The translations under genes were made by a program, and so were the position numbers. A stretch of 64,000 nucleotides of DNA from a bacterium (GTDB lineage Bacteria; Armatimonadota; Chthonomonadetes; Chthonomonadales; Chthonomonadaceae): positions 1 to 64,000 of the forward strand of contig JAJYCW010000007.1 in the NCBI GenBank assembly GCA_021777995.1, written 5' to 3'. The notes beneath the pieces are model-generated. The model was not told the origin of the DNA, searched no databases, and saw only the letters and a list, made by a program, of their open reading frames with translations. Positions 1 through 64,000 of this stretch are shown here, in pieces. Position 1 is the stretch's first letter, and each line of letters starts with the position of its first letter.

Positions 1-3000
1 ACACAGACACGTTCAACGTAACCGTTCCCTACGATGAGGGTGTATCCAATGTTGCTAAGGGCGCCTATGCCCAGTTGCTTTCAGCCCCACCTGGCTCTCC
101 TGCTGCTCACCTCAGCATGTACCCGCTTTGGCCCAATCTGTTGCGTACCTCTACGCTTCCTGTAAACGGGCTTGCTGGCCCCGTAATATACGTTGGTAAC
201 GGGGATCTCAACAATTTCAACGGCAAAACGGTGGAAGGTTCCATCGTTTTGGTGAACTTTAACTGTGGGCAACAGTGGCTAAATGCACCGCGCTTGGGTG
301 CCAAAGCCGTGATCTTCGTTGCACCAGACTCCACCCTGCGCGGTGAGGCAGATTCGAAGTTCATTGGAATTCCGATCTCTATCCCTCGGTTTTACATGAC
401 ACAAAGTCAGGCAGCCCCGCTGCTGGCTGCATGTGCCTCTGGCCGTCCGCCGCAGGTGCGTCTCTTCTGCAATATGCCGTGGAGAAATGAAACCTGTCGC
501 AACTTTACGGCTGTTATTCCCGGCTCCGATCCCAAGATGGCGAGCCAGGTTATTGCGGTAGAGAGCTACTACGACTCCATTTCCATTGTGCCCGCTCTGG
601 CTCCTGGTGCGGATACTACTTGTGGTATGGCCGCTATGTTGGAGATGATGCGGTACTTCAAAGCGCATCCTCCTAAGAGAACCATGTGGTTCGTTGCAAC
701 AAGTGCCCATTTTCAGGCTTTGCAGGGTATTCGCGAATACCTCAATGCGCACATGGACTCATGGATGCCCCCCGGGATCATTCAATCTGCGATGGCGAAG
801 ACGAACGAAACCCGTGTGGGCATCTGGCTTGGAGTATTTCTGCTCTTTTTCGGAGCGCTGTTCGTGTCTGCGATGCGCGCGACGAGCGCTTCCGGCAAGC
901 GTGTTACTGGAGGAACCATAACTACCGGTATTGCCCTGGTGGTTATGTTGGCATTAAATGGCGGCTTCTATGCGAGTTCACACGCCGAGTCACTACCAAA
1001 CCCTCCTAAAATTCTGCTGTGGACCGGCCTGGATCTAACTAGCCAATCCAACTCATTCGGCATCTTCTATAAGGGGTGGTTCTACGATTTTCGTGAGGAC
1101 ATCCAAGGTAGGTTCAGCGATATCGCACGTATTTGCCGCGAGAATGCTGCCCTGGTGGGGCAGACGTTCGGATTTGATTCGACCCGGTATTTCAACGATG
1201 GTGTGAACCCGGTGAACGGCAAAAACTGGAGAAACTACATTCCGGGCCAACCCGCTTTCGATTCGGAACCTGTTACGATGGCAGGTGGTAACGGCATTAC
1301 CTTCGCCACAACAAATGACAGCCGAAACCTTATCGATACACCGTTTGATACTGCTAATCGCGTCAACATTGCCAACCTCACTACTCAAGTGAAGCTGATG
1401 GACTGCCTGATGTGGCACATTGTGACGGACTCGAACGCACAGAGTGACAGCGACATGCGCCACATGCCTATCTCGGATGCTCCACAGTGGTCGCGAATGG
1501 CGCTACAGGGTGGCTTCGCAACTGTTAACGGCCAGGTGCAGATATTCAACCCGAAGAAGTCGTTTATCGCTAGTTCCGATCCTAAGCTGTGCAATACTCT
1601 TGTGGTGCTGCGAAACCAGACGAAGAGCTTTATGGGCGTTCGCGGCAATATGATAACCGAGGCGCAATGGTCTACTCCCGATAACATGGGGCAGATTGCA
1701 TTGGGATCCGATGGCTTACCTCAGCACTATGACGAAGCGACTGGCGAGGCAACTGGCATTAACGGTAAACAGTACCCATGCCTCGACTACTACTCTTTCC
1801 ACGGTGTCGCGCCGCTTACAGCATACGGATCGAACAAGAATATCGACCTTGCGGCGTACCATATCGACAACCGATCGATGCGCCCCGATCCCGCCAACCC
1901 GGCGGTTATGGAACCGGATCCTCATCGGGGAGAGATAGATTATGCTCCCGACCGTGGCCCGGAGGGTGCTGAAGCCATTCCGCTCAGTATTGAAGTGACC
2001 ACGGCGCGCCGTACTTCTCCAATCGTTGTTTTTAGGTGTGTGCCTACTGCCATTTATGACCTTGTGGACCAGCAGTCCCTACAGGCCCTAACAGGTATCA
2101 GTGTCTACGACGGCGAAACAGACGGTACGCCGCGAATGTACGGATATACCATGGCGCCTCAGGACGATGCCAATTCGTCGTCCTATGTTGAGGATATGGC
2201 GGTGCTGTTTGCGCAGCCTGGATCACGCATGAAAATTGCGATGACTAGTGGTCCTGGCGATACGCGCCTGCTCCTTATAAACTCCAAATATGATCCATCC
2301 GATCCCTTTAACCAACGCGGTTTGTCGCCAAATCCCACGGGAATTGGATATCTGGTGGCAGGTACAAGTGCCGAGCGTCAGAATGCTGATGTTATGGGTG
2401 CTGCCGGCTCGCATGGTGCCAATTCGGCGACAACTAGTGGCGAAATTGCACGCTCTGGTGCGATCTACGATACCGCCCTCCATGTAGCGGAGGATATGTG
2501 GAAGCTTGACGATTACCGAATGCGCCGCCTTGCGAATTATCGCATTCTTAACATGAACTCTAAGGAGGGTGTTCCAGGTCTCCACAATCTTGCGGCGCAG
2601 GAGATTGCCCTAGCCAAACAGGCGCGCGCCGAGAAGAACTGGGAGCTGTTTGATGCACGCTCTCGGGAAGCCTGGGGACTAGAAAGCCGCGCATACCCCG
2701 ATGTGCAGCAGACCGCCATGGACGTTGTGGAAGGCGTTATTTTTTACCTGGCGCTTCTTATGCCGTTTGCCTACTTCAGCGAAAGGCTGCTTTTCGGTTT
2801 CTTCGACCTAAAACGGCAGCTAAGTGCAGCCTTTCTTATCTTCCTTGCAATATTCACCTGCTTCCGCTACATCCACCCTGCGTTTGACTTAACCACCAAC
2901 CCGATCATCGTGTTGCTGGCATTTATCATGCTAGCTCTATCCGTACTCGTTATCGCGATGATCACGGGTAAGTTCGAAGAGCAGATCAAGCAGATGGGTG

Positions 3001-4841
3001 AAAGTGCAGCAGGAGTGCACAAGGCTGACATTGGCCGTGTATCGGTGGCATTTGCCGCATTCAACCTGGGAATCTCTAATATGCGTCGGCGCAAAACCAG
3101 GACCGCACTCACTTGTATTACGCTGGTGCTTCTCACATTTACGGTTCTATCATTTACGTCGGTCGTGCAGGTGATGCGATTTAACAAAGTGCCTGCACCA
3201 AGCGATTACGGTCCGCGATACAACGGTATCATGATCCGCACACCTATGTGGGATCCTCTTCAGGAGCCTGCATATAGAATTCTAAGCGATGAATATTCTC
3301 GTAATTATCATGTCGCGCCTCGCGCCTGGTTCTACGGCACCTCCCCTGGCGAACAGTCTTTCCTAACACTTCAGCGCGCGGATCGTTCGTACGACGCACG
3401 TGCACTTTGCGGATTGTCCTGGGATGAAGCGTACATAACCAAGCCGCAGGACGCTCTACTGAAAGATGATAAGGGCCAAGTGGTAGGACGGTGGTTTAGA
3501 CCCGGTGACCGTTATGATATCATTTTGCCAGATACCATTGCGCAGGCGCTTCACATCGGTTTGCGCGATGTTGGTACCGCGAAAGTCAACTACAGCGGAG
3601 TACCATACACGGTCATTGGTATCCTCGACTCGCAGAAGCTTAAGCGAATCGATGATCTCGATAACGAGATGCTTACACCCGTCGACTTTATTGCCATGAG
3701 TAAGCAGTCGCAGAGCAGTTCAGGCAACTCGGGGTCGAGCCAGGGGTTCCAGAACTATATCCACCTCGAGCCAGATATGGTCTTCTTCATACCCTATCGA
3801 ACTGCAATGGACATGGGCGCACAACTCCGTTCCATAGCGATCGACTTTAGCAATCCCACTGAAGTGCTGAAGCGGTTAGACCCACTCATGCACCGCCTCG
3901 ATCTTAATATTTACGCTGGGCAGGTCTTCAATCCTACCGCTTCAACGCCCTCCAAGATTGGTGCCGTATACCGCTACTCTTCCATTGCAGCAACATCGTC
4001 TAGCGGACTGGAACTCGTGCTGTTCCCGATCATCCTGGCGTCACTTATTGTGCTTAACACTATGTTGAATTCGGTCTATGAGCGTATTAGGGAGATACAC
4101 ATCTTCTCCTCTATCGGACTGGCGCCGTCTCACATAGGGATGCTTTTCATAGCCGAGGCGCTTGTGTACGCTATTCTAGGTTCTGTTGCCGGCTACCTGC
4201 TAGGACAGTTCCTCAGTAAGCTGCTAGTTATCACTGGCTGGGCGCCGGCTCTATACCTCAACTTCTCGAGCACCAGTGCAGTGGGAACCACGCTAATTGT
4301 CGTGACTGTCGTTCTGTTGTCCACTATCTATCCGGCTCGAAAGGCCTCCGAGGTAGCTACGCCAGCGGTTGACCGCACCTGGAAGACACCAGAACCCGAA
4401 GGTGACAACTGGAAGATACCTCTGCCATTCGCTGTGACGGGTGATCAAGCCAGCGGTCTCAACTCCTTCCTGATGGAGTGGCTCAAGGCGTACGAGGAGT
4501 ACAGTATCGGTGACTTTGTTACCCAGCAGGTGGTTACCGACGAATTTGAGAGTGAGAACGGCCATGCGTACCGAATTGGCTGTATGGCATGGTTGGCGCC
4601 GTTTGACCTTGGGGTTTCGCAGATGGTTGCGGTAGAAACGACACCCACAGACACGGCCGATGTTTATGAAATCCACCTACTTATTACCCGTGTCTCGGGT
4701 GACATTTCCAACTGGAAGCGTGTAAACCGCCGCTTCCTGAACACTCTAAGAAAGCAGTTCCTCATTTGGCGTACGCTTAAACAAGCGGATCGCGAGCGAT
4801 ATCTCTCAGGGGACGTTGAAGCGGAGGCAGTACCCGGCTAG
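1..4841 (+). CDS. Giant FtsX-family ABC permease with PA/M28-like ectodomain (5' end outside window)
   Basis: The frame is open to the left edge, so the start lies outside the window; the first in-window TTG at 75 is not the true start. About 1,612 residues are visible. The N-terminal part resembles a protease-associated (PA) domain followed by an M28 aminopeptidase-like domain. The metal ligands of M28 look lost: the usual HYDS is SYYDS near 564-578, the paired acidic residues of GADD are GADT, and the usual EE is HF in SAHFQ. Two membrane helices follow (about 815-990), then a long extracytoplasmic part, two helices near 2730-2970, and a classical FtsX/MacB core with a helix near 3080, a periplasmic insert, and three helices from about 4010 to 4330. 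The C-terminal tail is soluble. The likely role is an ABC permease working with the ATPase at 10496. The family call is firm for FtsX and moderate for the PA/M28 part. Confidence 0.8.
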   Translation, partial: TDTFNVTVPYDEGVSNVAKGAYAQLLSAPPGSPAAHLSMYPLWPNLLRTSTLPVNGLAGPVIYVGNGDLNNFNGKTVEGSIVLVNFNCGQQWLNAPRLGAKAVIFVAPDSTLRGEADSKFIGIPISIPRFYMTQSQAAPLLAACASGRPPQVRLFCNMPWRNETCRNFTAVIPGSDPKMASQVIAVESYYDSISIVPALAPGADTTCGMAAMLEMMRYFKAHPPKRTMWFVATSAHFQALQGIREYLNAHMDSWMPPGIIQSAMAKTNETRVGIWLGVFLLFFGALFVSAMRATSASGKRVTGGTITTGIALVVMLALNGGFYASSHAESLPNPPKILLWTGLDLTSQSNSFGIFYKGWFYDFREDIQGRFSDIARICRENAALVGQTFGFDSTRYFNDGVNPVNGKNWRNYIPGQPAFDSEPVTMAGGNGITFATTNDSRNLIDTPFDTANRVNIANLTTQVKLMDCLMWHIVTDSNAQSDSDMRHMPISDAPQWSRMALQGGFATVNGQVQIFNPKKSFIASSDPKLCNTLVVLRNQTKSFMGVRGNMITEAQWSTPDNMGQIALGSDGLPQHYDEATGEATGINGKQYPCLDYYSFHGVAPLTAYGSNKNIDLAAYHIDNRSMRPDPANPAVMEPDPHRGEIDYAPDRGPEGAEAIPLSIEVTTARRTSPIVVFRCVPTAIYDLVDQQSLQALTGISVYDGETDGTPRMYGYTMAPQDDANSSSYVEDMAVLFAQPGSRMKIAMTSGPGDTRLLLINSKYDPSDPFNQRGLSPNPTGIGYLVAGTSAERQNADVMGAAGSHGANSATTSGEIARSGAIYDTALHVAEDMWKLDDYRMRRLANYRILNMNSKEGVPGLHNLAAQEIALAKQARAEKNWELFDARSREAWGLESRAYPDVQQTAMDVVEGVIFYLALLMPFAYFSERLLFGFFDLKRQLSAAFLIFLAIFTCFRYIHPAFDLTTNPIIVLLAFIMLALSVLVIAMITGKFEEQIKQMGESAAGVHKADIGRVSVAFAAFNLGISNMRRRKTRTALTCITLVLLTFTVLSFTSVVQVMRFNKVPAPSDYGPRYNGIMIRTPMWDPLQEPAYRILSDEYSRNYHVAPRAWFYGTSPGEQSFLTLQRADRSYDARALCGLSWDEAYITKPQDALLKDDKGQVVGRWFRPGDRYDIILPDTIAQALHIGLRDVGTAKVNYSGVPYTVIGILDSQKLKRIDDLDNEMLTPVDFIAMSKQSQSSSGNSGSSQGFQNYIHLEPDMVFFIPYRTAMDMGAQLRSIAIDFSNPTEVLKRLDPLMHRLDLNIYAGQVFNPTASTPSKIGAVYRYSSIAATSSSGLELVLFPIILASLIVLNTMLNSVYERIREIHIFSSIGLAPSHIGMLFIAEALVYAILGSVAGYLLGQFLSKLLVITGWAPALYLNFSSTSAVGTTLIVVTVVLLSTIYPARKASEVATPAVDRTWKTPEPEGDNWKIPLPFAVTGDQASGLNSFLMEWLKAYEEYSIGDFVTQQVVTDEFESENGHAYRIGCMAWLAPFDLGVSQMVAVETTPTDTADVYEIHLLITRVSGDISNWKRVNRRFLNTLRKQFLIWRTLKQADRERYLSGDVEAEAVPG

Positions 4842-4873
4842 GCAACAGACAGACTGAATATTGGAGGACTAAC

Positions 4874-5242
4874 ATGAGTGACTTATTCGAGTTGATGGGA
4901 CCCTTGTTTGTCTTGACGATGGGACTGGTTATGTGGTTGGTTATTTCGGTACCAATCATGGCGATGGCGCGAAGAGTGGGGCATGATATGCCATGGCTTG
5001 CCTTCATTCCAATCGCGCAACTGTGGCTGCTCATAGATATAGCTGGACGTGACTGGTGGTTTCTGCTTCTGATGTTTGTGCCTGTGGTTAACCTTGGCGT
5101 GTTAGTTTGGATTGGTATGGGGTTGGCGGATACTTTCAATCAGCCGCAATGGCTAGGTATCTTGATGCTGGTGCCGCTGGTTAATCTGGCAGTGCTGTAC
5201 TATTTTGGTTTTGGCGCCAATACCAACGTTCTGCCGCAGTAG
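4874..5242 (+). CDS. Small DUF5684-like membrane protein
   Basis: This is a 122-residue protein with an ATG start behind a GGAGG Shine-Dalgarno sequence at 4863-4867. It has an N-terminal helix, then the pattern of an amphipathic WLAFIP segment, a short IAGRDWW turn, and two more helices with repeated VPLVNL/VPVVNL motifs. This architecture matches DUF5684-type proteins, small integral membrane proteins of unknown function often next to signal peptidases or exporters. It sits 32 bp after the giant permease gene and is probably co-transcribed. No catalytic motif is visible. It could be an accessory subunit of the neighbouring transporter, but that is inference from position only. Confidence 0.7.
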   Translation: MSDLFELMGPLFVLTMGLVMWLVISVPIMAMARRVGHDMPWLAFIPIAQLWLLIDIAGRDWWFLLLMFVPVVNLGVLVWIGMGLADTFNQPQWLGILMLVPLVNLAVLYYFGFGANTNVLPQ

Positions 5243-5343
5243 CTGGAGATAAGGCAAATATATCTGGTGTTGTGCAATACGTGGGCTAGGTGATTTGGTC
5301 GGAAGATTCGCAGGTGGTGAAATTCGGTGAGGAGGCAACACGC

Positions 5344-7380
5344 GTGGCGGTAGACAACGAGATAGCGCTTGCTAGGCAACAGGTGGAAGTTGAGGCCAAC
5401 GACGAGCAGGGAGAACAGCAATTTGCCGATGGCTTTAGTGGCAAAACGGTCATCGGTACGCTCTTCGTGGCACTTATCATGCTTCCTGGTGCGCTTTATC
5501 TGGGTCTAGTCGCCGGTCAGGGATTAGGCCCTGCCGCCGAGTGGGTCACTATTGTACTTTTTTCCGAGATTATGCGCAGGTCGTTTCTCCCCATGAGGCG
5601 GCAGGAGATCTACATTCTCTACTACGTAGCCGCTGCACTTACAGGTCTTGCCGCCGACAAGGGGATCAGCGGTGGTTCATTTGGGTACCTGATTTGGGCG
5701 CAGTATTTCATACAATCGCCCCAAGCAGCCATCGTTTCGCACAGCATACCTGCGTGGGTTGTTCCTCCCGCCGGGTCACCGGCTCTACTCCATCGTACAT
5801 TCTTTAGCGCCGCATGGGAAGTTCCCATTGGTCTCCTGGTCATTGGCGAACTACTGGGGCGATTTAACTGGATTAGCGCGGGCTACTTCCTCTTCAGAAT
5901 TACCTCAGACATAGAACAACTGCCGTTCCCAATGGCGCCTGTGGCTGCTTCCGGCGCTACCGCTCTCGCAGAAGCCTCCTCGAAAGAAGAGTCGTGGCGA
6001 TGGCGCGTCTTCTCCATTGGCTCTATGGTGGGTCTTATCTTCGGGTTCTTATACATTGCCATCCCGGTGTTTACTGGCGTCGTCTTCGGCCACGCTCTTC
6101 AACTCCTTCCTATTCCGTTCCTCGATACTACGGTGAACACCGAGACGTTACTGCCTGGTGCCATTACCGGTTTCAACCCTAATATTGGCAACGCACTCAT
6201 AGGCTTTGTTATTCCGTTCCCCATCGTAGCCGGGTCGATGGCCGGATCGATGCTGTTCAGGGTATTTGGGGCACCCTTTTTCTACCACCTGGGTGTATTT
6301 GGCAATGCGGCCACAGGCGGCTGGTCGCCTGGTATGAATGGCATCTACACCAAGCAGGTTACGGATATAAAATTCTGGATGTCGGTTAACATCGGCCTTC
6401 AGATTTCCGTTGCGCTCATTGGGGCGTCAAGCGTGGTGAAAGTACTGAAGGAGGCGAGGAACAACCGCTCCAATCGCGGTATGCGCAAAGAACTTCCCAA
6501 GGGACGTGGCGACGTTCCCATGTGGATACCGTTCCTCATATGGGCGACGGTTACCATTTTTTATATGCTTCTATGTGAACACCTGATAAACGGGGATTCC
6601 ACGCCTGGAAATCCACACCAGTTTCCGGCGATCTTACTCATTTTCTACGGCTTGATTTGGTCACCGTTTAACTCATACGTTTCAGCAAGAATGAACGGAT
6701 TAACCGGCAGCACTGTCTCCGTTCCATTCCTAAAACAGATTTCCATCATGGAGTCGGGCTATACGCACGTGGATGCCTGGTATGCTCCTATTCCGCTTAA
6801 CGATTTTGGGTACCTTGCTCAACGGTTTCGAGAACTAGAGCTTACTGGCACAAAGTTCGTCAGCCTTATTAAGGCGGAAACTTTGATGTTCTTTGTCGTT
6901 CTACCAGCCAGCTTTATTTTCTGGGCATTCTTCTGGCATACCAATCAAATACCCTCATCACAGTTTCCGTTTGCCAATAAGATGTGGCCGATAGCTGCAA
7001 CCTTCGAAGCTATGTTCGATCGCATAAACTCGAAAGGTGGCGGAATGCAGTGGGTACATCAATCTATTAACTATTCTCGTATAGGATGGGGTATCTTCAG
7101 CGGCCTTGGGTTATACGGTCTATTTTCGCTATTTCGGATACCAGTGCTGTTCTTTTACGGATTTATAGGCGGCATAGGGGCAAACCCACCGGATGTAATA
7201 ACCACGTTTGTGGGCGCCTATCTCAGTAAAACCTACTTTGAACGGCGCTTTGGATTGGAAAATTGGCGTAAATATACACCTGTACTGTTGGCGGGATTCT
7301 CGTGCGGTACAGGCCTCATTGCAATGGCGTCAATCGCGCTCGCGCTCATTGCAAAGTCCGTAAACTACCTGCCATTCTAA
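5344..7380 (+). CDS. OPT-like (oligopeptide transporter-type) integral membrane protein
   Basis: This is a polytopic protein of about 678 residues with roughly fourteen hydrophobic helices. The frame opens with a GTG at 5290, but GTG 5344 is the better start because a strong GGTGAGGAGG lies 8 nt upstream of it at 5326-5335. Glycine-rich helices such as GALYLGLVAGQG and the long loops near PFPMAPVAASGATALAEAS resemble the OPT/YSL superfamily, whose members import peptides or metal chelates. The similarity is in overall layout rather than in a diagnostic motif, so substrate cannot be assigned. It lies inside the ABC/PqqD operon with about 100 bp to the previous gene and 50 bp to the next. An alternative is an uncharacterised DUF6785-type transporter. 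Confidence 0.6.
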   Translation: MAVDNEIALARQQVEVEANDEQGEQQFADGFSGKTVIGTLFVALIMLPGALYLGLVAGQGLGPAAEWVTIVLFSEIMRRSFLPMRRQEIYILYYVAAALTGLAADKGISGGSFGYLIWAQYFIQSPQAAIVSHSIPAWVVPPAGSPALLHRTFFSAAWEVPIGLLVIGELLGRFNWISAGYFLFRITSDIEQLPFPMAPVAASGATALAEASSKEESWRWRVFSIGSMVGLIFGFLYIAIPVFTGVVFGHALQLLPIPFLDTTVNTETLLPGAITGFNPNIGNALIGFVIPFPIVAGSMAGSMLFRVFGAPFFYHLGVFGNAATGGWSPGMNGIYTKQVTDIKFWMSVNIGLQISVALIGASSVVKVLKEARNNRSNRGMRKELPKGRGDVPMWIPFLIWATVTIFYMLLCEHLINGDSTPGNPHQFPAILLIFYGLIWSPFNSYVSARMNGLTGSTVSVPFLKQISIMESGYTHVDAWYAPIPLNDFGYLAQRFRELELTGTKFVSLIKAETLMFFVVLPASFIFWAFFWHTNQIPSSQFPFANKMWPIAATFEAMFDRINSKGGGMQWVHQSINYSRIGWGIFSGLGLYGLFSLFRIPVLFFYGFIGGIGANPPDVITTFVGAYLSKTYFERRFGLENWRKYTPVLLAGFSCGTGLIAMASIALALIAKSVNYLPF

Positions 7381-7432
7381 GTGGCGTATTAAGCTACCTG
7401 ATTCAAAGGAGGATAGAAGAATCAGTTCGATT

Positions 7433-8254
7433 TTGCTAAAAGTTGTGCTAGGGCTTTCTCTTGTTGCGGTGGTCTGCTTTTGGGGTGGTTTCGCAACGGG
7501 TAAATTCGTACCTGGTAAACGCGGCGGATTGGCAGCAGTGCTTACCGCAATCGTACTTGCGATCGTTATCATTGCAGGTACACACGGATTGGCAGTGAAA
7601 TACGGCTCGCTCGTTACACGTCTGGCTATTCTCGCTGCGCTCGCGATGGATGTGTCACTACTTGGTGGTTATGTATGTGGCCGGGGCATTCGTAAAACTA
7701 CATACCGTACGTCGCTTGCAAGCTTACTAATTTCTCTATTGCTTGTCACCGGTTCCATCGTCGGCATAAAGCGTAGCGTGGCGCAGGTTTTGACCATTGC
7801 GGAGGCGCTTGAGCCCACTCAGAGCAGCCCGAGCGATACCGATAGCCATGGCAAGGAGAGCTGTCGTCAAAATCTGCAGGCGCTCTACTCAGCAATGAGT
7901 ATGTATGCACAGGACTGGGGCGGCCTTCCTCCTGCTGCAAACTGGGCATCTAACAGCGACTTTATATCCCGGGTGCCTCATAACAGCGAGTTACACTGCC
8001 CTGCCGTTTCAAATGGGCATGACAATAAATTTGGCTACGCGTACAACACTGCAGTGGCTGGCAGATCGTTAGGGATGCTAAGCTCCATTAAGCAGATGAA
8101 GGGTGCCAGTAAAACACCGCTGCTCTATGACTCTAGTAACCTATCGGCCTCGGCGTCGGACGCCTTCAGCAGCCTGCCGATACCAGGCAGGCACCAAGGT
8201 CGGGACTATGTACTCTACCTTGATGGCCACATTGAGGCGGTAACACCCAAATGA
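7433..8254 (+). CDS. Membrane protein with prepilin-like H-x9-DG C-terminal motif
   Basis: About 273 residues: four N-terminal membrane helices (to about residue 118) are followed by a soluble domain. The soluble part contains the NLQALYSAMSMYAQDW helix and the YVLYLDGHIE end, with a histidine nine residues before the DG. That is the H-x9-DG signature of DUF1559/type II pseudopilin-like proteins common in Planctomycetes, Lentisphaerae and Armatimonadota. The start is uncertain. The only strong Shine-Dalgarno (AAAGGAGG, 7405-7412) is ideally spaced from an ATC at 7421, whereas the first conventional start codon, TTG 7433, lies 20 nt away from it. The gene overlaps the next one by ATGA, so translation is probably coupled. 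Exact role unknown. Confidence 0.65.
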   Translation: MLKVVLGLSLVAVVCFWGGFATGKFVPGKRGGLAAVLTAIVLAIVIIAGTHGLAVKYGSLVTRLAILAALAMDVSLLGGYVCGRGIRKTTYRTSLASLLISLLLVTGSIVGIKRSVAQVLTIAEALEPTQSSPSDTDSHGKESCRQNLQALYSAMSMYAQDWGGLPPAANWASNSDFISRVPHNSELHCPAVSNGHDNKFGYAYNTAVAGRSLGMLSSIKQMKGASKTPLLYDSSNLSASASDAFSSLPIPGRHQGRDYVLYLDGHIEAVTPK

Positions 8255-9342
8255 CCGACCAGCCGCTCCTACCGCAGTCGTTGCCGCGGCCGCACAAGAA
8301 ACAAGGCCTGCCTGTAGAGTTGCCTGCACTGCCGATGACTGTGATTGGATGGCAGGGAATTCGTTGTGTGCTTCCACCGGAGTGGAACCTTACCTCCTTT
8401 TCGATGGAACGTGAAAATGGATATATACGGGCCGATGCTCCTGGCGATACCGCACTAACTGTACAGATTCGGTGGCAGGATGCGTCGGACACCGAGCGTA
8501 AGATTGGCACTCTCTACGACGTGTTTGCTCCCAAGGTGCGCAAGCTTTTCAATCGTCCTGCACCAGAGCAGAAGCCGCCAGACTTGCGAAGGTTGTTAGA
8601 CAAGGTTCTAAAGGATGCGGCTAAGTCTGCCAAAAAGGCGGGCGCGGGATTTGAGAGCAGTACGAGACCAGAAAAGCTAGAGGGAGATGATCTGGAGAGG
8701 ACGGCGATTCCGTTTTCCTGGCTAGGTGGTGGCAGAGGACAGGGAAAGATTTGGCACTGCACTAAATGTAATCGCGTTGTAGTAGCACAGGTAATTGGTA
8801 TTGCACGCGATGGGGGACAAGTGCAGTCTGTAGCAGCTGGCCTGTTTGCAACACTGAGAGATCACAGTGCTGACACCCTCGATCTTTGGGCGCTGTATGA
8901 CCTTCAGGTGAAGGTACCGGTAACGTTTCGGCTGCATCAGCAACAGGTGATGTCTGGGCATTTGCGGCTCGTGTTTCTGCGTGGTGGAGAAATGATCGTT
9001 ATTGATAGATGGGGTTTGGCTTCCATGACCTTGAAGAAGTTCAAGCTTGAAGAGTGGCTCGCGGCCAACGTAACCGTAAAACTGAAATCCATGGAACAGG
9101 CTAAAGTAATTCTGCAATCTGGACATGAAGCGAAGGTATTTAGCGGGCGTTTGAGTTTAACCGACCGCTTGAAGGTCTTTCGGAGTGCCCGGGGATTGGC
9201 CAGACCACTCGCCGTTCGGTTTGAAGGCGGTGTATGGCTGTGCGAAAACGAAAACAGAATTTACACGGTGCAGGCATTGACAAGCCGGAAGACCACCGAT
9301 TTGTGGAAACTAGTGGCGGATACGGTGATGTGCTGCCAATGA
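8251..9342 (+). CDS. Uncharacterised 363-residue protein with a CxxC knuckle
   Basis: Not recognised. The start ATG overlaps the previous stop as ATGA, which argues for translational coupling. The sequence is soluble, without signal peptide or membrane helices. It begins with a proline-rich stretch, then a beta-rich domain opening with WQGIRCVLPPEW. In the middle is an HCTKCN knuckle (around 8755-8772) followed by an alternating hydrophobic strand, like half of a zinc-binding site. A lysine-rich linker (about 8575-8650) separates the first domain from the knuckle. The close spacing to the PqqD-like gene (9 bp) suggests that the two products act together, possibly as a peptide- or protein-handling pair for the ABC exporter; this is inference. 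Confidence 0.6.
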   Translation: MTDQPLLPQSLPRPHKKQGLPVELPALPMTVIGWQGIRCVLPPEWNLTSFSMERENGYIRADAPGDTALTVQIRWQDASDTERKIGTLYDVFAPKVRKLFNRPAPEQKPPDLRRLLDKVLKDAAKSAKKAGAGFESSTRPEKLEGDDLERTAIPFSWLGGGRGQGKIWHCTKCNRVVVAQVIGIARDGGQVQSVAAGLFATLRDHSADTLDLWALYDLQVKVPVTFRLHQQQVMSGHLRLVFLRGGEMIVIDRWGLASMTLKKFKLEEWLAANVTVKLKSMEQAKVILQSGHEAKVFSGRLSLTDRLKVFRSARGLARPLAVRFEGGVWLCENENRIYTVQALTSRKTTDLWKLVADTVMCCQ

Positions 9343-9351
9343 GGTGTATGA

Positions 9352-9795
9352 ATGCCTGCAAATGAATTCGGTCGAAAGTTGAAATATGCCGCTGGCAAAT
9401 ACCTGCCATTTCTAAAAATCGCGCCGCCTGTTGCAGACCGCAAACTCGTGATGAACCTTAGGCCGCTGCATAATAGCCAGCTAACCTGGGAAAAGGGTGC
9501 AAACGGAGACGTGGTTCTTGTGGTACCTGCGAACAAGAATGTTGGCCCAGTAACTAGAGCGATTGCTAAGTGGGCGCAGGCGCCGAGTGAACGTAAGGTG
9601 GAATTGGACGAGGTGGGTACCTTTGTATGGGAGCTGTGCGACGGTACTAATACTGTGGAGTCTATCGTTCAACAGACCGGACGCCACTACCACATGAACC
9701 GCCGGGAGGCTGAGGTTTCGGTTACGCTCTTTCTAGAGATGCTGCATGATCGTCACTTTATAGCCTTCTTCAAAAAGACACGCAAGGTTGGTTAA
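9352..9795 (+). CDS. PqqD-family (RiPP recognition element-like) protein
   Basis: This is a 147-residue protein. Its second half carries the PqqD signature: LDEVGTFVWELCDGTNTVE, then a helical segment and a winged-helix end with MLHDRHFIAF. PqqD domains bind leader peptides of ribosomal peptide natural products and hand them to maturation enzymes; stand-alone copies also occur beside membrane transport genes with unknown roles. The N-terminal 70 residues are extra compared with classical PqqD of about 90 residues and carry several basic residues. The Shine-Dalgarno GAGGTG overlaps the preceding stop region, and the mini-FtsX gene follows after 15 bp. No radical-SAM enzyme or obvious precursor peptide is seen in the operon. 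Confidence 0.8.
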   Translation: MPANEFGRKLKYAAGKYLPFLKIAPPVADRKLVMNLRPLHNSQLTWEKGANGDVVLVVPANKNVGPVTRAIAKWAQAPSERKVELDEVGTFVWELCDGTNTVESIVQQTGRHYHMNRREAEVSVTLFLEMLHDRHFIAFFKKTRKVG

Positions 9796-9810
9796 AGGAG
9801 AGACCGCAGA

Positions 9811-10437
9811 ATGAGTACGCACACTGCGCCCGCATCGTTGGGTACGCCTGAAAAGCAGATCACGCTGCCATTCAGTAAGGCATGGGAGATTAGCATGAAG
9901 TCGATTAAAATCCGACTCGGCAGGTCGCTCATTACTGCCAGCGGCATCATGCTAGGCATCGCATTTTTTAGCTCAGTCCGTACTGTTGTCTTATTCCCCA
10001 TAACCCAGACGGGCGCAGCAGCCGAGGCAGCACGAAGCCGCCACAGCTTCCTTGCCATCATGGCGCTGCTAGTATGCTTTGTTGGAATTATGAACAGTAT
10101 GCTCATGTCGGTTACAGAGCGATTTCGCGAAATTGGGACCATGAAATGCCTGGGCGCCTTAGACCAGTTTATTGTCACCTTGTTCATTATTGAAGCAGGT
10201 ATTATGGGGCTTTTCGGCTCCATGATTGGGTGGTTTCTCGGCTGGCTAATTATGGTCATTCCGCACATGTTCGGCGGGGGCGCACACGATCTAAATCGAG
10301 CGTTTTTCGGTGGTTCGCTTGCGCAGGCTGCACAATCGGTGGCGATTGGCCTCGTCATCACGCTAATTGCCTGTATACCCACTGCACGCAGTGCCGCAAA
10401 GATGCCTCCTGCTGCTGCATTACGATCCGAAATCTAA
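9811..10437 (+). CDS. Minimal FtsX-type ABC permease lacking the periplasmic domain
   Basis: 208 residues. The first helix (about residues 38-60) and the next (about 77-98) are separated by only about 15 residues, whereas MacB/LolC-type permeases carry a periplasmic domain of some 200 residues there. After this come two further helices with the FtsX hallmark motif NSMLMSVTERFREIGTMKCL, the coupling segment that contacts the ATPase, and a final helix ending in AAALRSEI. The protein is therefore an FtsX core without a substrate-handling ectodomain. It precedes the ABC ATPase gene and very probably pairs with it, perhaps together with the giant permease at the start of the operon. A well-placed AAAGGAGAG supports the ATG start. 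Confidence 0.85.
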   Translation: MSTHTAPASLGTPEKQITLPFSKAWEISMKSIKIRLGRSLITASGIMLGIAFFSSVRTVVLFPITQTGAAAEAARSRHSFLAIMALLVCFVGIMNSMLMSVTERFREIGTMKCLGALDQFIVTLFIIEAGIMGLFGSMIGWFLGWLIMVIPHMFGGGAHDLNRAFFGGSLAQAAQSVAIGLVITLIACIPTARSAAKMPPAAALRSEI

Positions 10438-10495
10438 CCGTGTGTAACGTGCATTTGCACTATTTGTGTATGAAAAACAGGGGGAACGTTTACGT

Positions 10496-11239
10496 ATGGC
10501 TGCCAACGAGTATGTGGTAAGAACCAAGGGCTTAGTGAAGGAGTTTCGCATGGGCGAGGAGTCTGTGCGCGCGCTTAACGGGGTGGACCTCGACATAAAG
10601 CGCGGCGAGTACCTTTCCATCATGGGGCCGTCTGGTTCTGGTAAGAGTACGCTGTTCAACGCCATCGGCGGACTGGATAAACCCGACTCTGGCTCCGTGT
10701 TCATTAATGACGTTGATATGGCTCAACTTGATGCCAGAGAATTGGCATACCTCCGCTGCCATACAATTGGGTATATCTTTCAAACGTTCAACCTCCTGCC
10801 GAGCATGACTGCCCTAGAGAATGTGACCCTGCCTACGGTTTTTGCTGGCCTCACAACCGATGATGGCATAGAACGTGGTATTGAGGTTCTCAATCTGGTA
10901 GGGCTTGGCCACCGCCTTCATCACCGCCCAACACAGCTATCCGGAGGCCAGCAGCAGCGAGTTGCCATTGCACGAGCATTAGCCAACAATCCATCGATCG
11001 TCCTTGCTGACGAACCGACCGGAAACCTCGACTTGAAAACGGGCGAGGAGATTATTGCCCTCTTACGCGAACTCAATAAAAAGCAGGGCGTAACAATAAT
11101 ATCGGCCACGCACGATTACAAGATGGTAGACGTATCAGATAGAGTAGTATGGATTCGTGATGGCAAAATCGCGAAGATTGAGGAACGGGCAGACATCGAA
11201 CTTGCAGTTGGTACGATTAAGGACGAGACAGCGCATTAA
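10496..11239 (+). CDS. ABC transporter ATP-binding protein, LolD/MacB type
   Basis: 247 residues from ATG 10496, which lies behind an AGGGGGA sequence; an upstream in-frame GTG at 10466 is less likely. It has Walker A GPSGSGKS at residues 44-51, Q-loop in [10 protein letters not shown], signature [15 protein letters not shown], Walker [12 protein letters not shown] and the switch histidine in ATHD. The combination SGGQQQR plus DEPTGNLD is typical of the LolD/MacB/FtsE subfamily that works with FtsX-type permeases by mechanotransmission rather than by classical transport through a pore. Both FtsX-type permeases of this operon are candidate partners. The gene is about 58 bp downstream of the mini-FtsX gene. 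Confidence 0.95.
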
Positions 11240-11261
11240 GCCCGGAAAGTGAGTGGAATAT

Positions 11262-12500
11262 ATGGCGAGACTCCTGGGTAAGGGACTTGGTACCGGTGTA
11301 GCACTGGGGACGGCGTGTGTGGTCACGGTACATCGCGGCTTTGTTCAGGCGCCGCCACCCACACCGCGCGCAGCGGAACTATTGGCGTCGTCGAAGGATG
11401 CTGAGGCTCCTGATGTGGTGCTCATTGCTCAAGATTACGGTACTGCGGTTAGCCTCGCATCTGCAATTGAGTGGGCTAACGTGGTGGGTATTGCGGCTGT
11501 AACCTGTGCAGCGGACGCGCCGGGCTCGGATCTTCCAGCAGTTATTGACCTGCCGGGGCTGATGGACGTGGTGCAGGACGACATGCTTGTTGTTGTGGAT
11601 GCCGAACGTGGCATCATGATGTCCGATCCTGACGGTGTTGCAGTTGCTCAATACCAGACAGAAATTAACCGGCTTGCCCCACGTACGCGCGTGTTCATTG
11701 ACGGAGTGCATCTACTTGCCGAGACCATGGACGGTCGTACAATCCTCGTTGCAGCCATTGCCCAGTCACTTTCAGAGGCGGAGAACGCACTGGACGTGGG
11801 GGCAGACATGGTTTTAGCAGCCTCTCAGTCGAACGCGCTGCCCTGTGAGGTCGACGAGTTAAGCCAACGAACAGCCATGGTTGATCTACTCGACAGGACA
11901 TCTGGCAAGCCGCTGTTGCTTGCAGACCGCTACTTGCTTGCGCCCACAGTGGTGCTAGAAGCAGGACTGCGCAGCGATATTACACTTGCAGTACCGCCTC
12001 GTGACCATCTCCAGAGCCTGGGATTGGGCGAACTTACTCAGGAACTGGCTGAAACGGAAGCGGATTGTCTTTCTGACGGCAGTCTTGTCGCTGCTCCCAA
12101 GTTGGCAGCCTGGTTAGAGAAAGATGAGGTTTCTCGGCTAAAAGAGGATCGAACTCTTAATCGTTTTATTGAACAACTAGGCGAAGCTGGCGCCACCCGG
12201 TTGCTGGTTTCCGGTCTTACCGTGGAAATGCTTGAGGAGGTTTCAGCTGCCGGTACCGCTGCTGGGCTGCCAGTTATTGTACTCTGTACCGATCCCGTTG
12301 AGGATTGTGAACTGAAGTGTATGGTGGCCGCGGGTGTGTATGGCATTGTGGTTCCCGTAAGCTCGGTTCGAGCGACGAAAGAGCAAATTCGGGAGCTCAG
12401 TTTCTCTGAATGCCGCGAAACTCTATTAGAACTCATTGACAGAGACAGGAGTGAGGAACTTGCCAACACCCAAACTGAACGTAACGTTTCTACCCCCTAG
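11262..12500 (+). CDS. Degenerate PtsI/PEP-utilising enzyme-like protein
   Basis: About 412 residues; ATG 11262 is chosen, and GTG 11253 in frame is possible. The opening GKGLGTGVALGTACVV matches the start of PTS enzyme I and related PEP-utilising proteins (consensus like GIxVSxGxAxGxA). A swivelling-domain-like stretch ends in VVVDAERGIMMSDP, and a barrel-like part contains ILVAAIAQSLSEAENALDVG, recalling the enzyme I segment after DGxxxxLxANI. The catalytic histidine motif (GGxTSHxAI in enzyme I) is replaced by a His-free sequence around 11434-11475, and the later RTE active-site motif is LAASQ. It is therefore probably not a phosphotransferase and may be a regulatory or structural homologue. 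It overlaps the following dehydrogenase gene. Confidence 0.65.
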   Translation: MARLLGKGLGTGVALGTACVVTVHRGFVQAPPPTPRAAELLASSKDAEAPDVVLIAQDYGTAVSLASAIEWANVVGIAAVTCAADAPGSDLPAVIDLPGLMDVVQDDMLVVVDAERGIMMSDPDGVAVAQYQTEINRLAPRTRVFIDGVHLLAETMDGRTILVAAIAQSLSEAENALDVGADMVLAASQSNALPCEVDELSQRTAMVDLLDRTSGKPLLLADRYLLAPTVVLEAGLRSDITLAVPPRDHLQSLGLGELTQELAETEADCLSDGSLVAAPKLAAWLEKDEVSRLKEDRTLNRFIEQLGEAGATRLLVSGLTVEMLEEVSAAGTAAGLPVIVLCTDPVEDCELKCMVAAGVYGIVVPVSSVRATKEQIRELSFSECRETLLELIDRDRSEELANTQTERNVSTP

Positions 12501-13464
12501 CAGAATCACCTGGGATGCAGCAGATCCACTGCTATTTAAGGACGTTCTACTTTCAAGGCCCGGTATAAGGGACGCAGTTAGTTTGCATTTCCCACAACCT
12601 GGCGAGATTGACCAAGCACTTGAAGTTGCTGATGTTCTAGTTTGTGGATACCTTTCAGATGATGAACTACGCCGGGCTGAGATGCTGAAGTGGATTGCAT
12701 TCTGGAGCGCCGGCCTGGACGGAAAACTGAAAGCAGGTATGCTCGATCGCGAACTTATCGTTACGTCGGCGAACGGTGTGCACGGGCCTAACATTGCAGA
12801 TCATGTACTCATGTTAATGCTTATGTTTGCGCGTCGCATGGACTATTTTATGAAAGCTCAACAGGCCAGTACTTGGGCAGCAAACCCAACCAACCCTGAG
12901 CCTGATGAACTTTATGGCAAGACACTGGGTATTGTGGGCTATGGCCGCATTGGAGAGCCGTTGTGCCAGCGCGCGCGTGCATGCGGAATGCGCGTTTTAG
13001 CGACAAAGCGCAATCCACGTCAAACGTACGGCGACATTCAACCGGACAAACTATTCTCACCAGACGAATTAAGTACCCTTCTTAGCGAATCGGATCATGT
13101 CTGCCTCGCTGTGCCGTATACTGCTGAGACCCATCATCTCATAAATGCCGGGGCATTAGCAAGTATGAAACCTGGCAGTTACTTGTATAATATTGCGCGA
13201 GGCAGAGTAGTAGATGAGGATGCGCTTATTGCCGCTCTGCAAAGCGGGCACCTTGGTGGTGCGGGGCTCGACGTATTCGCGACAGAGCCGCTGCCCTCGC
13301 AAAGCCCATTGTGGCAAATGAGCAACGTACTTATTACACCTCACGTTAGTGGAGCGACGCCACAATATTTCGCGCGCTTTGCACCCATTTTGGCCGACAA
13401 CATTGAGCGGTTCCTAAAGAAGGAACGATTGATTAATCAGTTTGATCCCGCTAGAGGATATTAG
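12460..13464 (+). CDS. D-isomer-specific 2-hydroxyacid dehydrogenase
   Basis: About 334 residues. TTG 12460 is preferred because AGGAG lies 8 nt upstream; a TTG at 12436 is also in frame. The Rossmann motif GYGRIG lies in GIVGYGRIGEP, and the catalytic trio of the family is visible: Arg in NIARGRVVDE, Glu in FATEPLP and His in TPHVSGAT. Such enzymes interconvert 2-hydroxy and 2-keto acids with NAD(P); family members act on glycerate, glyoxylate, lactate or phosphoglycerate, and no feature fixes the substrate here. There is no C-terminal ACT domain, so it is not a full SerA. The gene overlaps the PtsI-like gene by about 40 bp, implying coupled expression, and closes the operon. Confidence 0.9.
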   Translation: MPTPKLNVTFLPPSRITWDAADPLLFKDVLLSRPGIRDAVSLHFPQPGEIDQALEVADVLVCGYLSDDELRRAEMLKWIAFWSAGLDGKLKAGMLDRELIVTSANGVHGPNIADHVLMLMLMFARRMDYFMKAQQASTWAANPTNPEPDELYGKTLGIVGYGRIGEPLCQRARACGMRVLATKRNPRQTYGDIQPDKLFSPDELSTLLSESDHVCLAVPYTAETHHLINAGALASMKPGSYLYNIARGRVVDEDALIAALQSGHLGGAGLDVFATEPLPSQSPLWQMSNVLITPHVSGATPQYFARFAPILADNIERFLKKERLINQFDPARGY

Positions 13465-13837
13465 CCTTCAGGTGGAGTGGTACCGTTGTAACCAACTGCT
13501 CGCGAATGCAATGGGATGGAATCACTCTGCTATCGGCCTTTTGCTCGCCTCCTCGTGGACACCTCTAATGAGGCCAGCCGGATGAACTCGGCACCGCTAT
13601 TGCACCCTCTCTTGTGGCGTCACACCTCATGTCAACCAGCGATGCAGCACGTTCGTGCCTGAAGTTTCATTTCGCGCGGTTTACAGTCTCCTGGTAAGAA
13701 GGCTTTGAATACTGTGTGACACCAGAGCACATGCCGGGCAGGTACGGGGGCAGAAGAAAATGCCATTTTTAAGGTAAAATGTAGTGCTTAAATCCGCAAT
13801 TTCAAATGCATTTATGTGCGACATCAGGAGATAAAAC
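13465..13837. other. Intergenic region before gyrA
   Basis: This is 373 bp without a convincing gene. The final part contains AT-rich sequence (about 13755-13815) and the AGGAG Shine-Dalgarno of gyrA 8 nt before its GTG, so the gyrA promoter probably lies here. No clear -35/-10 pair and no terminator with a T-run was seen after the dehydrogenase gene. Confidence 0.5.
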
Positions 13838-16354
13838 GTGAGTAATGACGACGTAACCCAGCCACCCCAGGGGCCTGGTCCTGCAATAACATCCATAGAC
13901 ATTGAGCAGGAGCTCCGGCGGTCGTATCTGGGTTATGCCGTCTCTACCCTGGTATCGCGAGCCCTTCCCGACGTCCGTGATGGCCTGAAACCAGTACAGC
14001 GCCGCATTCTGTATGCAATGCGCGAACTAAACGTCGGTCCAGGATCTGCCAGAGTTAAATCTGCCAAAGTGGTTGGCGAAACGATGGGTAATTATCACCC
14101 GCATGGTGACGCCGCACTTTACGGTACGTTGGTTCGCATGGCCCAGGATTTTAGCATGCGTTATCCTCTTATCGATCCTCAGGGCAACTTCGGAAGCGTC
14201 GATGGTGATCCACCGGCAGCACAGCGGTACACAGAGTGCCGACTGACAGCTCTCGCAATAGAGATGATGGAGGATATTGAGCGCGACACTGTCGACCTAA
14301 TGCAGAATTACGACCAGTCGCGTGAGGAACCGGTTGTTCTCCCTGGTAAATTCCCCAACTTCCTATGTAACGGAGGTGAGGGAATCGCAGTTGGTATGTC
14401 TACGAGCGTTGCCCCCCACAACCTGAGAGAAATCGTGGATGCGTCATTGTACCTTCTGGATCATCCGGAGGCCACGGCAGATCGCCTCATGCAATTTGTT
14501 CCTGGACCTGATTTTCCAACTGCTGGCATGATATTGGGGACGCGCGGTATTCGAGAGGCCTACAATACCGGTCGCGGCCGGGTCATCATGCAGGCACAGA
14601 TGCAGATTGAGCCGATGGACAACGGCAAGAACGCGATCATAGTTACGGAACTGCCTTATCAGGTTAACAAATCGCGGCTAATTGAGCACATTGCAGACCT
14701 GGTACGCCAGAAGCGCGTGGAAGGTATCACTGCACTTAATGACTTTAGTGATAAACACGGGATGCGGGTAGTCATTGAACTTCGCCGTGATGTTATGCCC
14801 CGCAGAATAATGAATTTCTTGCTGAAGCATACGTCTCTGCGTCAGACGTTTGGCATTATTATGCTTGCGCTTGTCAACGGTCAGCCTCGCCTGCTTAACC
14901 TGCCACAGGCCATCCATATGCATCTGGCGCACCGTCGTGAGGTGCTTGTGCGCCGCACGCGCTTTGAGCTGGCGAAGGCTCAGCGTGACGCCCATATTCG
15001 TGAGGGCCTGCAGATTGCGCTAAATTTCCTGGACGAGATTATTGCGCTTATACGTCGCTCCCCTAGCAGTGACGCTGCTCGTGCGGAGATGTGCGCTACC
15101 TATGGCCTTACCCAGCTTCAGGCAGATGCCATTCTCTCTATGCAACTGCGGCAGATAGCACAGTTGGAAAGTCGTCGAATAGAGGATGACTACCGAAACC
15201 TGTTGCGCGAGATTGCGCGATTAGAGGACATTCTTGCTACACCAGCCCGAGTGACCCAGATGATTAAGGACGAGCTAAAAGCCCTAAGAGATAAGTACGG
15301 GGATGATAGGCGCACGCGAATTTTTCTTACAGAAGCCGATGAAATCTCTGAGGACGACCTCATTCCGGAAGAAAAAACGCTCGTCACCATTTCGCGCGAC
15401 GGTTATATCAAGCGCGTTCCTATGGATGCGTTTCGCACGCAGCGTCGAGGTGGTAAGGGCGTAGTGGCAGCGAATCTAAAGGAAGAGGATCAACCAGCCC
15501 ATCTATTTGTGGCAACCACTACCCATTACATCCTCTTCTTTACCAACCGAGGGCGAGTATACCGCCTTAAGGCGTTTGAGGTGCCGCAGAGTACAAGGCA
15601 GGCACGTGGCCAGCATCTCAACAACTTTATTCAAACCGAACCCGGCGACCAGGTTACTGCTATCCTTCCCATCAAGTCGTTAAACGAGGGTGGCTTCCTG
15701 GTCATGGCCACCGAGTACGGAGAGGTGAAGCGGACGGAGTTCTCCTACTTTGCCAACCTGCGCAGCAACGGCCTTAAATGCTTCGATATTGCCGAAGGCG
15801 ATAATCTTAGCTGGGTACGACACACCGATGGAACGAAAGATATCATTCTGGTAACACGGAACGGGATGTCAGTTCGAATGAACGAGTCAAGTATTCCCAA
15901 TCGTGGACGAACCGCCGGTGGAGTTCGCGGGATTGAGATGCGCGATGCCAAAAAGGGCGAGCTTCTCGACGGCGTTGTGGGCATGGACGTGGTTGACGAT
16001 ACATCTGAGCTACTTGTTGCAAGTGCTAATGGTTATGGTAAGCGAACCACTATGAACTCATACCACGCGCAGGGTCGTGGCGGGCGCGGTGTCAAAACGA
16101 TGAACATTACCGAGCGTACCGGCCCAATTGTAGATATCGCGGTTGTTCAAATTGAGGATAAGCTGATGGTTTTGACGGAGAAGGGAATAACCATCCGCAT
16201 GGATGTTTCAACTATCCGTAATACTGGCCGTACGGCGCAAGGTGTGCGGTTGATTAACCTTGACACGGGTGACAGGGTAGTCACAATTGAACGAGTGGTA
16301 GACACTGAACAGATAACGGATGAGGATACCGAGCCAACATCCTCGGACTCTTAA
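13838..16354 (+). CDS. gyrA: DNA gyrase subunit A
   Basis: 838 residues with a GTG start behind AGGAG. The winged-helix/tower domains carry the catalytic tyrosine Tyr131 in AAQRYTECR. The C-terminal beta-pinwheel contains the GyrA box QRRGGKG at 535-541, which separates GyrA from ParC, so this is the subunit that wraps DNA and, with GyrB, introduces negative supercoils. In the quinolone-binding region, the residues equal to E. coli Ser83 and Asp87 are Ala92 and Gly96 ([10 protein letters not shown]). The usual water-metal bridge to fluoroquinolones should therefore be absent. gyrB is not in the window. A strong terminator follows the gene. Confidence 0.97.
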
Positions 16355-16386
16355 TAGGGCAGTCGATCAACCGAGGTACGCAGGTG

Positions 16387-16433
16387 GGCACCAGGAGCTG
16401 TATGCAATTGCAGACGGTTCCTGGTGCCTTTTT
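16387..16433 (+). terminator. Rho-independent terminator of gyrA
   Basis: A perfect 10-bp stem is formed by GGCACCAGGA (16387-16396) and TCCTGGTGCC (16419-16428), followed at once by TTTTT. It lies 33 bp after the gyrA stop codon. Confidence 0.93.
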
Positions 16434-16693
16434 GCATAGTGCTTTTACATGCTGCACCCGCATGAAGAACCGTCGTTATTTGCTACAACGATGGTAGTAA
16501 CAGCCTTTTGATGGTCTGGATGCAACCCACAGCGACCATATATTGTGGCCGGCGACAGTGCGGGGCTAGTAGTTTCACTATGGTAGGGTACCGATGTACG
16601 GACAGGCTATGTCCACGAGATGCAGGAATATTTCATGCTGAGCGTGAACACTATACACTGTTAGCGCTTTAATAACTTGAAAGGGCATTTTAA
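16434..16693 (+). promoter_or_regulatory. Leader of the SMP-30/isomerase pair with LacI-type operator-like site
   Basis: No gene is seen here. Near the end, TATACA at about 16653 could serve as a -10 box. It is followed by TGTTAGCGCTTTAA (16659-16672), an imperfect palindrome around AGCGCT of the kind bound by LacI/GalR/CcpA-family regulators. AAAGGG at about 16680 is the ribosome binding site for the gene at 16694. Operator and promoter are suggestions from sequence resemblance only. Confidence 0.35.
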
Positions 16694-17587
16694 ATGCTTC
16701 CGACTCCTGGTTTGCACACCGTAGTGTCAGATCTTCAATTCCCCGAGGGACCCGCGTACGATGGTAAGGGAAACCTATATTGCTCCAACTGTCAGGCCGA
16801 CTACATAACGTGCCTCACGGTTGATGGAGAAATAACCACGCCGTATCGTGCAAATCATTCGTCGGCACCACCTTATACTTTTCGAAAGACGAATGGAATG
16901 ACTTTTAGTCGTGATGGCTCACTTTGGGTATGTGATTTTGGACGTAACGCCATCATATCCATTCGGCCCGATGGCGAACAGGTATTGATCGCAGACCAGT
17001 TCGAAGGTCAGCCGTTCAAGGCGCCAAATGACCTAGCTTTCGATTCCGCCGGAAACCTCTACTTTACCGACCCTGGTGGATCAGGCAGAGACAATCCAAT
17101 TGGGGCAGTGTACCGTGTGGAAGCGGATACCAATAAAGTACGCCGCGTTGCTTCCGGACTTGCATTCCCCAACGGCCTTGCACTTACGGCAGATGGCCGT
17201 ACGCTTTACGTTTGCGAGAGCCAGCTAAATCGCATTCTCTGTTTTGAAATCCACGCCGATGGAAGTTTAGGAGAGCTTGGCGAGTTTGCGTCTCTTGAGG
17301 CCAATGGCCCTGGCGAACCAGACGGCATGGCGGTAGATGTACGCGGACACCTATGGATTGCGCACTATGGCGCCCACACTGTACTAGAACTTGATACTGC
17401 GGGCCGTATTGTCAGCAAAATTCAGATGCCAATTGGAAGCCCGGAAGGCCCAACAAATGTTGAATTTGGCGACAGCGATATGAAAACTCTCTACATTACA
17501 GATCCTTCAACAAGCGCACTCTTCAAAATCCGGATGAATTTTGCCGGGCTGCCGCTCTTCTGTTCACCAACAAATCATGCAAACTAG
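16694..17587 (+). CDS. SMP-30/gluconolactonase/LRE family protein
   Basis: 297 residues forming a six-bladed beta-propeller. The divalent-metal ligands of the SMP-30 family are all recognisable: Glu in FPEGPA, Asn in KAPNDLAF, Asn in FPNGLAL and Asp in EPDGMAV. Family members hydrolyse sugar lactones such as gluconolactone to the acid. No signal peptide is present, so it should be cytoplasmic. A TIM-barrel sugar isomerase/epimerase gene follows after 25 bp, and together they look like a short sugar or sugar-acid catabolic operon. The exact lactone cannot be read from the sequence. Confidence 0.9.
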   Translation: MLPTPGLHTVVSDLQFPEGPAYDGKGNLYCSNCQADYITCLTVDGEITTPYRANHSSAPPYTFRKTNGMTFSRDGSLWVCDFGRNAIISIRPDGEQVLIADQFEGQPFKAPNDLAFDSAGNLYFTDPGGSGRDNPIGAVYRVEADTNKVRRVASGLAFPNGLALTADGRTLYVCESQLNRILCFEIHADGSLGELGEFASLEANGPGEPDGMAVDVRGHLWIAHYGAHTVLELDTAGRIVSKIQMPIGSPEGPTNVEFGDSDMKTLYITDPSTSALFKIRMNFAGLPLFCSPTNHAN

Positions 17588-17612
17588 GCCGCAATAGCGG
17601 AAGGAGTATGCG

Positions 17613-18458
17613 ATGTATCGTGCACTTAGCCCCGGTGCTATAGGTATTCATGTAGCAAACCTGGAGGCAGCGGTGGAGGCAGCGGTGGAAGGTTCGTTTG
17701 AGGGAGTCGAAATTAACGCAGCCGAAGTTGCAGCCAGGGCACCAGTAGAGGGGATCGAAAGTTTGAGGGCCCAGTTCACAGGCTCAGCCATTTTGCCCGC
17801 TGGTTTTGGGCTCCCTTTTGAATGGCGGGGGAATGAGGAGACGTGGAAGGATGGCCTGAAATCGCTACCGGCCGCGGTGAGGGCCGCGGTGGCACTTGGC
17901 TGTGTTAGGTGCACCACGTACATACTACCAGGCAGCAACGATCGTACATTAGAAGAAAACCTGCAGTTCCATGCAGATAGACTTCAACCGGTGGCGGAGA
18001 TCCTTGCCAACGAAGGTTGCAGATTTGGAATTGAATACATAGGTACGAAGTCGTTACGTAATCAGTTCAAACATCCTTTTCTCTACACCGCCAAGGGGAT
18101 GTTGGAACTTGCTGCCGTTATTGGACATGATACAGGCCTATTAGTGGACAGCTGGCACTGGTATACTGCGCGGGAAACCGTTGAAGACCTGCTATCACTA
18201 TCCCCTGAGCAAATCGTATATGTTCACGTTAATGATGCGCCTGCCGGTGTTCCGCGTGATGAACTGAAGGATGGAGAGCGGGAGCTGCCTAGCGCTACAG
18301 GGGTCATTCCCATTGCGTCGTTCATTAATGCGCTTCGAACGGTGGGCTACAACGGCCCCGTGGTTGCCGAGCCGTTTTCTGCAGAACTTAAACAGCTCAC
18401 CACCAACCGTGCGAAAATCATAAGAACATCGCAGGCTATGAAGACAATATTGCCTTAA
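17613..18458 (+). CDS. Sugar phosphate isomerase/epimerase (xylose isomerase-like TIM barrel)
   Basis: 281 residues with an AAGGAG site six bases before the ATG. The AP-endonuclease-2 type TIM barrel is indicated by the usual metal-ligand strands in order: FGIEYIG (Glu), LLVDSWHWY (Asp/His), VYVHVNDAP (His) and PVVAEPFS (Glu). Enzymes of this group isomerise or epimerise sugars and inositols, and some are hydroxypyruvate isomerases. Near the N-terminus the DNA carries an in-frame near-perfect duplication encoding AVEAAVEAAVEG (about 17669-17693). Position after the SMP-30 gene indicates a shared pathway. The substrate is unknown. Confidence 0.88.
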   Translation: MYRALSPGAIGIHVANLEAAVEAAVEGSFEGVEINAAEVAARAPVEGIESLRAQFTGSAILPAGFGLPFEWRGNEETWKDGLKSLPAAVRAAVALGCVRCTTYILPGSNDRTLEENLQFHADRLQPVAEILANEGCRFGIEYIGTKSLRNQFKHPFLYTAKGMLELAAVIGHDTGLLVDSWHWYTARETVEDLLSLSPEQIVYVHVNDAPAGVPRDELKDGERELPSATGVIPIASFINALRTVGYNGPVVAEPFSAELKQLTTNRAKIIRTSQAMKTILP

Positions 18459-18547
18459 GGGTGGCTACACCCTGCAGGGATTCAACCTCAAGACCGAAAA
18501 TGCCGTTATATTGGCGGCGGTTCAGCCGGAACAGCAGGAGTGAAATA

Positions 18548-19105
18548 ATGGCACATTGGGCGGCCCTAACGGCTGCGGCCCTATTAATAAGCGCTCCGGG
18601 CTTTACTACCACACTGCATCCAAGCCCACAACAGGTTAAGGAGCAGATTTCTCAATGTTACCACCTGCAGGCCGCGGCATTAGACTCAGGCAACGTTAAG
18701 GGGTACATGAAGTTCTGTGCAAAGAACTACCACGATGTTGGCTTGCAGGGCCAGTATACGGATTTTGAAGCTACCTCGCGACTGGTACACACCACCATCA
18801 CGATGGTATCTCACTTTCGTGCGAAGTTCACCATTGAGAAAATCATGCAGAAGAACACCCGGGAGATTGTGTTTTGCAAGTCTGTGTTCACTGGCAAAGT
18901 GCGCAATTCAATGGGAAAACTAAGCTCGTGGAAAATATCGGGCGTAGTTGTCGATGAGTGGGTGCTGCAAAAAGCAGGTTGGCGCAAACTTGTGTCGCGC
19001 AGCGTGCGTGCACAGACCAGGGTGGGCGGAAAACCGCTCGTCTGGCAGCGCGATCATGACATCTGGCTCAATTCGAGGAAGAAGCACCGAGCCTCTGCGC
19101 AGTGA
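18548..19105 (+). CDS. Exported NTF2-like protein
   Basis: 185 residues from ATG 18548, selected because GGAGTGA precedes it and because a signal peptide (AALTAAALLISAPGFTTT) begins there. The frame also extends upstream to 18461. The mature part shows the SnoaL/NTF2-like order: a helix counting from VKEQISQCYHLQAAALDSGNVKGYMKFCAKNY, then several curved strands (FRAKFTIEKI, VFCKSVFTGKV, WVLQKAGWRKLVSRS). Such domains form a cone with a pocket for small ligands; no catalytic residues are evident. The 3' end overlaps the end of the convergent gene at 19054 by 52 bp. Confidence 0.65.
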   Translation: MAHWAALTAAALLISAPGFTTTLHPSPQQVKEQISQCYHLQAAALDSGNVKGYMKFCAKNYHDVGLQGQYTDFEATSRLVHTTITMVSHFRAKFTIEKIMQKNTREIVFCKSVFTGKVRNSMGKLSSWKISGVVVDEWVLQKAGWRKLVSRSVRAQTRVGGKPLVWQRDHDIWLNSRKKHRASAQ

Positions 19106-19680
19106 TTTTCAGCGGGATATCGCAACAGCGACGATGTTTCCTGCAACGATGTCGATGTAGGCATAAGAAGCCGGCTGCGAGGTTGTATTTTGCGGATGGC
19201 GTGCCTTAAAGGCTGGTTGATTCCAATTCCCTTAACGTGTATCATTTTCCGTAACGCCGGTATAGACTCCTCATCAGCGAGCATGGAGATGGAGTTCAAC
19301 AGCGCCTCCGCCCGCTCGCTCCATCCTGGTGCTTGTTGGTCCAATGTCTGCTCCAAGGCAAAAATGAGGATCGGCACGGTCGTCAAACTGCCGTGGCCGG
19401 CAGAGCATGCTGCTTCCAAGAATGCAGATTGGTCTACTTCGGGATCGAGGAGGATTTCAAGCTCTTCCTGCCGGTCACAGGAGTCGAGAGCCAAATAGAT
19501 TCTCTCAAGCCGAAGTTCTCGTTTTGCAGCTGAAAACAGCGCTGGTATCGCCTTTATCAAGATGATGATACAGGCAAGGTACCATTCCTCCGGCCGCAGA
19601 GTGTAATTTCCCAAAATCGCGGCTAATCCACCGGTAGTCATTATGCAGCCCAATGAGGCTGCCGCAATGTAATCGCTCAC
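19054..19680 (-). CDS. Membrane-anchored HEAT-like repeat protein, unknown function
   Basis: 208 residues with a GTG start preceded by GGAGGG at a 7-nt spacing, which supports reality. The N-terminus has two hydrophobic segments, followed by a cytoplasmic helical part with short paired helices of the HEAT type (for example EELEILLDPEVDQSAFLEAAC and LADEESIPALRKMIHVKG). No known domain was recognised. It follows the SEC-C protein gene in the same direction with 21 bp between them, so both are probably transcribed together. Its tail overlaps the convergent exported protein gene. Confidence 0.55.
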   Translation of the reverse strand: MSDYIAAASLGCIMTTGGLAAILGNYTLRPEEWYLACIIILIKAIPALFSAAKRELRLERIYLALDSCDRQEELEILLDPEVDQSAFLEAACSAGHGSLTTVPILIFALEQTLDQQAPGWSERAEALLNSISMLADEESIPALRKMIHVKGIGINQPLRHAIRKIQPRSRLLMPTSTSLQETSSLLRYPAENHCAEARCFFLELSQMS

Positions 19681-19701
19681 GAATTAGCCCTCCACAATCA
19701 A

Positions 19702-20631
19702 TCATGCCAAAAGTCCACAGCATTTTTTGTATTTCTTGCCACTCCCACAGGGACAGGGATGATTACGACCAACATGTTCGGCACGCACATACGGTATCGT
19801 TAGTGGTTTCTTTTCCGACTGCTCCTCTATGCCGACAACCTCAATTTCAGATTGTGAGGCGTTGCGTTCACGCCTTGGAACGGAGGGCATGACCTGAATT
19901 AGGCCCGGTTCTGAGTCGGGAATAATCTCGATATTGAACTCGTCTAGAACATCCTGAAGGGTGATGATCTCTGTATCAACTCGGTTTGCCTGAAAAGCTG
20001 CAAGTATCGTATCAATGGCATCGCGGTCTTCGAGTTCCAGCAAACAAAAGATGCACCACGCCACCGTTTCCTGACCGTTACCGCTATTTTCTACAGCTCT
20101 TCGAAGGAGCGCCGTTACCTCACCTCGACATTCGGGATGGTCGGCTGGCATTACCCCTAGAACCTCGGTCAGGAATGCGACTGGATTGTTGTCCTCATTC
20201 CAGGATGAATTCAGCCACTCATCAATGAAGGGAAGGATTGTTGGGCCTTGAGAACGGTAGAATTCTACAACGGCATCTGTGACGGTGTCGTCAAATGTCC
20301 AGAGCAATGGAAGCACACGCGTGACAGCTGGCAGTGCATCCGGGCCCAATTGAGCCAGGGCATGCAAGGCTCTAGCAGGGGTTTCGCTGCGCACATCTTG
20401 GTCTTTGTGCCGTGAATAGGAGACGTACGACCGATCAAGCGACATGCGCGTAAGCGTATCAACCACTTCCGCAGTTGGTCTTGCTTTCAGGTCGGCAAGA
20501 ATGTTTTTCCAAAATACGGTGCCGAAGGAATCTGGGCGGCCGTCAGAAAAAAGACGTTGGTAAGGTTGAGGCAGGGCCTTATGTGCGCCAAGATCCGAAC
20601 CGTGAGATGGGGCTTTAGTCTGTTGTTTCAT
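19702..20631 (-). CDS. DUF1186/HEAT-like protein with C-terminal SEC-C zinc motif
   Basis: 309 residues. The body is alpha-helical and HEAT-like (repeats around [18 protein letters not shown]). It resembles the DUF1186 proteins that often carry SEC-C. The last 22 residues form a textbook SEC-C motif, [16 protein letters not shown], a zinc-binding motif first described at the end of SecA. Stand-alone SEC-C proteins are thought to bind other proteins or ribosome/translocon components, but roles are largely unknown. The start codon overlaps the stop of a 45-residue gene upstream as ATGA, so its translation may be coupled. Confidence 0.85.
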
Positions 20632-20765
20632 CGCGATACTACCTTGCGAGTATAGGCAAACGCATCGGGTATAGAAACGCGGCCTAAAGTGTCGTAGGCT
20701 AAAACACCTTCTGAAGGAAGGTTGAATGCAGTCGCTAATTCCGTTCCGATTGAGTGTTTATTCAT
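20628..20765 (-). CDS. Small 45-residue gene overlapping the SEC-C gene
   Basis: A short frame on the minus strand opens with ATG at 20765 and ends in TGA sharing ATGA with the start of the SEC-C gene. The product begins [11 protein letters not shown] and has a compact beta-hairpin-like middle ([16 protein letters not shown]). No family was recognised, and the ribosome binding site is weak. The tight overlap is the main evidence; it may be a leader peptide that controls translation of the SEC-C gene or a real small protein. Confidence 0.4.
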
Positions 20766-20960
20766 ACTCTATTCTACAACACCACACCCATTAATTGCCA
20801 ATACGTCTGAAGAGTGACACGTTCGCACCTGCATTTTTTACGTTCACGGTATGCGAAGACGAGATGCATAGGTTGAACATCTAGAATTTGGTCGATAGGT
20901 AGATGGACATCACCTGCTGGCGATTAAGGTTAGTAAAAGAATGTTTTATTTGAGACTTGG

Positions 20961-22919
20961 CTAATCGAACAGGCCACCAAGCAGGGAATTTGGCTGTTCA
21001 GCAGGTGTGTTCGCACTGTCGCGTGGTGGCGGCAACGCAGAAACTAGATTGAGGTCTGTAAGAAACCGTGATGGTGCGGTGATCGCGTCATTCCACCTGT
21101 CGATAGAGGATACGTAGAGGCGGTCACGTGCTCTGGTCGCAATGACGTAGGCAATTCTACGTTCCTCATCATAGTTGACGGCCTTGCGGTGCGGTAGAAT
21201 GAATTCCGACCAGCCTACAGCAAAAACTACTTTCCATTCGAGACCCTTGGCACCGTGCCCCGTGACGAGTGTCACCTCGTCGAGCTGCTTATGAGCTCTG
21301 CGATCCTTGCGACGCTTCTGTTTTGCATCCCGCACCATACGCACGGCTTTTAGGTAATCTGCGGCAGTATTGTAGTGACTAGCTGCCTCCTCTACGCGAG
21401 CGATGTTAACGATTCTGTCGTCGTCCTCCTGCTCACGAACACCACGAGGATCGTGTTGGATCCACCGGTCGTACCCTGTAATACTCCGAACTTTGGCGAT
21501 AACATGACCTGCGTTGGTGCATTGCGGTACTGCCGCTTCTAACTGAGCCAATTGATCTGCAAGCAGCTTAATGCCCTTAAACGAGCGCAAATCCGGTGCT
21601 GGGAAATCGCTTAGGATCTCGCGAACCCGTCGCCCGCGTAACTGCGCCACATGAATGAGCTGTTGAGGTACATCTCGGTGAATTTTGCGGTCTGGTACAT
21701 TCAGCAGCGCAAGGAGCCATTCGTCGGCATATGCCGTTTGGGTATGTTCGTCTGGGGCAAGGTACTGCAGGTAGGTGATTAGTCCCTGCACCTCTCTGCG
21801 GGCATAGAAGTCACCATCCTGCTTAGAGGCGAAGGGAATTTCATGGGCAGCAAAGATACGCTCGAATGCTTCGCTCTGTGCGTTCACACGAAACAGCACT
21901 GCAATGTCGCTAAACGGCATGCCAGCATTGTGGAGCGATAGTATCTCCTGGGCGGTCTCCTCGGCCTCATCGTCGGCATCGTTTAACCGCAACCAGCGCA
22001 CGGGCAGCCCTTCATCCCGAGTAGCCTGAAATGGTAGAGGGTGACGGTTGGTATCCTGCCGAATAAGTGAGTCAGCGAATTGCATAATCGACTGGGTGCT
22101 GCGATAGTTGTGGCTTAATTCAAATACCCTCGTGGTGGGGTGATTTGCAAACGCTCTGAAGGTGGTAGCATCGGCTCCCCGAAAGGCGTACAGCGACTGA
22201 TCGAGATCACCCACCAGCATTACGTTACGGTGATCCCGCCCTAAGGATAGCGTGATCGCGAACTGAGGTCCGTTCATATCCTGGCATTCATCGACGATGA
22301 TGAACTTGAATTCGTTGGCATATCGGCTGCGAACCTGCTCATTGCCCGCAAACAGATCACGTACGGCAAGAATAAGATCGTCGAAATCAAATAGACCGCG
22401 TTCTGCTTTTACCTTTTCGTAAGCGCGCCACGTGCGTGCAAATTCGCGGTCACCGCCAGAGTCGTCTGGTTTATAGGACTTGTGAGTGCTCCCCATGTTC
22501 TTGGCGAGCGAAACCTGACTAAGAAATGCTTTCGAGCCACCTTCTATGTCGCGCGCGCCAGCAAGATCGGCAAGGGAGCGTTGTTGATGAGGGTCGGTTA
22601 GCAGCTTGAACGCAGGCAACTCGGCCTTCAATACCCGCAAGCAGAGGGCATGGAGCGTAGAAACCGTGATCAGCTTCATCTCCCCGACGGATAACATACC
22701 GTTTAGGCGTGCCTCCATCTCGTGGGCTGCTTCAGTAGTAAAGGTGGTTACCAGCAGCGGTATGCCCTGCGATGCGATGCGTGCCGCACGTAGTGTAACA
22801 ACCCTGGTTTTGCCGCTTCCTGGCCCGGCAAATACTGCGCACGGTCCTTCGTCGTGCAAAACAGCTGCAAGCTGTATGTCATTTAAGCCAGATAGAAATC
22901 TGCTATTTACTGAAGCCAA
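20961..22919 (-). CDS. UvrD/Rep/PcrA-like superfamily 1 DNA helicase
   Basis: 652 residues with a TTG start behind GGGGAAG. All SF1A motifs are visible: Q motif LNDIQLAAV, Walker A AGPGSGKT at 31-38, motif Ia VTTFTTEAAHEM, Walker B IIVDECQDMN, motif III GDLDQSLYAFRGA, motif IV HNYRS, motif V TGHGAKGLEWKVV and motif VI VIATRARDRLY. It should unwind DNA 3' to 5' with ATP, in repair or replication restart. It is shorter than UvrD (about 720) and lacks its long C-terminal tail; motif II has ECQD instead of EAQD or DEFQD. It could be a secondary paralogue rather than the housekeeping UvrD. Confidence 0.93.
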   Translation of the reverse strand: MASVNSRFLSGLNDIQLAAVLHDEGPCAVFAGPGSGKTRVVTLRAARIASQGIPLLVTTFTTEAAHEMEARLNGMLSVGEMKLITVSTLHALCLRVLKAELPAFKLLTDPHQQRSLADLAGARDIEGGSKAFLSQVSLAKNMGSTHKSYKPDDSGGDREFARTWRAYEKVKAERGLFDFDDLILAVRDLFAGNEQVRSRYANEFKFIIVDECQDMNGPQFAITLSLGRDHRNVMLVGDLDQSLYAFRGADATTFRAFANHPTTRVFELSHNYRSTQSIMQFADSLIRQDTNRHPLPFQATRDEGLPVRWLRLNDADDEAEETAQEILSLHNAGMPFSDIAVLFRVNAQSEAFERIFAAHEIPFASKQDGDFYARREVQGLITYLQYLAPDEHTQTAYADEWLLALLNVPDRKIHRDVPQQLIHVAQLRGRRVREILSDFPAPDLRSFKGIKLLADQLAQLEAAVPQCTNAGHVIAKVRSITGYDRWIQHDPRGVREQEDDDRIVNIARVEEAASHYNTAADYLKAVRMVRDAKQKRRKDRRAHKQLDEVTLVTGHGAKGLEWKVVFAVGWSEFILPHRKAVNYDEERRIAYVIATRARDRLYVSSIDRWNDAITAPSRFLTDLNLVSALPPPRDSANTPAEQPNSLLGGLFD

Positions 22920-23092
22920 TCATTCTTCCCCATGGTCGGTGTATATCGTGCAATTAGATTGTGTGTCTCGGCAGGCGCCAACCGCTCCACCGTGCGAGTG
23001 CTCAGATTGCAGTAAAACTGCACATACGAGGAGAACTGCGCGTATATTAACAGCTGCTGCTTCTTACCTGTCAATAGTGGACTAAGCGCGAC

Positions 23093-24841
23093 TTAATGGT
23101 TTGGGCCTGATGACGCGCCGCTTTTGCTCTTAAGAGGTTCGGCGGATTTATGGGGCGCTGTCGGCTGAGGTTGAACAGAACCTGTTTTATTTTCGTTGAG
23201 GACGGAGTCTGGAATTAGCAGGGTTGTTGCTTTTCCTGAAAAGGTTTCGTCATTGGTACGAGTGCTTATGACGAGCGGATCATCAGTAACCAACACTTCT
23301 CCCTGGCTATCGTGATACCTTACAGGTGGGTACAACGTGATTGTCTGTTCATTGTCATCGTATACCGCGTATTCTGCAGTTGCATTACGCGAGATCTTTT
23401 TCCCCTTTTTGTCTACATAGTTCTGCGTAAACAGAAGATGGCCCGTTAGTTTGGCGATCTTCGTTACTGAACTGTATACCACCTTGTCACAATGAACAAT
23501 GATGTCGTGATTACGCGCCTCCTGTCCGCTCGCATCTGGACTGGAGCTATTCGATGCACCTTCTGATGTCGCCTTAACTGCAGTCGTAGATTTCCTAGGC
23601 TTAATTGTAAGCGCTACAGCTCCTTCAAAAATACGCTCGTGCGTCTTGCGGTTAACTTGAGCACTAGAGCAGGTAGCTCCGTAGTCGTTGCTGTCATAAA
23701 CCAGGTGCCCTTTTGCCGTTAAAAGCTGTTCATGGCTATTCCATATAGCATAATCGCCCTTAGCCGTTTCATCGTTATGAACGTAGGTAAAGTTGTATCC
23801 TCGGTACAGTCCCTTACTCTGGTTGCCAGAAAGCGGGTTGAATGTTACAACGGCATATCCGGCAACGGGGGCTCCAGTGGTAGATGGTTGTGGTAACGAA
23901 GGGTTGAGATGCCCGGCCTTTTTGTTATGGAGTTTAGTTGCCGCAGGAGGCAGGTAGTCCATATTGATGGAGGCGCTGCTCGCTTCGATGGAGTGACTCT
24001 TGCTGTTCAATGCAACGTTTGATGCGGTGATTCCATACCCGTCAATCGTACCCGTTACAATGTATGGGCAGCGCAACGTGCTGTCCTTCAGCGTCCAGAA
24101 TGCAGTACTTGTGGTGAACAGGCTCGGTCTTCCGTTGGGTGGCGTAACACGAACCGTGACACCGTTAAAGGCATCTGCGCTCTGAAGAGCAGGATGGTAG
24201 TTCAGTCCTTCTGCGTGCACGCTAGTGGCACCTTTCGAAATCGTCGCTCCCTGTCTGCAGATTACTTCCTGCCTCTGTTTGCCCGTTTGTCGACTGATGT
24301 ACTGGACAAGCGAGAGCTGGGGTGCAACAATACTCTCCTTGTGCGCGGTTGTAAGCCGCACACCGCTGCTCAACGTAAAATTCCATTGAGCCAGACCGTA
24401 ATTGGCGACCTCTGCGGCAATGTCACCAGTTGCACCAACAGAGTACGATCCTGCACCCGCCGTAAATGTCATCGCTGGCTGAATTTTTGTACCCGTTGTG
24501 AGGCTTGCGGAGGCAGGCGCATACACGCTAGCATTGTGAATATTACTGAGCACTGCATTCGCAATCATATGAGTTACTCCGGATGCGGGACGTTTGGCTG
24601 CGACGAGGTCGGCGGTGAGCTGCCATTGTACATGTCCGTCAACCACATGCCGGAACTCGCTGTTGTGAAGCGTAATGACCTGATTTTCACCGTTCGTAGC
24701 TATGTGGCTGGGTGCGAGTGTAGGGGGAGCAGCCCAACGATAAACCACAAATATTGCCACAACAACGACTACCAGTAATATCCATGGCACCAGATTGCGC
24801 ATGCTATGCCCGCGTTTTATCGTGCTCGTTTCAGCCGGCAT
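23093..24841 (-). CDS. LptC-LptA/OstA-like periplasmic LPS transport protein
   Basis: 582 residues with an ATG start preceded by GAGG. A basic N-terminus is followed by one membrane helix (about residues 15-38), then a periplasmic part. The first section behaves like LptC (ITLHNSEFRHVVDGHVQWQLTA) and later sections like OstA/LptA beta-jellyroll repeats (AKGHLVYDSNDYGAT..., HCDKVVYSSVTKIAKLTG, ISRNATAEYAVYDDNEQTITL). These domains form the bridge that carries lipopolysaccharide across the periplasm. LptC is normally about 190 residues and LptA about 180, so this looks like a fused or extended bridge component. The C-terminal tail is low-complexity, rich in Ser, Pro and Lys. No lptB, F or G is seen in the window. 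Confidence 0.75.
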   Translation of the reverse strand: MPAETSTIKRGHSMRNLVPWILLVVVVVAIFVVYRWAAPPTLAPSHIATNGENQVITLHNSEFRHVVDGHVQWQLTADLVAAKRPASGVTHMIANAVLSNIHNASVYAPASASLTTGTKIQPAMTFTAGAGSYSVGATGDIAAEVANYGLAQWNFTLSSGVRLTTAHKESIVAPQLSLVQYISRQTGKQRQEVICRQGATISKGATSVHAEGLNYHPALQSADAFNGVTVRVTPPNGRPSLFTTSTAFWTLKDSTLRCPYIVTGTIDGYGITASNVALNSKSHSIEASSASINMDYLPPAATKLHNKKAGHLNPSLPQPSTTGAPVAGYAVVTFNPLSGNQSKGLYRGYNFTYVHNDETAKGDYAIWNSHEQLLTAKGHLVYDSNDYGATCSSAQVNRKTHERIFEGAVALTIKPRKSTTAVKATSEGASNSSSPDASGQEARNHDIIVHCDKVVYSSVTKIAKLTGHLLFTQNYVDKKGKKISRNATAEYAVYDDNEQTITLYPPVRYHDSQGEVLVTDDPLVISTRTNDETFSGKATTLLIPDSVLNENKTGSVQPQPTAPHKSAEPLKSKSGASSGPNH

Positions 24842-25047
24842 CAGGAATGACCTCGATTCATTATATCACACGGTGTAATCCTAAATATGGTGACGACTCT
24901 GGCCGATAATCTGCGCAACATATATAACTTTACGAATGGTTTTGCGGTTAGAGAAGCGGTACCCATTCTGTTATTGCTTGCTCTGCCGTTGGGCCGAAGA
25001 CTAATATCTTAAAATCTGCAACGCCCAGAACAGGATTCCATCTGCAC

Positions 25048-27258
25048 ATGTCGGACATACCGCTCTACAGCGATGGCCTTACCAGCCTTCGGTTAGAAAA
25101 TACAGTTGTAACCGCTACCCAGCAGTTAATGGCCAATAGTCAGCTACTTGCGTTAGCCGCCGCAGTTACGCACGATGGAATTCTGATTACCGATTCTTCT
25201 GAGCGAATTGTGCTAATGAACACCGCAGCTGAACGGCTTTGTGGATACACACTGAGCGAAATTATCGGTCAGCGGCCCAGTAAATACTTTCAGGGTCCGG
25301 ATACCGACCCGGCTACTCGTTCGCTCATTCGTAAATCAATCGACAGAGGTGAACCGGTATCCGTCGAAATCATCAACTATCATAGAAACGGTAGCTCATA
25401 TTGGCTTCAACTGCACATCACCCCTGTGCACAATTCGCTGGGGGAAGTGACTCACTTTATTGCAGTTCAAACTGACGTAACCGCGCGTAAACAGGCTGAG
25501 CACGAACTGAAAGACCAAAGTGACTTTCTGGAGAAGATTTCTTATACGATGCCGGTGCAGATTTATGTATATGATCTGCTGGAGCATCGTACAGTTTTTC
25601 TCAACCGATCTAAGTCAACCACCTTTGGGTACAGTGCCGATGAGATCATAGCAATGGGCAGCAAGGTCATTCATCAGCTAATTCATCCTGACGATCTTCC
25701 AAGATATGCGGCTCACATTCAGAATTTGGCGGATGAGCCCGATGGTTCGGTTGCAAATCTGGAGGTTCGTGGTCGCCACCGAAATGGTGAATGGATGACG
25801 CTGCACTGCCGCAACACCGTGTTTACAAGGCTGCCGGATGGACGTGTGTCACAGGTGTTGGGAACCATTCAGGATGTTTCAGAACTCGCGATTTCGCGTC
25901 GTCGGCTGCTGGAGCTCAACCTGCAGCTGGAGCAAACCAACAATGCGTTAGCGGAGCTCTCAGTGCAGTTGAACGACCGGGCCTCGGCTGCTGAGATCCA
26001 GGCAAGGGAGCTAGCGGAGAGCCGTGCAGAACTGTACCGAACAAATCAACGCCTTGAGCTTTTGGCAGCCACCGACGGGCTTACCGGCCTGAAAAACCAC
26101 CGCATTTTTCAGGAAGTGCTCCGCACGGAGTACAGCACTTGTGTGGCCTCTCACTTACCACTGTCGCTAATGATTATGGACGTGGATTCATTCAAGAGCT
26201 ACAACGACCGGTTCGGCCACCCGGAAGGGGATGATGTACTACGGAGAATTGCCTCAATGCTGCCGCTCTGTGTGCGCAACGAAGATACGTGCGCCAGGTA
26301 CGGGGGCGAGGAATTCGCCGTAATTCTTCCACGTGCTTCCATTGAAGAGGCACGGGTCATCGCCGAACGAATTCGCACGACTATAGCCGGTGCAGACTGG
26401 CGGCTTGTTAACGTGACCATTAGCATAGGTGTTGCGGAACTTGCTGGGGACGTATCCTCGCCCTCGCAGCTCGTTACGGCTGCCGATCAGGCACTATACC
26501 ACGCTAAGCAAAGCGGTCGAAATAGGGTAGCGGTGTTCGGTGATATATCGAGCGATGAGCTGCACGAAACACGAGTTAACGCCTCCATTGAAGCAGCATA
26601 TTCCGAGTGCCTGCATGAAATTGTCCTTCAGAAGGAATCGGACCTCATGGAGAGCATGGGGGACAGCGACGATAGTTTGATTGAAACCTATGACGCCACA
26701 ATTACGGCTTGGGCAGGAGTGCTAGAGCTGCGTGATAAAGAGACCGAGGGCCACAGTAAGCGGGTGACGAACCTGACTGTTCAGCTTGCACGGTTTGTGG
26801 GGATGAATGAAGAAGAGGTCCTGTTTGTAAAGTGGGGCGCACTCCTGCACGACATTGGCAAACTTGGAATACCAGATGCGATTTTACACAAACCTGGAGA
26901 TCTTACGCCTGAGGAATTTGCTATCATGCGCAAACATCCCGTACTCGCATACGAGATGCTGCGCCACATTGCTTTCATCAAGCCCGCGATCGACATTCCA
27001 TACAGTCATCACGAGAAGTGGGATGGCACTGGCTATCCTCAAAAGCTGCGAGGCGAGGCGATCCCTGTTGCAGCCCGGCTTTTTGCCGTGGTGGACGTAT
27101 GGGATGCGCTTCGCTCCGATCGGCCATATCGCAGCGCATGGGGCGTTGAGCAGGTGCTAGACTACTTGCGAGCAAACTCCGGATCGCATTTCGACCCACG
27201 AGCAGTTTCAGCCTTTATCGCCATGATTGAAACAACGCAGATTAGTGCCGCTGCGTAA
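25048..27258 (+). CDS. PAS-PAS-GGDEF-HD-GYP cyclic-di-GMP protein
   Basis: 736 residues without membrane helices. The order is a LOV/PAS domain (about 30-148), a second PAS/PAC domain (about 158-282), a coiled coil (285-340), a GGDEF domain with GGEEF at 419-423, and an HD-GYP domain with HDIGK at 601-605 and HHEKWDGTGYP at 654-664. The inhibitory I-site RxxD is intact at 410-413. Both halves look active: the first should make c-di-GMP, and the second should degrade it or its linear product. The PAS1 core lacks the NCRFLQ cysteine of true photoactive LOV domains. Its tail overlaps the convergent cinA end by 17 bp. Confidence 0.95.
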   Translation: MSDIPLYSDGLTSLRLENTVVTATQQLMANSQLLALAAAVTHDGILITDSSERIVLMNTAAERLCGYTLSEIIGQRPSKYFQGPDTDPATRSLIRKSIDRGEPVSVEIINYHRNGSSYWLQLHITPVHNSLGEVTHFIAVQTDVTARKQAEHELKDQSDFLEKISYTMPVQIYVYDLLEHRTVFLNRSKSTTFGYSADEIIAMGSKVIHQLIHPDDLPRYAAHIQNLADEPDGSVANLEVRGRHRNGEWMTLHCRNTVFTRLPDGRVSQVLGTIQDVSELAISRRRLLELNLQLEQTNNALAELSVQLNDRASAAEIQARELAESRAELYRTNQRLELLAATDGLTGLKNHRIFQEVLRTEYSTCVASHLPLSLMIMDVDSFKSYNDRFGHPEGDDVLRRIASMLPLCVRNEDTCARYGGEEFAVILPRASIEEARVIAERIRTTIAGADWRLVNVTISIGVAELAGDVSSPSQLVTAADQALYHAKQSGRNRVAVFGDISSDELHETRVNASIEAAYSECLHEIVLQKESDLMESMGDSDDSLIETYDATITAWAGVLELRDKETEGHSKRVTNLTVQLARFVGMNEEEVLFVKWGALLHDIGKLGIPDAILHKPGDLTPEEFAIMRKHPVLAYEMLRHIAFIKPAIDIPYSHHEKWDGTGYPQKLRGEAIPVAARLFAVVDVWDALRSDRPYRSAWGVEQVLDYLRANSGSHFDPRAVSAFIAMIETTQISAAA

Positions 27259-28486
27259 GCAGGCTTAACCGCAACATGTTGAGGGCCGTTTGAACTGCCC
27301 GAGTTCGCACAATTGATCGTGAACCGAGTAGGTGTGCCCGTTCTACCTTACAGCCATTGTTATCTGCGAGTGCGACAAACACTAGACCTACGGGCTTCAC
27401 TTCTGTGCCGCCATCCGGGCCGGCAATACCGGTGATTCCTATTCCGTAAGTGGTGGTAAATCGTTTGCGAACTCCCAAAGCTAGTTCAGTTGCTACCTCG
27501 TGACTTACTGCGCCGTGTTTCTCAATGGTGGAGGAGTTTACGCCTGCCAGGTCTTCTTTGGCACTATTACTGTAACAGACCAGGCCAGCAGGGAAAACTC
27601 GTGAGCTACCGGGGATGTCTGTGATTCGCTTTGCCAGTAATCCCCCAGTGCAGCTTTCTGCCACCGCTACCGTGCTGCCGTTGTCCATAAGCAACGAAAC
27701 TACTGCCTGCTCCAGCGTCTGGTTATCTTCGCCGTATATGAGCCTGCCAAGTCGCGCCCTGACCAGTGCTGCCCGCTCTTCTACAAGCTCCTCCGCTAGT
27801 TCAGCAGTATCATGTCGAGCGGTTATGCGCAGATGCACCTCCCCTATTTTTGCGTAGGGAGCCACCGTGGGATTATCGTCCTGCATGAGATCTTTGACTA
27901 TCTGCTCGACACTGCTTTCGCCCATGCCGATTACGCGCAGAATGCGGGAGCGAATGGTTCCCTTGTTATCCGTTCTGGCCAACAGAAACGGCGTTACGAA
28001 GCTATCTACCATAGGAATGAACTCGTTTGGCGGCCCAGGAAGGCAGATAGCTATTTTGTCGTCTTTTTCAAAAAGAAGACCTGGCGCTGTACCGTTCGGG
28101 TTGTCGATGGCCCTGCCGTGAACCGGCACCAGAGCCTGCCGCAAATTGCTCTCTGTCATTGGAATTCCGCGGTCCGCGAAAAACTTGCTCAGGTTTTCGG
28201 CTATCTCGTCGTTGGGAACGAGCCTATCACCCATGGCGACTGCAACTCCGTCGCGCGTGATGTCGTCCATTGTAGGACCAAGACCACCAATCGTAATTAC
28301 AATGTCATTCTCCGCAACCGCCACCGTGAGGGCTGCTACAAGGCGTTCCATGTTGTCACCCACGGTTGCCCGCCGATAAACCGAGATGCCCGCGGTAGAA
28401 AGGGCCTTGGCAAGATATGCGGCATTTGTATCTACTATCTGGCCGAGTAACAATTCCGTACCAACTGAAATTATTTCAGCTCGCAA
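27242..28486 (-). CDS. cinA: CinA: nicotinamide-nucleotide amidohydrolase / competence-damage protein
   Basis: 414 residues, full length for CinA. The N-terminal MoaB/MogA-like domain (IISVGTELLLGQIVDTNA, GGLGPTMDDITRDGVA) matches the COG1058 ADP-ribose pyrophosphatase-like half. The C-terminal COG1546 half carries the NMN amidohydrolase motif AESCTGGLLAKRITDIPGSS, followed by YSNSAK and GIAGPDGGTEVKPVG. The enzyme recycles NMN to NaMN in the pyridine nucleotide cycle. A TTG start with AAGGA upstream fits. No recA neighbour is present. Confidence 0.95.
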   Translation of the reverse strand: MRAEIISVGTELLLGQIVDTNAAYLAKALSTAGISVYRRATVGDNMERLVAALTVAVAENDIVITIGGLGPTMDDITRDGVAVAMGDRLVPNDEIAENLSKFFADRGIPMTESNLRQALVPVHGRAIDNPNGTAPGLLFEKDDKIAICLPGPPNEFIPMVDSFVTPFLLARTDNKGTIRSRILRVIGMGESSVEQIVKDLMQDDNPTVAPYAKIGEVHLRITARHDTAELAEELVEERAALVRARLGRLIYGEDNQTLEQAVVSLLMDNGSTVAVAESCTGGLLAKRITDIPGSSRVFPAGLVCYSNSAKEDLAGVNSSTIEKHGAVSHEVATELALGVRKRFTTTYGIGITGIAGPDGGTEVKPVGLVFVALADNNGCKVERAHLLGSRSIVRTRAVQTALNMLRLSLLTQRH

Positions 28487-28932
28487 TTTGGGTCAGTCCT
28501 TCCAGGTGCGCCCATCGTGTTGACGCATATACATAGTGTAGCATGACAAATAAGCGGAAGTTCATTTTGTTAAATTACGCCTCTACATTGGTCAAATCAG
28601 GGTAACCGATCTGTTCATGTTACGCCGCATGGGTAGCTAATCAGGTTGACTACGTAGGGATTTTTGGGTGGGGGTGAGATGCAATATCAGTAAGCAGTAC
28701 ACCATAACACTTAAATGAATTGATCATAATAATATATTGGCAATTTTAGCTCGTGGACGAACACACCAACGTGGTTAACTGCAGCAAGTGTGGTACCACG
28801 CTCCCCCTGGCGTGGCTACGTTTTGGAACGGTTACAGCTCATTTAGCTTCAGTTTTGGTTTCGAATAAAGCTTGTAAGTAACAAAGCGAAAGTTGGGCAG
28901 AATCTATGTGCGTCGCAGCCTGACCGAAACGC
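28487..28932. other. Non-coding or decayed flank of an accessory region
   Basis: About 446 bp, AT-richer than its surroundings. A short open frame (28753-28881, GTG start, no ribosome binding site) would encode 42 residues with a CSKCG knuckle; support is weak. The rest shows no recognisable gene. The cinA promoter probably lies in the first 80 bp. This stretch is the left flank of the toxin/immunity relic and may contain an old junction. Confidence 0.4.
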
Positions 28933-29462
28933 TTGAGTCGGCACGCTTACCGAAGCCATTTAGGACATCCCCCAGAAGGTGTAAGCTGGGCGCAACGATA
29001 CATAAGGCGATATGTGAGCAGTACCGGCGCCGCCGTACTTGCTCCCGCTGGATGGGTAGAGTCGCCCGGCCGCGAGGAGTTGACAATTGCCCGGCATCTA
29101 GCCGTCAATGGGTTGGATGTACTGTATCGTGAGATTAGCCCCGAGCCAAAGGCGCGATACCCTGACACCTTTTTGGATCGTCATCAAGGTTGGGAAACGT
29201 GGGAATTTAAGCGGCAGACCGGCAGCGCAACTAACCCATCCAGAAATATCTCTCAATTACTGAGAGAAGGAACGAAGCAGGCTTCCAATGTGATGATATA
29301 TGTGACGCGCAGCCAGACAACCTCAAGCAATATTATAAGGGCCTGCGCAGCGCATTGCAGGCTGATATCTCCGGCCAATTGAGAACAATTGGGATACTGA
29401 TGAATAATGGTTCATTAACTTTTACGAGAGAAGGAAAAGATGAAAACATCGTCGGATTATGA
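28933..29462 (+). pseudogene. CdiA-type tRNase toxin domain, frameshifted (phage MuF/CDI toxin relic)
   Basis: The first frame (28933-29382, TTG start) contains a nuclease-like domain: GREELTIARHL, then YPDTFLD and WEFKRQT, matching the D...ExK order of the PD-(D/E)XK-like tRNA nucleases at the C-termini of CdiA and of phage MuF minor head proteins. After ASNVMIYVTR the frame goes into an unlikely sequence. Another frame picks up from about 29308 with QPDNLKQYYKGLRSALQADI, then QLRTIGILMNNG, and stops at 29462, which is the expected end of such domains. One indel near 29303-29312 therefore breaks the gene. A TGA directly upstream at 28921 shows that the N-terminal carrier part is also lost. 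Family assignment is by motif recognition only. Confidence 0.7.
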
Positions 29463-29694
29463 TAATTTTAAGGAGACATTGATAGAAGCGAAATCGCGAG
29501 GTTTTTTTGATAAATTCAGCGGTTTGGTTATGATCGGTCGCGTTGGGTATGCATATGAACGGGGGGACATAACTCTCGCTTAATGCGACGAACTTAAGTA
29601 GCTCATTTTTCCGGAATTTCGGACCAAATATGCACGGGCTATAGAAGTGGGAAGTACGGGAATTCCTGATGAGGCATTAGAACACACTCCGTAA
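29440..29694 (+). pseudogene. Immunity-like gene with two in-frame nonsense codons
   Basis: ATG 29440, behind AAGGA, lies inside the 3' end of the toxin frame, the usual place for a cognate immunity gene. The frame runs 47 codons to TAA 29581, then continues in the same frame past TAG 29599 to TAA 29692, giving 84 codons in all. Around the stops the text reads YERGDITLA-stop-CDELK-stop-LIFPEF. Restoring GAA for TAA and AAG for TAG would give a smooth helix (TLAECDELKKLIFPEF), so single-base nonsense changes are likely. The 47-residue product could still exist. No named immunity family was recognised. Confidence 0.55.
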
Positions 29695-29730
29695 CCTGCT
29701 TGTGTATTAATAAATAGACTGTAAACACGC

Positions 29731-29779
29731 GAGCACGCCACGCTCTCCTTACCGGGAGTTCGTTGCGTGCTCATTTTTT
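29731..29779 (+). terminator. Terminator-like hairpin between immunity relic and scaffold relic
   Basis: GAGCACGC (29731-29738) pairs perfectly with GCGTGCTC (29765-29772), an inner TCC/GGA can also pair, and ATTTTTT follows at 29773-29779. It ends the toxin/immunity transcript and stands 11 bp before the ribosome binding site region of the next frame. Confidence 0.8.
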
Positions 29780-29790
29780 CAGGAGGCGTA

Positions 29791-30075
29791 ATGAGCGCTG
29801 ATAATGCAGGCCAGGTGCCGGCATCGGGAACAGCATGCCAGGTGCCGGCTAATGGAACCCAACAGGAAACAGGTTCTGCGCCACCGCAGTCTGGCGCTGC
29901 GGCCGCACAAACCACCTTTGATGCCGAGTATGTGAGAGCATTGCGGGATGAAGCGGCAAAGCATCGCACGGAGAAAACCTCGATCGAGGCAGAGCTTAGG
30001 AAACTACACGATGCCCATCTCAGCGATACGGAGCGTGAGGCAGATCGGCTTGAGGAGCTTTCGGCATATGTCTAA
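29791..30075 (+). pseudogene. Truncated phage capsid scaffolding-like protein
   Basis: 94 codons from ATG 29791 with an ideal GGAGG 5 nt upstream. The N-terminus is Gly/Ala/Gln/Pro-rich and disordered. The rest is a charged helix (EYVRALRDEAAKHRTEKTS, ELRKLHDAHLSDTEREADRL) that is typical of phage capsid-assembly scaffolding proteins. Those are usually 150-220 residues, and here the helix stops soon after EELSAYV with no continuation in any frame. The 3' half therefore appears deleted. It follows a toxin/immunity pair exactly where the scaffold gene follows the MuF minor head gene in many phages. It could also be an unrelated coiled-coil protein. Confidence 0.5.
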
Positions 30076-30128
30076 ATCGTGCATGCACCTCACATTAGCG
30101 GATTGTTTTACTTTACACTTCATTCAAT

Positions 30129-30233
30129 CTTGCGAAAAAGCGTTGCCTGGGATCTTCCAGTTTGGTGGGACCAACACCTCTAGAAGAGTGCGCTTTAGAC
30201 TGTGGCAACCTGCTGTTCTCACTTTTTCGTGAG
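30129..30233 (+). ncRNA. Candidate structured RNA of unknown class
   Basis: A long nested fold is visible. A 12-bp outer stem joins CTTGCGAAAAAG (30129-30140) to CTTTTTCGTGAG (30222-30233) with two G-U pairs. A one-sided 12-nt loop follows, then GTTGCC (30142-30147) with GGCAAC (30204-30209). Inside, TCTTC pairs with GAAGA, and TTGGT-GGG-ACCAA forms a terminal hairpin. The shape, a long rod with an asymmetric bubble, recalls 6S-like RNAs but is shorter, and no family signature was matched. It lies in a 315-bp gap between the scaffold relic and the next gene. Strand is not determined by sequence. Confidence 0.35.
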
Positions 30234-30390
30234 CTTAAGGGGGATTTAGTCCTCTAAATTGCAATTGCTGAATACACTTTAAGTATTGGAGCGCAAAGTT
30301 CGCGAACAAGTTGTCACGTACGAGCGTCTATTTCGTATGTACGCTTAACGAATAGGGGTTGAGACTCTAAAGCGTATAGGGAGGCAACCG

Positions 30391-31941
30391 GTGAACCAAC
30401 TTGATATTAGAGTACAGACAGCTCCGACCGGCACTACTTCTGGTTCAATTGCGCCAGAGCTTATGGGCGCTGCCGAGCTGATACTTTCTCAATTTGGGGC
30501 CCGTACAGTAACATTTCTTTCGAGCCCGAGATTAATGCCAGATGGCAAAATGATACCGGCACGAATGAGCGCCAATGATGCCTACTCTGCGTTGGAAGAA
30601 GCGTGTGTAAAGATGGCGCGTGTTGCGGTGAGAAATTACACCTCGCACGTCTCACTGCAAGACTATTCCTTTGCCACCGCGTTAAGCAAGATATTTCCAG
30701 ATCCAGTAGCCTATCTGGCACGTGCGATACGATCTGTGCTGAGTGATGAGGGGAGGGCGGCACGGCACGAGGTGCCTACCGTCTCGCTAGATCAGCCCGT
30801 CAGCACGCTGGGTGATAACGCTATTTGCCTTAGAGACACTCTGGCAGATCCTTCGAGCGAGAGTCGACCCGAAGAGGTCCTGATAGAACAGGATGAAAAG
30901 GCGGAGTTCCGGGCTGCTCTGTCAAAGGCGATGGAGCAGCTCTCCCCCAGCTATTACAATGCGCTGCAGGCCGATCTGGATCGAGAGCGTCGCAGGGAAC
31001 GGGGAGAACCCGTAGGCCCTGAAACAGACCGCGAACGTCAGAACGTATGTCGCGCGCGTGCTGCATTGGCCAAACTGGTTTCTCGGCAGTGTGGCCGCGA
31101 GAATATCTACAGCCAGATCGTCGCACAGCCCCGTGCTCCCCGCGCAACGCCGAAAGTGCGAAGGAATGCTGGCTGGAATATCGATCGTCAAACGCGCCTG
31201 TTCGAGCGCATACTGCAGTATAGCTGGCAGCAGCGTGCCGCTGGTGCGGCAGGCGACTGCCCGAATATGGAAGAAGCCATTGTGAACGAGGTGAACGCGC
31301 CACGGACACAAGAGCCACCTACTCCTGAGATGCGGCGGATGATGCGCGTAATGGATACCTACACGCTTAACGACAATCCCATAGCGGGAGATGCAGCTGC
31401 TCAATGCCTTTACGACAGCGCTCGCCGCGAGCGGAAGGCCGGAAACCTTGAGTCAGCAATACGGCTTTACAGAGAAGCATATGAGGCGCAACCAGCATTC
31501 TACGCTGCACTGAACGAGGCGAGTGTGCTACTAATGCAGCTTGGTAGACTGCGCGAAGCACTTGAACAGTTTCTCCTCATCATAGATCGTCCAGATTCTG
31601 GGGGCGAGAGATTTATTGCTGCAACAAATGCTGCAGATATCTATCTCACATGGTATGATTCAGGCAGAAATCGTGATCGGAATATAGAGCGAGCGACACT
31701 CTATGCTCGTCTGGCGATGCAGCGCCCTTCACCGATGCGAGCGAGCAACCTGATTTTGGCATACGTCAAGGATCGGTATTATTTAGAGGCCAGGCAGGTT
31801 CTGGAGTCAATGGTGGCGCAAAACAGTGCGCAGTGCCCCGCCCAGAAGTTATTGCAAACGCTTGCCCAAATTCGCGACAGCGACCTCATTGCCTGGTGGT
31901 ACTGGCTTGAGGAAGAGTTAGGAAAGGAACAATCACTGTGA
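30391..31941 (+). CDS. Sigma-70-like N-terminal region fused to TPR repeats
   Basis: 516 residues with a GTG start behind GGGAGG. Residues about 50-210 look like a degenerate sigma-70 factor: an alpha-helical region 2-like part ending in DPVAYLARAIRSVL, then LDQPVSTLGDNAICLRDTL, ESRPEEVLIEQDEKAEF and ALSKAMEQLSP, which parallel the LDxPV..D.xxLxDxLAD.....P linker of group 1-3 sigma factors. Region 4 with its helix-turn-helix is not obvious. After a basic linker come TPR repeats (about 325-480; LYDSARRERKAGNLESAIRLYREAYEAQP). It may be a sigma/anti-sigma-like regulator. The next small gene overlaps its stop. Confidence 0.6.
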   Translation: MNQLDIRVQTAPTGTTSGSIAPELMGAAELILSQFGARTVTFLSSPRLMPDGKMIPARMSANDAYSALEEACVKMARVAVRNYTSHVSLQDYSFATALSKIFPDPVAYLARAIRSVLSDEGRAARHEVPTVSLDQPVSTLGDNAICLRDTLADPSSESRPEEVLIEQDEKAEFRAALSKAMEQLSPSYYNALQADLDRERRRERGEPVGPETDRERQNVCRARAALAKLVSRQCGRENIYSQIVAQPRAPRATPKVRRNAGWNIDRQTRLFERILQYSWQQRAAGAAGDCPNMEEAIVNEVNAPRTQEPPTPEMRRMMRVMDTYTLNDNPIAGDAAAQCLYDSARRERKAGNLESAIRLYREAYEAQPAFYAALNEASVLLMQLGRLREALEQFLLIIDRPDSGGERFIAATNAADIYLTWYDSGRNRDRNIERATLYARLAMQRPSPMRASNLILAYVKDRYYLEARQVLESMVAQNSAQCPAQKLLQTLAQIRDSDLIAWWYWLEEELGKEQSL

Positions 31942-32126
31942 AAACATTCCCCCTGAAGTCTTTCATAGCACTCGGTGTTGTATTGGCAGGATTGGCGATC
32001 GGCCAGAATGGAGTAGTAGCAGTAACCAATCCCAATACCAGTACACAGATTCAACATGGCTACGCCCATGCACGCATAGCCGATGGTGTGGAGACGCACG
32101 GCAAAAACTCACCTAAACCGGCATAA
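31938..32126 (+). CDS. Small exported peptide, unknown
   Basis: 62 residues beginning with GTG that overlaps the upstream TGA (GTGA). The N-terminus is a signal peptide: MKTFPLKSFIALGVVLAGLA, with likely cleavage before or after QNGVVA. The mature peptide of about 35 residues is polar and unrecognised. Overlap with the sigma-like/TPR gene and a hairpin after it argue for a real gene. It may be a secreted peptide whose expression is tied to the upstream regulator. Confidence 0.5.
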   Translation: MKTFPLKSFIALGVVLAGLAIGQNGVVAVTNPNTSTQIQHGYAHARIADGVETHGKNSPKPA

Positions 32127-32159
32127 AGCGGTTCATCGACCGATGAGGTTTTACTTTTG

Positions 32160-32191
32160 AAGTCGGCTAGCAAGCGTGGTCTAGCCGACTT
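32160..32191. terminator. Bidirectional hairpin between convergent genes
   Basis: A perfect 11-bp inverted repeat, AAGTCGGCTAG (32160-32170) and CTAGCCGACTT (32181-32191), with a 10-nt loop lies between the small exported peptide gene and glcF, which end towards each other. T-richness follows only loosely on the plus strand (GGCTTTT). Confidence 0.75.
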
Positions 32192-32224
32192 TGACGGCTT
32201 TTAGTTGCCTCGTTGTTGTTACGC

Positions 32225-33505
32225 CTACCGGTAAGCAAAGTCCAATAGCTCCACGGGATGGCAGATTTTGATTTTCAACCCCTGCTCCTCCAAGCCCTGC
32301 TCAATCCATGCGAGACAGCCAGGATTCCCCGTTACTATGGTCGTAGCGCCTGTTTTGCGAATATGCTCCACCTTGCGTGCAAGAAGCTGTGCGGCTAATG
32401 CTGGCTCAGTAATGTTATAGGTTCCTGCGCTTCCGCAACAAGTATCTGCTTCTTCCATTTCCACAAGCTTTAATCCCGGTATGCGGCCTAACAACGCTCT
32501 AGGCTGTTCGCGTATCTTCTGAGCGTGTGCTAGGTGGCAGGCATCGTGGTACGAAACAGTCTCCGCGATCATATTCGCCATTGGTGCTGGGCCAATTTCC
32601 TCCAGCCATTCACATATGTCGCGTACCTTGTCGCTAATGATCTTTGCTCGCTCGCAATATGCTTTGTCATCTCGCAGTAATGTTCCATATTCGCGAAGCG
32701 TGGAGCCGCATCCAGCAGAGTTTATCACGAGCGCGTCGATTTCATTCAGGTAGGGAGTGAGGCTGTCAATAAGAGCCCTACACCGGACAAGTGCATCCTC
32801 ATGCAAGCCAGAGTGAAGATGCAGTGCACCGCAACAAGCCGCGTGTGGCGGCGCGATCACCTCACAACCATTGGCCTGCAGCACCCGCACGGTTGCCTCG
32901 TTCGTTGAGGCAAAAAGAACGCGCATGACACAGCCCTCTAAAATCGCGACCGTATACCGTTTGGAAGTGCGGGCAGACGAACGTTCTGGAATTGCACGAG
33001 CCCCTGCATCACCATGGGAATGTGGTAGCTTTGGAGGAGCTGAGCTGCCGCCGGAAAGAAGACGTGCGGCAAAGGTCGGCATGCGGCCGTGGGTGAGGGT
33101 ACCGGTGTACTTACCAGCAGCCAGCGAGACCGAAAGCAGCTTCGGGTTCGTTAGCACATTTAACAACTGTTTTCTTGCAAAGGCTTGGAAGGGCGGCCTA
33201 AGATGGGTACTTTCCATATGAGTACGTGCCATCTCCAGTATCGAGCCATACTCTACGCCGCTTGGACACGCGGTTTCGCATGCACGACAACCCAGACAGG
33301 TGTCCAGGGCATGCATAACGTTGTGATCAAGCGATACAGTGCCTTCCTGCCAGCTTTTAACAAGGTAGATACGACCGCGCGGACTCAGCGTCTCCTGCCC
33401 CGTTAAGCGAAACGTCGGGCAGGCGTCCAGGCAGAATCCACATCGTATGCACCGGTCAGTCTTGCTGGCTAATTCAGTGAATGGGCTGCCTTCCACTGGT
33501 TCCAT
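32225..33505 (-). CDS. glcF: Glycolate oxidase iron-sulfur subunit (GlcF/LutA-type)
   Basis: 426 residues from ATG 33505, preceded by AAGGAGAG; the frame extends seven codons upstream. Two 4Fe-4S ferredoxin motifs are present, CIRCGFCLDACPTF and CLGCRACETACPSG. Two cysteine-rich CCG domains follow (PPHAACCGALHLHSG and MEEADTCCGSAGTYNI), the layout of GlcF and related heterodisulfide-reductase-like subunits. With GlcD and GlcE it oxidises glycolate to glyoxylate and passes electrons to the membrane; neither glcD nor glcE is in the window. It is transcribed in the same direction as the upstream mnmE, with about 60 bp between them. Confidence 0.9.
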   Translation of the reverse strand: MEPVEGSPFTELASKTDRCIRCGFCLDACPTFRLTGQETLSPRGRIYLVKSWQEGTVSLDHNVMHALDTCLGCRACETACPSGVEYGSILEMARTHMESTHLRPPFQAFARKQLLNVLTNPKLLSVSLAAGKYTGTLTHGRMPTFAARLLSGGSSAPPKLPHSHGDAGARAIPERSSARTSKRYTVAILEGCVMRVLFASTNEATVRVLQANGCEVIAPPHAACCGALHLHSGLHEDALVRCRALIDSLTPYLNEIDALVINSAGCGSTLREYGTLLRDDKAYCERAKIISDKVRDICEWLEEIGPAPMANMIAETVSYHDACHLAHAQKIREQPRALLGRIPGLKLVEMEEADTCCGSAGTYNITEPALAAQLLARKVEHIRKTGATTIVTGNPGCLAWIEQGLEEQGLKIKICHPVELLDFAYR

Positions 33506-33567
33506 GCTCTCTCCTTGGTCTAGCATACGGTTGTACCGTGTACGATTAGGAAAACGTACTACGGTGC

Positions 33568-34974
33568 TTACTTACCTACGCAGAAGTCTTTAAAGATTCT
33601 GTGAATGAGTTCATCCGGCGCTCCTTCGCCTGTGATCTCGGCGAGAGCGTCCACGGCTTCGTGAAGATCGATTGTGATAAAATCCGCAGGCATCAAACTG
33701 TTCGTGGACATCACGGCGCGCTGCAGGCTCTCTATGGCCCTACTGCATGCAGTTTCGTGCCGCAGCCTGGTTATACCCACGGCCTCAATCGACTCGGATC
33801 GCGGTGCAATAGCTTGCTGTAGTAAGGGGAGTCCTTCGCCCGTGCGAGCAGAAACCTTTAGCGCGGGGCCTGTTGTACCCAACAGTTGCTCAAGCTGAGC
33901 TGCCACTGCAGCTGCCTGGCTGTCCGATGCTAGATCGCATCGGTTTACAACTGCTAATACCCGCACACCGGCCTGCTGTGCCGTACGAAGCGCCCGTTCA
34001 TCTTCGGATGTAACTCCAGTTTTCGCATCGGCCACTGCAATGATTGTATCGGCCATGGCAGCGGCACTTTCTGCCCGTTGGACACCTTGCTGCTCAACGA
34101 TATCCACTGTATCGCGCAAGCCGGCAGTATCAACAAGTGTTACAGGTACACCATGGATGTTTGCTGCCTCCTGAAGAATATCCCGGGTAGTGCCTGCGGT
34201 ATCGGTTACAATAGCCCTTTCGTAGCCCAGAAGGCGGTTTAGCAGCGAAGATTTACCAACATTAGGCTTGCCAAGAATGACTACATTCAGCCCTTCTCGA
34301 ACCATTCGACCTTGAAGTGCTCCGTTAAGCAACATACGTAGTTTATCGATTATGGCGCTGATATTGGCTGAGATGATTTCGCGATCTAGCTCTGGAACCT
34401 CATCGCTGTAATCAATCGTCACCTCCACTGCAGCGAGAACGCCAACAATGTCGCTACGCAGTTCTGAGCACACGCGTGAAAGACCGCCGTCAAGCTGACG
34501 GCGCGCAGATTGAACCGCTGCATTTGTTCGCGCATGTATCAAGTCCGCTACAGCTTCCGCCTGTACGAGATCCATGCGGCCGTTGAGGAATGCACGCATT
34601 GTGAACTCCCCCGGATTCGCCAAGCGTATACCATATTGAAGTACTGTGTTTAACACCATCGCGGTAACTGTGCTTCCGCCGTGGCAAGAGATTTCCGCCG
34701 TATCTTCCCCGGTGTACGAGTGCGGTGCGTGCATCACCAGTAGCACGACGTCATCGATCTTGTTGCCGTTCTTGTCTACTATTGCCCCATACCGCGCGGT
34801 ATAGGCGGTTTGTGGTTCTGAATGCTTTCTGCAAGCTATAAAAGTGCTCTCCGCAACACTCAACGCTATGGGACCGCTGATACGGACAACGGCCAACCCC
34901 GCTTCGCCGGGTGCAGTAGCAATAGCGGCAATTGTGTCATTGTTCGGGGCAAATATCGTAGGGTCACTCCTCAT
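33568..34974 (-). CDS. mnmE: tRNA uridine-5-carboxymethylaminomethyl modification GTPase MnmE
   Basis: 468 residues, full length. An N-terminal formyl-THF-binding domain (IAAIATAPGEAGLAVVRISGP) is followed by a helical domain and a GTPase domain inserted in it: G1 GKPNVGKS (235-242), the K-loop-type switch DTAGTTRD, G3 DTAG and G4 NRCD. The C-terminus is FCVGK with the invariant cysteine (Cys465) of the CxGK motif. With MnmG it adds the cmnm5 group to the wobble uridine of tRNAs. Here mnmE is not next to rnpA, yidC, jag or mnmG. The start has no good ribosome binding site, so a slightly different start is possible. Confidence 0.97.
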   Translation of the reverse strand: MRSDPTIFAPNNDTIAAIATAPGEAGLAVVRISGPIALSVAESTFIACRKHSEPQTAYTARYGAIVDKNGNKIDDVVLLVMHAPHSYTGEDTAEISCHGGSTVTAMVLNTVLQYGIRLANPGEFTMRAFLNGRMDLVQAEAVADLIHARTNAAVQSARRQLDGGLSRVCSELRSDIVGVLAAVEVTIDYSDEVPELDREIISANISAIIDKLRMLLNGALQGRMVREGLNVVILGKPNVGKSSLLNRLLGYERAIVTDTAGTTRDILQEAANIHGVPVTLVDTAGLRDTVDIVEQQGVQRAESAAAMADTIIAVADAKTGVTSEDERALRTAQQAGVRVLAVVNRCDLASDSQAAAVAAQLEQLLGTTGPALKVSARTGEGLPLLQQAIAPRSESIEAVGITRLRHETACSRAIESLQRAVMSTNSLMPADFITIDLHEAVDALAEITGEGAPDELIHRIFKDFCVGK

Positions 34975-35013
34975 CTTATCTGTTGTACACCCGGAAGGTG
35001 GTCACAGGTTTCA

Positions 35014-35049
35014 TGGTATATAATGTACCAAGTATCTATGGTACCGGTA
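35014..35049 (+). promoter_or_regulatory. Operator-like half-site array over the metal-efflux promoter
   Basis: Between the divergent mnmE and the NicO-like gene, half-sites alternate: TGGTA (35014-35018), TACCA (35026-35030) and TGGTA (35039-35043), followed by TACCGGTA (35042-35049). GTACCA-N8-TGGTAC (35025-35044) is a perfect 6-8-6 inverted repeat. A TATAAT box (35019-35024) is enclosed by the first two half-sites. A metal-responsive repressor overlapping the -10 box is a reasonable guess, but no regulator gene is adjacent. Confidence 0.5.
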
Positions 35050-35077
35050 TTTGGCAGGAAAAGAACTAAACTCATAA

Positions 35078-35806
35078 ATGGACTTTCACATCTCGGCAGC
35101 TTCCACAACAGTAGGGGCGATATTGTCGGCGGCTGCTCTCATAGCAGTGATGCACGCGATGTTACCGTCACACTGGCTCTCATTTGTGTTAATGGGACGC
35201 GCTCGGAAGTGGAGCAGAAGCCGTACGTTAATGTCGGTAGCCGCTGCCGGGACGGGGCACGTGCTTCTCACTGCCATCCTTGGCCTGTTACTAGCTCGTG
35301 CCGGTGCCGCCATTTTGCATCAGCTACCTCCTTGGGCGGAGCAGGCAGGGATTTCAGCTGTACTTGTTTTCCTGGGTGTCGTTTTTATAATATCGAACAT
35401 CCGCGGTGCGGGCCACATCCATCTGCATTTTCATGTTCCAGGTACCGAACATGAACACCACGACCATAGCAAAATCGAGCCGACGTTACCTCCTCGTGAT
35501 CAAGCTGTGCCGTTTGGTCGTGCAGATAAAGCAGCTATGGGGGCGCTGGTGCTCGGGCTAATATTTTCCCCGTGCCTCGATATGCTGCCGCTCTACGTAG
35601 GTTGTTCTGGGATGGGTACCTGGGTATTGTTGGGTATAAGCCTTCTGTTTCTACTCATAACACCCCCGTTGATGGTTCTTCTGGTTGCACTATCGCTTTC
35701 GGGGCTGGCCCAACTCAAACTAGCGTGGTTAGAACGGTACGAGGGCATGCTTGCCGGGGTGCTCATGGTGGTACTTGGAATTGCACTTTTGACAGTGATT
35801 AAGTGA
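35078..35806 (+). CDS. NicO/UreH-type metal efflux membrane protein
   Basis: 242 residues with about six helices. The first carries an HAMLPSHWLSF motif, followed by SVAAAGTGHVLLTAILGLLL, the HxxxxxH and GHxLLT patterns seen in NicO/UreH-like nickel/cobalt transporters. The loop in the middle is histidine-rich (HIHLHFHVPGTEHEHHDHSK), a probable metal sensor or chelator. The second half repeats the first fold with FSPCLDMLPLY. Such proteins export Ni or Co, or form part of a permease. A CDF exporter gene follows after 27 bp, supporting a role in metal homeostasis. The metal is not fixed by sequence. Confidence 0.75.
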   Translation: MDFHISAASTTVGAILSAAALIAVMHAMLPSHWLSFVLMGRARKWSRSRTLMSVAAAGTGHVLLTAILGLLLARAGAAILHQLPPWAEQAGISAVLVFLGVVFIISNIRGAGHIHLHFHVPGTEHEHHDHSKIEPTLPPRDQAVPFGRADKAAMGALVLGLIFSPCLDMLPLYVGCSGMGTWVLLGISLLFLLITPPLMVLLVALSLSGLAQLKLAWLERYEGMLAGVLMVVLGIALLTVIK

Positions 35807-35833
35807 TGGAAGTGCCAGGGGAGTAGCTACGAA

Positions 35834-36835
35834 ATGGGAGACAAGCCGCATTTGGAAGAGCATGATCACCACTGCTGCAGTGGTGGCCCCGGACATACGC
35901 ATAGCGCGAGAGGTATCGCAGGACCGCGATTAGCCGCATCGCTGGTGCTAACATTGGGATTCGTGGTCTTCGAAATAGTTGCAGCCGCCCGGGCGAACAG
36001 CCTCGCATTGCTATCGGATGCGGGCCACAATTTTACAGATGCGCTCGCCCTAATGCTCTCCTGGTATGCCATTCATGCCGCAACAAAGCCTGCCTCGCAA
36101 CGACGTACCTACGGGTACCACAGGGTTTCTATCCTAACCGCATTGGTAAATGCAGTGACGTTGGTGGGTATAGCGCTGCTGATTGCCGAGGAGGGGTTAA
36201 CGCGGCTTATTCGTCCAGAAGCCGTACACTCCAACATCATGATTATAACGGCCGCTGCTGCCATTGTTATAAATCTGGCAATTGCACTAGGGCTGCGGGG
36301 GGAGGCTGCCCGCAGTGTGAACGTTCGTAGTGCGTTTATCCATATGGCCGGTGACGCTGTCGCATCCTTAGGTGTGGTGGTCGCCGGCGTAGTGATTCAC
36401 TACACTGGCTGGCAAATACTCGACCCTGCGATATCAATCGTGCTGGCGGCCATTATCGGCTTCTCGTCGTGGTCGATCATTTCCGAGACCGTTAATATAT
36501 TATTAGAGGGAGTTCCGAAAGGTATCAATCTTGAAGCACTTACCTCTGATATTCTCGCAATCTCCGGTGTCTCGGCGGTTCACGACTTGCATGTTTGGTC
36601 TATTGCTGACGAGATGAACGCCCTTTCGTGTCACCTTACGGTCGACCCGGAGGTCGACCTGGCGACGAGCAAGGTGGTTTCAACAGTTAAGCAGTTGCTC
36701 GAATCACGGTATCAGGTTGATCACAGCACAATTGAAACCGAGTGCGACGGGTGTACCCACGATGGACCATTTCACTGTTTGGGTGCTTCCGACTCCTCAA
36801 TGTTAGCCGGATCCTGGGGTCGCGACAAGTCCTGA
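35834..36835 (+). CDS. Cation diffusion facilitator (CzcD/ZnT-like) exporter
   Basis: 333 residues, six helices. The start contains a His/Cys-rich chelating segment (HDHHCCSGGPGHTH). Metal site A residues are in SDAGHNFTDA (helix II) and HMAGDAVASLG (helix V), both with the HxxxD pattern typical of Zn/Co/Cd-type CDFs. The cytoplasmic end has a ferredoxin-like fold with HDLHVWSI and SCHLTV, plus a His/Cys-rich tail (CDGCTHDGPFHC). It should export Zn2+ or a similar ion by proton antiport. It is co-transcribed with the NicO-like gene. The 3' end overlaps the convergent gene by 64 bp. Confidence 0.93.
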   Translation: MGDKPHLEEHDHHCCSGGPGHTHSARGIAGPRLAASLVLTLGFVVFEIVAAARANSLALLSDAGHNFTDALALMLSWYAIHAATKPASQRRTYGYHRVSILTALVNAVTLVGIALLIAEEGLTRLIRPEAVHSNIMIITAAAAIVINLAIALGLRGEAARSVNVRSAFIHMAGDAVASLGVVVAGVVIHYTGWQILDPAISIVLAAIIGFSSWSIISETVNILLEGVPKGINLEALTSDILAISGVSAVHDLHVWSIADEMNALSCHLTVDPEVDLATSKVVSTVKQLLESRYQVDHSTIETECDGCTHDGPFHCLGASDSSMLAGSWGRDKS

Positions 36836-37422
36836 TCTGCGGCCGGGGCAATCTCGCTCTGGTGCCCCTTTACCAGTTTGGCGGCATATGTGCTTCTTCC
36901 GCGGTATTTGGTAAGCCACGTTGCCATATCTGACGCTCGGGCCTGTTGACCCATCCCCTGATAGGCTAACATGAGTTCATAATGCGCTCTCCCATCCTTA
37001 TCGAAACCCATGTTTCCCATGCGATGAAAGTGCTCGAGGGCAAATACCGCGTCAGCATATCGGTGTTGTGCAAGTCGCTCACTTCCAAGTTTGCGAATTT
37101 CAAGGAACACCTGTGCTACGCCTCGCCGATACGACAGGACGAGCCCCAACATAACGGACATAAAGACCATTCCAGGTGCTAGTGATTTATCCACCTTTAC
37201 AAAGTGGACCACGACGATGGCGGTCAATATCGTGAGAAACAGAGTGAGCATCATGCGTATTACATATCCGAAAAACACTTTTTGAACAGCCTTTTCAATA
37301 GACGGATCCACCGTCATTACTCCAGGCCGTGCAGCGCGTGCCCCGGCGCCTGCCTGGCCGGATGCTGGTTTTCTAGCAGCCGCCAATTTCTTGATGTGTC
37401 GTTTGGCAGGTTTCTTACTCAC
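36772..37422 (-). CDS. Membrane protein with TPR-like cytoplasmic tail
   Basis: 216 residues. A basic, Ala/Lys-rich N-terminus precedes two close membrane helices (about residues 54-75 and 82-98), followed by an alpha-helical section resembling one or two TPR units (LGSERLAQHRYADAVFALEHFHRMG, AHYELMLAYQGMGQQARASDMATWL). The GTG start overlaps the stop of the FecCD permease as GTGA, so the two are translated together. No known family was recognised. It may scaffold or stabilise the transporter. Its end overlaps the CDF gene on the other strand. Confidence 0.6.
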   Translation of the reverse strand: MSKKPAKRHIKKLAAARKPASGQAGAGARAARPGVMTVDPSIEKAVQKVFFGYVIRMMLTLFLTILTAIVVVHFVKVDKSLAPGMVFMSVMLGLVLSYRRGVAQVFLEIRKLGSERLAQHRYADAVFALEHFHRMGNMGFDKDGRAHYELMLAYQGMGQQARASDMATWLTKYRGRSTYAAKLVKGHQSEIAPAADQDLSRPQDPANIEESEAPKQ

Positions 37423-38534
37423 GTATTTCTCCCAGGTGTAGATTTTCTAAGTAGCGTTGCATAAAGGGGAATTCCAAATAAGGAAGTGACAACTCCCACA
37501 GGAACATCGTGAAGCCATACGCGGGCTATCATGTCGCTGGCGACAAGCATTATGGCTCCTACAAGCGCAGAGCAGGGCAAAAGTCGGCGGTGCGCGGGCC
37601 CGACTAGACGCCGTGCAGCGTGCGGAGCGACGAAACCGACGAACGCGATGACACCCGCCACTGCCACGGCAGCCGCAGTGAGCAGCGTACCGGCAGAGAG
37701 CACGATTAACCTAAACCGATGCGTATCCACTCCCAGGTGAAGTGCTGTCTCCTCTCCAAATGCCATGAGATCGAGCTCTGGTGCAGACCGCCACAAGGCG
37801 AAGGTGCCAACGACACCGATCACTGCGAGAAGCAGCGCGTGCCGCCAGCCTACGGCCTCAAGGCTTCCGAAGAGCGCCGTAAGAATACGAGCCTGACGAT
37901 TTTCACCGGCTTGGGACCCCAACATCACCATGAGCGGGATAAGTGACCAGAAAAATGCGCCAACCACTGTACCCGCTAACAGGAATGTGTGCGGAGAAGT
38001 TCTGCCGTTCACCTGGCTCAGCCGGTAGACGAGCCAAACCGCAGCGAGTCCGCATACGAAAGCCGCTACAGTCTGCGCATACCCGCCGAGCCACGCGGAG
38101 CCACCGAGCAGTATCACGGCGACGGAACCCATTCCGGATCCAGATGCCACACCTACAGTGTAGGGATCTGCAAGCGGGTTCATCAGAAGGCTTTGAAACG
38201 CGGCTCCCACCAGTGCGAGCAACGCTCCCACCAGTACGGCACCTATAGCACGCGGCAGACGAATCTGCCACACGATATTGTCTGCTGTAGGTACTAACGG
38301 CTTCCAGGCTGGGTTACCCGTGATATGGTGCATAAGTGCCTGAAAAACTACACTAGGGGTAACAACCTTTTCAACCATTGGCTCGCCTAGCCATAAATCA
38401 AGGATCAACACACCTAGCAGTAGCACAAATGCAAGCAGTAGTAAAACGACCGCCTTTTTTCGGCCCGTGGCCGGCTGCGCAAGTGCTAGTGTACGATCTG
38501 CGGCCTGCTGCGGTGCCATTTGAACGGTAGGCAA
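37419..38534 (-). CDS. FecCD/BtuC-type ABC transporter permease
   Basis: 371 residues from TTG 38534, which has GAGGAG at 9-nt spacing; the frame extends upstream to 38579. About ten helices. Characteristic FecCD segments are RLPRAIGAVLVGALLALVG, GAAFQSLLMNPLADPYTVG (substrate channel), SGSGMGSVAVIL, and FVGFVAPHAARRLVGPAHR (contact with the ATPase). Family members import ferric siderophores, haem or cobalamin. Neither the substrate-binding protein nor the ATPase lies next to it, which is unusual because these genes are normally contiguous. The downstream overlapping gene encodes a TPR-like membrane protein instead. Confidence 0.93.
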   Translation of the reverse strand: MPTVQMAPQQAADRTLALAQPATGRKKAVVLLLLAFVLLLGVLILDLWLGEPMVEKVVTPSVVFQALMHHITGNPAWKPLVPTADNIVWQIRLPRAIGAVLVGALLALVGAAFQSLLMNPLADPYTVGVASGSGMGSVAVILLGGSAWLGGYAQTVAAFVCGLAAVWLVYRLSQVNGRTSPHTFLLAGTVVGAFFWSLIPLMVMLGSQAGENRQARILTALFGSLEAVGWRHALLLAVIGVVGTFALWRSAPELDLMAFGEETALHLGVDTHRFRLIVLSAGTLLTAAAVAVAGVIAFVGFVAPHAARRLVGPAHRRLLPCSALVGAIMLVASDMIARVWLHDVPVGVVTSLFGIPLYATLLRKSTPGRNT

Positions 38535-38558
38535 TGCGCCAAACTCCTCATGCGCGAG

Positions 38559-38574
38559 GGCGCGAAATCGCGCC
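38559..38574. promoter_or_regulatory. GC-rich hairpin before the FecCD permease start
   Basis: GGCGCGA-AA-TCGCGCC is a perfect 7-bp stem with a 2-nt loop, located 10 bp upstream of the GAGGAG ribosome binding site (38544-38549) of the permease on the minus strand. It may modulate translation. Confidence 0.35.
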
Positions 38575-38667
38575 TGCAAACCGCAGAATTAGCGGTCTAC
38601 TGTGAAGTATGACAGGTAGTGGCACCAAATGCAAATCATGGCGATGCCCGCACTCGCTGTAACGAGT

Positions 38668-38979
38668 TTACCCTTCCATTTCTGCTAGCAGCTTTCGCAA
38701 TGCCTCAATCACCTGTTCACGCGTCTTCCTGTTACCAATTCTGCGAAATCGTTCCGTAATCTGGTGTACCTCGTCTCTTTCAGCCGCTATTTCCAAATGC
38801 TGAATGAGTGCGCGTCGCTCTGCCTCGCGCTCTACAGGTAGAAATGGATCACCATCCTTAAGTTTGCGAAGAATATCGCCCGTATTGCCGCCGCTGTTAC
38901 CTCGCGCTTTCAGGTCATTCAGCCAGTTGTTTGCTGCCGTAGTAGCTGCTTTTACCTGCTGATCCACCTTCTGCAACAT
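38668..38979 (-). CDS. Small helical protein, possibly 5'-truncated
   Basis: 103 residues from ATG 38979, entirely alpha-helical and charged (for example REAERRALIQHLEIAAERDEV and REQVIEALRKLLAEMEG). No family was recognised. The same frame stays open for 28 more codons up to 39063, and this extension also looks like real protein (EQNWFENLQEEYSTWLTDQQ) but has no ATG, GTG or TTG before the TAA at 39064-39066. The gene may therefore have lost its proper start by mutation, or the true start is unusual. It lies 88 bp upstream of the FecCD permease in the same direction. Confidence 0.4.
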   Translation of the reverse strand: MLQKVDQQVKAATTAANNWLNDLKARGNSGGNTGDILRKLKDGDPFLPVEREAERRALIQHLEIAAERDEVHQITERFRRIGNRKTREQVIEALRKLLAEMEG

Positions 38980-39741
38980 TGCTATGGCGGCGGTGCGCTG
39001 CTGATCGGTTAGCCAAGTACTATATTCTTCCTGCAGGTTCTCAAACCAGTTTTGTTCGTGCCCTTACTGTCGAACGAATTTGCATTGCGCGAAAGCCATC
39101 GATTCTCGTGTAGTAACGACGTTAGTGCGTAAAGTGGTTTTTTGTTGGCATAGAAGCAATCCATACTTCATTAATACTCAAGGTAAGAATTACCTGCATT
39201 AGTCGATCGTGCTACAAACCATTCACTCAGCCATTAATGGTTGGTGCTCGGTTACCACCGGCTGCCTTTCAAAGTCCCCCTGCGGCAAGCCAAAGAGGGT
39301 AAAGAGCACTGGCAGACCAATCCACCGCCATAAACTTAGTACATTGTCGGGTTCCGTTGCAGGCAAGCCCAGACATCAGAGAACGAGGTTAACAATTTGG
39401 TGACTTATAGCGGGTGTGGGCGCAAGTTCGTTGCAAACCGTAATGCGACTGGCACCGTGCGCTGCAAACCTACAAATAACAACTCTTGCTGCAATTCCTA
39501 TATTGACTTTTACCGGGACACAGATAAGTAAGGGAGCGCTACATTGCAACCTGCCCGAGCAGATGATCCGGTAACGCACGACGCAGCCGTGTACGGCTTG
39601 TGGATTGTTGCGGTTTCTGTTTGGCTGCCCAACACTCAGAGGGGGCTGCCGTAGCAACCGAAAGCATCAGTGCAGGGTTTAATGTGACCTAAGTTAAATT
39701 AATAAGCTATCAAAAGTTTGATGCAGGAGTAATGGCAACCA
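38980..39741. other. Poorly coding stretch with small relics
   Basis: About 760 bp without a secure gene. It includes the possible 5' extension of the helical protein (38980-39063, minus), a zinc-ribbon-like frame (39340-39531, plus; listed separately) and a 36-codon frame at 39544-39654 with one hydrophobic segment (AAVYGLWIVAVSVWL). The promoter for the secreted GH74-like gene should lie near the end; GGAG occurs at about 39726. Frames are short and interrupted, so decay is likely. Confidence 0.4.
39340..39531 (+). pseudogene. Zinc-ribbon-like small frame, probably decayed
   Basis: The frame is open from after a TAG at 39337 to TAA 39529. It contains TYSGCGRKFVANRNATGTVR followed by Cys-rich sequence. 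It resembles a CxxC...CxxC zinc ribbon in which the first Cys is Tyr and the second pair is disturbed. Possible starts are TTG 39397 and GTG 39400 behind GAGG. No family could be named. Confidence 0.25.
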
Positions 39742-41883
39742 TTGGAGCATCACAAACGACGCTTTGTTGGAATGTTGTGCACTGTCAATCTTTTTCTACT
39801 ACAACATTGGTCAATCGCGGCTAACCTGACACGTGCGCCTTATTCATGGCGAAATGTGGCGATTGGCGGCGGTGGGTATGTCCTCGATGTGGTATGCAGC
39901 CCGCTAAAGCGAAATGTTGTGTACCTTAGGACTGACGTAGGCGGGTTCTACAGGTGGAGGGCAAGAACCAGCTCCTGGGTTCCAATTACGGACTGCTTCC
40001 CGGCGTCAAAGTCGAATTATTATGGAGGCGAGGCAATCGCAGTTGATCCCTTTAACGCTGACACCGTATACATTGCAGCGGGCAAGGAAATGGGAAACGC
40101 ACTGTTGGGTAGTATCTTCAAGTCACGAGACGGTGGCCGCCACTGGAAGCAGTTGCCATTGAATTTGCCGATGGGGGGCAACGGTGATGACCGCTGGGCT
40201 GGCCCGCGGCTTGCGCTTAGCCCTTTTATTCATGGCTTGCTTCTGTTTGGGTCGCGAGACAATGGACTGTGGCGCTCCTCGGATGGCGGCCACCATTGGA
40301 ATGTCGTTTGCACCAAGGATACTCGCGCACGAGCAGGGTTTGGCTTTAACTCAGTGGTGTTTAGTGCACAGAACCCAACTGAGGCCTATGCATCAGAGCC
40401 CGGTTGTGGTGTGTTTGTCTCCCACGATGGCGGCACCACATGGCTTCGTCTACCTCATAGTCCCGCGCACGTTGAGCGACTGGCTGCTTCCTCCACAGGT
40501 TCTATTTATGCGTCAGCCACCAATGGCGTTTACCTGCTTCGTCACAGTGCATGGCACAACATTACGCCGATGGGAAATAAGGGCCGATACTGTGGCATTG
40601 CTGTAAACCCTCGCCATTCACACGAGGTTCTTGTGGCAACGCAATCAACACGAGCGCATTTGTACCAGAGCACGGATGGCGGAAGGACATGGTCGGTTGT
40701 TCACGTACGTGTCGAAAGTTCTGTGCCGTGGTACTCGCAGTCCATGCTTCAACTGCAGCAGGTTGCGGGGTTGACTTACGATCCCGTCGTTGCAGGTAGA
40801 GTGTGGCTAACCGACTGGTACGCTGCCTATCGGTGCGATGACTTCCGGCGGCGTCCTGCGCTGTTCGTTAGCCATGAGCGTGGACACGAAGAAGTGGTAG
40901 TATTTACTCTTGCTGCACCTCCTGCTGGACCACTGCTGTTATCTGGGGTGGCAGATGTCGATGGCTTTGCCCATAAATCTCTTACTCGCTTCCCCACACA
41001 CGGATATGGCAGCTGGTACCACGGTTATGGCCCAACATTTGGTGATACAGACCAGGTTACATGGTGCGCGGGCAAGCCGTTGAACCTTGCAAGGGTTGGC
41101 GTCATGCGCTGGAACAACACAGGAGGGGGCGCGTATTCATCTGACGGTGGACAAAGTTGGACGGCGTTTACGGGACTTGCTGCAGGTTGTATGCCGGAGC
41201 GAATTGCAATCTCGGCAGGTCGCCCGCAGAGTATGGCGGTACTCACACTTCATGACGGGCCGGGATATGCCTCTTTAGATGGCGGTAAGATTTGGACAAG
41301 AATGCAGGGATTGCCAGCACACATTGTCCCAGGCGTATGGTATTGGAATGTTCCCATGGCTGCCGACGGTAGGAGACCCGGTGTATTCTATATTTGCGCT
41401 GGAGGATCCCTTTATCGCAGCATTGATGGTGGTCTAAAGTGGAATGTTCGTTTCAAGGAGGTTCCCAACGGATTCACAGCGCTGGTCGCGACACCGGGTA
41501 TCGCGGGCGATCTTTGGATGGCTTGCGCCAATAAGGGATTGTGGCATTCGATCGATGGTGGACGCACATTCCACAAAATCGCGGCAGTGAATACGGCTAA
41601 TTTGCTGTCAGAAGGTATTGGTGCGGGCGGCAGGGGAGTCGCGCTCTTTGTGGTAGGGACCGTACGAAGTGGAAAGCATGGCATATTCCTTTCAACCGAT
41701 TACGGAGCTTCCTGGAAAGAGATCGACACGCCCAACCAACCGATTGGCGACGTACCGGAGTGTATTGCCGGCAGCTGGAGGAAGTTTGGCGAGGTGTTTA
41801 TAGGCACAAACGGACGGGGGGTGTTCGTTGGAAAGCCCGAGGCTCATAAGCTGCCTCCTGTGCATAAAGAGCTTGATAGGTAG
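39742..41883 (+). CDS. Secreted GH74-like / Asp-box (BNR) beta-propeller protein
   Basis: 713 residues. TTG 39742 gives a basic start and signal peptide (KRRFVGMLCTVNLFLLQ) with cleavage near SIAA; ATG 39772 is an alternative. The mature start YSWRNVAIGGGGYVLDVVCS and the following YLRTDVGGFYRW match the first blade of GH74 xyloglucanases, where the Asp of RTDxGG is a catalytic acid. At least eight Asp boxes of the S-x-D-G-G-x-x-W/F type are present (SRDGGRHW, SSDGGHHW, SHDGGTTW, STDGGRTW, SSDGGQSW, SLDGGKIW, SIDGGLKW, SIDGGRTF). Likely a secreted glycan hydrolase or a related propeller; sortilin-like non-enzymatic proteins are an alternative. No dockerin or CBM was seen. Confidence 0.75.
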   Translation: MEHHKRRFVGMLCTVNLFLLQHWSIAANLTRAPYSWRNVAIGGGGYVLDVVCSPLKRNVVYLRTDVGGFYRWRARTSSWVPITDCFPASKSNYYGGEAIAVDPFNADTVYIAAGKEMGNALLGSIFKSRDGGRHWKQLPLNLPMGGNGDDRWAGPRLALSPFIHGLLLFGSRDNGLWRSSDGGHHWNVVCTKDTRARAGFGFNSVVFSAQNPTEAYASEPGCGVFVSHDGGTTWLRLPHSPAHVERLAASSTGSIYASATNGVYLLRHSAWHNITPMGNKGRYCGIAVNPRHSHEVLVATQSTRAHLYQSTDGGRTWSVVHVRVESSVPWYSQSMLQLQQVAGLTYDPVVAGRVWLTDWYAAYRCDDFRRRPALFVSHERGHEEVVVFTLAAPPAGPLLLSGVADVDGFAHKSLTRFPTHGYGSWYHGYGPTFGDTDQVTWCAGKPLNLARVGVMRWNNTGGGAYSSDGGQSWTAFTGLAAGCMPERIAISAGRPQSMAVLTLHDGPGYASLDGGKIWTRMQGLPAHIVPGVWYWNVPMAADGRRPGVFYICAGGSLYRSIDGGLKWNVRFKEVPNGFTALVATPGIAGDLWMACANKGLWHSIDGGRTFHKIAAVNTANLLSEGIGAGGRGVALFVVGTVRSGKHGIFLSTDYGASWKEIDTPNQPIGDVPECIAGSWRKFGEVFIGTNGRGVFVGKPEAHKLPPVHKELDR

Positions 41884-41936
41884 CACAAGCCACCCATCAA
41901 GCCAATTCAACGTGCTATGAATCTCCACGTTAATTC

Positions 41937-42347
41937 TTATGCAGCCTTTTTTTGTGAGGCAAATGTGTAGTCAAGGCTGTATCTGCCAGGCCCCGCAAGG
42001 GTAATTGCAAGTCCGTTTACAAGCAATGTAAGTACGTACTCATAGCCTTGGTTTGTAATGCTAAACCCATGAGCCCAGTGGTATGTAACTATCGCTCCAA
42101 ACATAATGATTGCCAGACCTATGCCGGCAAGGCGGCTCAGGAAACCGGAGAGCATGCTGAGGCCACCCAGCAATTCACCGCCGCCCACAAGCCATGCTGC
42201 TGCTAGGGGTAGCTTAGTAAAACCAGCGAATTGTGTAATACTCGAGCATATTCCGTAACCATGATAAATAAATACAGCCGAAAGCACCAGCCGTATTATA
42301 AGTAGAGAGACGTCTACAGGCTGTCTATTCTGTGTTGTTGCATTCAT
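41937..42347 (-). CDS. DoxX-family membrane protein
   Basis: 136 residues with four helices. The DoxX pattern is clear: LIIRLVLSAVFIYHGYG, a PLAAAWLVGGGELLGGLSMLSGFLSRLAG core, and a C-terminal GRYSLDYTF. DoxX proteins occur in oxidative-stress membrane complexes (for instance with SodA and SseA in mycobacteria) and in thiosulfate oxidation. It is the last of four minus-strand genes (Dps, MarR, flavodoxin, DoxX), consistent with a redox-stress cluster. Confidence 0.88.
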   Translation of the reverse strand: MNATTQNRQPVDVSLLIIRLVLSAVFIYHGYGICSSITQFAGFTKLPLAAAWLVGGGELLGGLSMLSGFLSRLAGIGLAIIMFGAIVTYHWAHGFSITNQGYEYVLTLLVNGLAITLAGPGRYSLDYTFASQKKAA

Positions 42348-42387
42348 ATTTACTCCTTCACATTGTGAACCACTAACTAATCACTCT

Positions 42388-42426
42388 ATGTGGGGACCGA
42401 CACTTCATAAAGATCAGTCCCCACAT
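42388..42426. repeat. Perfect 10-bp inverted repeat between flavodoxin and DoxX genes
   Basis: ATGTGGGGAC (42388-42397) and GTCCCCACAT (42417-42426) are separated by 19 nt. There is no T-run on either side, so a regulator site or mRNA processing/attenuation hairpin fits better than a simple terminator. Confidence 0.55.
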
Positions 42427-42436
42427 TCCGGCGGTG

Positions 42437-43006
42437 TCAGACCTTGGCGACTCTCTGTGCAGTCTTTACAACCCGCACGCCAAAAGCCTCTGCCGTCTTG
42501 ATGTCACTTGCGGGAGGAGCTACGTCTGGACCCTGGTCTACATTACTCTGTGTCATCAAGCCCAGGGCAGAACCAAGTCGATTGAGGTCTTCATTGCTTC
42601 CACCACTGTGGTTGTTGCCCGGCATAATGCCAGTGCCAACCCACAACATGCCATGTTGTGCGGCAAATGTAACAAACTGTACCAATGTTGTCAGTTTATC
42701 GCCGCTCATGCTTCCCGAGTTGGTAAAGCCTGCGGCAAGCTTGTCCTTCCAGGTCTGGTTCATCCATCGACCGCTAGTGGCGTCCATAAACTCCTTGAAT
42801 TTGCCGGATGCGCTGGCCATGTATGTAGGTGCACCGAAGATGATTGCGTCTGCGGCATCCAATTCTGCCCAGTGGTTCTCGATATCCGCAACTGATACGA
42901 GTGTTACGCTGGCACCATCAACGCTTTTCGCGCCGCGTGCCACGGCTTCTGCTACTTTCTGCGTGTGACCATACCCACTGTGATAAACTACTGCTACCTT
43001 TGTCAT
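42437..43006 (-). CDS. Flavodoxin-fold NAD(P)H:quinone oxidoreductase, WrbA-like
   Basis: 189 residues. The FMN phosphate loop is HSGYGHTQKVAEAVARG, followed by FGAPTYMASASGKFKEFMDAT (the PTxxxxxxGxF pattern of WrbA/flavodoxin-like quinone reductases) and GIMPGNNHSGG. The enzyme should reduce quinones by two electrons, avoiding semiquinone radicals. Its ATG overlaps the MarR gene stop (ATGA), so the regulator and enzyme are translationally coupled, and the regulator is probably tuned to quinone or oxidative stress. Confidence 0.9.
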   Translation of the reverse strand: MTKVAVVYHSGYGHTQKVAEAVARGAKSVDGASVTLVSVADIENHWAELDAADAIIFGAPTYMASASGKFKEFMDATSGRWMNQTWKDKLAAGFTNSGSMSGDKLTTLVQFVTFAAQHGMLWVGTGIMPGNNHSGGSNEDLNRLGSALGLMTQSNVDQGPDVAPPASDIKTAEAFGVRVVKTAQRVAKV

Positions 43007-43518
43007 TGATCAGGACTCCTATCGTCTTTCGAGATTAGTGGACAGATATTTGTATCAGACTGCCCATCCGATGTGTGGAAATCAGCGAGCTTATTGAGAA
43101 GTGCTTCCGCAACTTTCTGTTCGTCAGGTGTTAATGCCGCGGTGATTCGGTTGATCTCGGCAGCATGCTCCGGCAGTATCCTTTCCACAAGCTCAACTCC
43201 ACTTTCCGTAAGCGCAGCATACAGCCGACGCCGATCTTTTGGGCAAGCGACGCGCTGAACGTAACCGTGCGACTCCAGACTGTCGATTACATACGTCATG
43301 CTGCCTGTGCTAAGCATCTGCTTTGCAGCTACTTCACCCAAGGGCAAAGGCCCAGATAGGTGAAGCAGCTGCAAGACGCCGAACTCGGTGGCGTTTATGC
43401 CGTAGGTGCCGATATGTTTGCGAGCCGAATCTGACAGGGCGTGATAACATTTGGTTAACGCCGCAAATAGCCGTTGAGATTGTTCCTCGTGCAATTGTGT
43501 TTCGTCAGATTGGTGCAT
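43003..43518 (-). CDS. MarR-family transcriptional regulator
   Basis: 171 residues. The winged helix-turn-helix runs from LPLGEVAAKQMLSTGSMTYV (recognition helix) to the wing CPKDRRRLYAALTESG with the DxRxR-type motif. N-terminal helices begin HEEQSQRLFAALTKCYHALS. The HHQ/OhrR-like cysteine typical of organic-peroxide sensors is not evident at the usual N-terminal place, and the C-terminal tail is polar. It is coupled to the flavodoxin gene downstream and is 11 bp after dps. The palindromic region upstream of dps is a likely target, giving autoregulation of the cluster. Confidence 0.92.
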   Translation of the reverse strand: MHQSDETQLHEEQSQRLFAALTKCYHALSDSARKHIGTYGINATEFGVLQLLHLSGPLPLGEVAAKQMLSTGSMTYVIDSLESHGYVQRVACPKDRRRLYAALTESGVELVERILPEHAAEINRITAALTPDEQKVAEALLNKLADFHTSDGQSDTNICPLISKDDRSPDQ

Positions 43519-43529
43519 TGAATTCGTTC

Positions 43530-44012
43530 CTATTTATCTTTTTGAAGATGTGCCTCGACAAACCATGTGTACTTGTCTATTCCGCGAGAAATTTCTGTAA
43601 ACAGGTCTGCAGTGCCTTGGTCGCCTAATTCCGATGCGAAGTCAATCGCGCGGCGAGCAAGATGTCCAAATGATGAGAGAGCACTAGATAACGCATTTAC
43701 ATGCTCATGTCCATCTACAATGTCGAGAGGATATTCGCTCAGGGTTGAATGGGCTGCCGCACACCTTACCGTGCCAGTTGCCAATCCACCTAGCTGCACA
43801 GCGCGCTCTGCAATGAGGTCTACGTATTCCAGTACCACGCCTGCTACCTCGTCAAACAGTTCGTGAAGTGCGATGAACGAGCTTCCTTTCACATTCCAGT
43901 GCGCCTGTTTCGCCTGTGAATAGAGGTCTGCCGCGTCAGCAAGGCGGGCGTTGAGTAGCTCAACAATATGCTCTCTAGTCTTACCCGGCAAGTCGTTTTT
44001 GGTCGGATGCAT
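43530..44012 (-). CDS. dps: Dps-family DNA-binding ferritin-like protein
   Basis: 160 residues. The Dps ferroxidase signature is AHWNVKGSSFIALHELFDE, with His, His, Asp and Glu in the usual order. A four-helix bundle continues through VDLIAERAVQLGGLATGT. Dps dodecamers oxidise Fe2+ with peroxide and shield DNA. ATG 44012 is preceded by AAGGAG. It leads the four-gene stress cluster (dps, marR, flavodoxin, doxX). The N-terminal DNA-binding tail is short with two lysines. Confidence 0.93.
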   Translation of the reverse strand: MHPTKNDLPGKTREHIVELLNARLADAADLYSQAKQAHWNVKGSSFIALHELFDEVAGVVLEYVDLIAERAVQLGGLATGTVRCAAAHSTLSEYPLDIVDGHEHVNALSSALSSFGHLARRAIDFASELGDQGTADLFTEISRGIDKYTWFVEAHLQKDK

Positions 44013-44032
44013 GAGTTTCTCCTTAGATCACT

Positions 44033-44085
44033 CTTGAGACTGTATTGAATGCAAATATCTTGGGTTCAAATTACTCAGTCTCAAG
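44033..44085 (-). promoter_or_regulatory. Nested palindrome upstream of dps (probable MarR operator/promoter)
   Basis: Outer arms CTTGAGACTG (44033-44042) and CAGTCTCAAG (44076-44085) are perfect inverted repeats. An inner pair TTGAA/TTCAA (44045-44049 and 44064-44068) lies between them. The enclosed sequence is AT-rich. Arms 33 nt apart suggest two dimers or a looping regulator that covers the promoter of the dps-marR cluster. Confidence 0.65.
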
Positions 44086-44264
44086 TCAATATACGGTTAC
44101 CGCTCGAAAATGTTCCCATTTCGAAATTACCGAACTGGTTTTTTTATCGCGCTAATCATCGCTCCAGTCGTATTATCAATGACTGATGTATGGGGGTCCT
44201 TTGCATTTTTCGGCTGACCCCCATTCAGACTACCAAGCATTTGCATCCTAAACGATGCCGAGGT

Positions 44265-44987
44265 ATGACATTGGATTTCACTCAAAGGGTTATACTTATT
44301 ACAGGTGGCAGTAGTGGTATTGGTCTAGAAACAGCGCGCCTGCTCCTTTCTTATGGCGGGAATGTTGCGATATGTGGGCGAAACATCGAAAAACTTGAGC
44401 AGGCTATTGGCTCTCTCCAGCCAGTAGACGCGAAGTTCCTCGCTCTGCAGGCGGATGTAACCCGTGGAACTGACGTTGATCAGATGGTTCTCGCCGTATT
44501 ACAGAAATTTGGTAAGATAGATATGCTCGTTAATTGCGCCGGTGCCGGATACTTGGGATCGTGTTTGGACACGACTGATGAGACCATTGAGCGCCTTTTT
44601 GCAGTAAACGTATTCGGTACTATGCGCGTTTGCCGAGCCGTCTTGCCACAGATGATTGATGCCAAAAGTGGTCACGTGGTCAACCTTTGCGGCATATTAG
44701 GCGTGAGAGTGCTGGCGGGGGCCTCGCTGTATGCGGCCACCAAACACGCGTTAGTGGGTTTTGGCGGCTGCCTCGCTCAAGAGGTTAAACGCAGTGGGGT
44801 GAAGGTGACAAGCCTATGCTGCAGCGGAGTGGATACGCCGTTTTGGGAGGGGGTTGCAGGCAAACCCCGTGCAGATATGTTGCTCTCTGCAGTTGATGTA
44901 GCAAACGAAATCTGTTCTATACTGACGAAGCCTACGCATGCGGTCGTGAACCAAGTCATCATGCAGCATGTATCGCATCAGGTTTGA
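44265..44987 (+). CDS. Short-chain dehydrogenase/reductase-like protein, catalytic Ser missing
   Basis: About 241 residues from ATG 44265, with the frame open upstream to 44190. Nucleotide-binding TGGSSGIG and the NCAGAG (NxAG) motif are intact, and YAATK is the catalytic YxxxK. The residue 13 before the Tyr, normally the catalytic Ser of an NxSS motif, is Gly (NLCGILG). Reduction activity may therefore be weak or lost, or another residue may substitute. The remaining C-terminal part is typical for a classical SDR. It is followed after 55 bp by an MFS exporter gene. Substrate unknown. Confidence 0.85.
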   Translation: MTLDFTQRVILITGGSSGIGLETARLLLSYGGNVAICGRNIEKLEQAIGSLQPVDAKFLALQADVTRGTDVDQMVLAVLQKFGKIDMLVNCAGAGYLGSCLDTTDETIERLFAVNVFGTMRVCRAVLPQMIDAKSGHVVNLCGILGVRVLAGASLYAATKHALVGFGGCLAQEVKRSGVKVTSLCCSGVDTPFWEGVAGKPRADMLLSAVDVANEICSILTKPTHAVVNQVIMQHVSHQV

Positions 44988-45042
44988 AAATACATAGTTG
45001 AAAGGGGACCGTGCAGCACGGTCGAGTCGTGATTTAAGTCTC

Positions 45043-46383
45043 ATGAAGCGTTCTCCCATCCTCATTCTGTTTGTAACCCTGTTTCTTGATCTGTTAGGCT
45101 TCGGCCTCATCATTCCGCTCATTCCGTCCTATATTGAGCATTACGGGGGCCAACCTTGGGTGGGAGGGGCGCTGCTGGCCTGTTATTCGCTCATGCAGTT
45201 TGTTTGTGCGCCGCTGTGGGGCCGACTCTCGGATAGAATTGGACGACGCCCGGTGATCCTGGCCGGCCTCATTGGTTCTGCTAGTGCCTTTCTAGCGTTT
45301 GGGCTCGCGCCGAACCTTGCCGTGCTTTTTATTGCCCGCGTTTGCGCTGGCGCTCTTACTGCAGCAAGCCTTCCTACCGCGCAGGCGTATATCGCAGACG
45401 TCACCGCACCGGAAAAGAGGTCGGGTGGAATGGCGCTTCTGGGAATTGCATTTGGGCTGGGTTTCGCCTTTGGACCCGCAGTGGGGGGGTATGCATCGCG
45501 TATATCGCTGCCAATTATTCACAATGCACCCATACAGACACCTGCCCTCATCGCCGCTGGGCTAAGCTTCTTCAACTTCTTGTGGGCGTTGCTAATGCTT
45601 CCAGAGAGTCACTTTCCAGGTGACCCTCCCGCGGGCTTGAAGCAGGAGAGCTTGTTCACCGTTTTTCCGGATTTGGCAAAAGTCATGCGCAACGAGCAGG
45701 TAAAGGCACAAATGCTTGTGTACGCGTTCGTCACCTTTGCGTTTAGCGCCGTTGAGTCTGCATTCTCGTGGCTCATTATTTTACGGTTCCGTAATGTACT
45801 TACGCAGATGGCGCAGCAACATTGGGCCGCCGCCCACTCTGCAGTAATGTGGGCTGCGCTTCAACCCCAGCTACGTGAACGGCAGGTAGAGGCAATGCAG
45901 GGTGTCGTTACCAGTCATATATTTCTCCTGGTTGGCATAACCTCGCTCGTAGTGCAGGGGTTCATTGTAAAGGGAATTACACGGTACCTACCAGAACACC
46001 GCATGGTAATGGTTGGCGTATTATTAATGGTTGTAGCGCTGCTGGGGATCGCCTTTGCTCACTCGCTTGCGCTAATGGAATGGGTAAGCGTGCTTTTGGC
46101 TATAGGCACAAGTATGAATAACCCTGCGTTATTCGCTCTAATTACACAGGCAGCTGGGCCAAATGAACGGGGCACCCTCACCGGCGCTCAGCAGGGATTG
46201 GGTAGCCTGGCACGAATTATATCGCCCCCAATTAATACTTACATGGTGCAAAACGATACAGCACTTCCATTTTATACTTCCGCTGCCATTATGCTGGTAG
46301 GTTTTGCACTAAGTCTCAGGCTTAAACCACTTATGAAACCTGCGGAGGATGGTGAGAGTTCGGTGGGTGCAGCGCACCTTTAG
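45043..46383 (+). CDS. MFS transporter of the DHA1/TetA-like group
   Basis: 446 residues from ATG 45043, chosen because the first helix (ILILFVTLFLDLLGFGLIIPLI) begins there. Twelve helices are expected. Motif A (GRLSDRIGRRPVIL) and motif C-like GFAFGPAVGGYAS are diagnostic of drug-proton antiporters. A non-membrane helix rich in Gln/Ala (AQQHWAAAHSAVMWAALQPQLRERQ) is inserted in the central region, longer than usual. It probably exports a drug or metabolite; the SDR gene just upstream may modify the same compound. Confidence 0.9.
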   Translation: MKRSPILILFVTLFLDLLGFGLIIPLIPSYIEHYGGQPWVGGALLACYSLMQFVCAPLWGRLSDRIGRRPVILAGLIGSASAFLAFGLAPNLAVLFIARVCAGALTAASLPTAQAYIADVTAPEKRSGGMALLGIAFGLGFAFGPAVGGYASRISLPIIHNAPIQTPALIAAGLSFFNFLWALLMLPESHFPGDPPAGLKQESLFTVFPDLAKVMRNEQVKAQMLVYAFVTFAFSAVESAFSWLIILRFRNVLTQMAQQHWAAAHSAVMWAALQPQLRERQVEAMQGVVTSHIFLLVGITSLVVQGFIVKGITRYLPEHRMVMVGVLLMVVALLGIAFAHSLALMEWVSVLLAIGTSMNNPALFALITQAAGPNERGTLTGAQQGLGSLARIISPPINTYMVQNDTALPFYTSAAIMLVGFALSLRLKPLMKPAEDGESSVGAAHL

Positions 46384-46595
46384 CCCGACGCGGATGAAGG
46401 TTGACTGAAGCTCGTTACACTGCTGGAACACTGCCGAATTTCCTCGTACAGATTCCGGTTTTTGCGCCCCGAGGTGCTGAGCACTGTTAGAACTGCCATT
46501 GAAAATGGAAAAAACCTGTGCAGGCAATCGCTTAAAGCGAAACGACGGTCTGGCAATTCGATCGTCCGGTTATCGCCTCGAAGGAGCAGAGAGAA

Positions 46596-46850
46596 ATGAG
46601 CAATTCGCAGATAGGATCTCACGAGGACCCCATCAAATTGACGAAACGCGAGCTTGAGGTATTGACGTTAGTAATCGAAGGGAAATCGAGCAAAGAAGTG
46701 GCTGACATGCTCTACGTCAGCAAGCGTACTGTAGACTTTCACCTGGCTAACGTCTACGAGAAGCTACAGGTCACCAACAGGGTGCAGGCCTTTCGTATGG
46801 CAGCGCGCCTCGGCCTCATATCCTTCGACTCCCAAATGGCCGGCGTATAA
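46596..46850 (+). CDS. Stand-alone LuxR/GerE-type HTH protein
   Basis: 84 residues made almost only of the LuxR helix-turn-helix: KRELEVLTLVIEGKSSKEVA, then YVSKRTVDFHLANVYEKL and NRVQAFRMAARLGL. There is no receiver domain and no ligand-binding domain, as in GerE. An ATG with GGAGCAGAGAG upstream fits. It is followed by a strong terminator, so it forms a single-gene unit. Partner kinases are not visible. Confidence 0.92.
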   Translation: MSNSQIGSHEDPIKLTKRELEVLTLVIEGKSSKEVADMLYVSKRTVDFHLANVYEKLQVTNRVQAFRMAARLGLISFDSQMAGV

Positions 46851-46929
46851 TACCGGCTGCTATGGAGTAGTAGTAGTTTACAGACGCGCAAAAAAGCGAT
46901 CATTTCGTTTGATGTAGATTACCATAATA

Positions 46930-46969
46930 AGAGGCCGCCTCCCTCAGTGGAATGGCGGCCTCTGTTTTT
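46930..46969. terminator. Strong terminator between the LuxR-type gene and the convergent rhomboid-like gene
   Basis: AGAGGCCGCC (46930-46939) and GGCGGCCTCT (46954-46963) form a perfect 10-bp stem followed by GTTTTTG. It serves the plus-strand LuxR-type gene and lies 16 bp past the end of the minus-strand gene. Confidence 0.93.
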
Positions 46970-46984
46970 GTGAAGACGGTAATA

Positions 46985-47779
46985 TTAGCGCCGGGATGGT
47001 CCGTCATCCTTGTCATTCGATGTACTGCGCTTCCACAGATCTTCCAGCTTACGCTGTTCCTGCCGCGCTTTCAGTTTTGCACTGAGTGATTTGGGGTGAA
47101 GACTCTCCTCGCCCTCTAAAGTAGTCATGCGCAATTTGCCGTGTGATTGTGGTCGCCGCCCAGTCCAGCCGCGGATGACAAAACGACCCTTGTCGGCATA
47201 CCAGTACGCGGCCGCACACCCAGCCAGAGGAAAAAAGCCAAGGAAGGGAGAGCCCTGGGCAGGACCGGCCCAGTACCAAAGGAAAACCATTGTAATAATG
47301 GCAAGCCATGGTGCTGCTATGGGCGCGATACCCATCATAAGAATGGTTTCCCTCTTATTGACAGCGGCCCACGCAACAGTGGGTGCAGCGATACCGGCCA
47401 TTATACCAAGGAGTACTCCCGTAGTTCCCAGCAGGATTGCACCCGCAAACATTCCGGCTGCGGCTATCAGGTTAACGATAAGGTAGAACCAGATTAACGT
47501 GACAGAACCCCACGATCGTTCAAGGCTGCCTAAACACCATATCGCCCACAGTGCACCAAACAGCAGATTAATGGGATCTGTACTAAACAGGGGCCAGGTG
47601 ACCAATGTCCATGGTCGATGGAGTACAGCGGCGGTATCGAATACCATAGCGTGGGCGAGAAACGAACCGCCAAAGGCGAAAATGAGAAAGGCAAGCGCGT
47701 TGATGGCGATAATGGCTATTGTGGCAGGGTTACCGGATGAATGGAAGTACCTGTTAACCTGGCGTTGAAAGTTCGTCAT
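46985..47779 (-). CDS. Rhomboid-fold membrane protein without catalytic serine
   Basis: 264 residues with about six to seven helices. The first loop (VLHRPWTLVTWPLFSTDPINLLFGALWAIWCLGSLERSWG) resembles rhomboid and GlpG-like proteins (position of the WxxxT/F motif and HxxxN region). In active rhomboids the fourth helix bears GxSG; here it is GTTGVLLGIMAG with Thr in place of Ser, and no histidine follows in the sixth helix. It is therefore probably a pseudoprotease. The C-terminal tail is basic and disordered. Family attribution is moderate. Confidence 0.6.
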   Translation of the reverse strand: MTNFQRQVNRYFHSSGNPATIAIIAINALAFLIFAFGGSFLAHAMVFDTAAVLHRPWTLVTWPLFSTDPINLLFGALWAIWCLGSLERSWGSVTLIWFYLIVNLIAAAGMFAGAILLGTTGVLLGIMAGIAAPTVAWAAVNKRETILMMGIAPIAAPWLAIITMVFLWYWAGPAQGSPFLGFFPLAGCAAAYWYADKGRFVIRGWTGRRPQSHGKLRMTTLEGEESLHPKSLSAKLKARQEQRKLEDLWKRSTSNDKDDGPSRR

Positions 47780-48050
47780 TGGCGCAATCCTTGAATAACC
47801 ATTAAAATTCCCTTCCCAACACTTCCGGAGATTACCTCATTATACTACTCTGTTATCGGTGAGTACGCCCGTCGTGCTTAGGACTCAGTGGAATAGGTAC
47901 TTCAGAACTACAGGGGCAAGTCTACAGAGACGCGGGGCATGGAATTGTGAGATACAAAAAAAGTCTGCATAATCCACACGACAAAGCGGAACGTGAGCAG
48001 ATGACAACCCTCCCAGGCATGCCACGATAGGCTGGCAAAGTACCGGTGGT

Positions 48051-48551
48051 TTAGTCCTGGCTTAGGTTGGTCTCCATGCTCTGCAACACCAATCGCATCT
48101 TCTCAATATCTTGAACTTGTATGTTCCTGAACGCAATTTGCTGCACCTGCTGCCAAACATGTCTCACAAGGGGAGCCACCGACCGCCCCTTATTGGTGAG
48201 CACCATATGAACGTGGCGTCTATCGTGTGGGTCTCGCTCCCGCACTGCAAGTCCCGCTCGTTCCAGGTCATCTACTAGCGCAGTGAGAGATGAATTGTCA
48301 ATATCGCAACGTTTTGCCAACTCGCTGAGAGTGATGCTATCCTGTTCCGCGAGCTGTAACAACACAGCAGCGGAACCATGGAGAAGCTGCGGACAGCCGC
48401 AGTCGTGCATGATCAACAGGGAGCGTCGTCTAAAAGCGGCCTGCACCAACCGAAACTGCCGATAAAGGGGGTCGGTTGCCAGCACCGAGTGTGGTGGGGC
48501 AGGCCAGGTATGAAGGCATTGGTTGCTTACATCGTGATCTAAATCGTCCAC
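48051..48551 (-). CDS. MarR-family transcriptional regulator (second)
   Basis: 166 residues. Winged-helix residues ITLSELAKRCDIDNSSLTALVDDLERAG form the DNA-binding helix, and the wing is DPHDRRHVHMVLTNKG. The N-terminus contains a short Cys pair (HDCGCPQLL), which may sense oxidants or metals. Its start lies inside the 3' end of the NIL-domain gene, so it is translated in a coupled manner. No operator was identified, and target genes are unknown. Confidence 0.9.
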   Translation of the reverse strand: MDDLDHDVSNQCLHTWPAPPHSVLATDPLYRQFRLVQAAFRRRSLLIMHDCGCPQLLHGSAAVLLQLAEQDSITLSELAKRCDIDNSSLTALVDDLERAGLAVRERDPHDRRHVHMVLTNKGRSVAPLVRHVWQQVQQIAFRNIQVQDIEKMRLVLQSMETNLSQD

Positions 48552-48796
48552 GAAGATTCGGCACCAATGGTGGTAACAGTGATACCTAATCCACGCAGGT
48601 ATTTCATGCCTGCTTCAAGGTCTTCACTTGTCCCTTGAATTTCGAGCGCGAGCATGCCACCGGTGTGACTGTCGATATTGGCCCTACGTATGTTGGGTGT
48701 GAGGCGGTAGTCGGTAACCAGGTGATAAATGATGGGATCGCGCACTACTTCCAGTGGATAGTCCAGTTGCACTCGCAGTGTCTCAATATCAGCCAA
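48539..48796 (-). CDS. Stand-alone NIL-domain protein
   Basis: About 85 residues, TTG 48796 start with AGGAG at 48806-48810; the frame also runs upstream inside the debranching enzyme gene. The domain LRVQLDYPLEVVRDPIIYHL and ALEIQGTSEDLEAGMKYLRG is the NIL/ACT-like fold that usually sits at the C-terminus of MetN-type ABC ATPases and binds methionine, or is found with ferredoxins. Here it is alone. It overlaps the end of the upstream gene by 8 bp and the start of the MarR gene by 13 bp, suggesting that it acts as a sensor for the regulator. Confidence 0.8.
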   Translation of the reverse strand: MADIETLRVQLDYPLEVVRDPIIYHLVTDYRLTPNIRRANIDSHTGGMLALEIQGTSEDLEAGMKYLRGLGITVTTIGAESSWTI

Positions 48797-50906
48797 TTGT
48801 TTTGTCTCCTTTAAGATTAATCCAGGCGCGCAGCGTTTCTGCAACACTCCATGCTTGCGCGGGGCAGCCATTGGGTCGATGAGGTGCATCGCCGTCGAAC
48901 ACTTCTGCCAAAGAACCAATACCGAATGTGGTGAGCTGTGAGTGCAGCTGCTCAAGCATCGCAAGGCTTGCGGACTTGTCCCCGGTCACGGCTGCCGAGG
49001 CTTCTGCAAACGCTCCAAGAAGCCACGGCCATACAGTACCCTGATGATAAGCCCCATCTCGCTGCAAGGGTGAGCCAGTATAACGAGGCCGATAAGCGCT
49101 ATCGTGCGGGGATAGCGTACGTAACCCACACGGAGTTAGTAATTCAGTGCTGACTGCATTTACAATTTGGCGTGCGACAGGATGGTCTTTGGGTATTGGT
49201 GCGAACGGCAAACTCAATGCGAAAACCTGGTTGGGGCGCACAGCTGAATCGCTGCCGCCGCTGGGGCAGTCTATGACGTCATACAGCCCCTTACCGTCGT
49301 CGCGCACAAACTTTTGTAGAAAGTTCACGGCAGTTTGGGCTGCAAGTTGGTGATAGTACTTAGCGGTATCGATTTTTTCTAAAACCTCTGCGAGCTTCGC
49401 CATAATGCATAGTGCATTGTGCCATAGAGCATTGATTTCAACAGGTTTGCCAATGCGCGGCGTTACAACCCAATCTCCAACCTTCGCGTCCATCCAAGTG
49501 AGCTGAACACCCTGTTCGCCGGCAAATAGCAGCTTATCATTGGGATCCACGTGTATGTTGTGGCGTGTACCCTGCTGATGGGCCTGAATAATGGTCTCAA
49601 GTAATGGCCACATTTGCGCCGCGAGCTTGGGTGCTTTGCCCGTGGAGTGGGTAAGCCAAATAGCGTTAAACATCCACAGTGTCGCGTCGACAGTGTTGTA
49701 CTCCGGCGTATCGCCATAGTCTGGGAAACGGTTTGGTATCATTCCGCGATCTGCAGCATGCGCAAATGATGAGAGTATCTCGACTGCAGCGTCAATCTCG
49801 CCGTTCACAAGGCAAACACCCGGCAACGCAATCATCGTGTCCCGGCCCCAGTCGCCAAACCAGGGATACCCCGCAATAATGGTGGTGCGTTTATTCGGTA
49901 CCTTCACGAGGAATTCGGCTGCCGAAAGCGAGAGCTGTCGTGTGAATGTGTCGCTTGCAAGTGAATGTTTTAATTGTGCCGCAATCCGGTCGGCGGAATT
50001 GAAAGCTAAGGTAACAGTGTCCGCAGGTACTGCATTACCTGCAGCGGCCGTTACCACGACCGGCTTGCGAGGATTTATTGCGAAGGCAAATTGCCCTGGA
50101 CAATAGAGGTCCTCGGAGCTATCCAAGCCCCTATCGGACTCCCAGGTGTGCTGAAAATTGTAATACCATTCCGGCGCGGGCTTCCAGTCCAGGTCGGCCA
50201 GGGTAGCCCCATCGCACAGGACTTCCAGCGTGAGCGCGGTGGGCAGACCTGTTACGTTCTGTATCGGCGGCAGTGTAAAAGCGAGCCGGCTGCCAGAAAT
50301 CGAAACGGGCAGCAACGTGCTGCAGGCTTTCATGTGGGAGTGGAAATCACGCCAGGCGAGAAGAGGGTTGATTAGCAGTCGAGCAACGGCACCTTCCGGC
50401 AGTGAGCATAGCGAATACTCCACGCACACGGCATTTAGCCCCTGTGGCATGGTGATTCGTTTCGAGAAGGTAACTCCCGTACAGGGTTCCCACGTCCATT
50501 TCGGTTCGGGGCGCGAAGTCCACTCAGTGAGTAGGTGGTTGCCCTGGGGGTAGATGGCGCCGGGATAGATGTTGCAGCTTAGGGGAAATTGCTGTCTGCT
50601 GCCGCCGGGCAGCGTAATCTCCAGTACTTCCTCAAGTTTTGACAGCAGTAACGCCCGTCCTAGTGGGGCATTAAGTGCGGCAGTGAGCAATCCGTGATAC
50701 CTTCGGGTATTTGCTCCTGCAACGGTACCGCTCGCAAATGCGCCTGCACCGTTTGTAACCAGCCATTCCCGTCGAAGCGCCGAACCATCTGCACGAAGCA
50801 CACCGGCGTCGAGCTGAACGGTGAGCACTGAAATGTCTTCTAACTGTTGGGACAAAAGGTCAAGCTCCTTGGATGTTTTCCAGTGGTTATTTTCAACAAA
50901 GCGCAC
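48789..50906 (-). CDS. Glycogen debranching enzyme (amylo-alpha-1,6-glucosidase, GH133-like)
   Basis: 705 residues. The N-terminal bacterial GDE domain opens with REWLVTNGAGAFASGTVAGANTRRYHGLL. The C-terminal (alpha/alpha)6 barrel carries AGYPWFGDWGRDTMIALPG, the signature of the amylo-1,6-glucosidase, with catalytic acids expected in this and later motifs (for example GSPLQRDGAYHQGTVWPWLLG). It removes alpha-1,6 branches in glycogen. No glgA, glgB, glgP or glgX lies in the window. It is in the middle of a minus-strand string with dinG and the pseudo-receiver upstream and NIL/MarR downstream. Confidence 0.93.
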   Translation of the reverse strand: MRFVENNHWKTSKELDLLSQQLEDISVLTVQLDAGVLRADGSALRREWLVTNGAGAFASGTVAGANTRRYHGLLTAALNAPLGRALLLSKLEEVLEITLPGGSRQQFPLSCNIYPGAIYPQGNHLLTEWTSRPEPKWTWEPCTGVTFSKRITMPQGLNAVCVEYSLCSLPEGAVARLLINPLLAWRDFHSHMKACSTLLPVSISGSRLAFTLPPIQNVTGLPTALTLEVLCDGATLADLDWKPAPEWYYNFQHTWESDRGLDSSEDLYCPGQFAFAINPRKPVVVTAAAGNAVPADTVTLAFNSADRIAAQLKHSLASDTFTRQLSLSAAEFLVKVPNKRTTIIAGYPWFGDWGRDTMIALPGVCLVNGEIDAAVEILSSFAHAADRGMIPNRFPDYGDTPEYNTVDATLWMFNAIWLTHSTGKAPKLAAQMWPLLETIIQAHQQGTRHNIHVDPNDKLLFAGEQGVQLTWMDAKVGDWVVTPRIGKPVEINALWHNALCIMAKLAEVLEKIDTAKYYHQLAAQTAVNFLQKFVRDDGKGLYDVIDCPSGGSDSAVRPNQVFALSLPFAPIPKDHPVARQIVNAVSTELLTPCGLRTLSPHDSAYRPRYTGSPLQRDGAYHQGTVWPWLLGAFAEASAAVTGDKSASLAMLEQLHSQLTTFGIGSLAEVFDGDAPHRPNGCPAQAWSVAETLRAWINLKGDKTIG

Positions 50907-50966
50907 CAGGTAACCTGCCTTGGTATATTATTCAATGGTAGAAATCCTTGCAATCTGCACAATGGA

Positions 50967-51383
50967 CTATGCCTCAATGTCGTCATCGTGGCTGTTATCG
51001 CGGTCGACACCCTGCAAACGAGACAGCAGAGCCGGGAGCCGAGAACTGGCAACCGAGTTTGCTGCGAGCAAATTGCAGCCAGCCGGCATTACCACACGCT
51101 TCAGGTCTGCAACTAAGCCATGAGAGACGTATCCGAGTATTTTGCTGGATGGAAAAAGGGCGTGTGCTGAGGCAGTGAGTGCAGCCGCTGCAGAGAAATC
51201 ATTGGAATAAGGCCCATAGTTAATTACGATAACATCTGGCCCATTGTTAACTTGTTCGTGCAGTGCCGCGGGTTGGATGAAATTTACGGCGTATCCCGCA
51301 GCACGAAGTTGAGACGCCATTCTGCTGGCCGTCATCAGGTTGTCGTCAATTATGACAGCGTCGTTCTCTAAAACCTGTGTCAC
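50967..51383 (-). CDS. Degenerate response-regulator receiver-like protein
   Basis: 138 residues with the receiver pattern: the acidic pair in AVIIDDNLMTASRMASQLRAAGY, the phosphorylation strand DVIVINYGPY where the Asp is replaced by Asn-Tyr, then SKILGYVSHGLVADLKRVVMPAGC. The conserved Lys of the switch is unclear. It lacks an output domain. Because the phospho-acceptor is missing, it is probably a pseudo-receiver, a protein-interaction module. It overlaps the dinG stop by ATGA, giving coupled translation with a helicase, an uncommon partner. Confidence 0.65.
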   Translation of the reverse strand: MTQVLENDAVIIDDNLMTASRMASQLRAAGYAVNFIQPAALHEQVNNGPDVIVINYGPYSNDFSAAAALTASAHALFPSSKILGYVSHGLVADLKRVVMPAGCNLLAANSVASSRLPALLSRLQGVDRDNSHDDDIEA

Positions 51384-53452
51384 TCTTCGTTGCCTTCCTG
51401 CTCATTTGTTAATCTTCGCCAAAACTGTTCTACACGGGGCCACTTACTCGCACGTGACGCTCTTGGCAGAAATTTAACAAACTGTGCCCCATAATTTCGT
51501 GTAAGCAGCCTCGTATCGAGAATACAGACAATGCCTCTATCACTCTTCGTACGTATTAGGCGTCCAAAGCCCTGCTTGAGTCGAATTAAAGCAGTTGGAA
51601 CTGCATATTCCTGAAACCAATCACCACCTGCATCGGTGATGGCCTGCGTTCGGGCCTGTGTGACAGGTGAGTCTGGTACAGCGAAGGGTATTCTATCTAT
51701 GATGACACAGCTCAGGGCTTCGCCGCGGACATCCACACCCTCCCAAAAAGTCTGAACACCGAGCAACACCCCGTTTCCGCTGTTGCGAAAGTCATCTAGC
51801 AGCCGCCCTGGCGGAGAGTCGCCCTGTTTAAAAAGTGGATAGTCGATCTCCGCAGCTAAGGTCTGCGCAACAGAATCTAACATTTTGCGACTGGTAAAGA
51901 GTACGAATGTTCTCCCTTTAGTTAAAGCAACCAGGCGAATAATCTCATCAATGACCGCCCTTGTATAACGCTCGTTCGGAGTCTTAGGCGGTTCTGGCAG
52001 GTGTGCTGGAACGTAAAGCATGGCATTCTGCTTATAGTCAAACGGGCTTCCCAAAACACAATCGGTGGTTTCACACGAGAGACCCAATCGTGCCTTTACA
52101 TAGTGGAAACCGTCTGAATCTGCAAGGGTTGCGGAGATGAGGGAAGCGCTGCCTGCACCGCTCGTGATCGCATCAGAGTTCCATAGCGACGACTGTAACT
52201 TCGCGCTAATTGAGATAGGCGTTAGGGAAAGCGTTGCCCGCTGCTGTGTCTCGCGCCTCCCCATGCCCGTGAGTGAACCCCACCGAACATACTCTTCATC
52301 GGTGGATGCGAAAATTTGATCGAGTTCCTGCCGAGCTTTTCCTGTTAGCTTCGCTAGGCCCTCCAGAACTTCACGTTTAGTCTCATCGTTCTTTGCAGCA
52401 ACTTGCAAATCGTTTTGTAGTGCATTTAGCGCATTGCAGGTGGCGGCTACCTGTGTGTTAAAATCGTCTGTTTGACCTTTCAGTGCTTCACTAAGCTTAA
52501 ATTCCTGGCGGCCTGTGGCAATCATTGGTTGAAACAGCTGGCCGTTAAGGTACTCTATCGCCTCCAGCCGATCTTCGTCTACCTCTAGATTCTTTAGCCG
52601 CTTAATCTTGTCTACGAGAATCTTAAGCCGGTTCGAAGGGAATTCAAGGCCAAACGATTTTGTTGCCACCGCCTCAAGGTGGTGGGCTTCATCAATGATG
52701 ACATGTTGATACGGCGGAATAACGACGCCAAATCCTTCCGGGCCGCGCAAAGCCAGGTCACTTAAAAACAGGGCGTGGTTAACTACAATTAGGCGGCTTT
52801 CGCTGGCGTCGCGCCGCGCGTTATAGTAAGGGCACGAACTATAGAAGCTGCATTCCGCTCCCCGGCATGTCTCTGGTGTAGACGTAATTTCATAGGGCAT
52901 GGGGAAGGTGAACGGCAAATCTGAAAGGTCCCCCGTGCACGAACCCGAGCTAGCCCATTTTCGCACTCGTGCGAAGAGCGGATCGGATGAAAGAAGCAGG
53001 TCTGTGGTTCCGTTTTGCAGTGCCATTGGGCAAACGTAATTTCCGCGTCCCTTCAAAACCCGAGGCTTTACCTTCTCCTCAGAGCCCGGTATAAGGCTTA
53101 GTGCGAGGGGAATATCCTTCTCAATGAGTTGCGACTGCAGCCCAATGGTGTGCGTACTAATGACAGTTACTTCACCCTGGTCGCTTAACGCGCGCCTGAT
53201 TGCCGGAATGAGGTATGCCAAACTTTTACCAACGCCTGTACCTGCTTCAACAAGACATATGGTGCCACTGTCCATCGCTTGCTCGATGATCTCAGCGGCT
53301 GTTACCTGTTCTGGGCGAACTTCATATCCCTTAAGCCTTTGTGCAAGTGGACCATCTTCTGCAAAGATGTCGGCGATAGTTGTCCGTTGCGTCATGCCGG
53401 TTCTGTTACTTTTCAATTCATCCTCGTCACGGCTGGGTGGTTTGGTTTTCAC
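51380..53452 (-). CDS. dinG: DinG-like iron-sulfur DNA helicase (XPD family)
   Basis: 690 residues. Walker A is EAGTGVGKS (69-77), the DEAH box is IIDEAHHLE (252-260), and the four Fe-S ligands are Cys141, Cys196, Cys201 and Cys207 with the same 5/6 spacing as E. coli DinG. Motifs IV-VI appear as GRTFVLFTSRKML, GVQTFWEGVDV and QGFGRLIRT. It should unwind DNA 5' to 3', removing R-loops or D-loops. GTG 53452 or ATG 53395 are possible starts. It is divergent from galK with 86 bp between starts and couples with the pseudo-receiver downstream. Confidence 0.95.
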   Translation of the reverse strand: MKTKPPSRDEDELKSNRTGMTQRTTIADIFAEDGPLAQRLKGYEVRPEQVTAAEIIEQAMDSGTICLVEAGTGVGKSLAYLIPAIRRALSDQGEVTVISTHTIGLQSQLIEKDIPLALSLIPGSEEKVKPRVLKGRGNYVCPMALQNGTTDLLLSSDPLFARVRKWASSGSCTGDLSDLPFTFPMPYEITSTPETCRGAECSFYSSCPYYNARRDASESRLIVVNHALFLSDLALRGPEGFGVVIPPYQHVIIDEAHHLEAVATKSFGLEFPSNRLKILVDKIKRLKNLEVDEDRLEAIEYLNGQLFQPMIATGRQEFKLSEALKGQTDDFNTQVAATCNALNALQNDLQVAAKNDETKREVLEGLAKLTGKARQELDQIFASTDEEYVRWGSLTGMGRRETQQRATLSLTPISISAKLQSSLWNSDAITSGAGSASLISATLADSDGFHYVKARLGLSCETTDCVLGSPFDYKQNAMLYVPAHLPEPPKTPNERYTRAVIDEIIRLVALTKGRTFVLFTSRKMLDSVAQTLAAEIDYPLFKQGDSPPGRLLDDFRNSGNGVLLGVQTFWEGVDVRGEALSCVIIDRIPFAVPDSPVTQARTQAITDAGGDWFQEYAVPTALIRLKQGFGRLIRTKSDRGIVCILDTRLLTRNYGAQFVKFLPRASRASKWPRVEQFWRRLTNEQEGNEE

Positions 53453-53538
53453 TGTTCACCCCACTAAATTTCAAGTGTACCTCGTACCGGTTATGCTATA
53501 CTCGATTTACAAACTTGACAGCGGGAGTACGTTTTGCA

Positions 53539-54723
53539 ATGTTGAATGCATCTGAAAAGCTTCGTCTGCAGGAGATTGACTCCACTTTTCTCACGCAATA
53601 CGGTCGCGCAGCCGAAGTTGTTTTGAGAGCTCCGGGTAGAGTAAACCTCATTGGCGAGCACACGGATTACAATGATGGTTATGTACTGCCAGCAGCTATT
53701 GAGCGCTCCATGTTGATAGCATGCTCACCCCGCACGGATGGAAAAGTGCAAGCTTTTGCGGTGAATTACAATTACTCTACGTTGTTCAGCATAGACGGAG
53801 TGCAGCCAACGTCGGACACGCGCGAGCGATGGTCAAACTATTTGCGCGCTATGGCGTGGGTGATGAAGCGCGAGAACTTCGACTTTGCTGGCGCCGACTG
53901 TGTTATCCAGGGCGACGTACCCCTGGGATCTGGACTGTCATCGTCTGCCGCGATGCTCGTGGCATCCGGGCTCATGTTCGCCACACTTGCAGGAAGTACG
54001 ATAGACCCAGTGAAGCTTGCGCTTCTTGCACAACAGGCTGAGCGGGAGTTTGTTGGTGTGAACGTTGGCATCATGGACCAATATATTTCCTCTCTCGGCA
54101 AGGCGAACCATGCACTTCTAATTGATACACGGAGCCTTACTTACAAGGCTGTTCCTCTGCCTGAAACAGGCGTGTCTATGGTTATTGCAGATACCAACAA
54201 GAAGCGCGGCCTGGTAGACTCCGAATACAATACCCGCCGGTCCGAGTGCGAACAGGCCGTAGTTATTCTAAAGCAGACGTACCCTGAAATTACCGCGCTA
54301 CGCGACGTAAGTGTTGCGCAACTTGCTGCTGTAGAAGAGCAACTGCCGGCGCCTGTAAGGCAGCGTGCACGGCATGTTGTAACAGAAAACCAGAGAACTC
54401 TGGATATGGCAGACGCACTGGAAGCTGGAGATCTTGCCCGGTGCGGTGAGCTGATGAACCAGTCGCATGAGAGTCTGGCTCGGGACTACGCGGTGAGCTG
54501 TAGAGAGCTGGATGAACTGGTTGGCGCAGCACGCAGTATTCCTGGCGTCTACGGTGCGAGGATGACTGGCGCCGGTTTTGGTGGATGTACTATCAGCCTT
54601 GTGGCTGATACCGCCTTGGAAGAGTTTTCGCAGCGTGTTCCCGCCTTATACAACGACGCCACGGGACTGGAGGCAGTATTGACCGTTACACGTGCTGCTC
54701 AGGGGGCAGAGCGCGTTCGCTAA
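53539..54723 (+). CDS. galK: Galactokinase
   Basis: 394 residues from ATG 53539; the frame runs upstream, but that part covers the dinG 5' region. GHMP kinase motifs are clear: galactose-binding APGRVNLIGEHTDYNDGYVLPAA, ATP loop VPLGSGLSSSAAM, and C-terminal GARMTGAGFGGCTISLV. The catalytic Asp lies in GIMDQYISS. The enzyme phosphorylates galactose in the Leloir pathway. galE and galT are not in the window. No GAL-specific regulator is visible, and the gene is divergent from dinG. Confidence 0.96.
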   Translation: MLNASEKLRLQEIDSTFLTQYGRAAEVVLRAPGRVNLIGEHTDYNDGYVLPAAIERSMLIACSPRTDGKVQAFAVNYNYSTLFSIDGVQPTSDTRERWSNYLRAMAWVMKRENFDFAGADCVIQGDVPLGSGLSSSAAMLVASGLMFATLAGSTIDPVKLALLAQQAEREFVGVNVGIMDQYISSLGKANHALLIDTRSLTYKAVPLPETGVSMVIADTNKKRGLVDSEYNTRRSECEQAVVILKQTYPEITALRDVSVAQLAAVEEQLPAPVRQRARHVVTENQRTLDMADALEAGDLARCGELMNQSHESLARDYAVSCRELDELVGAARSIPGVYGARMTGAGFGGCTISLVADTALEEFSQRVPALYNDATGLEAVLTVTRAAQGAERVR

Positions 54724-54845
54724 CGACGGACCTCGGTGGTCCGGTTGAAACTGCCAACTAGTCGCCACAGAGTGACTCCCCCAAAGCGGTACGGAATGTG
54801 GTGGCCGTGGCGCAGCTTATCTGGTCCTGCTTGCGGGGAGTCGTC

Positions 54846-55556
54846 TTATTTCTCAATTCGACCCGCAAGGTAGTGTCCACAACATGCTAAACCTGCGCGT
54901 TCCAGGGTTTTGCGAGAGGCAACGTTATCGGTATTGCACCGGGCACAGGGTATTCGACCCATCTGCCAGCATAGGGATGCAAGCTGTTGTACGAGATAAC
55001 TTCCCATACCCTTGCTCCTAAACTCCGGCAGCACCTCCATGTAGAGATCGCTGTACGGCACGTTATAATGGTGAAGGATTCCTCCCTTGCCCATGGTAGT
55101 ACCATTAACATCCAGTGTCCATTCGTTGGGTTCGTGGGGCGACGCGCTTAATTTGCCACCAGAAATGGAAATCCCGGCTGGTTTGGAGTGTTGAAACAGG
55201 TAGTTTTCGTGCCAGATTTCCTTGCAAAACGCATAAAGTAATGTCAGCATTGGTGGCACATTGGTTTGCGCTCCTATTTCTGTGGGGCTGGCGCATTGAA
55301 TAAACTGTTGAAAAAGGACGTTCGTAAGTGAACGGTGGGAAGGTAATACATAGAATTCGGACACGCGGCCAGGAAAATGCCGATTCCATACCGCTCCATG
55401 GCCGGCTAGCTCTCCATCTACGGTGATCCGCCAGCTGTCTGCAAGTCCACGAGGAACCATAGAATAGGTAATTAGCTGGCAGTTACACTCATGTTGGTAT
55501 AACTCTCGCATGCCTGCAACATCTGCTGCTGAGCAGCAGCTAATTTCAACATTCAC
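54846..55556 (-). CDS. GNAT-family N-acetyltransferase
   Basis: 236 residues. Two GNAT-like halves are visible; the acetyl-CoA loop is FRSKGMGSYLVQQL (Q/RxxGxG/A), followed by NVASRKTLERAG, the usual final helix. The N-terminal half contains GHGAVWNRHFPGRVSEFYVLPSHRS with a degenerate CoA site, so this might be a tandem or pseudo-duplicated GNAT. The substrate cannot be told. It is divergent from the Tag-like gene. Confidence 0.82.
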   Translation of the reverse strand: MNVEISCCSAADVAGMRELYQHECNCQLITYSMVPRGLADSWRITVDGELAGHGAVWNRHFPGRVSEFYVLPSHRSLTNVLFQQFIQCASPTEIGAQTNVPPMLTLLYAFCKEIWHENYLFQHSKPAGISISGGKLSASPHEPNEWTLDVNGTTMGKGGILHHYNVPYSDLYMEVLPEFRSKGMGSYLVQQLASLCWQMGRIPCARCNTDNVASRKTLERAGLACCGHYLAGRIEK

Positions 55557-55652
55557 CGGTTATACTCCCACAGAGTCATTCTTGCTACAGTGCATGACAA
55601 TCCATTCTATACCGGCAACCATACCACAAATAAGTCAGGAGGTGCTCTACCG

Positions 55653-56195
55653 ATGCCTACATTCTGTGAAGCAATGGCAATTGCTTCGTCTGATGACATG
55701 ATGAGGATCTATCATGATACGGAGTATGGATTTCCGGTGCAGGATGACAACCAACTCTTTGAACGCTTAATGCTGGAAATAAACCAGGCAGGTTTATCCT
55801 GGGCTATTGTTCTCAAAAAGCGGTCCGGCTTTCGGACTGCCTTTCATTCGTTTGATGTGGATACTGTCGCTGCCTATACCGATGAGGATAAAGAACGACT
55901 TGCAGCCGATGTTGGGATTATCCGAAACCGCGCCAAGATATTGGCTGCCATCGAAAATGCGCGGCGGGTACAGGCGATACAGTCGGAATTTGGCTCATTC
56001 TTATCGTGGATCGAGCAGCAGACCGCAGGTAGCATTGATGAGTGGGTAAAAATCTTCCGCGGAACTTTCAAGTTTACAGGGTACGAGGTCGTAAACGAAT
56101 TTCTGATGTCTATTGGCCGCATACCGGGAGCTCACGATTCAACATGCCCTATAAACAACGAAATCCTGGCAGCGAGAGCAAGGCTGCGGGTTTAG
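55653..56195 (+). CDS. tag: DNA-3-methyladenine glycosylase I (Tag)
   Basis: 181 residues from ATG 55653 with AGGAGG upstream. Conserved Tag segments are YHDTEYGFPVQDDNQLFERLMLE, QAGLSWAIVLKKRSGFRTAFHSF and VGIIRNRAKILAAIENARR. The usual N-terminal CxWC zinc segment is reduced to FCEAM. The C-terminal zinc ligands are HDSTC in GRIPGAHDSTCP. The protein should excise 3-methyladenine from alkylated DNA. An intact zinc site is uncertain because one N-terminal ligand position is altered. Confidence 0.88.
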   Translation: MPTFCEAMAIASSDDMMRIYHDTEYGFPVQDDNQLFERLMLEINQAGLSWAIVLKKRSGFRTAFHSFDVDTVAAYTDEDKERLAADVGIIRNRAKILAAIENARRVQAIQSEFGSFLSWIEQQTAGSIDEWVKIFRGTFKFTGYEVVNEFLMSIGRIPGAHDSTCPINNEILAARARLRV

Positions 56196-59005
56196 TCGCG
56201 CGGTTCGTCGGCATCTGGTGGTAAGCTGTCCTGTTGAAACTGCGAGCGCGCTCGTTCTCTTGCTTGTTTAAGACGGGTTAACCCAGCAGTATTGGATTGA
56301 GAGCTGTGTGAGGCCGCCACCTCGATATCGTTCGCGACAGATTGGCGGGTTGATATTGCTGGCGTGCTGACTGCTGCCTGCGCCGTAGGTGAGAAAGTGC
56401 GGTTGAGAAAAGTGATACGTCGAAATGCAACGTCTAACAGGAAGACGACCAGAGCTACATCGAGTAGCGGGTTAGTTATCGATTTAAGAACCCGCGACGG
56501 CGAGTTTCGGTTTCTAAAGACTGCAGACGGCGGAAGGTTATACCTGCCCTTGGTTATCCTGGAGAGTTGCTGTAGTAGTTGAGGGCGAGAAGTGATTGTG
56601 CGATATTCGTCTGGGTAGGCCATTGAAACGCCGGATTGTACGCTGCCAGGGAATTGCTTTTGATCGGATGCGGAAGCTGAAACTAGATAGGTACCGTACT
56701 CAATAATGGGGAATTCCCCACTATATCTTCCCGGCGCGGTCTGCTGCAGCTGAATGTGTCCAGTTTTGCCTCCATCGGGGAGAGTTACATCGGCCAGGAT
56801 GTGCAGATTGTTGATGTATTCACCTGCTGGGGTTATTGCCGACAGGTCTATCTGCCCAGTGGAACCGTGACGCGAAACAGCGAGATGAAACGAACTAGGT
56901 GGGCTGGGACGCAAAATCCAACGAATAGTCTGGGACCAAAAGCGAGAATAACCTGACCAGCGCAGCCATAAGGCTGCCCACTTGGCCCGGTCATCGGACA
57001 TGAATGCAAGCGATCGTCCAAGCCCATATTGCTGCCACGCATAGAGTACGTTATTGCTGCCAGGTGTTGAATCGATCAGATCAATATTAGCAGTAGGCTT
57101 AGGGGTTGTAACATTGTATCCCAACAAGGGCGGCGCGGAATTCCATGGAATGCCCGTCAGTACCGTGTCGGTAGTAGTTTCCTGAGGAATTGTCGGTCTT
57201 AGAACTACCGGAGGTTCGGTCGTGTTTATTGCATCCCGTAAAAGCAGACGCGGCAGCTCCTGTGGTTGATCGGCTACAAACGAACTGCCGCCGCCAAGTT
57301 CGGCTATGTCACGCAAAAACTGCTGTCCTTGAAGGTCAGCTCCGCTTGCAATGGTCGATACCGTAATCCCCATTGCCGTTATCTGTCTTAATGCACGCGC
57401 TAGATTTCCCTGGTCACCTTCAAAGATCGCATCGCCATCGCCCACGAATATGATATGCTTCACTGCCGCATTGGTACCATTCAGTTCACGAGCTGCCTCA
57501 CGTAGATAGGGGACGTACGTTGGTGGGTCCCCCATATCGGTGAGATTTTGCATCTGTGCCTGAATCGCGCGCGGATTAGTAACGTGCTGCATGGGAATTC
57601 TCCAGCGCCCCGCTGCAGTTGCATTTTCCGTACCTCCAAATCCAAAGCCGTTGCAATCAAGCACACCCATCTGATCTATTGGCTGCAAAAGGTGGACGAC
57701 AGACTGTGCAGCCTGAATGGAGATGTTGACCGCGGACGGCATTTCCAGATCCTCCATCACCAGAGCAACAGCGACGGACGGCAGTTTTCTCTGGGCTTTT
57801 ATGTCCATTGAGACAGGTAGGGCCTCCTCTATGGGAGTTCCGCGATAGCCTCCCGCACCAAAGCTTGCGTCACCGCCTACCATGGCTAGCCCAATACCAA
57901 GATCTCGACAAGCCGTTTGCATCGCGCGCATCTGTTCGTGAGAGAGTTCGTTTGCCGGCACATTGCTAAGGAGGACGGCATCGTAGCCCTGGAGGTCTGC
58001 TGCGCTCGTTGGGACGTCAGCTGGAGGCAGGTATTGCACTTCAATCTGATGTTGCCGCATTGTGGAACGAAGGAACGAGGTAAGCGTTGAACTATCTGCT
58101 ACATAAAGTACACGTGGTTTTCCACGTACCCAAACATATCCTACGCCGCGATTGTTCTCGGTTATTTCATCGTGCGGTGCGTGCATTAGTACCGTGTACC
58201 GATATGCTCCGGGGTGGTGGATTGTCTGAGGTACGGTAATAGTGGTCAGCCCCCGGTGAAGCTGCAGTCCCTGGGGCGGTTCAACGGCAGCGCCATTGCG
58301 AAGAAGGGATATCGTCGCGGTTTGGCGCACTGTCGACTCAAGCGTTACTCGCAGGCGAAATGGCTCACCAATCTTAACGTCATGAGGAATGTGCACGTTA
58401 CGTACAAGCGCCTCTGGCCCAAAATTGTCTTGTAAAGGCACAGTATCGAGTTCAATGTTCGAGGATAGGAGGCTGTTCACTGCATTCATCGCACTGCCGC
58501 GGTTTTCATTCCCATCCGAAATGAGGACGATACGGCGCTCTCCATGCCGAGTTTTCAGCAGAGCCTCGGCCTGTTGAACCGCAGCCTCGATGTCTGTTGC
58601 TGCTGGGTCAATATTGGGCAATTCGGGAATTTGAATAGACCTTGAACTTAGTGGGGTTACCTGCTCGGTGTTGGATCCAAAGTAGAGAAGGGCCGTTCGG
58701 TCCTCAGGCTTGTGGTGCGCCAGTGCTGCCTTAATGAATGTGCGTTCTTTTGCTAAGCCTGCCTGCCCCACCGATGTGGAGGCATCTGCTACGATTATGA
58801 CATTGAGCCTGTGGTTCGTTCGAACGATGCTTGCACCGGCCAGGGCTATGGTTAGCAACAGAACAGTCAGAGCTCGCAGAATGAGCAACCAGCGCCTTTT
58901 GGCGACGCCATGTCCCTTTCGTGAGGTTTTGTCTATCCACCATATCCATATAATAACCGGAGGTGCCAGCAGGAGCCACCAGGGGTTTTCAAATGCTAGC
59001 GGCAT
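56192..59005 (-). CDS. Large VWA/glutamine amidotransferase-like membrane protein
   Basis: 937 residues. Two N-terminal helices (residues about 10-60) are followed by a VWA domain with an intact MIDAS (VADASTSV). Then comes a glutamine-amidotransferase-like domain (KPRVLYVADSS, YDAVLLSNVPA) without the catalytic triad, and a second VWA-like domain whose DxSxS motif is replaced (ALVMEDLEMPS) but which keeps IIFVGDGDA. A membrane segment lies near residue 858, and the tail is polar. Such proteins (COG5426-like) are common in Planctomycetes and Armatimonadota, with unknown roles, perhaps adhesion or MoxR-type chaperone networks. It overlaps the end of tag by 4 bp. Confidence 0.8.
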   Translation of the reverse strand: MPLAFENPWWLLLAPPVIIWIWWIDKTSRKGHGVAKRRWLLILRALTVLLLTIALAGASIVRTNHRLNVIIVADASTSVGQAGLAKERTFIKAALAHHKPEDRTALLYFGSNTEQVTPLSSRSIQIPELPNIDPAATDIEAAVQQAEALLKTRHGERRIVLISDGNENRGSAMNAVNSLLSSNIELDTVPLQDNFGPEALVRNVHIPHDVKIGEPFRLRVTLESTVRQTATISLLRNGAAVEPPQGLQLHRGLTTITVPQTIHHPGAYRYTVLMHAPHDEITENNRGVGYVWVRGKPRVLYVADSSTLTSFLRSTMRQHQIEVQYLPPADVPTSAADLQGYDAVLLSNVPANELSHEQMRAMQTACRDLGIGLAMVGGDASFGAGGYRGTPIEEALPVSMDIKAQRKLPSVAVALVMEDLEMPSAVNISIQAAQSVVHLLQPIDQMGVLDCNGFGFGGTENATAAGRWRIPMQHVTNPRAIQAQMQNLTDMGDPPTYVPYLREAARELNGTNAAVKHIIFVGDGDAIFEGDQGNLARALRQITAMGITVSTIASGADLQGQQFLRDIAELGGGSSFVADQPQELPRLLLRDAINTTEPPVVLRPTIPQETTTDTVLTGIPWNSAPPLLGYNVTTPKPTANIDLIDSTPGSNNVLYAWQQYGLGRSLAFMSDDRAKWAALWLRWSGYSRFWSQTIRWILRPSPPSSFHLAVSRHGSTGQIDLSAITPAGEYINNLHILADVTLPDGGKTGHIQLQQTAPGRYSGEFPIIEYGTYLVSASASDQKQFPGSVQSGVSMAYPDEYRTITSRPQLLQQLSRITKGRYNLPPSAVFRNRNSPSRVLKSITNPLLDVALVVFLLDVAFRRITFLNRTFSPTAQAAVSTPAISTRQSVANDIEVAASHSSQSNTAGLTRLKQARERARSQFQQDSLPPDADEPRD

Positions 59006-59027
59006 AACAGTATCGAGCCGGGTTTGG

Positions 59028-60119
59028 TCATGGAATGAGCAGTACTTTTATTGATCCGGCTCCACTTTGAACCATATGGAAACCTTCAATGTACCTCTCG
59101 AGGGGGAGGGTATGTGTTACAATTCCGTCAACCTTCAGGAGGCCGCGGTTGAGATAGTCTATCACAATGCTATAGCAGCCTGGACCAAGGTGAGCACCGT
59201 AAATATTAAGTTCTTTTGTGTCGCCAATGATGGTCCAGTCAGTCGTACTTGGTTCTTTCATGACGGAGAACTCCACAAAGTTACCGCCCTTACACATGGA
59301 ATGTAATCCCTGATTCACTCCCTCGGGGTGACCGGTTGCCTCTATGTAAACATCGCACCCGTATCCGCCGGTAATGTCTTTTAACGCCTGTGGTATGTCG
59401 GTATCCCGTGGGTTCAGAGTGACATCCGCGCCCAATGAACGGGCCAGCGCAAGTCGCTCGTTGTTTGTATCCACAGCAACAAGGCAGCCAGGGTTCTTTA
59501 GTCGCGCGCACGCTACCATCCCAAGGCCCAGCGTACCAACGCCGGCAATTACGGCAGTGTCTCCAAATTTTATCTGCGCGCGGTCTACAGCGTGCATTGA
59601 GCAGGCGAGCGGTTCAATAAGTGCCGCTCTCTCAATTGGGAGCTCACTTGGAACCAAGTAGTTGAGTGCTTTTGCAGGGAAGAGCATATAATCTGCCATG
59701 CCGCCGTGCGTGGCAGTATGAAAGCCGTAGATATCATGCACGGTACACAGCCAGTAACGGCCCGTTTTGCAGTAGCGGCATTCGTCGCACGGTACAATCT
59801 GTTCGGATATTGCCCGGTCGCCAACCTTCAACCCATATTTTGCTGCAGCACCGGGGCCTAGTGCCTCAACGCGCCCAATGAATTCATGACCGGCAGTGAC
59901 AGGGGTTTGCACATAACCCTTCCTGTTTGCGTCGCCCCAGAACAGTGGTGCGCCAATAAAGCACTTCACATCGCTGGCACATATACCGCACGCTTCCACC
60001 TTCAGAAGTACTTCGTCTGGACCAGGAGTGGGTATTGGAACCTCTTCTAGGCGGTAATCCTGTGGGGCGTGGCACCTCACTGCCCTCATTGTACCGATTG
60101 ATCTGGTTGATGCGGTCAT
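59028..60119 (-). CDS. Zinc-dependent medium-chain alcohol/polyol dehydrogenase
   Basis: 363 residues; ATG 60119 has AAGGAG at a good spacing. Catalytic zinc ligands lie in EACGICASDVK and TAGHEFIG; the structural zinc lobe is CDECRYCKTGRYWLC. The Rossmann motif is VIAGVGTLGLGMVACARL and the NAD-preferring Asp follows in VAVDTNNERL. The family includes sorbitol, threonine and butanediol dehydrogenases. The substrate is undetermined. It is co-directional with the VWA protein and separated by 22 bp. Confidence 0.93.
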   Translation of the reverse strand: MTASTRSIGTMRAVRCHAPQDYRLEEVPIPTPGPDEVLLKVEACGICASDVKCFIGAPLFWGDANRKGYVQTPVTAGHEFIGRVEALGPGAAAKYGLKVGDRAISEQIVPCDECRYCKTGRYWLCTVHDIYGFHTATHGGMADYMLFPAKALNYLVPSELPIERAALIEPLACSMHAVDRAQIKFGDTAVIAGVGTLGLGMVACARLKNPGCLVAVDTNNERLALARSLGADVTLNPRDTDIPQALKDITGGYGCDVYIEATGHPEGVNQGLHSMCKGGNFVEFSVMKEPSTTDWTIIGDTKELNIYGAHLGPGCYSIVIDYLNRGLLKVDGIVTHTLPLERYIEGFHMVQSGAGSIKVLLIP

Positions 60120-60348
60120 ACACTCGCTCCTTGTACGGCTAATAGTGGTGAACTATGGCTTAGATATTCAATAGAATCGCACCTCAATCCTGCTTATTAG
60201 GGCAATGAACGATTGAAAAAAACCACCGTCATATCCCTGTAGAAATACGAGTTGAGCGCCGATAATCAGTTTCAGAAGCCCGAAACATGGCCGGCAAACT
60301 GCCGGTTTTCGAATTTAACAATTATTTGGTCCGGAGGCCGATCCTCTC

Positions 60349-61737
60349 ATGCTGATAAAAGAATACGAAGCAGAGAATCTTAAGGAGTGCCTGCAGAAGG
60401 TGCGCGATGGGCTAGGGCCTGACGCAGTAATACTGGAAACGCGCAAGGTACGCAATGGTGGTATGCTGGGGCTGGGCTCCAGAGAGCTCGTGTGTGTGGT
60501 TGCAGCTACAGGCATCACCGTCAAGAGCGATAATATGGCCGCACCATTGCCTTCGCAGCTTTCTACTGCAGCCAAACCGGCCCCGGTTACTGCTAAACCT
60601 GCGGCAGTATCTACGCCTGCAGCCAACCACTCCGGCGCGGTAGCAAGTGCAGCACGGGCGCTTTACGGCCGCAGCGGCGGCAGTAGTGCTAACCATGTGC
60701 CCACTGGCGGTGCAGCTGTTGCCGAGCGGCAGCCGCTTGCAGCCAACCAGGAATCCCCCCGACCTGGTTATCGACAGGACCGTCCCGCAGAACAACCTCC
60801 GCCGGACCGCTTTGCCTTTTTGGAACGCGCCATGCGCGAGATACGCGACAGCCTTACCGCCCTTCAACGCGAACAGCGTGAGGTGCACGAGCGCACCGTT
60901 TCGGCAGTAGTCTCCGCGGTTCAGCCTGCAGTCCAGCCCGAAACTGGTCCATCCGGACCACTCTATCCCTGTCACGAGTTGTATGATCAACTGCTAGCGG
61001 CCGGCGTTAACGAATCTGTAGCGCGTGACCTGATGGAGAATTTACCAGACGTATCGGCATGGAGTGATCCGGCGCGACTGCCGCTCGCCGCTTCTGCTCT
61101 GCGCGACCTTATTTCCCGTCGGATTCCCGGCAGTGGACCCATTCGCCTCACTCCTAATAAGCTCAAGGCAGTTGCACTTATAGGCCCAACAGGTGTGGGT
61201 AAAACCACCACGATCGCCAAGCTGGCTGCCCACTATTCGCTGGTGGAGCACAAGAAGGTGGCGCTGCTCACCGTTGACACCTATCGTATTGCAGCTGTGG
61301 AGCAGCTTAAGACCTACAGCCAGATCCTGGACATTCCAGTTGCAGTTGCATACAGCCAAAGCGAGGTAATGCCAGCTGTAGAACAATTTGCTGATTATGA
61401 CCTTATCCTTATCGATACCGCAGGCCGGAGCCAGAAGAACATTATGCAGGTTGGCGAACTGAAAAACCTGCTTGAGACGCTGCAGTGTGAAACGCTGCTC
61501 GTACTCTCGGCTTCAACCAAGGAGCATGATATGCTCGAAGCGGTTAAGCGCTTCAGTGCTGCCCGTGTCGACCGCCTCATATTTAGCAAACTAGATGAGA
61601 CATCAACGCACGGAAGCCTGCTCAATGTAGCGGATCGCGCTGGAATTCCTTTAGCCTATATTACGACGGGCCAGAAGGTTCCTGAGGACATAGAAGTCGC
61701 GACTGGGGATAGGCTGGCAGCAATGATCCTGCCGTAA
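60349..61737 (+). CDS. flhF: Flagellar biosynthesis GTPase FlhF
   Basis: 462 residues. The N-terminal signature IKEYEAENLKECLQKVRDGLG is followed by GPDAVILETRKV, a long Ala/Pro-rich linker (about 60-150), then an NG GTPase core of the SRP family: GPTGVGKTT at 279-287, DTYRIAAVEQLKTYSQIL, DTAGRSQKN and SKLDET. FlhF recruits the flagellar basal body to the pole and cooperates with FlhG. No flhA or flhG is in the window. The ribosome binding site GGAGG can pair with CCTCT just before the ATG, so translation may be modulated. Confidence 0.93.
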   Translation: MLIKEYEAENLKECLQKVRDGLGPDAVILETRKVRNGGMLGLGSRELVCVVAATGITVKSDNMAAPLPSQLSTAAKPAPVTAKPAAVSTPAANHSGAVASAARALYGRSGGSSANHVPTGGAAVAERQPLAANQESPRPGYRQDRPAEQPPPDRFAFLERAMREIRDSLTALQREQREVHERTVSAVVSAVQPAVQPETGPSGPLYPCHELYDQLLAAGVNESVARDLMENLPDVSAWSDPARLPLAASALRDLISRRIPGSGPIRLTPNKLKAVALIGPTGVGKTTTIAKLAAHYSLVEHKKVALLTVDTYRIAAVEQLKTYSQILDIPVAVAYSQSEVMPAVEQFADYDLILIDTAGRSQKNIMQVGELKNLLETLQCETLLVLSASTKEHDMLEAVKRFSAARVDRLIFSKLDETSTHGSLLNVADRAGIPLAYITTGQKVPEDIEVATGDRLAAMILP

Positions 61738-61764
61738 AGTAACCAGGCGGAAAGATCTGCAAAT

Positions 61765-61801
61765 GGACGCCATCCGGGGAAGTTCGCACCGGGTGGCGTC
61801 C
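61765..61801 (+). terminator. Hairpin after flhF
   Basis: GGACGCCATCCGG (61765-61777) pairs with CCGGGTGGCGTCC (61789-61801), an almost perfect 13-bp stem with one mismatch or wobble. It lies 28 bp past the stop. A T-run is missing, so it may be a processing or rho-assisted end. Confidence 0.7.
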
Positions 61802-62537
61802 GTTACAATGACAGCAGGTTTTAGTCCGCGTTGAAAGGTACCATTTTGATGAAGCCGAGTATACGCGGGCGGCAGTTTACAATAAACAAGATTGATTGAA
61901 AGTAGCGGAAAAACCCGTTTGATTGCGTTTACAGCTCTGACGCAAGCAGGTTGAATTATCCGCGATGCCGCACGTTCCTTACGCCTAGACGCTTTGCCTG
62001 CGTGGGCGGTTGAAACCAACTGAGTGGCTTCAGTATCCATCTACCCTCAACCTACGAAGTGCCTTCCCATGCCCGTTCTATTGTGGTGCGGTTACTCGTT
62101 GGATGCCCAGTTAACAGCTGGGTGTGGGTACCTATTCTCCGTCAAAGTGTTGACGGCTACGGCTAACAACACCCCACAAAAATGGCATCGTCCTCCTCAA
62201 GGCATTAAATTCGCGCACCGCCGTAAACTGCCACGTTTCAATATAATTTTGTACACTGCCACCAGCGCCAGTATGGTAAGCCGCTGAGAAATTTCAAATG
62301 GCTAGCTCCTAACCGAGCTGCCCTTGGTGGTGTTACCGAAGAGCAGGTTAACTGGTAACGGGCTCAGGGGTGAGGTTACGTTAGCGGAACTCTACACCAG
62401 CACAAATACCGTCCCACGTTGCTTTATCTGCTCCCAACTGGGTGGCGCGGTGAATTGCAACTGCGTTGAAACGATTAACCTTCCACTGACGCCTAATATA
62501 GTGATGAATCCCGCGAACGGATTTCCCTAAATTGCCG
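61802..62537. other. Apparently decayed, non-coding stretch
   Basis: About 736 bp between flhF and the RHS relic. No frame of useful length with a recognisable motif is present; open frames are short and change often. Because a recognisable YD-type repeat starts directly after it, this could be the eroded 5' part of the same RHS gene. Confidence 0.4.
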
Positions 62538-63181
62538 TTCTACGCCGACGGAACAGAACGAACCCGTGCAGATGGGCCAATAAACTGATGACCCCTACAC
62601 CCGCCCCATGACGTCTATCGTTCAGCCCGGCGGTTCGGTGGTAAACTACGCGTACAACGGTGATGACCAGCGCGTGGGAAAGGGCAGCGGTGGCGCGCTA
62701 ACCGGTGAGCTGTACGTGGGGGCATCGGCAGGCAGTCCGCTGCTGCAGAACGCTCACGCGTAGCGGCAGCACCGCGACCCCTGTTCAGTTTGCGGGCACC
62801 AGCGGCTACCAGGCGCAGGCAGGCAGCAACTGGTACGCCTACTGCGACAACAACCCACTTGTGCGCCTTGACCCCACGGGGCTTCGACCGTGGTGGCATG
62901 ATGTGGTTGCCATCGGCGGGTTTGTTTCGGGTTATACGATTGGCAAATCGATCATCAAGCAGTACTACAAGTGGCGTGTGGTGCAGATTGACCTTGACGG
63001 ACGCATGGCGACGAACCGAATGTGCCGCCGATATTTCAAGAATCATCCGCACGGCTACACCAAGCTTTGGCAACTTTGGAATAAGCAAACGCGGCAAAAT
63101 CTAAAAGATATTTGCCATGCCACTGGAGAGACCGGGCGGTTCCTGTATGGCAATGCTACGTTTGGTGGAACTGGCTATTAG
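62538..63181 (+). pseudogene. RHS-repeat protein relic with variable toxin-like C-terminus
   Basis: Three frames together carry RHS/YD-repeat text. The first has FYADGTERTRADGP (62538-62579). The second has DPYTRPMTSIVQPGGSVV and NYAYNGDDQRVGKG, ending at TAG 62761. The third has TPVQFAGTSGYQAQ, then SNWYAYCDNNPLVRLDPTGL (the RHS-core end), then a 99-residue tail starting RPWWHDVVAIGG to TAG 63181. Two indels are required, and the GxRYYDPxxGRFxSxDP block normally before NWYAY is missing (GYQ joins AQAGSNWYAY). The tail begins with a hydrophobic helix and ends in a basic, unrecognised domain (DGRMATNRMCRRYFKNHPHG). It is likely a polymorphic toxin tail. Confidence 0.78.
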
Positions 63182-63193
63182 CTAGCGTCAAGT

Positions 63194-63223
63194 GCCCCAC
63201 GTGAATTCGCGTTCACGTGGGGC
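63194..63223. promoter_or_regulatory. Perfect 12-bp hairpin before the immunity candidate
   Basis: GCCCCACGTGAA (63194-63205), loop TTCGCG, TTCACGTGGGGC (63212-63223). It directly abuts GGAGG (63224-63228) of the next gene and has no T-run. It may protect the mRNA end, regulate translation, or terminate poorly. Confidence 0.7.
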
Positions 63224-63238
63224 GGAGGTTTCTAGACG

Positions 63239-64000
63239 ATGAACTTCACAGTTAGGTGGTCATTGACCTTGCTAGTGTGCCTGGTTGTGGTCTCTGGTGC
63301 AGTTATCCTGACAATCAGGGTAAGGAGGTTGGTTAGTCGCGTCAACGCAGTGAACCGGTGGTTTGATTCAATGGCGGAGCCGTTTCCTTATGATTACCGG
63401 TTCGAGAAAAATGATGATTGTGCGAAGCTATATGATCGTGCGACCCATAGTAAGGAGCACACGGCAAATCAGGCGACCGTTCTTCTGTATAGTGTTAGCC
63501 ATAGCCTAGCCGCGCCAGGGAATATCCGGGTCCCGGGCTGCCGCATAGTGTATCTGGCACTTCAACCCGAACTGTGGGTGTACCGCCGTGCGAGCCTTGA
63601 TCGTGATCTTTGCCGATTGGCTGTGGAACCCGACTCTTCTGCCCACCTTTGGAAACAAACCCTAACGGTGACCTTGCAGAAAGTGAGCCACGACCAATCC
63701 ATTGTCTGTGAGATCGATCCTAGTCCGATACTTACTGCTCGCTACAGTCAACACTGGTGGGTGGGCGCGTCATTTCCGCCGTCTCCCACCGGGCCAATCA
63801 ACAAGGATCAGACCTCAGGCATTTGGCTAGTGTGGAAGGACCACGGCAACTACGATACCTTCTGCACTCTTGTGCGCACCTTGGGCATACGGGCGTCTGG
63901 TTACTATTTCAACCAGGGAACTGCCAACACCTATGTGGGTGCAATTGCGTGGCCCTCCAGCGCTAGTTGGCAGAAATATGTCGTATCGTTAGCTAGACAG
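63239..64000 (+). CDS. Membrane-anchored immunity-candidate protein (3' end outside window)
   Basis: The frame runs from ATG 63239 without a stop through 254 codons to the window end; GGAGG lies 10 nt upstream. The product starts with a signal anchor (residues about 6-26: RWSLTLLVCLVVVSGAVILT), then a soluble extracytoplasmic part with many aromatic residues (HLWKQTLTVTLQKVSH, SQHWWVGASFPPSPTGPIN, TSGIWLVWKDHGNYD). No known domain was recognised. Its position right after an RHS toxin-like tail is the classical place of a cognate immunity gene, but that role is inference. Unlike the upstream RHS gene, this frame is intact as far as visible. Confidence 0.6.
   Translation, partial: MNFTVRWSLTLLVCLVVVSGAVILTIRVRRLVSRVNAVNRWFDSMAEPFPYDYRFEKNDDCAKLYDRATHSKEHTANQATVLLYSVSHSLAAPGNIRVPGCRIVYLALQPELWVYRRASLDRDLCRLAVEPDSSAHLWKQTLTVTLQKVSHDQSIVCEIDPSPILTARYSQHWWVGASFPPSPTGPINKDQTSGIWLVWKDHGNYDTFCTLVRTLGIRASGYYFNQGTANTYVGAIAWPSSASWQKYVVSLARQ

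Follow-up and report, generated by a model that had tools for sequence, protein, structure and literature searches.

Close to the end of the bacterial contig studied here, a broken Rhs core runs into an open reading frame of no recognised family. Is this locus the ruin of a single Rhs gene, or a separate unit that may still be of use to the cell? The original prediction described a dead Rhs carrier with an unfamiliar toxin-like tail, preserved as an orphan. In the following, the whole stretch of 64,000 nucleotides will be referred to as the window. Its sequence, compared with the rest of the genome and with 291 genomes of the phylum, makes it rather likely that the locus is a displaced Rhs tip, comprising a core fragment, a candidate toxin tail and a partner gene.

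The Rhs core fragment and its surroundings

The features at the end of the window are as follows.

60349-61737: intact gene of an SRP54-type GTPase, on the basis of Pfam SRP54
62324-62530, plus strand: decayed remnant of the end gene of a preceding cassette, from its likeness to a 352-aa protein on contig C59
62581-62752, plus strand: Rhs core fragment, block one (MTSIVQPGGSVVNYAYNGDDQRVGKGSGG...), with a stop right after a 149-bp deletion
62749-62884, plus strand: end of the Rhs core, as far as NWYAYCDNNPLVRLDPTGL, from which 81 bp are missing in frame near 62801-62815
62885-63181, plus strand: variable tail (RPWWHD...GGTGY), candidate toxin domain, 98 codons plus stop
63194-63223, plus strand: perfect hairpin (12-bp stem, loop of 6) in the interval between tail stop and partner gene
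63239-64000, continuing to C162:64150, plus strand: partner and likely immunity gene, encoding 303 aa that include a membrane helix at the N-terminus and the motif YSQHW

The GTPase gene, which we take to encode FlhF, is followed by 840 bases in which no clear gene was detected. Regarding the setting, the locus may belong to an array. The upstream remnant of another cassette matches the end of the C59 protein with 35% identity over 57 aa (E 6e-9; tblastn 1.4e-9), and downstream the contig, C162, stops at 64195, 45 bp beyond the partner gene. On C59, two long genes lie between Rhs tips (L014:1408-2466, 352 aa, and L014:3076-4374, 432 aa).

Positions 62581-62884 are 90-97% identical to several Rhs core ends of the same genome. 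Compared to the paralogue at C59:4372-4904, the fragment aligns in three blocks (62581-62752 at 93.6%, 62749-62815 at 97.0% and 62801-62883 at 94.0% identity) and lacks two segments. The first deletion, with bases shared at its junction, removes 149 bp, which is not a multiple of three, and therefore the frame is broken. The second removes 81 bp in frame and takes out the YYDASIGR..SSDP stretch. Thus, the two indels and the loss of the RHS hallmark block that had been read from the window alone are confirmed by the paralogue. The Rhs_assc_core family is detected at 62813-62884 only below its cut-off.

The broken core agrees with the claim of a dead carrier, but the locus is probably not the ruin of a whole one. 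Instead, it appears to be a displaced tip in a MAG with 20 Rhs_assc_core matches on several contigs (E up to 0.1). At the end of contig C191, an Rhs frame, open over at least 1258 aa (L018:3-3776, minus strand) and cut by the contig end, is apparently a live carrier. The window core is 91.5% identical to it over 142 bp, and its tail differs from the window tail; judged by eye, we take the C191 tail to be HINT-like. Other Rhs copies of the genome are short tips with unrelated tails. In a relative, G200, an Rhs array is found together with a carrier. There, the tips lie downstream of a carrier frame of 1085 aa (L055:1605-4862), which has an odd end overlapped by a transposase-like gene (4586-5707).

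Dissociation of rhs tips from their carrier by C-terminal displacement has been described (Jackson 2009, PMC2935791). The tips described there share several features with the present locus: near-identical core fragments, unrelated tips, copies broken by frameshifts or stops and, possibly, arrays. They differ in that the account concerns Enterobacteriaceae, whereas here another phylum is involved, with tail and partner families that are not in the libraries searched. By this process, the tip would have been left in the Rhs array once other tails had replaced it on the live carrier.

The tail and its relatives

After DPTG the tail runs without a stop for 99 codons, the L and 98 more, and ends with TAG at 63179-63181. 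A single open frame this long, 98 codons, has a chance of about 0.007, which by itself is weak evidence; it is the homologues that make the window tail real. To find these, a tail profile was enlarged in three steps over the 291 phylum genomes, and at E<=0.001 it reached 14 matches, spread over 12 genomes. A random open frame is thereby ruled out. Nine of the 14 matches are rows of the final profile itself, and those on C2 and in G026, G020, G072 and G009 lie outside it; the G026 locus is a near copy of the one in G022.

Read locus by locus, an Rhs core end precedes the tail in all 14 cases. Core or tail is broken in the window, on C2, in both G047 copies, in G198 and in G200. In the case of C2, which carries a second tail copy of the same genome (46% identity), the tail contains two stops. 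Intact Rhs-linked tails of this kind do occur in related genomes, where the original prediction had proposed to look for them. G005, of the same family as the source organism, has an intact tail after an intact core end, and in G072 the tail terminates an open Rhs frame of 824 residues.

As a cross-test, 1790 ORFs from the loci under study were searched with profiles that each came from a separate group, and the results support the family. A profile of group f1 alone recovered the tails of f6 (1e-8 to 2e-7), and one of the non-f1 tails recovered those of G005 (5e-6), C2 (0.0017) and the window (0.004). The direct link from f1 to f29 and f3 is weak (0.03 to 0.4), and the connection runs via f6.

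Several traits recur among the 13 tails compared. A loose helix motif, M-x(2-7)-[WY], was found by pattern in 12 of them and is absent in G009. A hydrophobic stretch is near-general, with variable strength, and a GxxxGxxxG zipper occurs in six. The window tail has both the helix motif and the zipper (G12-G16-G20), and its best 19-residue segment has a hydropathy of 1.19, under the threshold of 1.6. From the alignments, no catalytic motif was recognisable in the tail.

Searches of Pfam, NCBIfam, PHROGs, PADLOC and the PDB gave no convincing match for the tail or its partner, and for the tail nothing above noise. Assignment to a known toxin family was therefore rejected, in agreement with the initial impression of an unfamiliar domain. 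AlphaFold models were of low quality (pLDDT 51.6 and 36.5) and provide no fold evidence. No relatives of the tail were found among viral contigs and plasmids, and a scan of genome contigs for relatives beyond the phylum returned the G005 record and one aldolase.

An origin as a fragment of a class II fructose-bisphosphate aldolase was considered and rejected. The likeness is local, limited to IDxDGR and to few loci: L050 (Caldatribacterium; 9176-10177), L031 (766-1716) and L036. Judged by eye, we take L050 and L031 to be aldolases, with IDxDGR near the C-terminus. As this motif is absent from the other tails, the resemblance was treated as chance. A match at L022, where the Rhs core was not seen, was likewise taken as chance, and L032-L035, L037, L038, L011 and L012 gave weak matches.

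The partner gene and the interval before it

The idea of a preserved orphan was correct in that the tail is kept, but it overlooked an intact gene that starts 57 bases past the tail end. The chance of its 303 open codons is about 1e-6. The frame is also open in the C2 partner (327 codons; 23% identity to the window partner over 254 columns, E 8e-17) and in the G005 partner (303 codons; 22% over 231 columns, E 3e-12). Such frames are hard to reconcile with a dead relic, made up of a decaying tail and a decaying partner that no longer have a function. The broken core in a window without an in-frame carrier, the two stops in the C2 tail and the older remnant directly upstream would agree with decay, but G033 keeps the partner gene behind a truncated Rhs core that has neither core end nor tail. 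Altogether, we regard a dead relic as improbable. A partner gene after an Rhs core without end or tail (L083:1393-2364 and 2162-2563) is a candidate for orphan immunity.

With the final profile, the partner family has 12 matches at 10 loci in nine of the 291 genomes, and all ten listed partners of the family contain [YL]S[NDQ]xW. A second set of partners was defined from f3 (G022, G026), f29 (G183, G194) and f6 (G047), which hhalign connects at 1.2e-5 (f3 to f29) and 9.6e-5 (to G047). Before the G047 partner was included, the f1 partners (window, C2 and G005) and this second set were unlinked (0.011 and 0.11). Adding the G047 partner brought the f1 and non-f1 profiles together, with E-values of 2.8e-5 and 3.8e-6; the lowest control values were 0.054 and 0.081 with 120 decoy proteins, 0.25 and 0.31 with reversed sequences and 0.082 with 100 column shuffles. 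Direct hmmsearch between f1 and non-f1 partners gave no link (E 1.7 to 7), and the relationship is thus a profile-profile one only. Of three partners scanned, that of G005 alone matched PDC-M31B (0.0021).

Tail and partner are adjacent across the phylum. A window-type partner directly follows nine of the 14 tails, the tenth locus of the partner family being that of G033; at the other five tails a different protein is found, in each case also membrane-anchored. In G020, which is outside both training sets, tail (3.8e-5) and partner (3.3e-19) are adjoining matches. Window-type partners occur in tandem in G022 (52% identical) and G026. An ankyrin protein with a membrane anchor comes after three f6 tails, namely those of G198 and G200 and one of the G047 pair; it was called by Pfam in G200 and by resemblance in G047 and G198. 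The G072 tail is followed by a membrane-anchored TPR protein, and the G009 tail by a small membrane-anchored protein in two tandem copies, 60% identical, for which Pfam gave no match.

A hydrophobic segment starting within the first 15 residues is present in all 16 partner proteins measured. As a baseline, nine of the 37 window ORFs of at least 200 aa have such a segment starting in the first 30 residues. In the window partner, a charge of +5 directly after the membrane helix would place its domain in the cytoplasm; the charges around the helix are discordant among family members.

This constant anchoring, together with the lack of a recognisable catalytic motif in the tail, could also suit a structural role, in which a surface Rhs protein would end in the tail as its anchor and have the partner as its membrane mount. 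Set against it is the combination of one tail family with several unrelated partner types and tandem copies, which is how immunity genes behave. Moreover, the Rhs tip and immunity pairs reported as tested in other bacteria were toxin and antidote (PMC3150448), and we consider a structural end quite improbable.

The interval between tail and partner contains a further element. Only two perfect hairpins (stem of at least 10, loop 3-10) exist in the whole 64-kb window, and 63194-63223 is one of them. A perfect hairpin lies in the tail-partner gap at six of the 14 loci (window, G005, G022, G026, G020 and G072), with the following positions recorded in relatives.

L021:1834-1866: gap hairpin, unrelated sequence
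L051:821-852: gap hairpin, unrelated sequence
L072:1420-1450: gap hairpin, unrelated sequence
L071:1458-1494: gap hairpin, unrelated sequence

The sequences are mutually unrelated, save that G026 equals G022. The G072 hairpin shares bases with the GTG listed as gene start; there is room for it only when the gene begins at a later ATG. The C2 gap has a bulged hairpin, and nothing notable stands out at the second G047 locus; in the remaining gaps, which are short, no hairpin was found. In the window, a terminator scan detected no intrinsic terminator after the tail. This empty scan and the lack of a long T-run indicate that the hairpin is not a plain terminator.

A candidate toxin and immunity pair

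It is chiefly the intact downstream partner gene that leads us to read the locus as a toxin and immunity cassette. Partners that change and yet are always membrane-anchored, tandem copies, and a partner outliving its tail form the pattern of such pairs. From these sequence patterns we infer a toxic role for the tail: it would be the harmful end of an Rhs weapon that works by contact, with the partner as a putative immunity protein anchored in the cytoplasmic membrane.

Orphan toxin and immunity modules are on record for CDI and Rhs loci (Poole 2011, PMC3150448). The orphan CdiA-CT/CdiI and Rhs-CT/RhsI pairs described there resemble the present locus in having a headless toxin end and an intact downstream immunity gene. 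In contrast to them, the window pair is known from its sequence, with homology compared via family libraries. The conserved downstream partner expected of an Rhs-CT/RhsI pair is present here, as one family at nine of the 14 loci and as other anchored proteins at five. Ankyrin immunity proteins, too, have been recorded for polymorphic toxins (PMC3482391).

Regarding the target, the tail may act at or through the cytoplasmic membrane. Given a toxin and immunity pair, we put this at somewhat below an even chance. The partner anchors, the zipper and the precedent of Tse5 and Tsi5 fit with it. In the accounts cited, Tse5-CT/Tsi5 comprises an Rhs C-terminal toxin active on membranes and a membrane-bound immunity protein (PMC9637101, PMC12744356); the resemblance is one of plan only, and the window tail has no convincing Pfam or PDB match. 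EsxX/TspA, as presented in PMC12744356, likewise shows a hydrophobic GxxxGxxxG, membrane immunity and distinct immunity families per toxin, but belongs to another secretion system, and here the zipper is restricted to six of 13 tails. This restriction, the hydropathy of 1.19 and the discordant helix charges keep the membrane a candidate target.

A variant would have the glycine-rich helix only carry the toxin over the target membrane, with the C-terminal helical part acting inside the cell. Several tails lack the zipper while 12 of 13 have the M...[WY] helix motif, and the zipper of Tde1 is reported as necessary for translocation (PMC10240207), all of which would agree with a carrier helix. 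The membrane-anchored partners suggest, on the contrary, neutralisation at the membrane, and we give this variant a minor share of the probability. Similarly tentative is the broadest proposal, namely a phylum-wide family of membrane-striking Rhs toxins with unrelated, interchangeable anchored immunity proteins (YSNxW, ankyrin, TPR), in which a hairpin conserved in position might permit immunity without toxin.

In the case of the window itself, the tail is severed from its carrier and probably undelivered, and the partner could still be made. The useful remainder of the displaced tip would then be immunity, together with a reserve tail for recombination. Altogether, an apparent pseudogene becomes a testable toxin and immunity pair from a poorly studied phylum, with two protein families that had no counterpart in the libraries searched, and with a hairpin that recurs in position and not in sequence. 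The loci suggest that one tail family may pair with unrelated partners whose sole common trait is a membrane anchor, and that a partner can outlast its toxin, which would suit cells that accumulate immunity.
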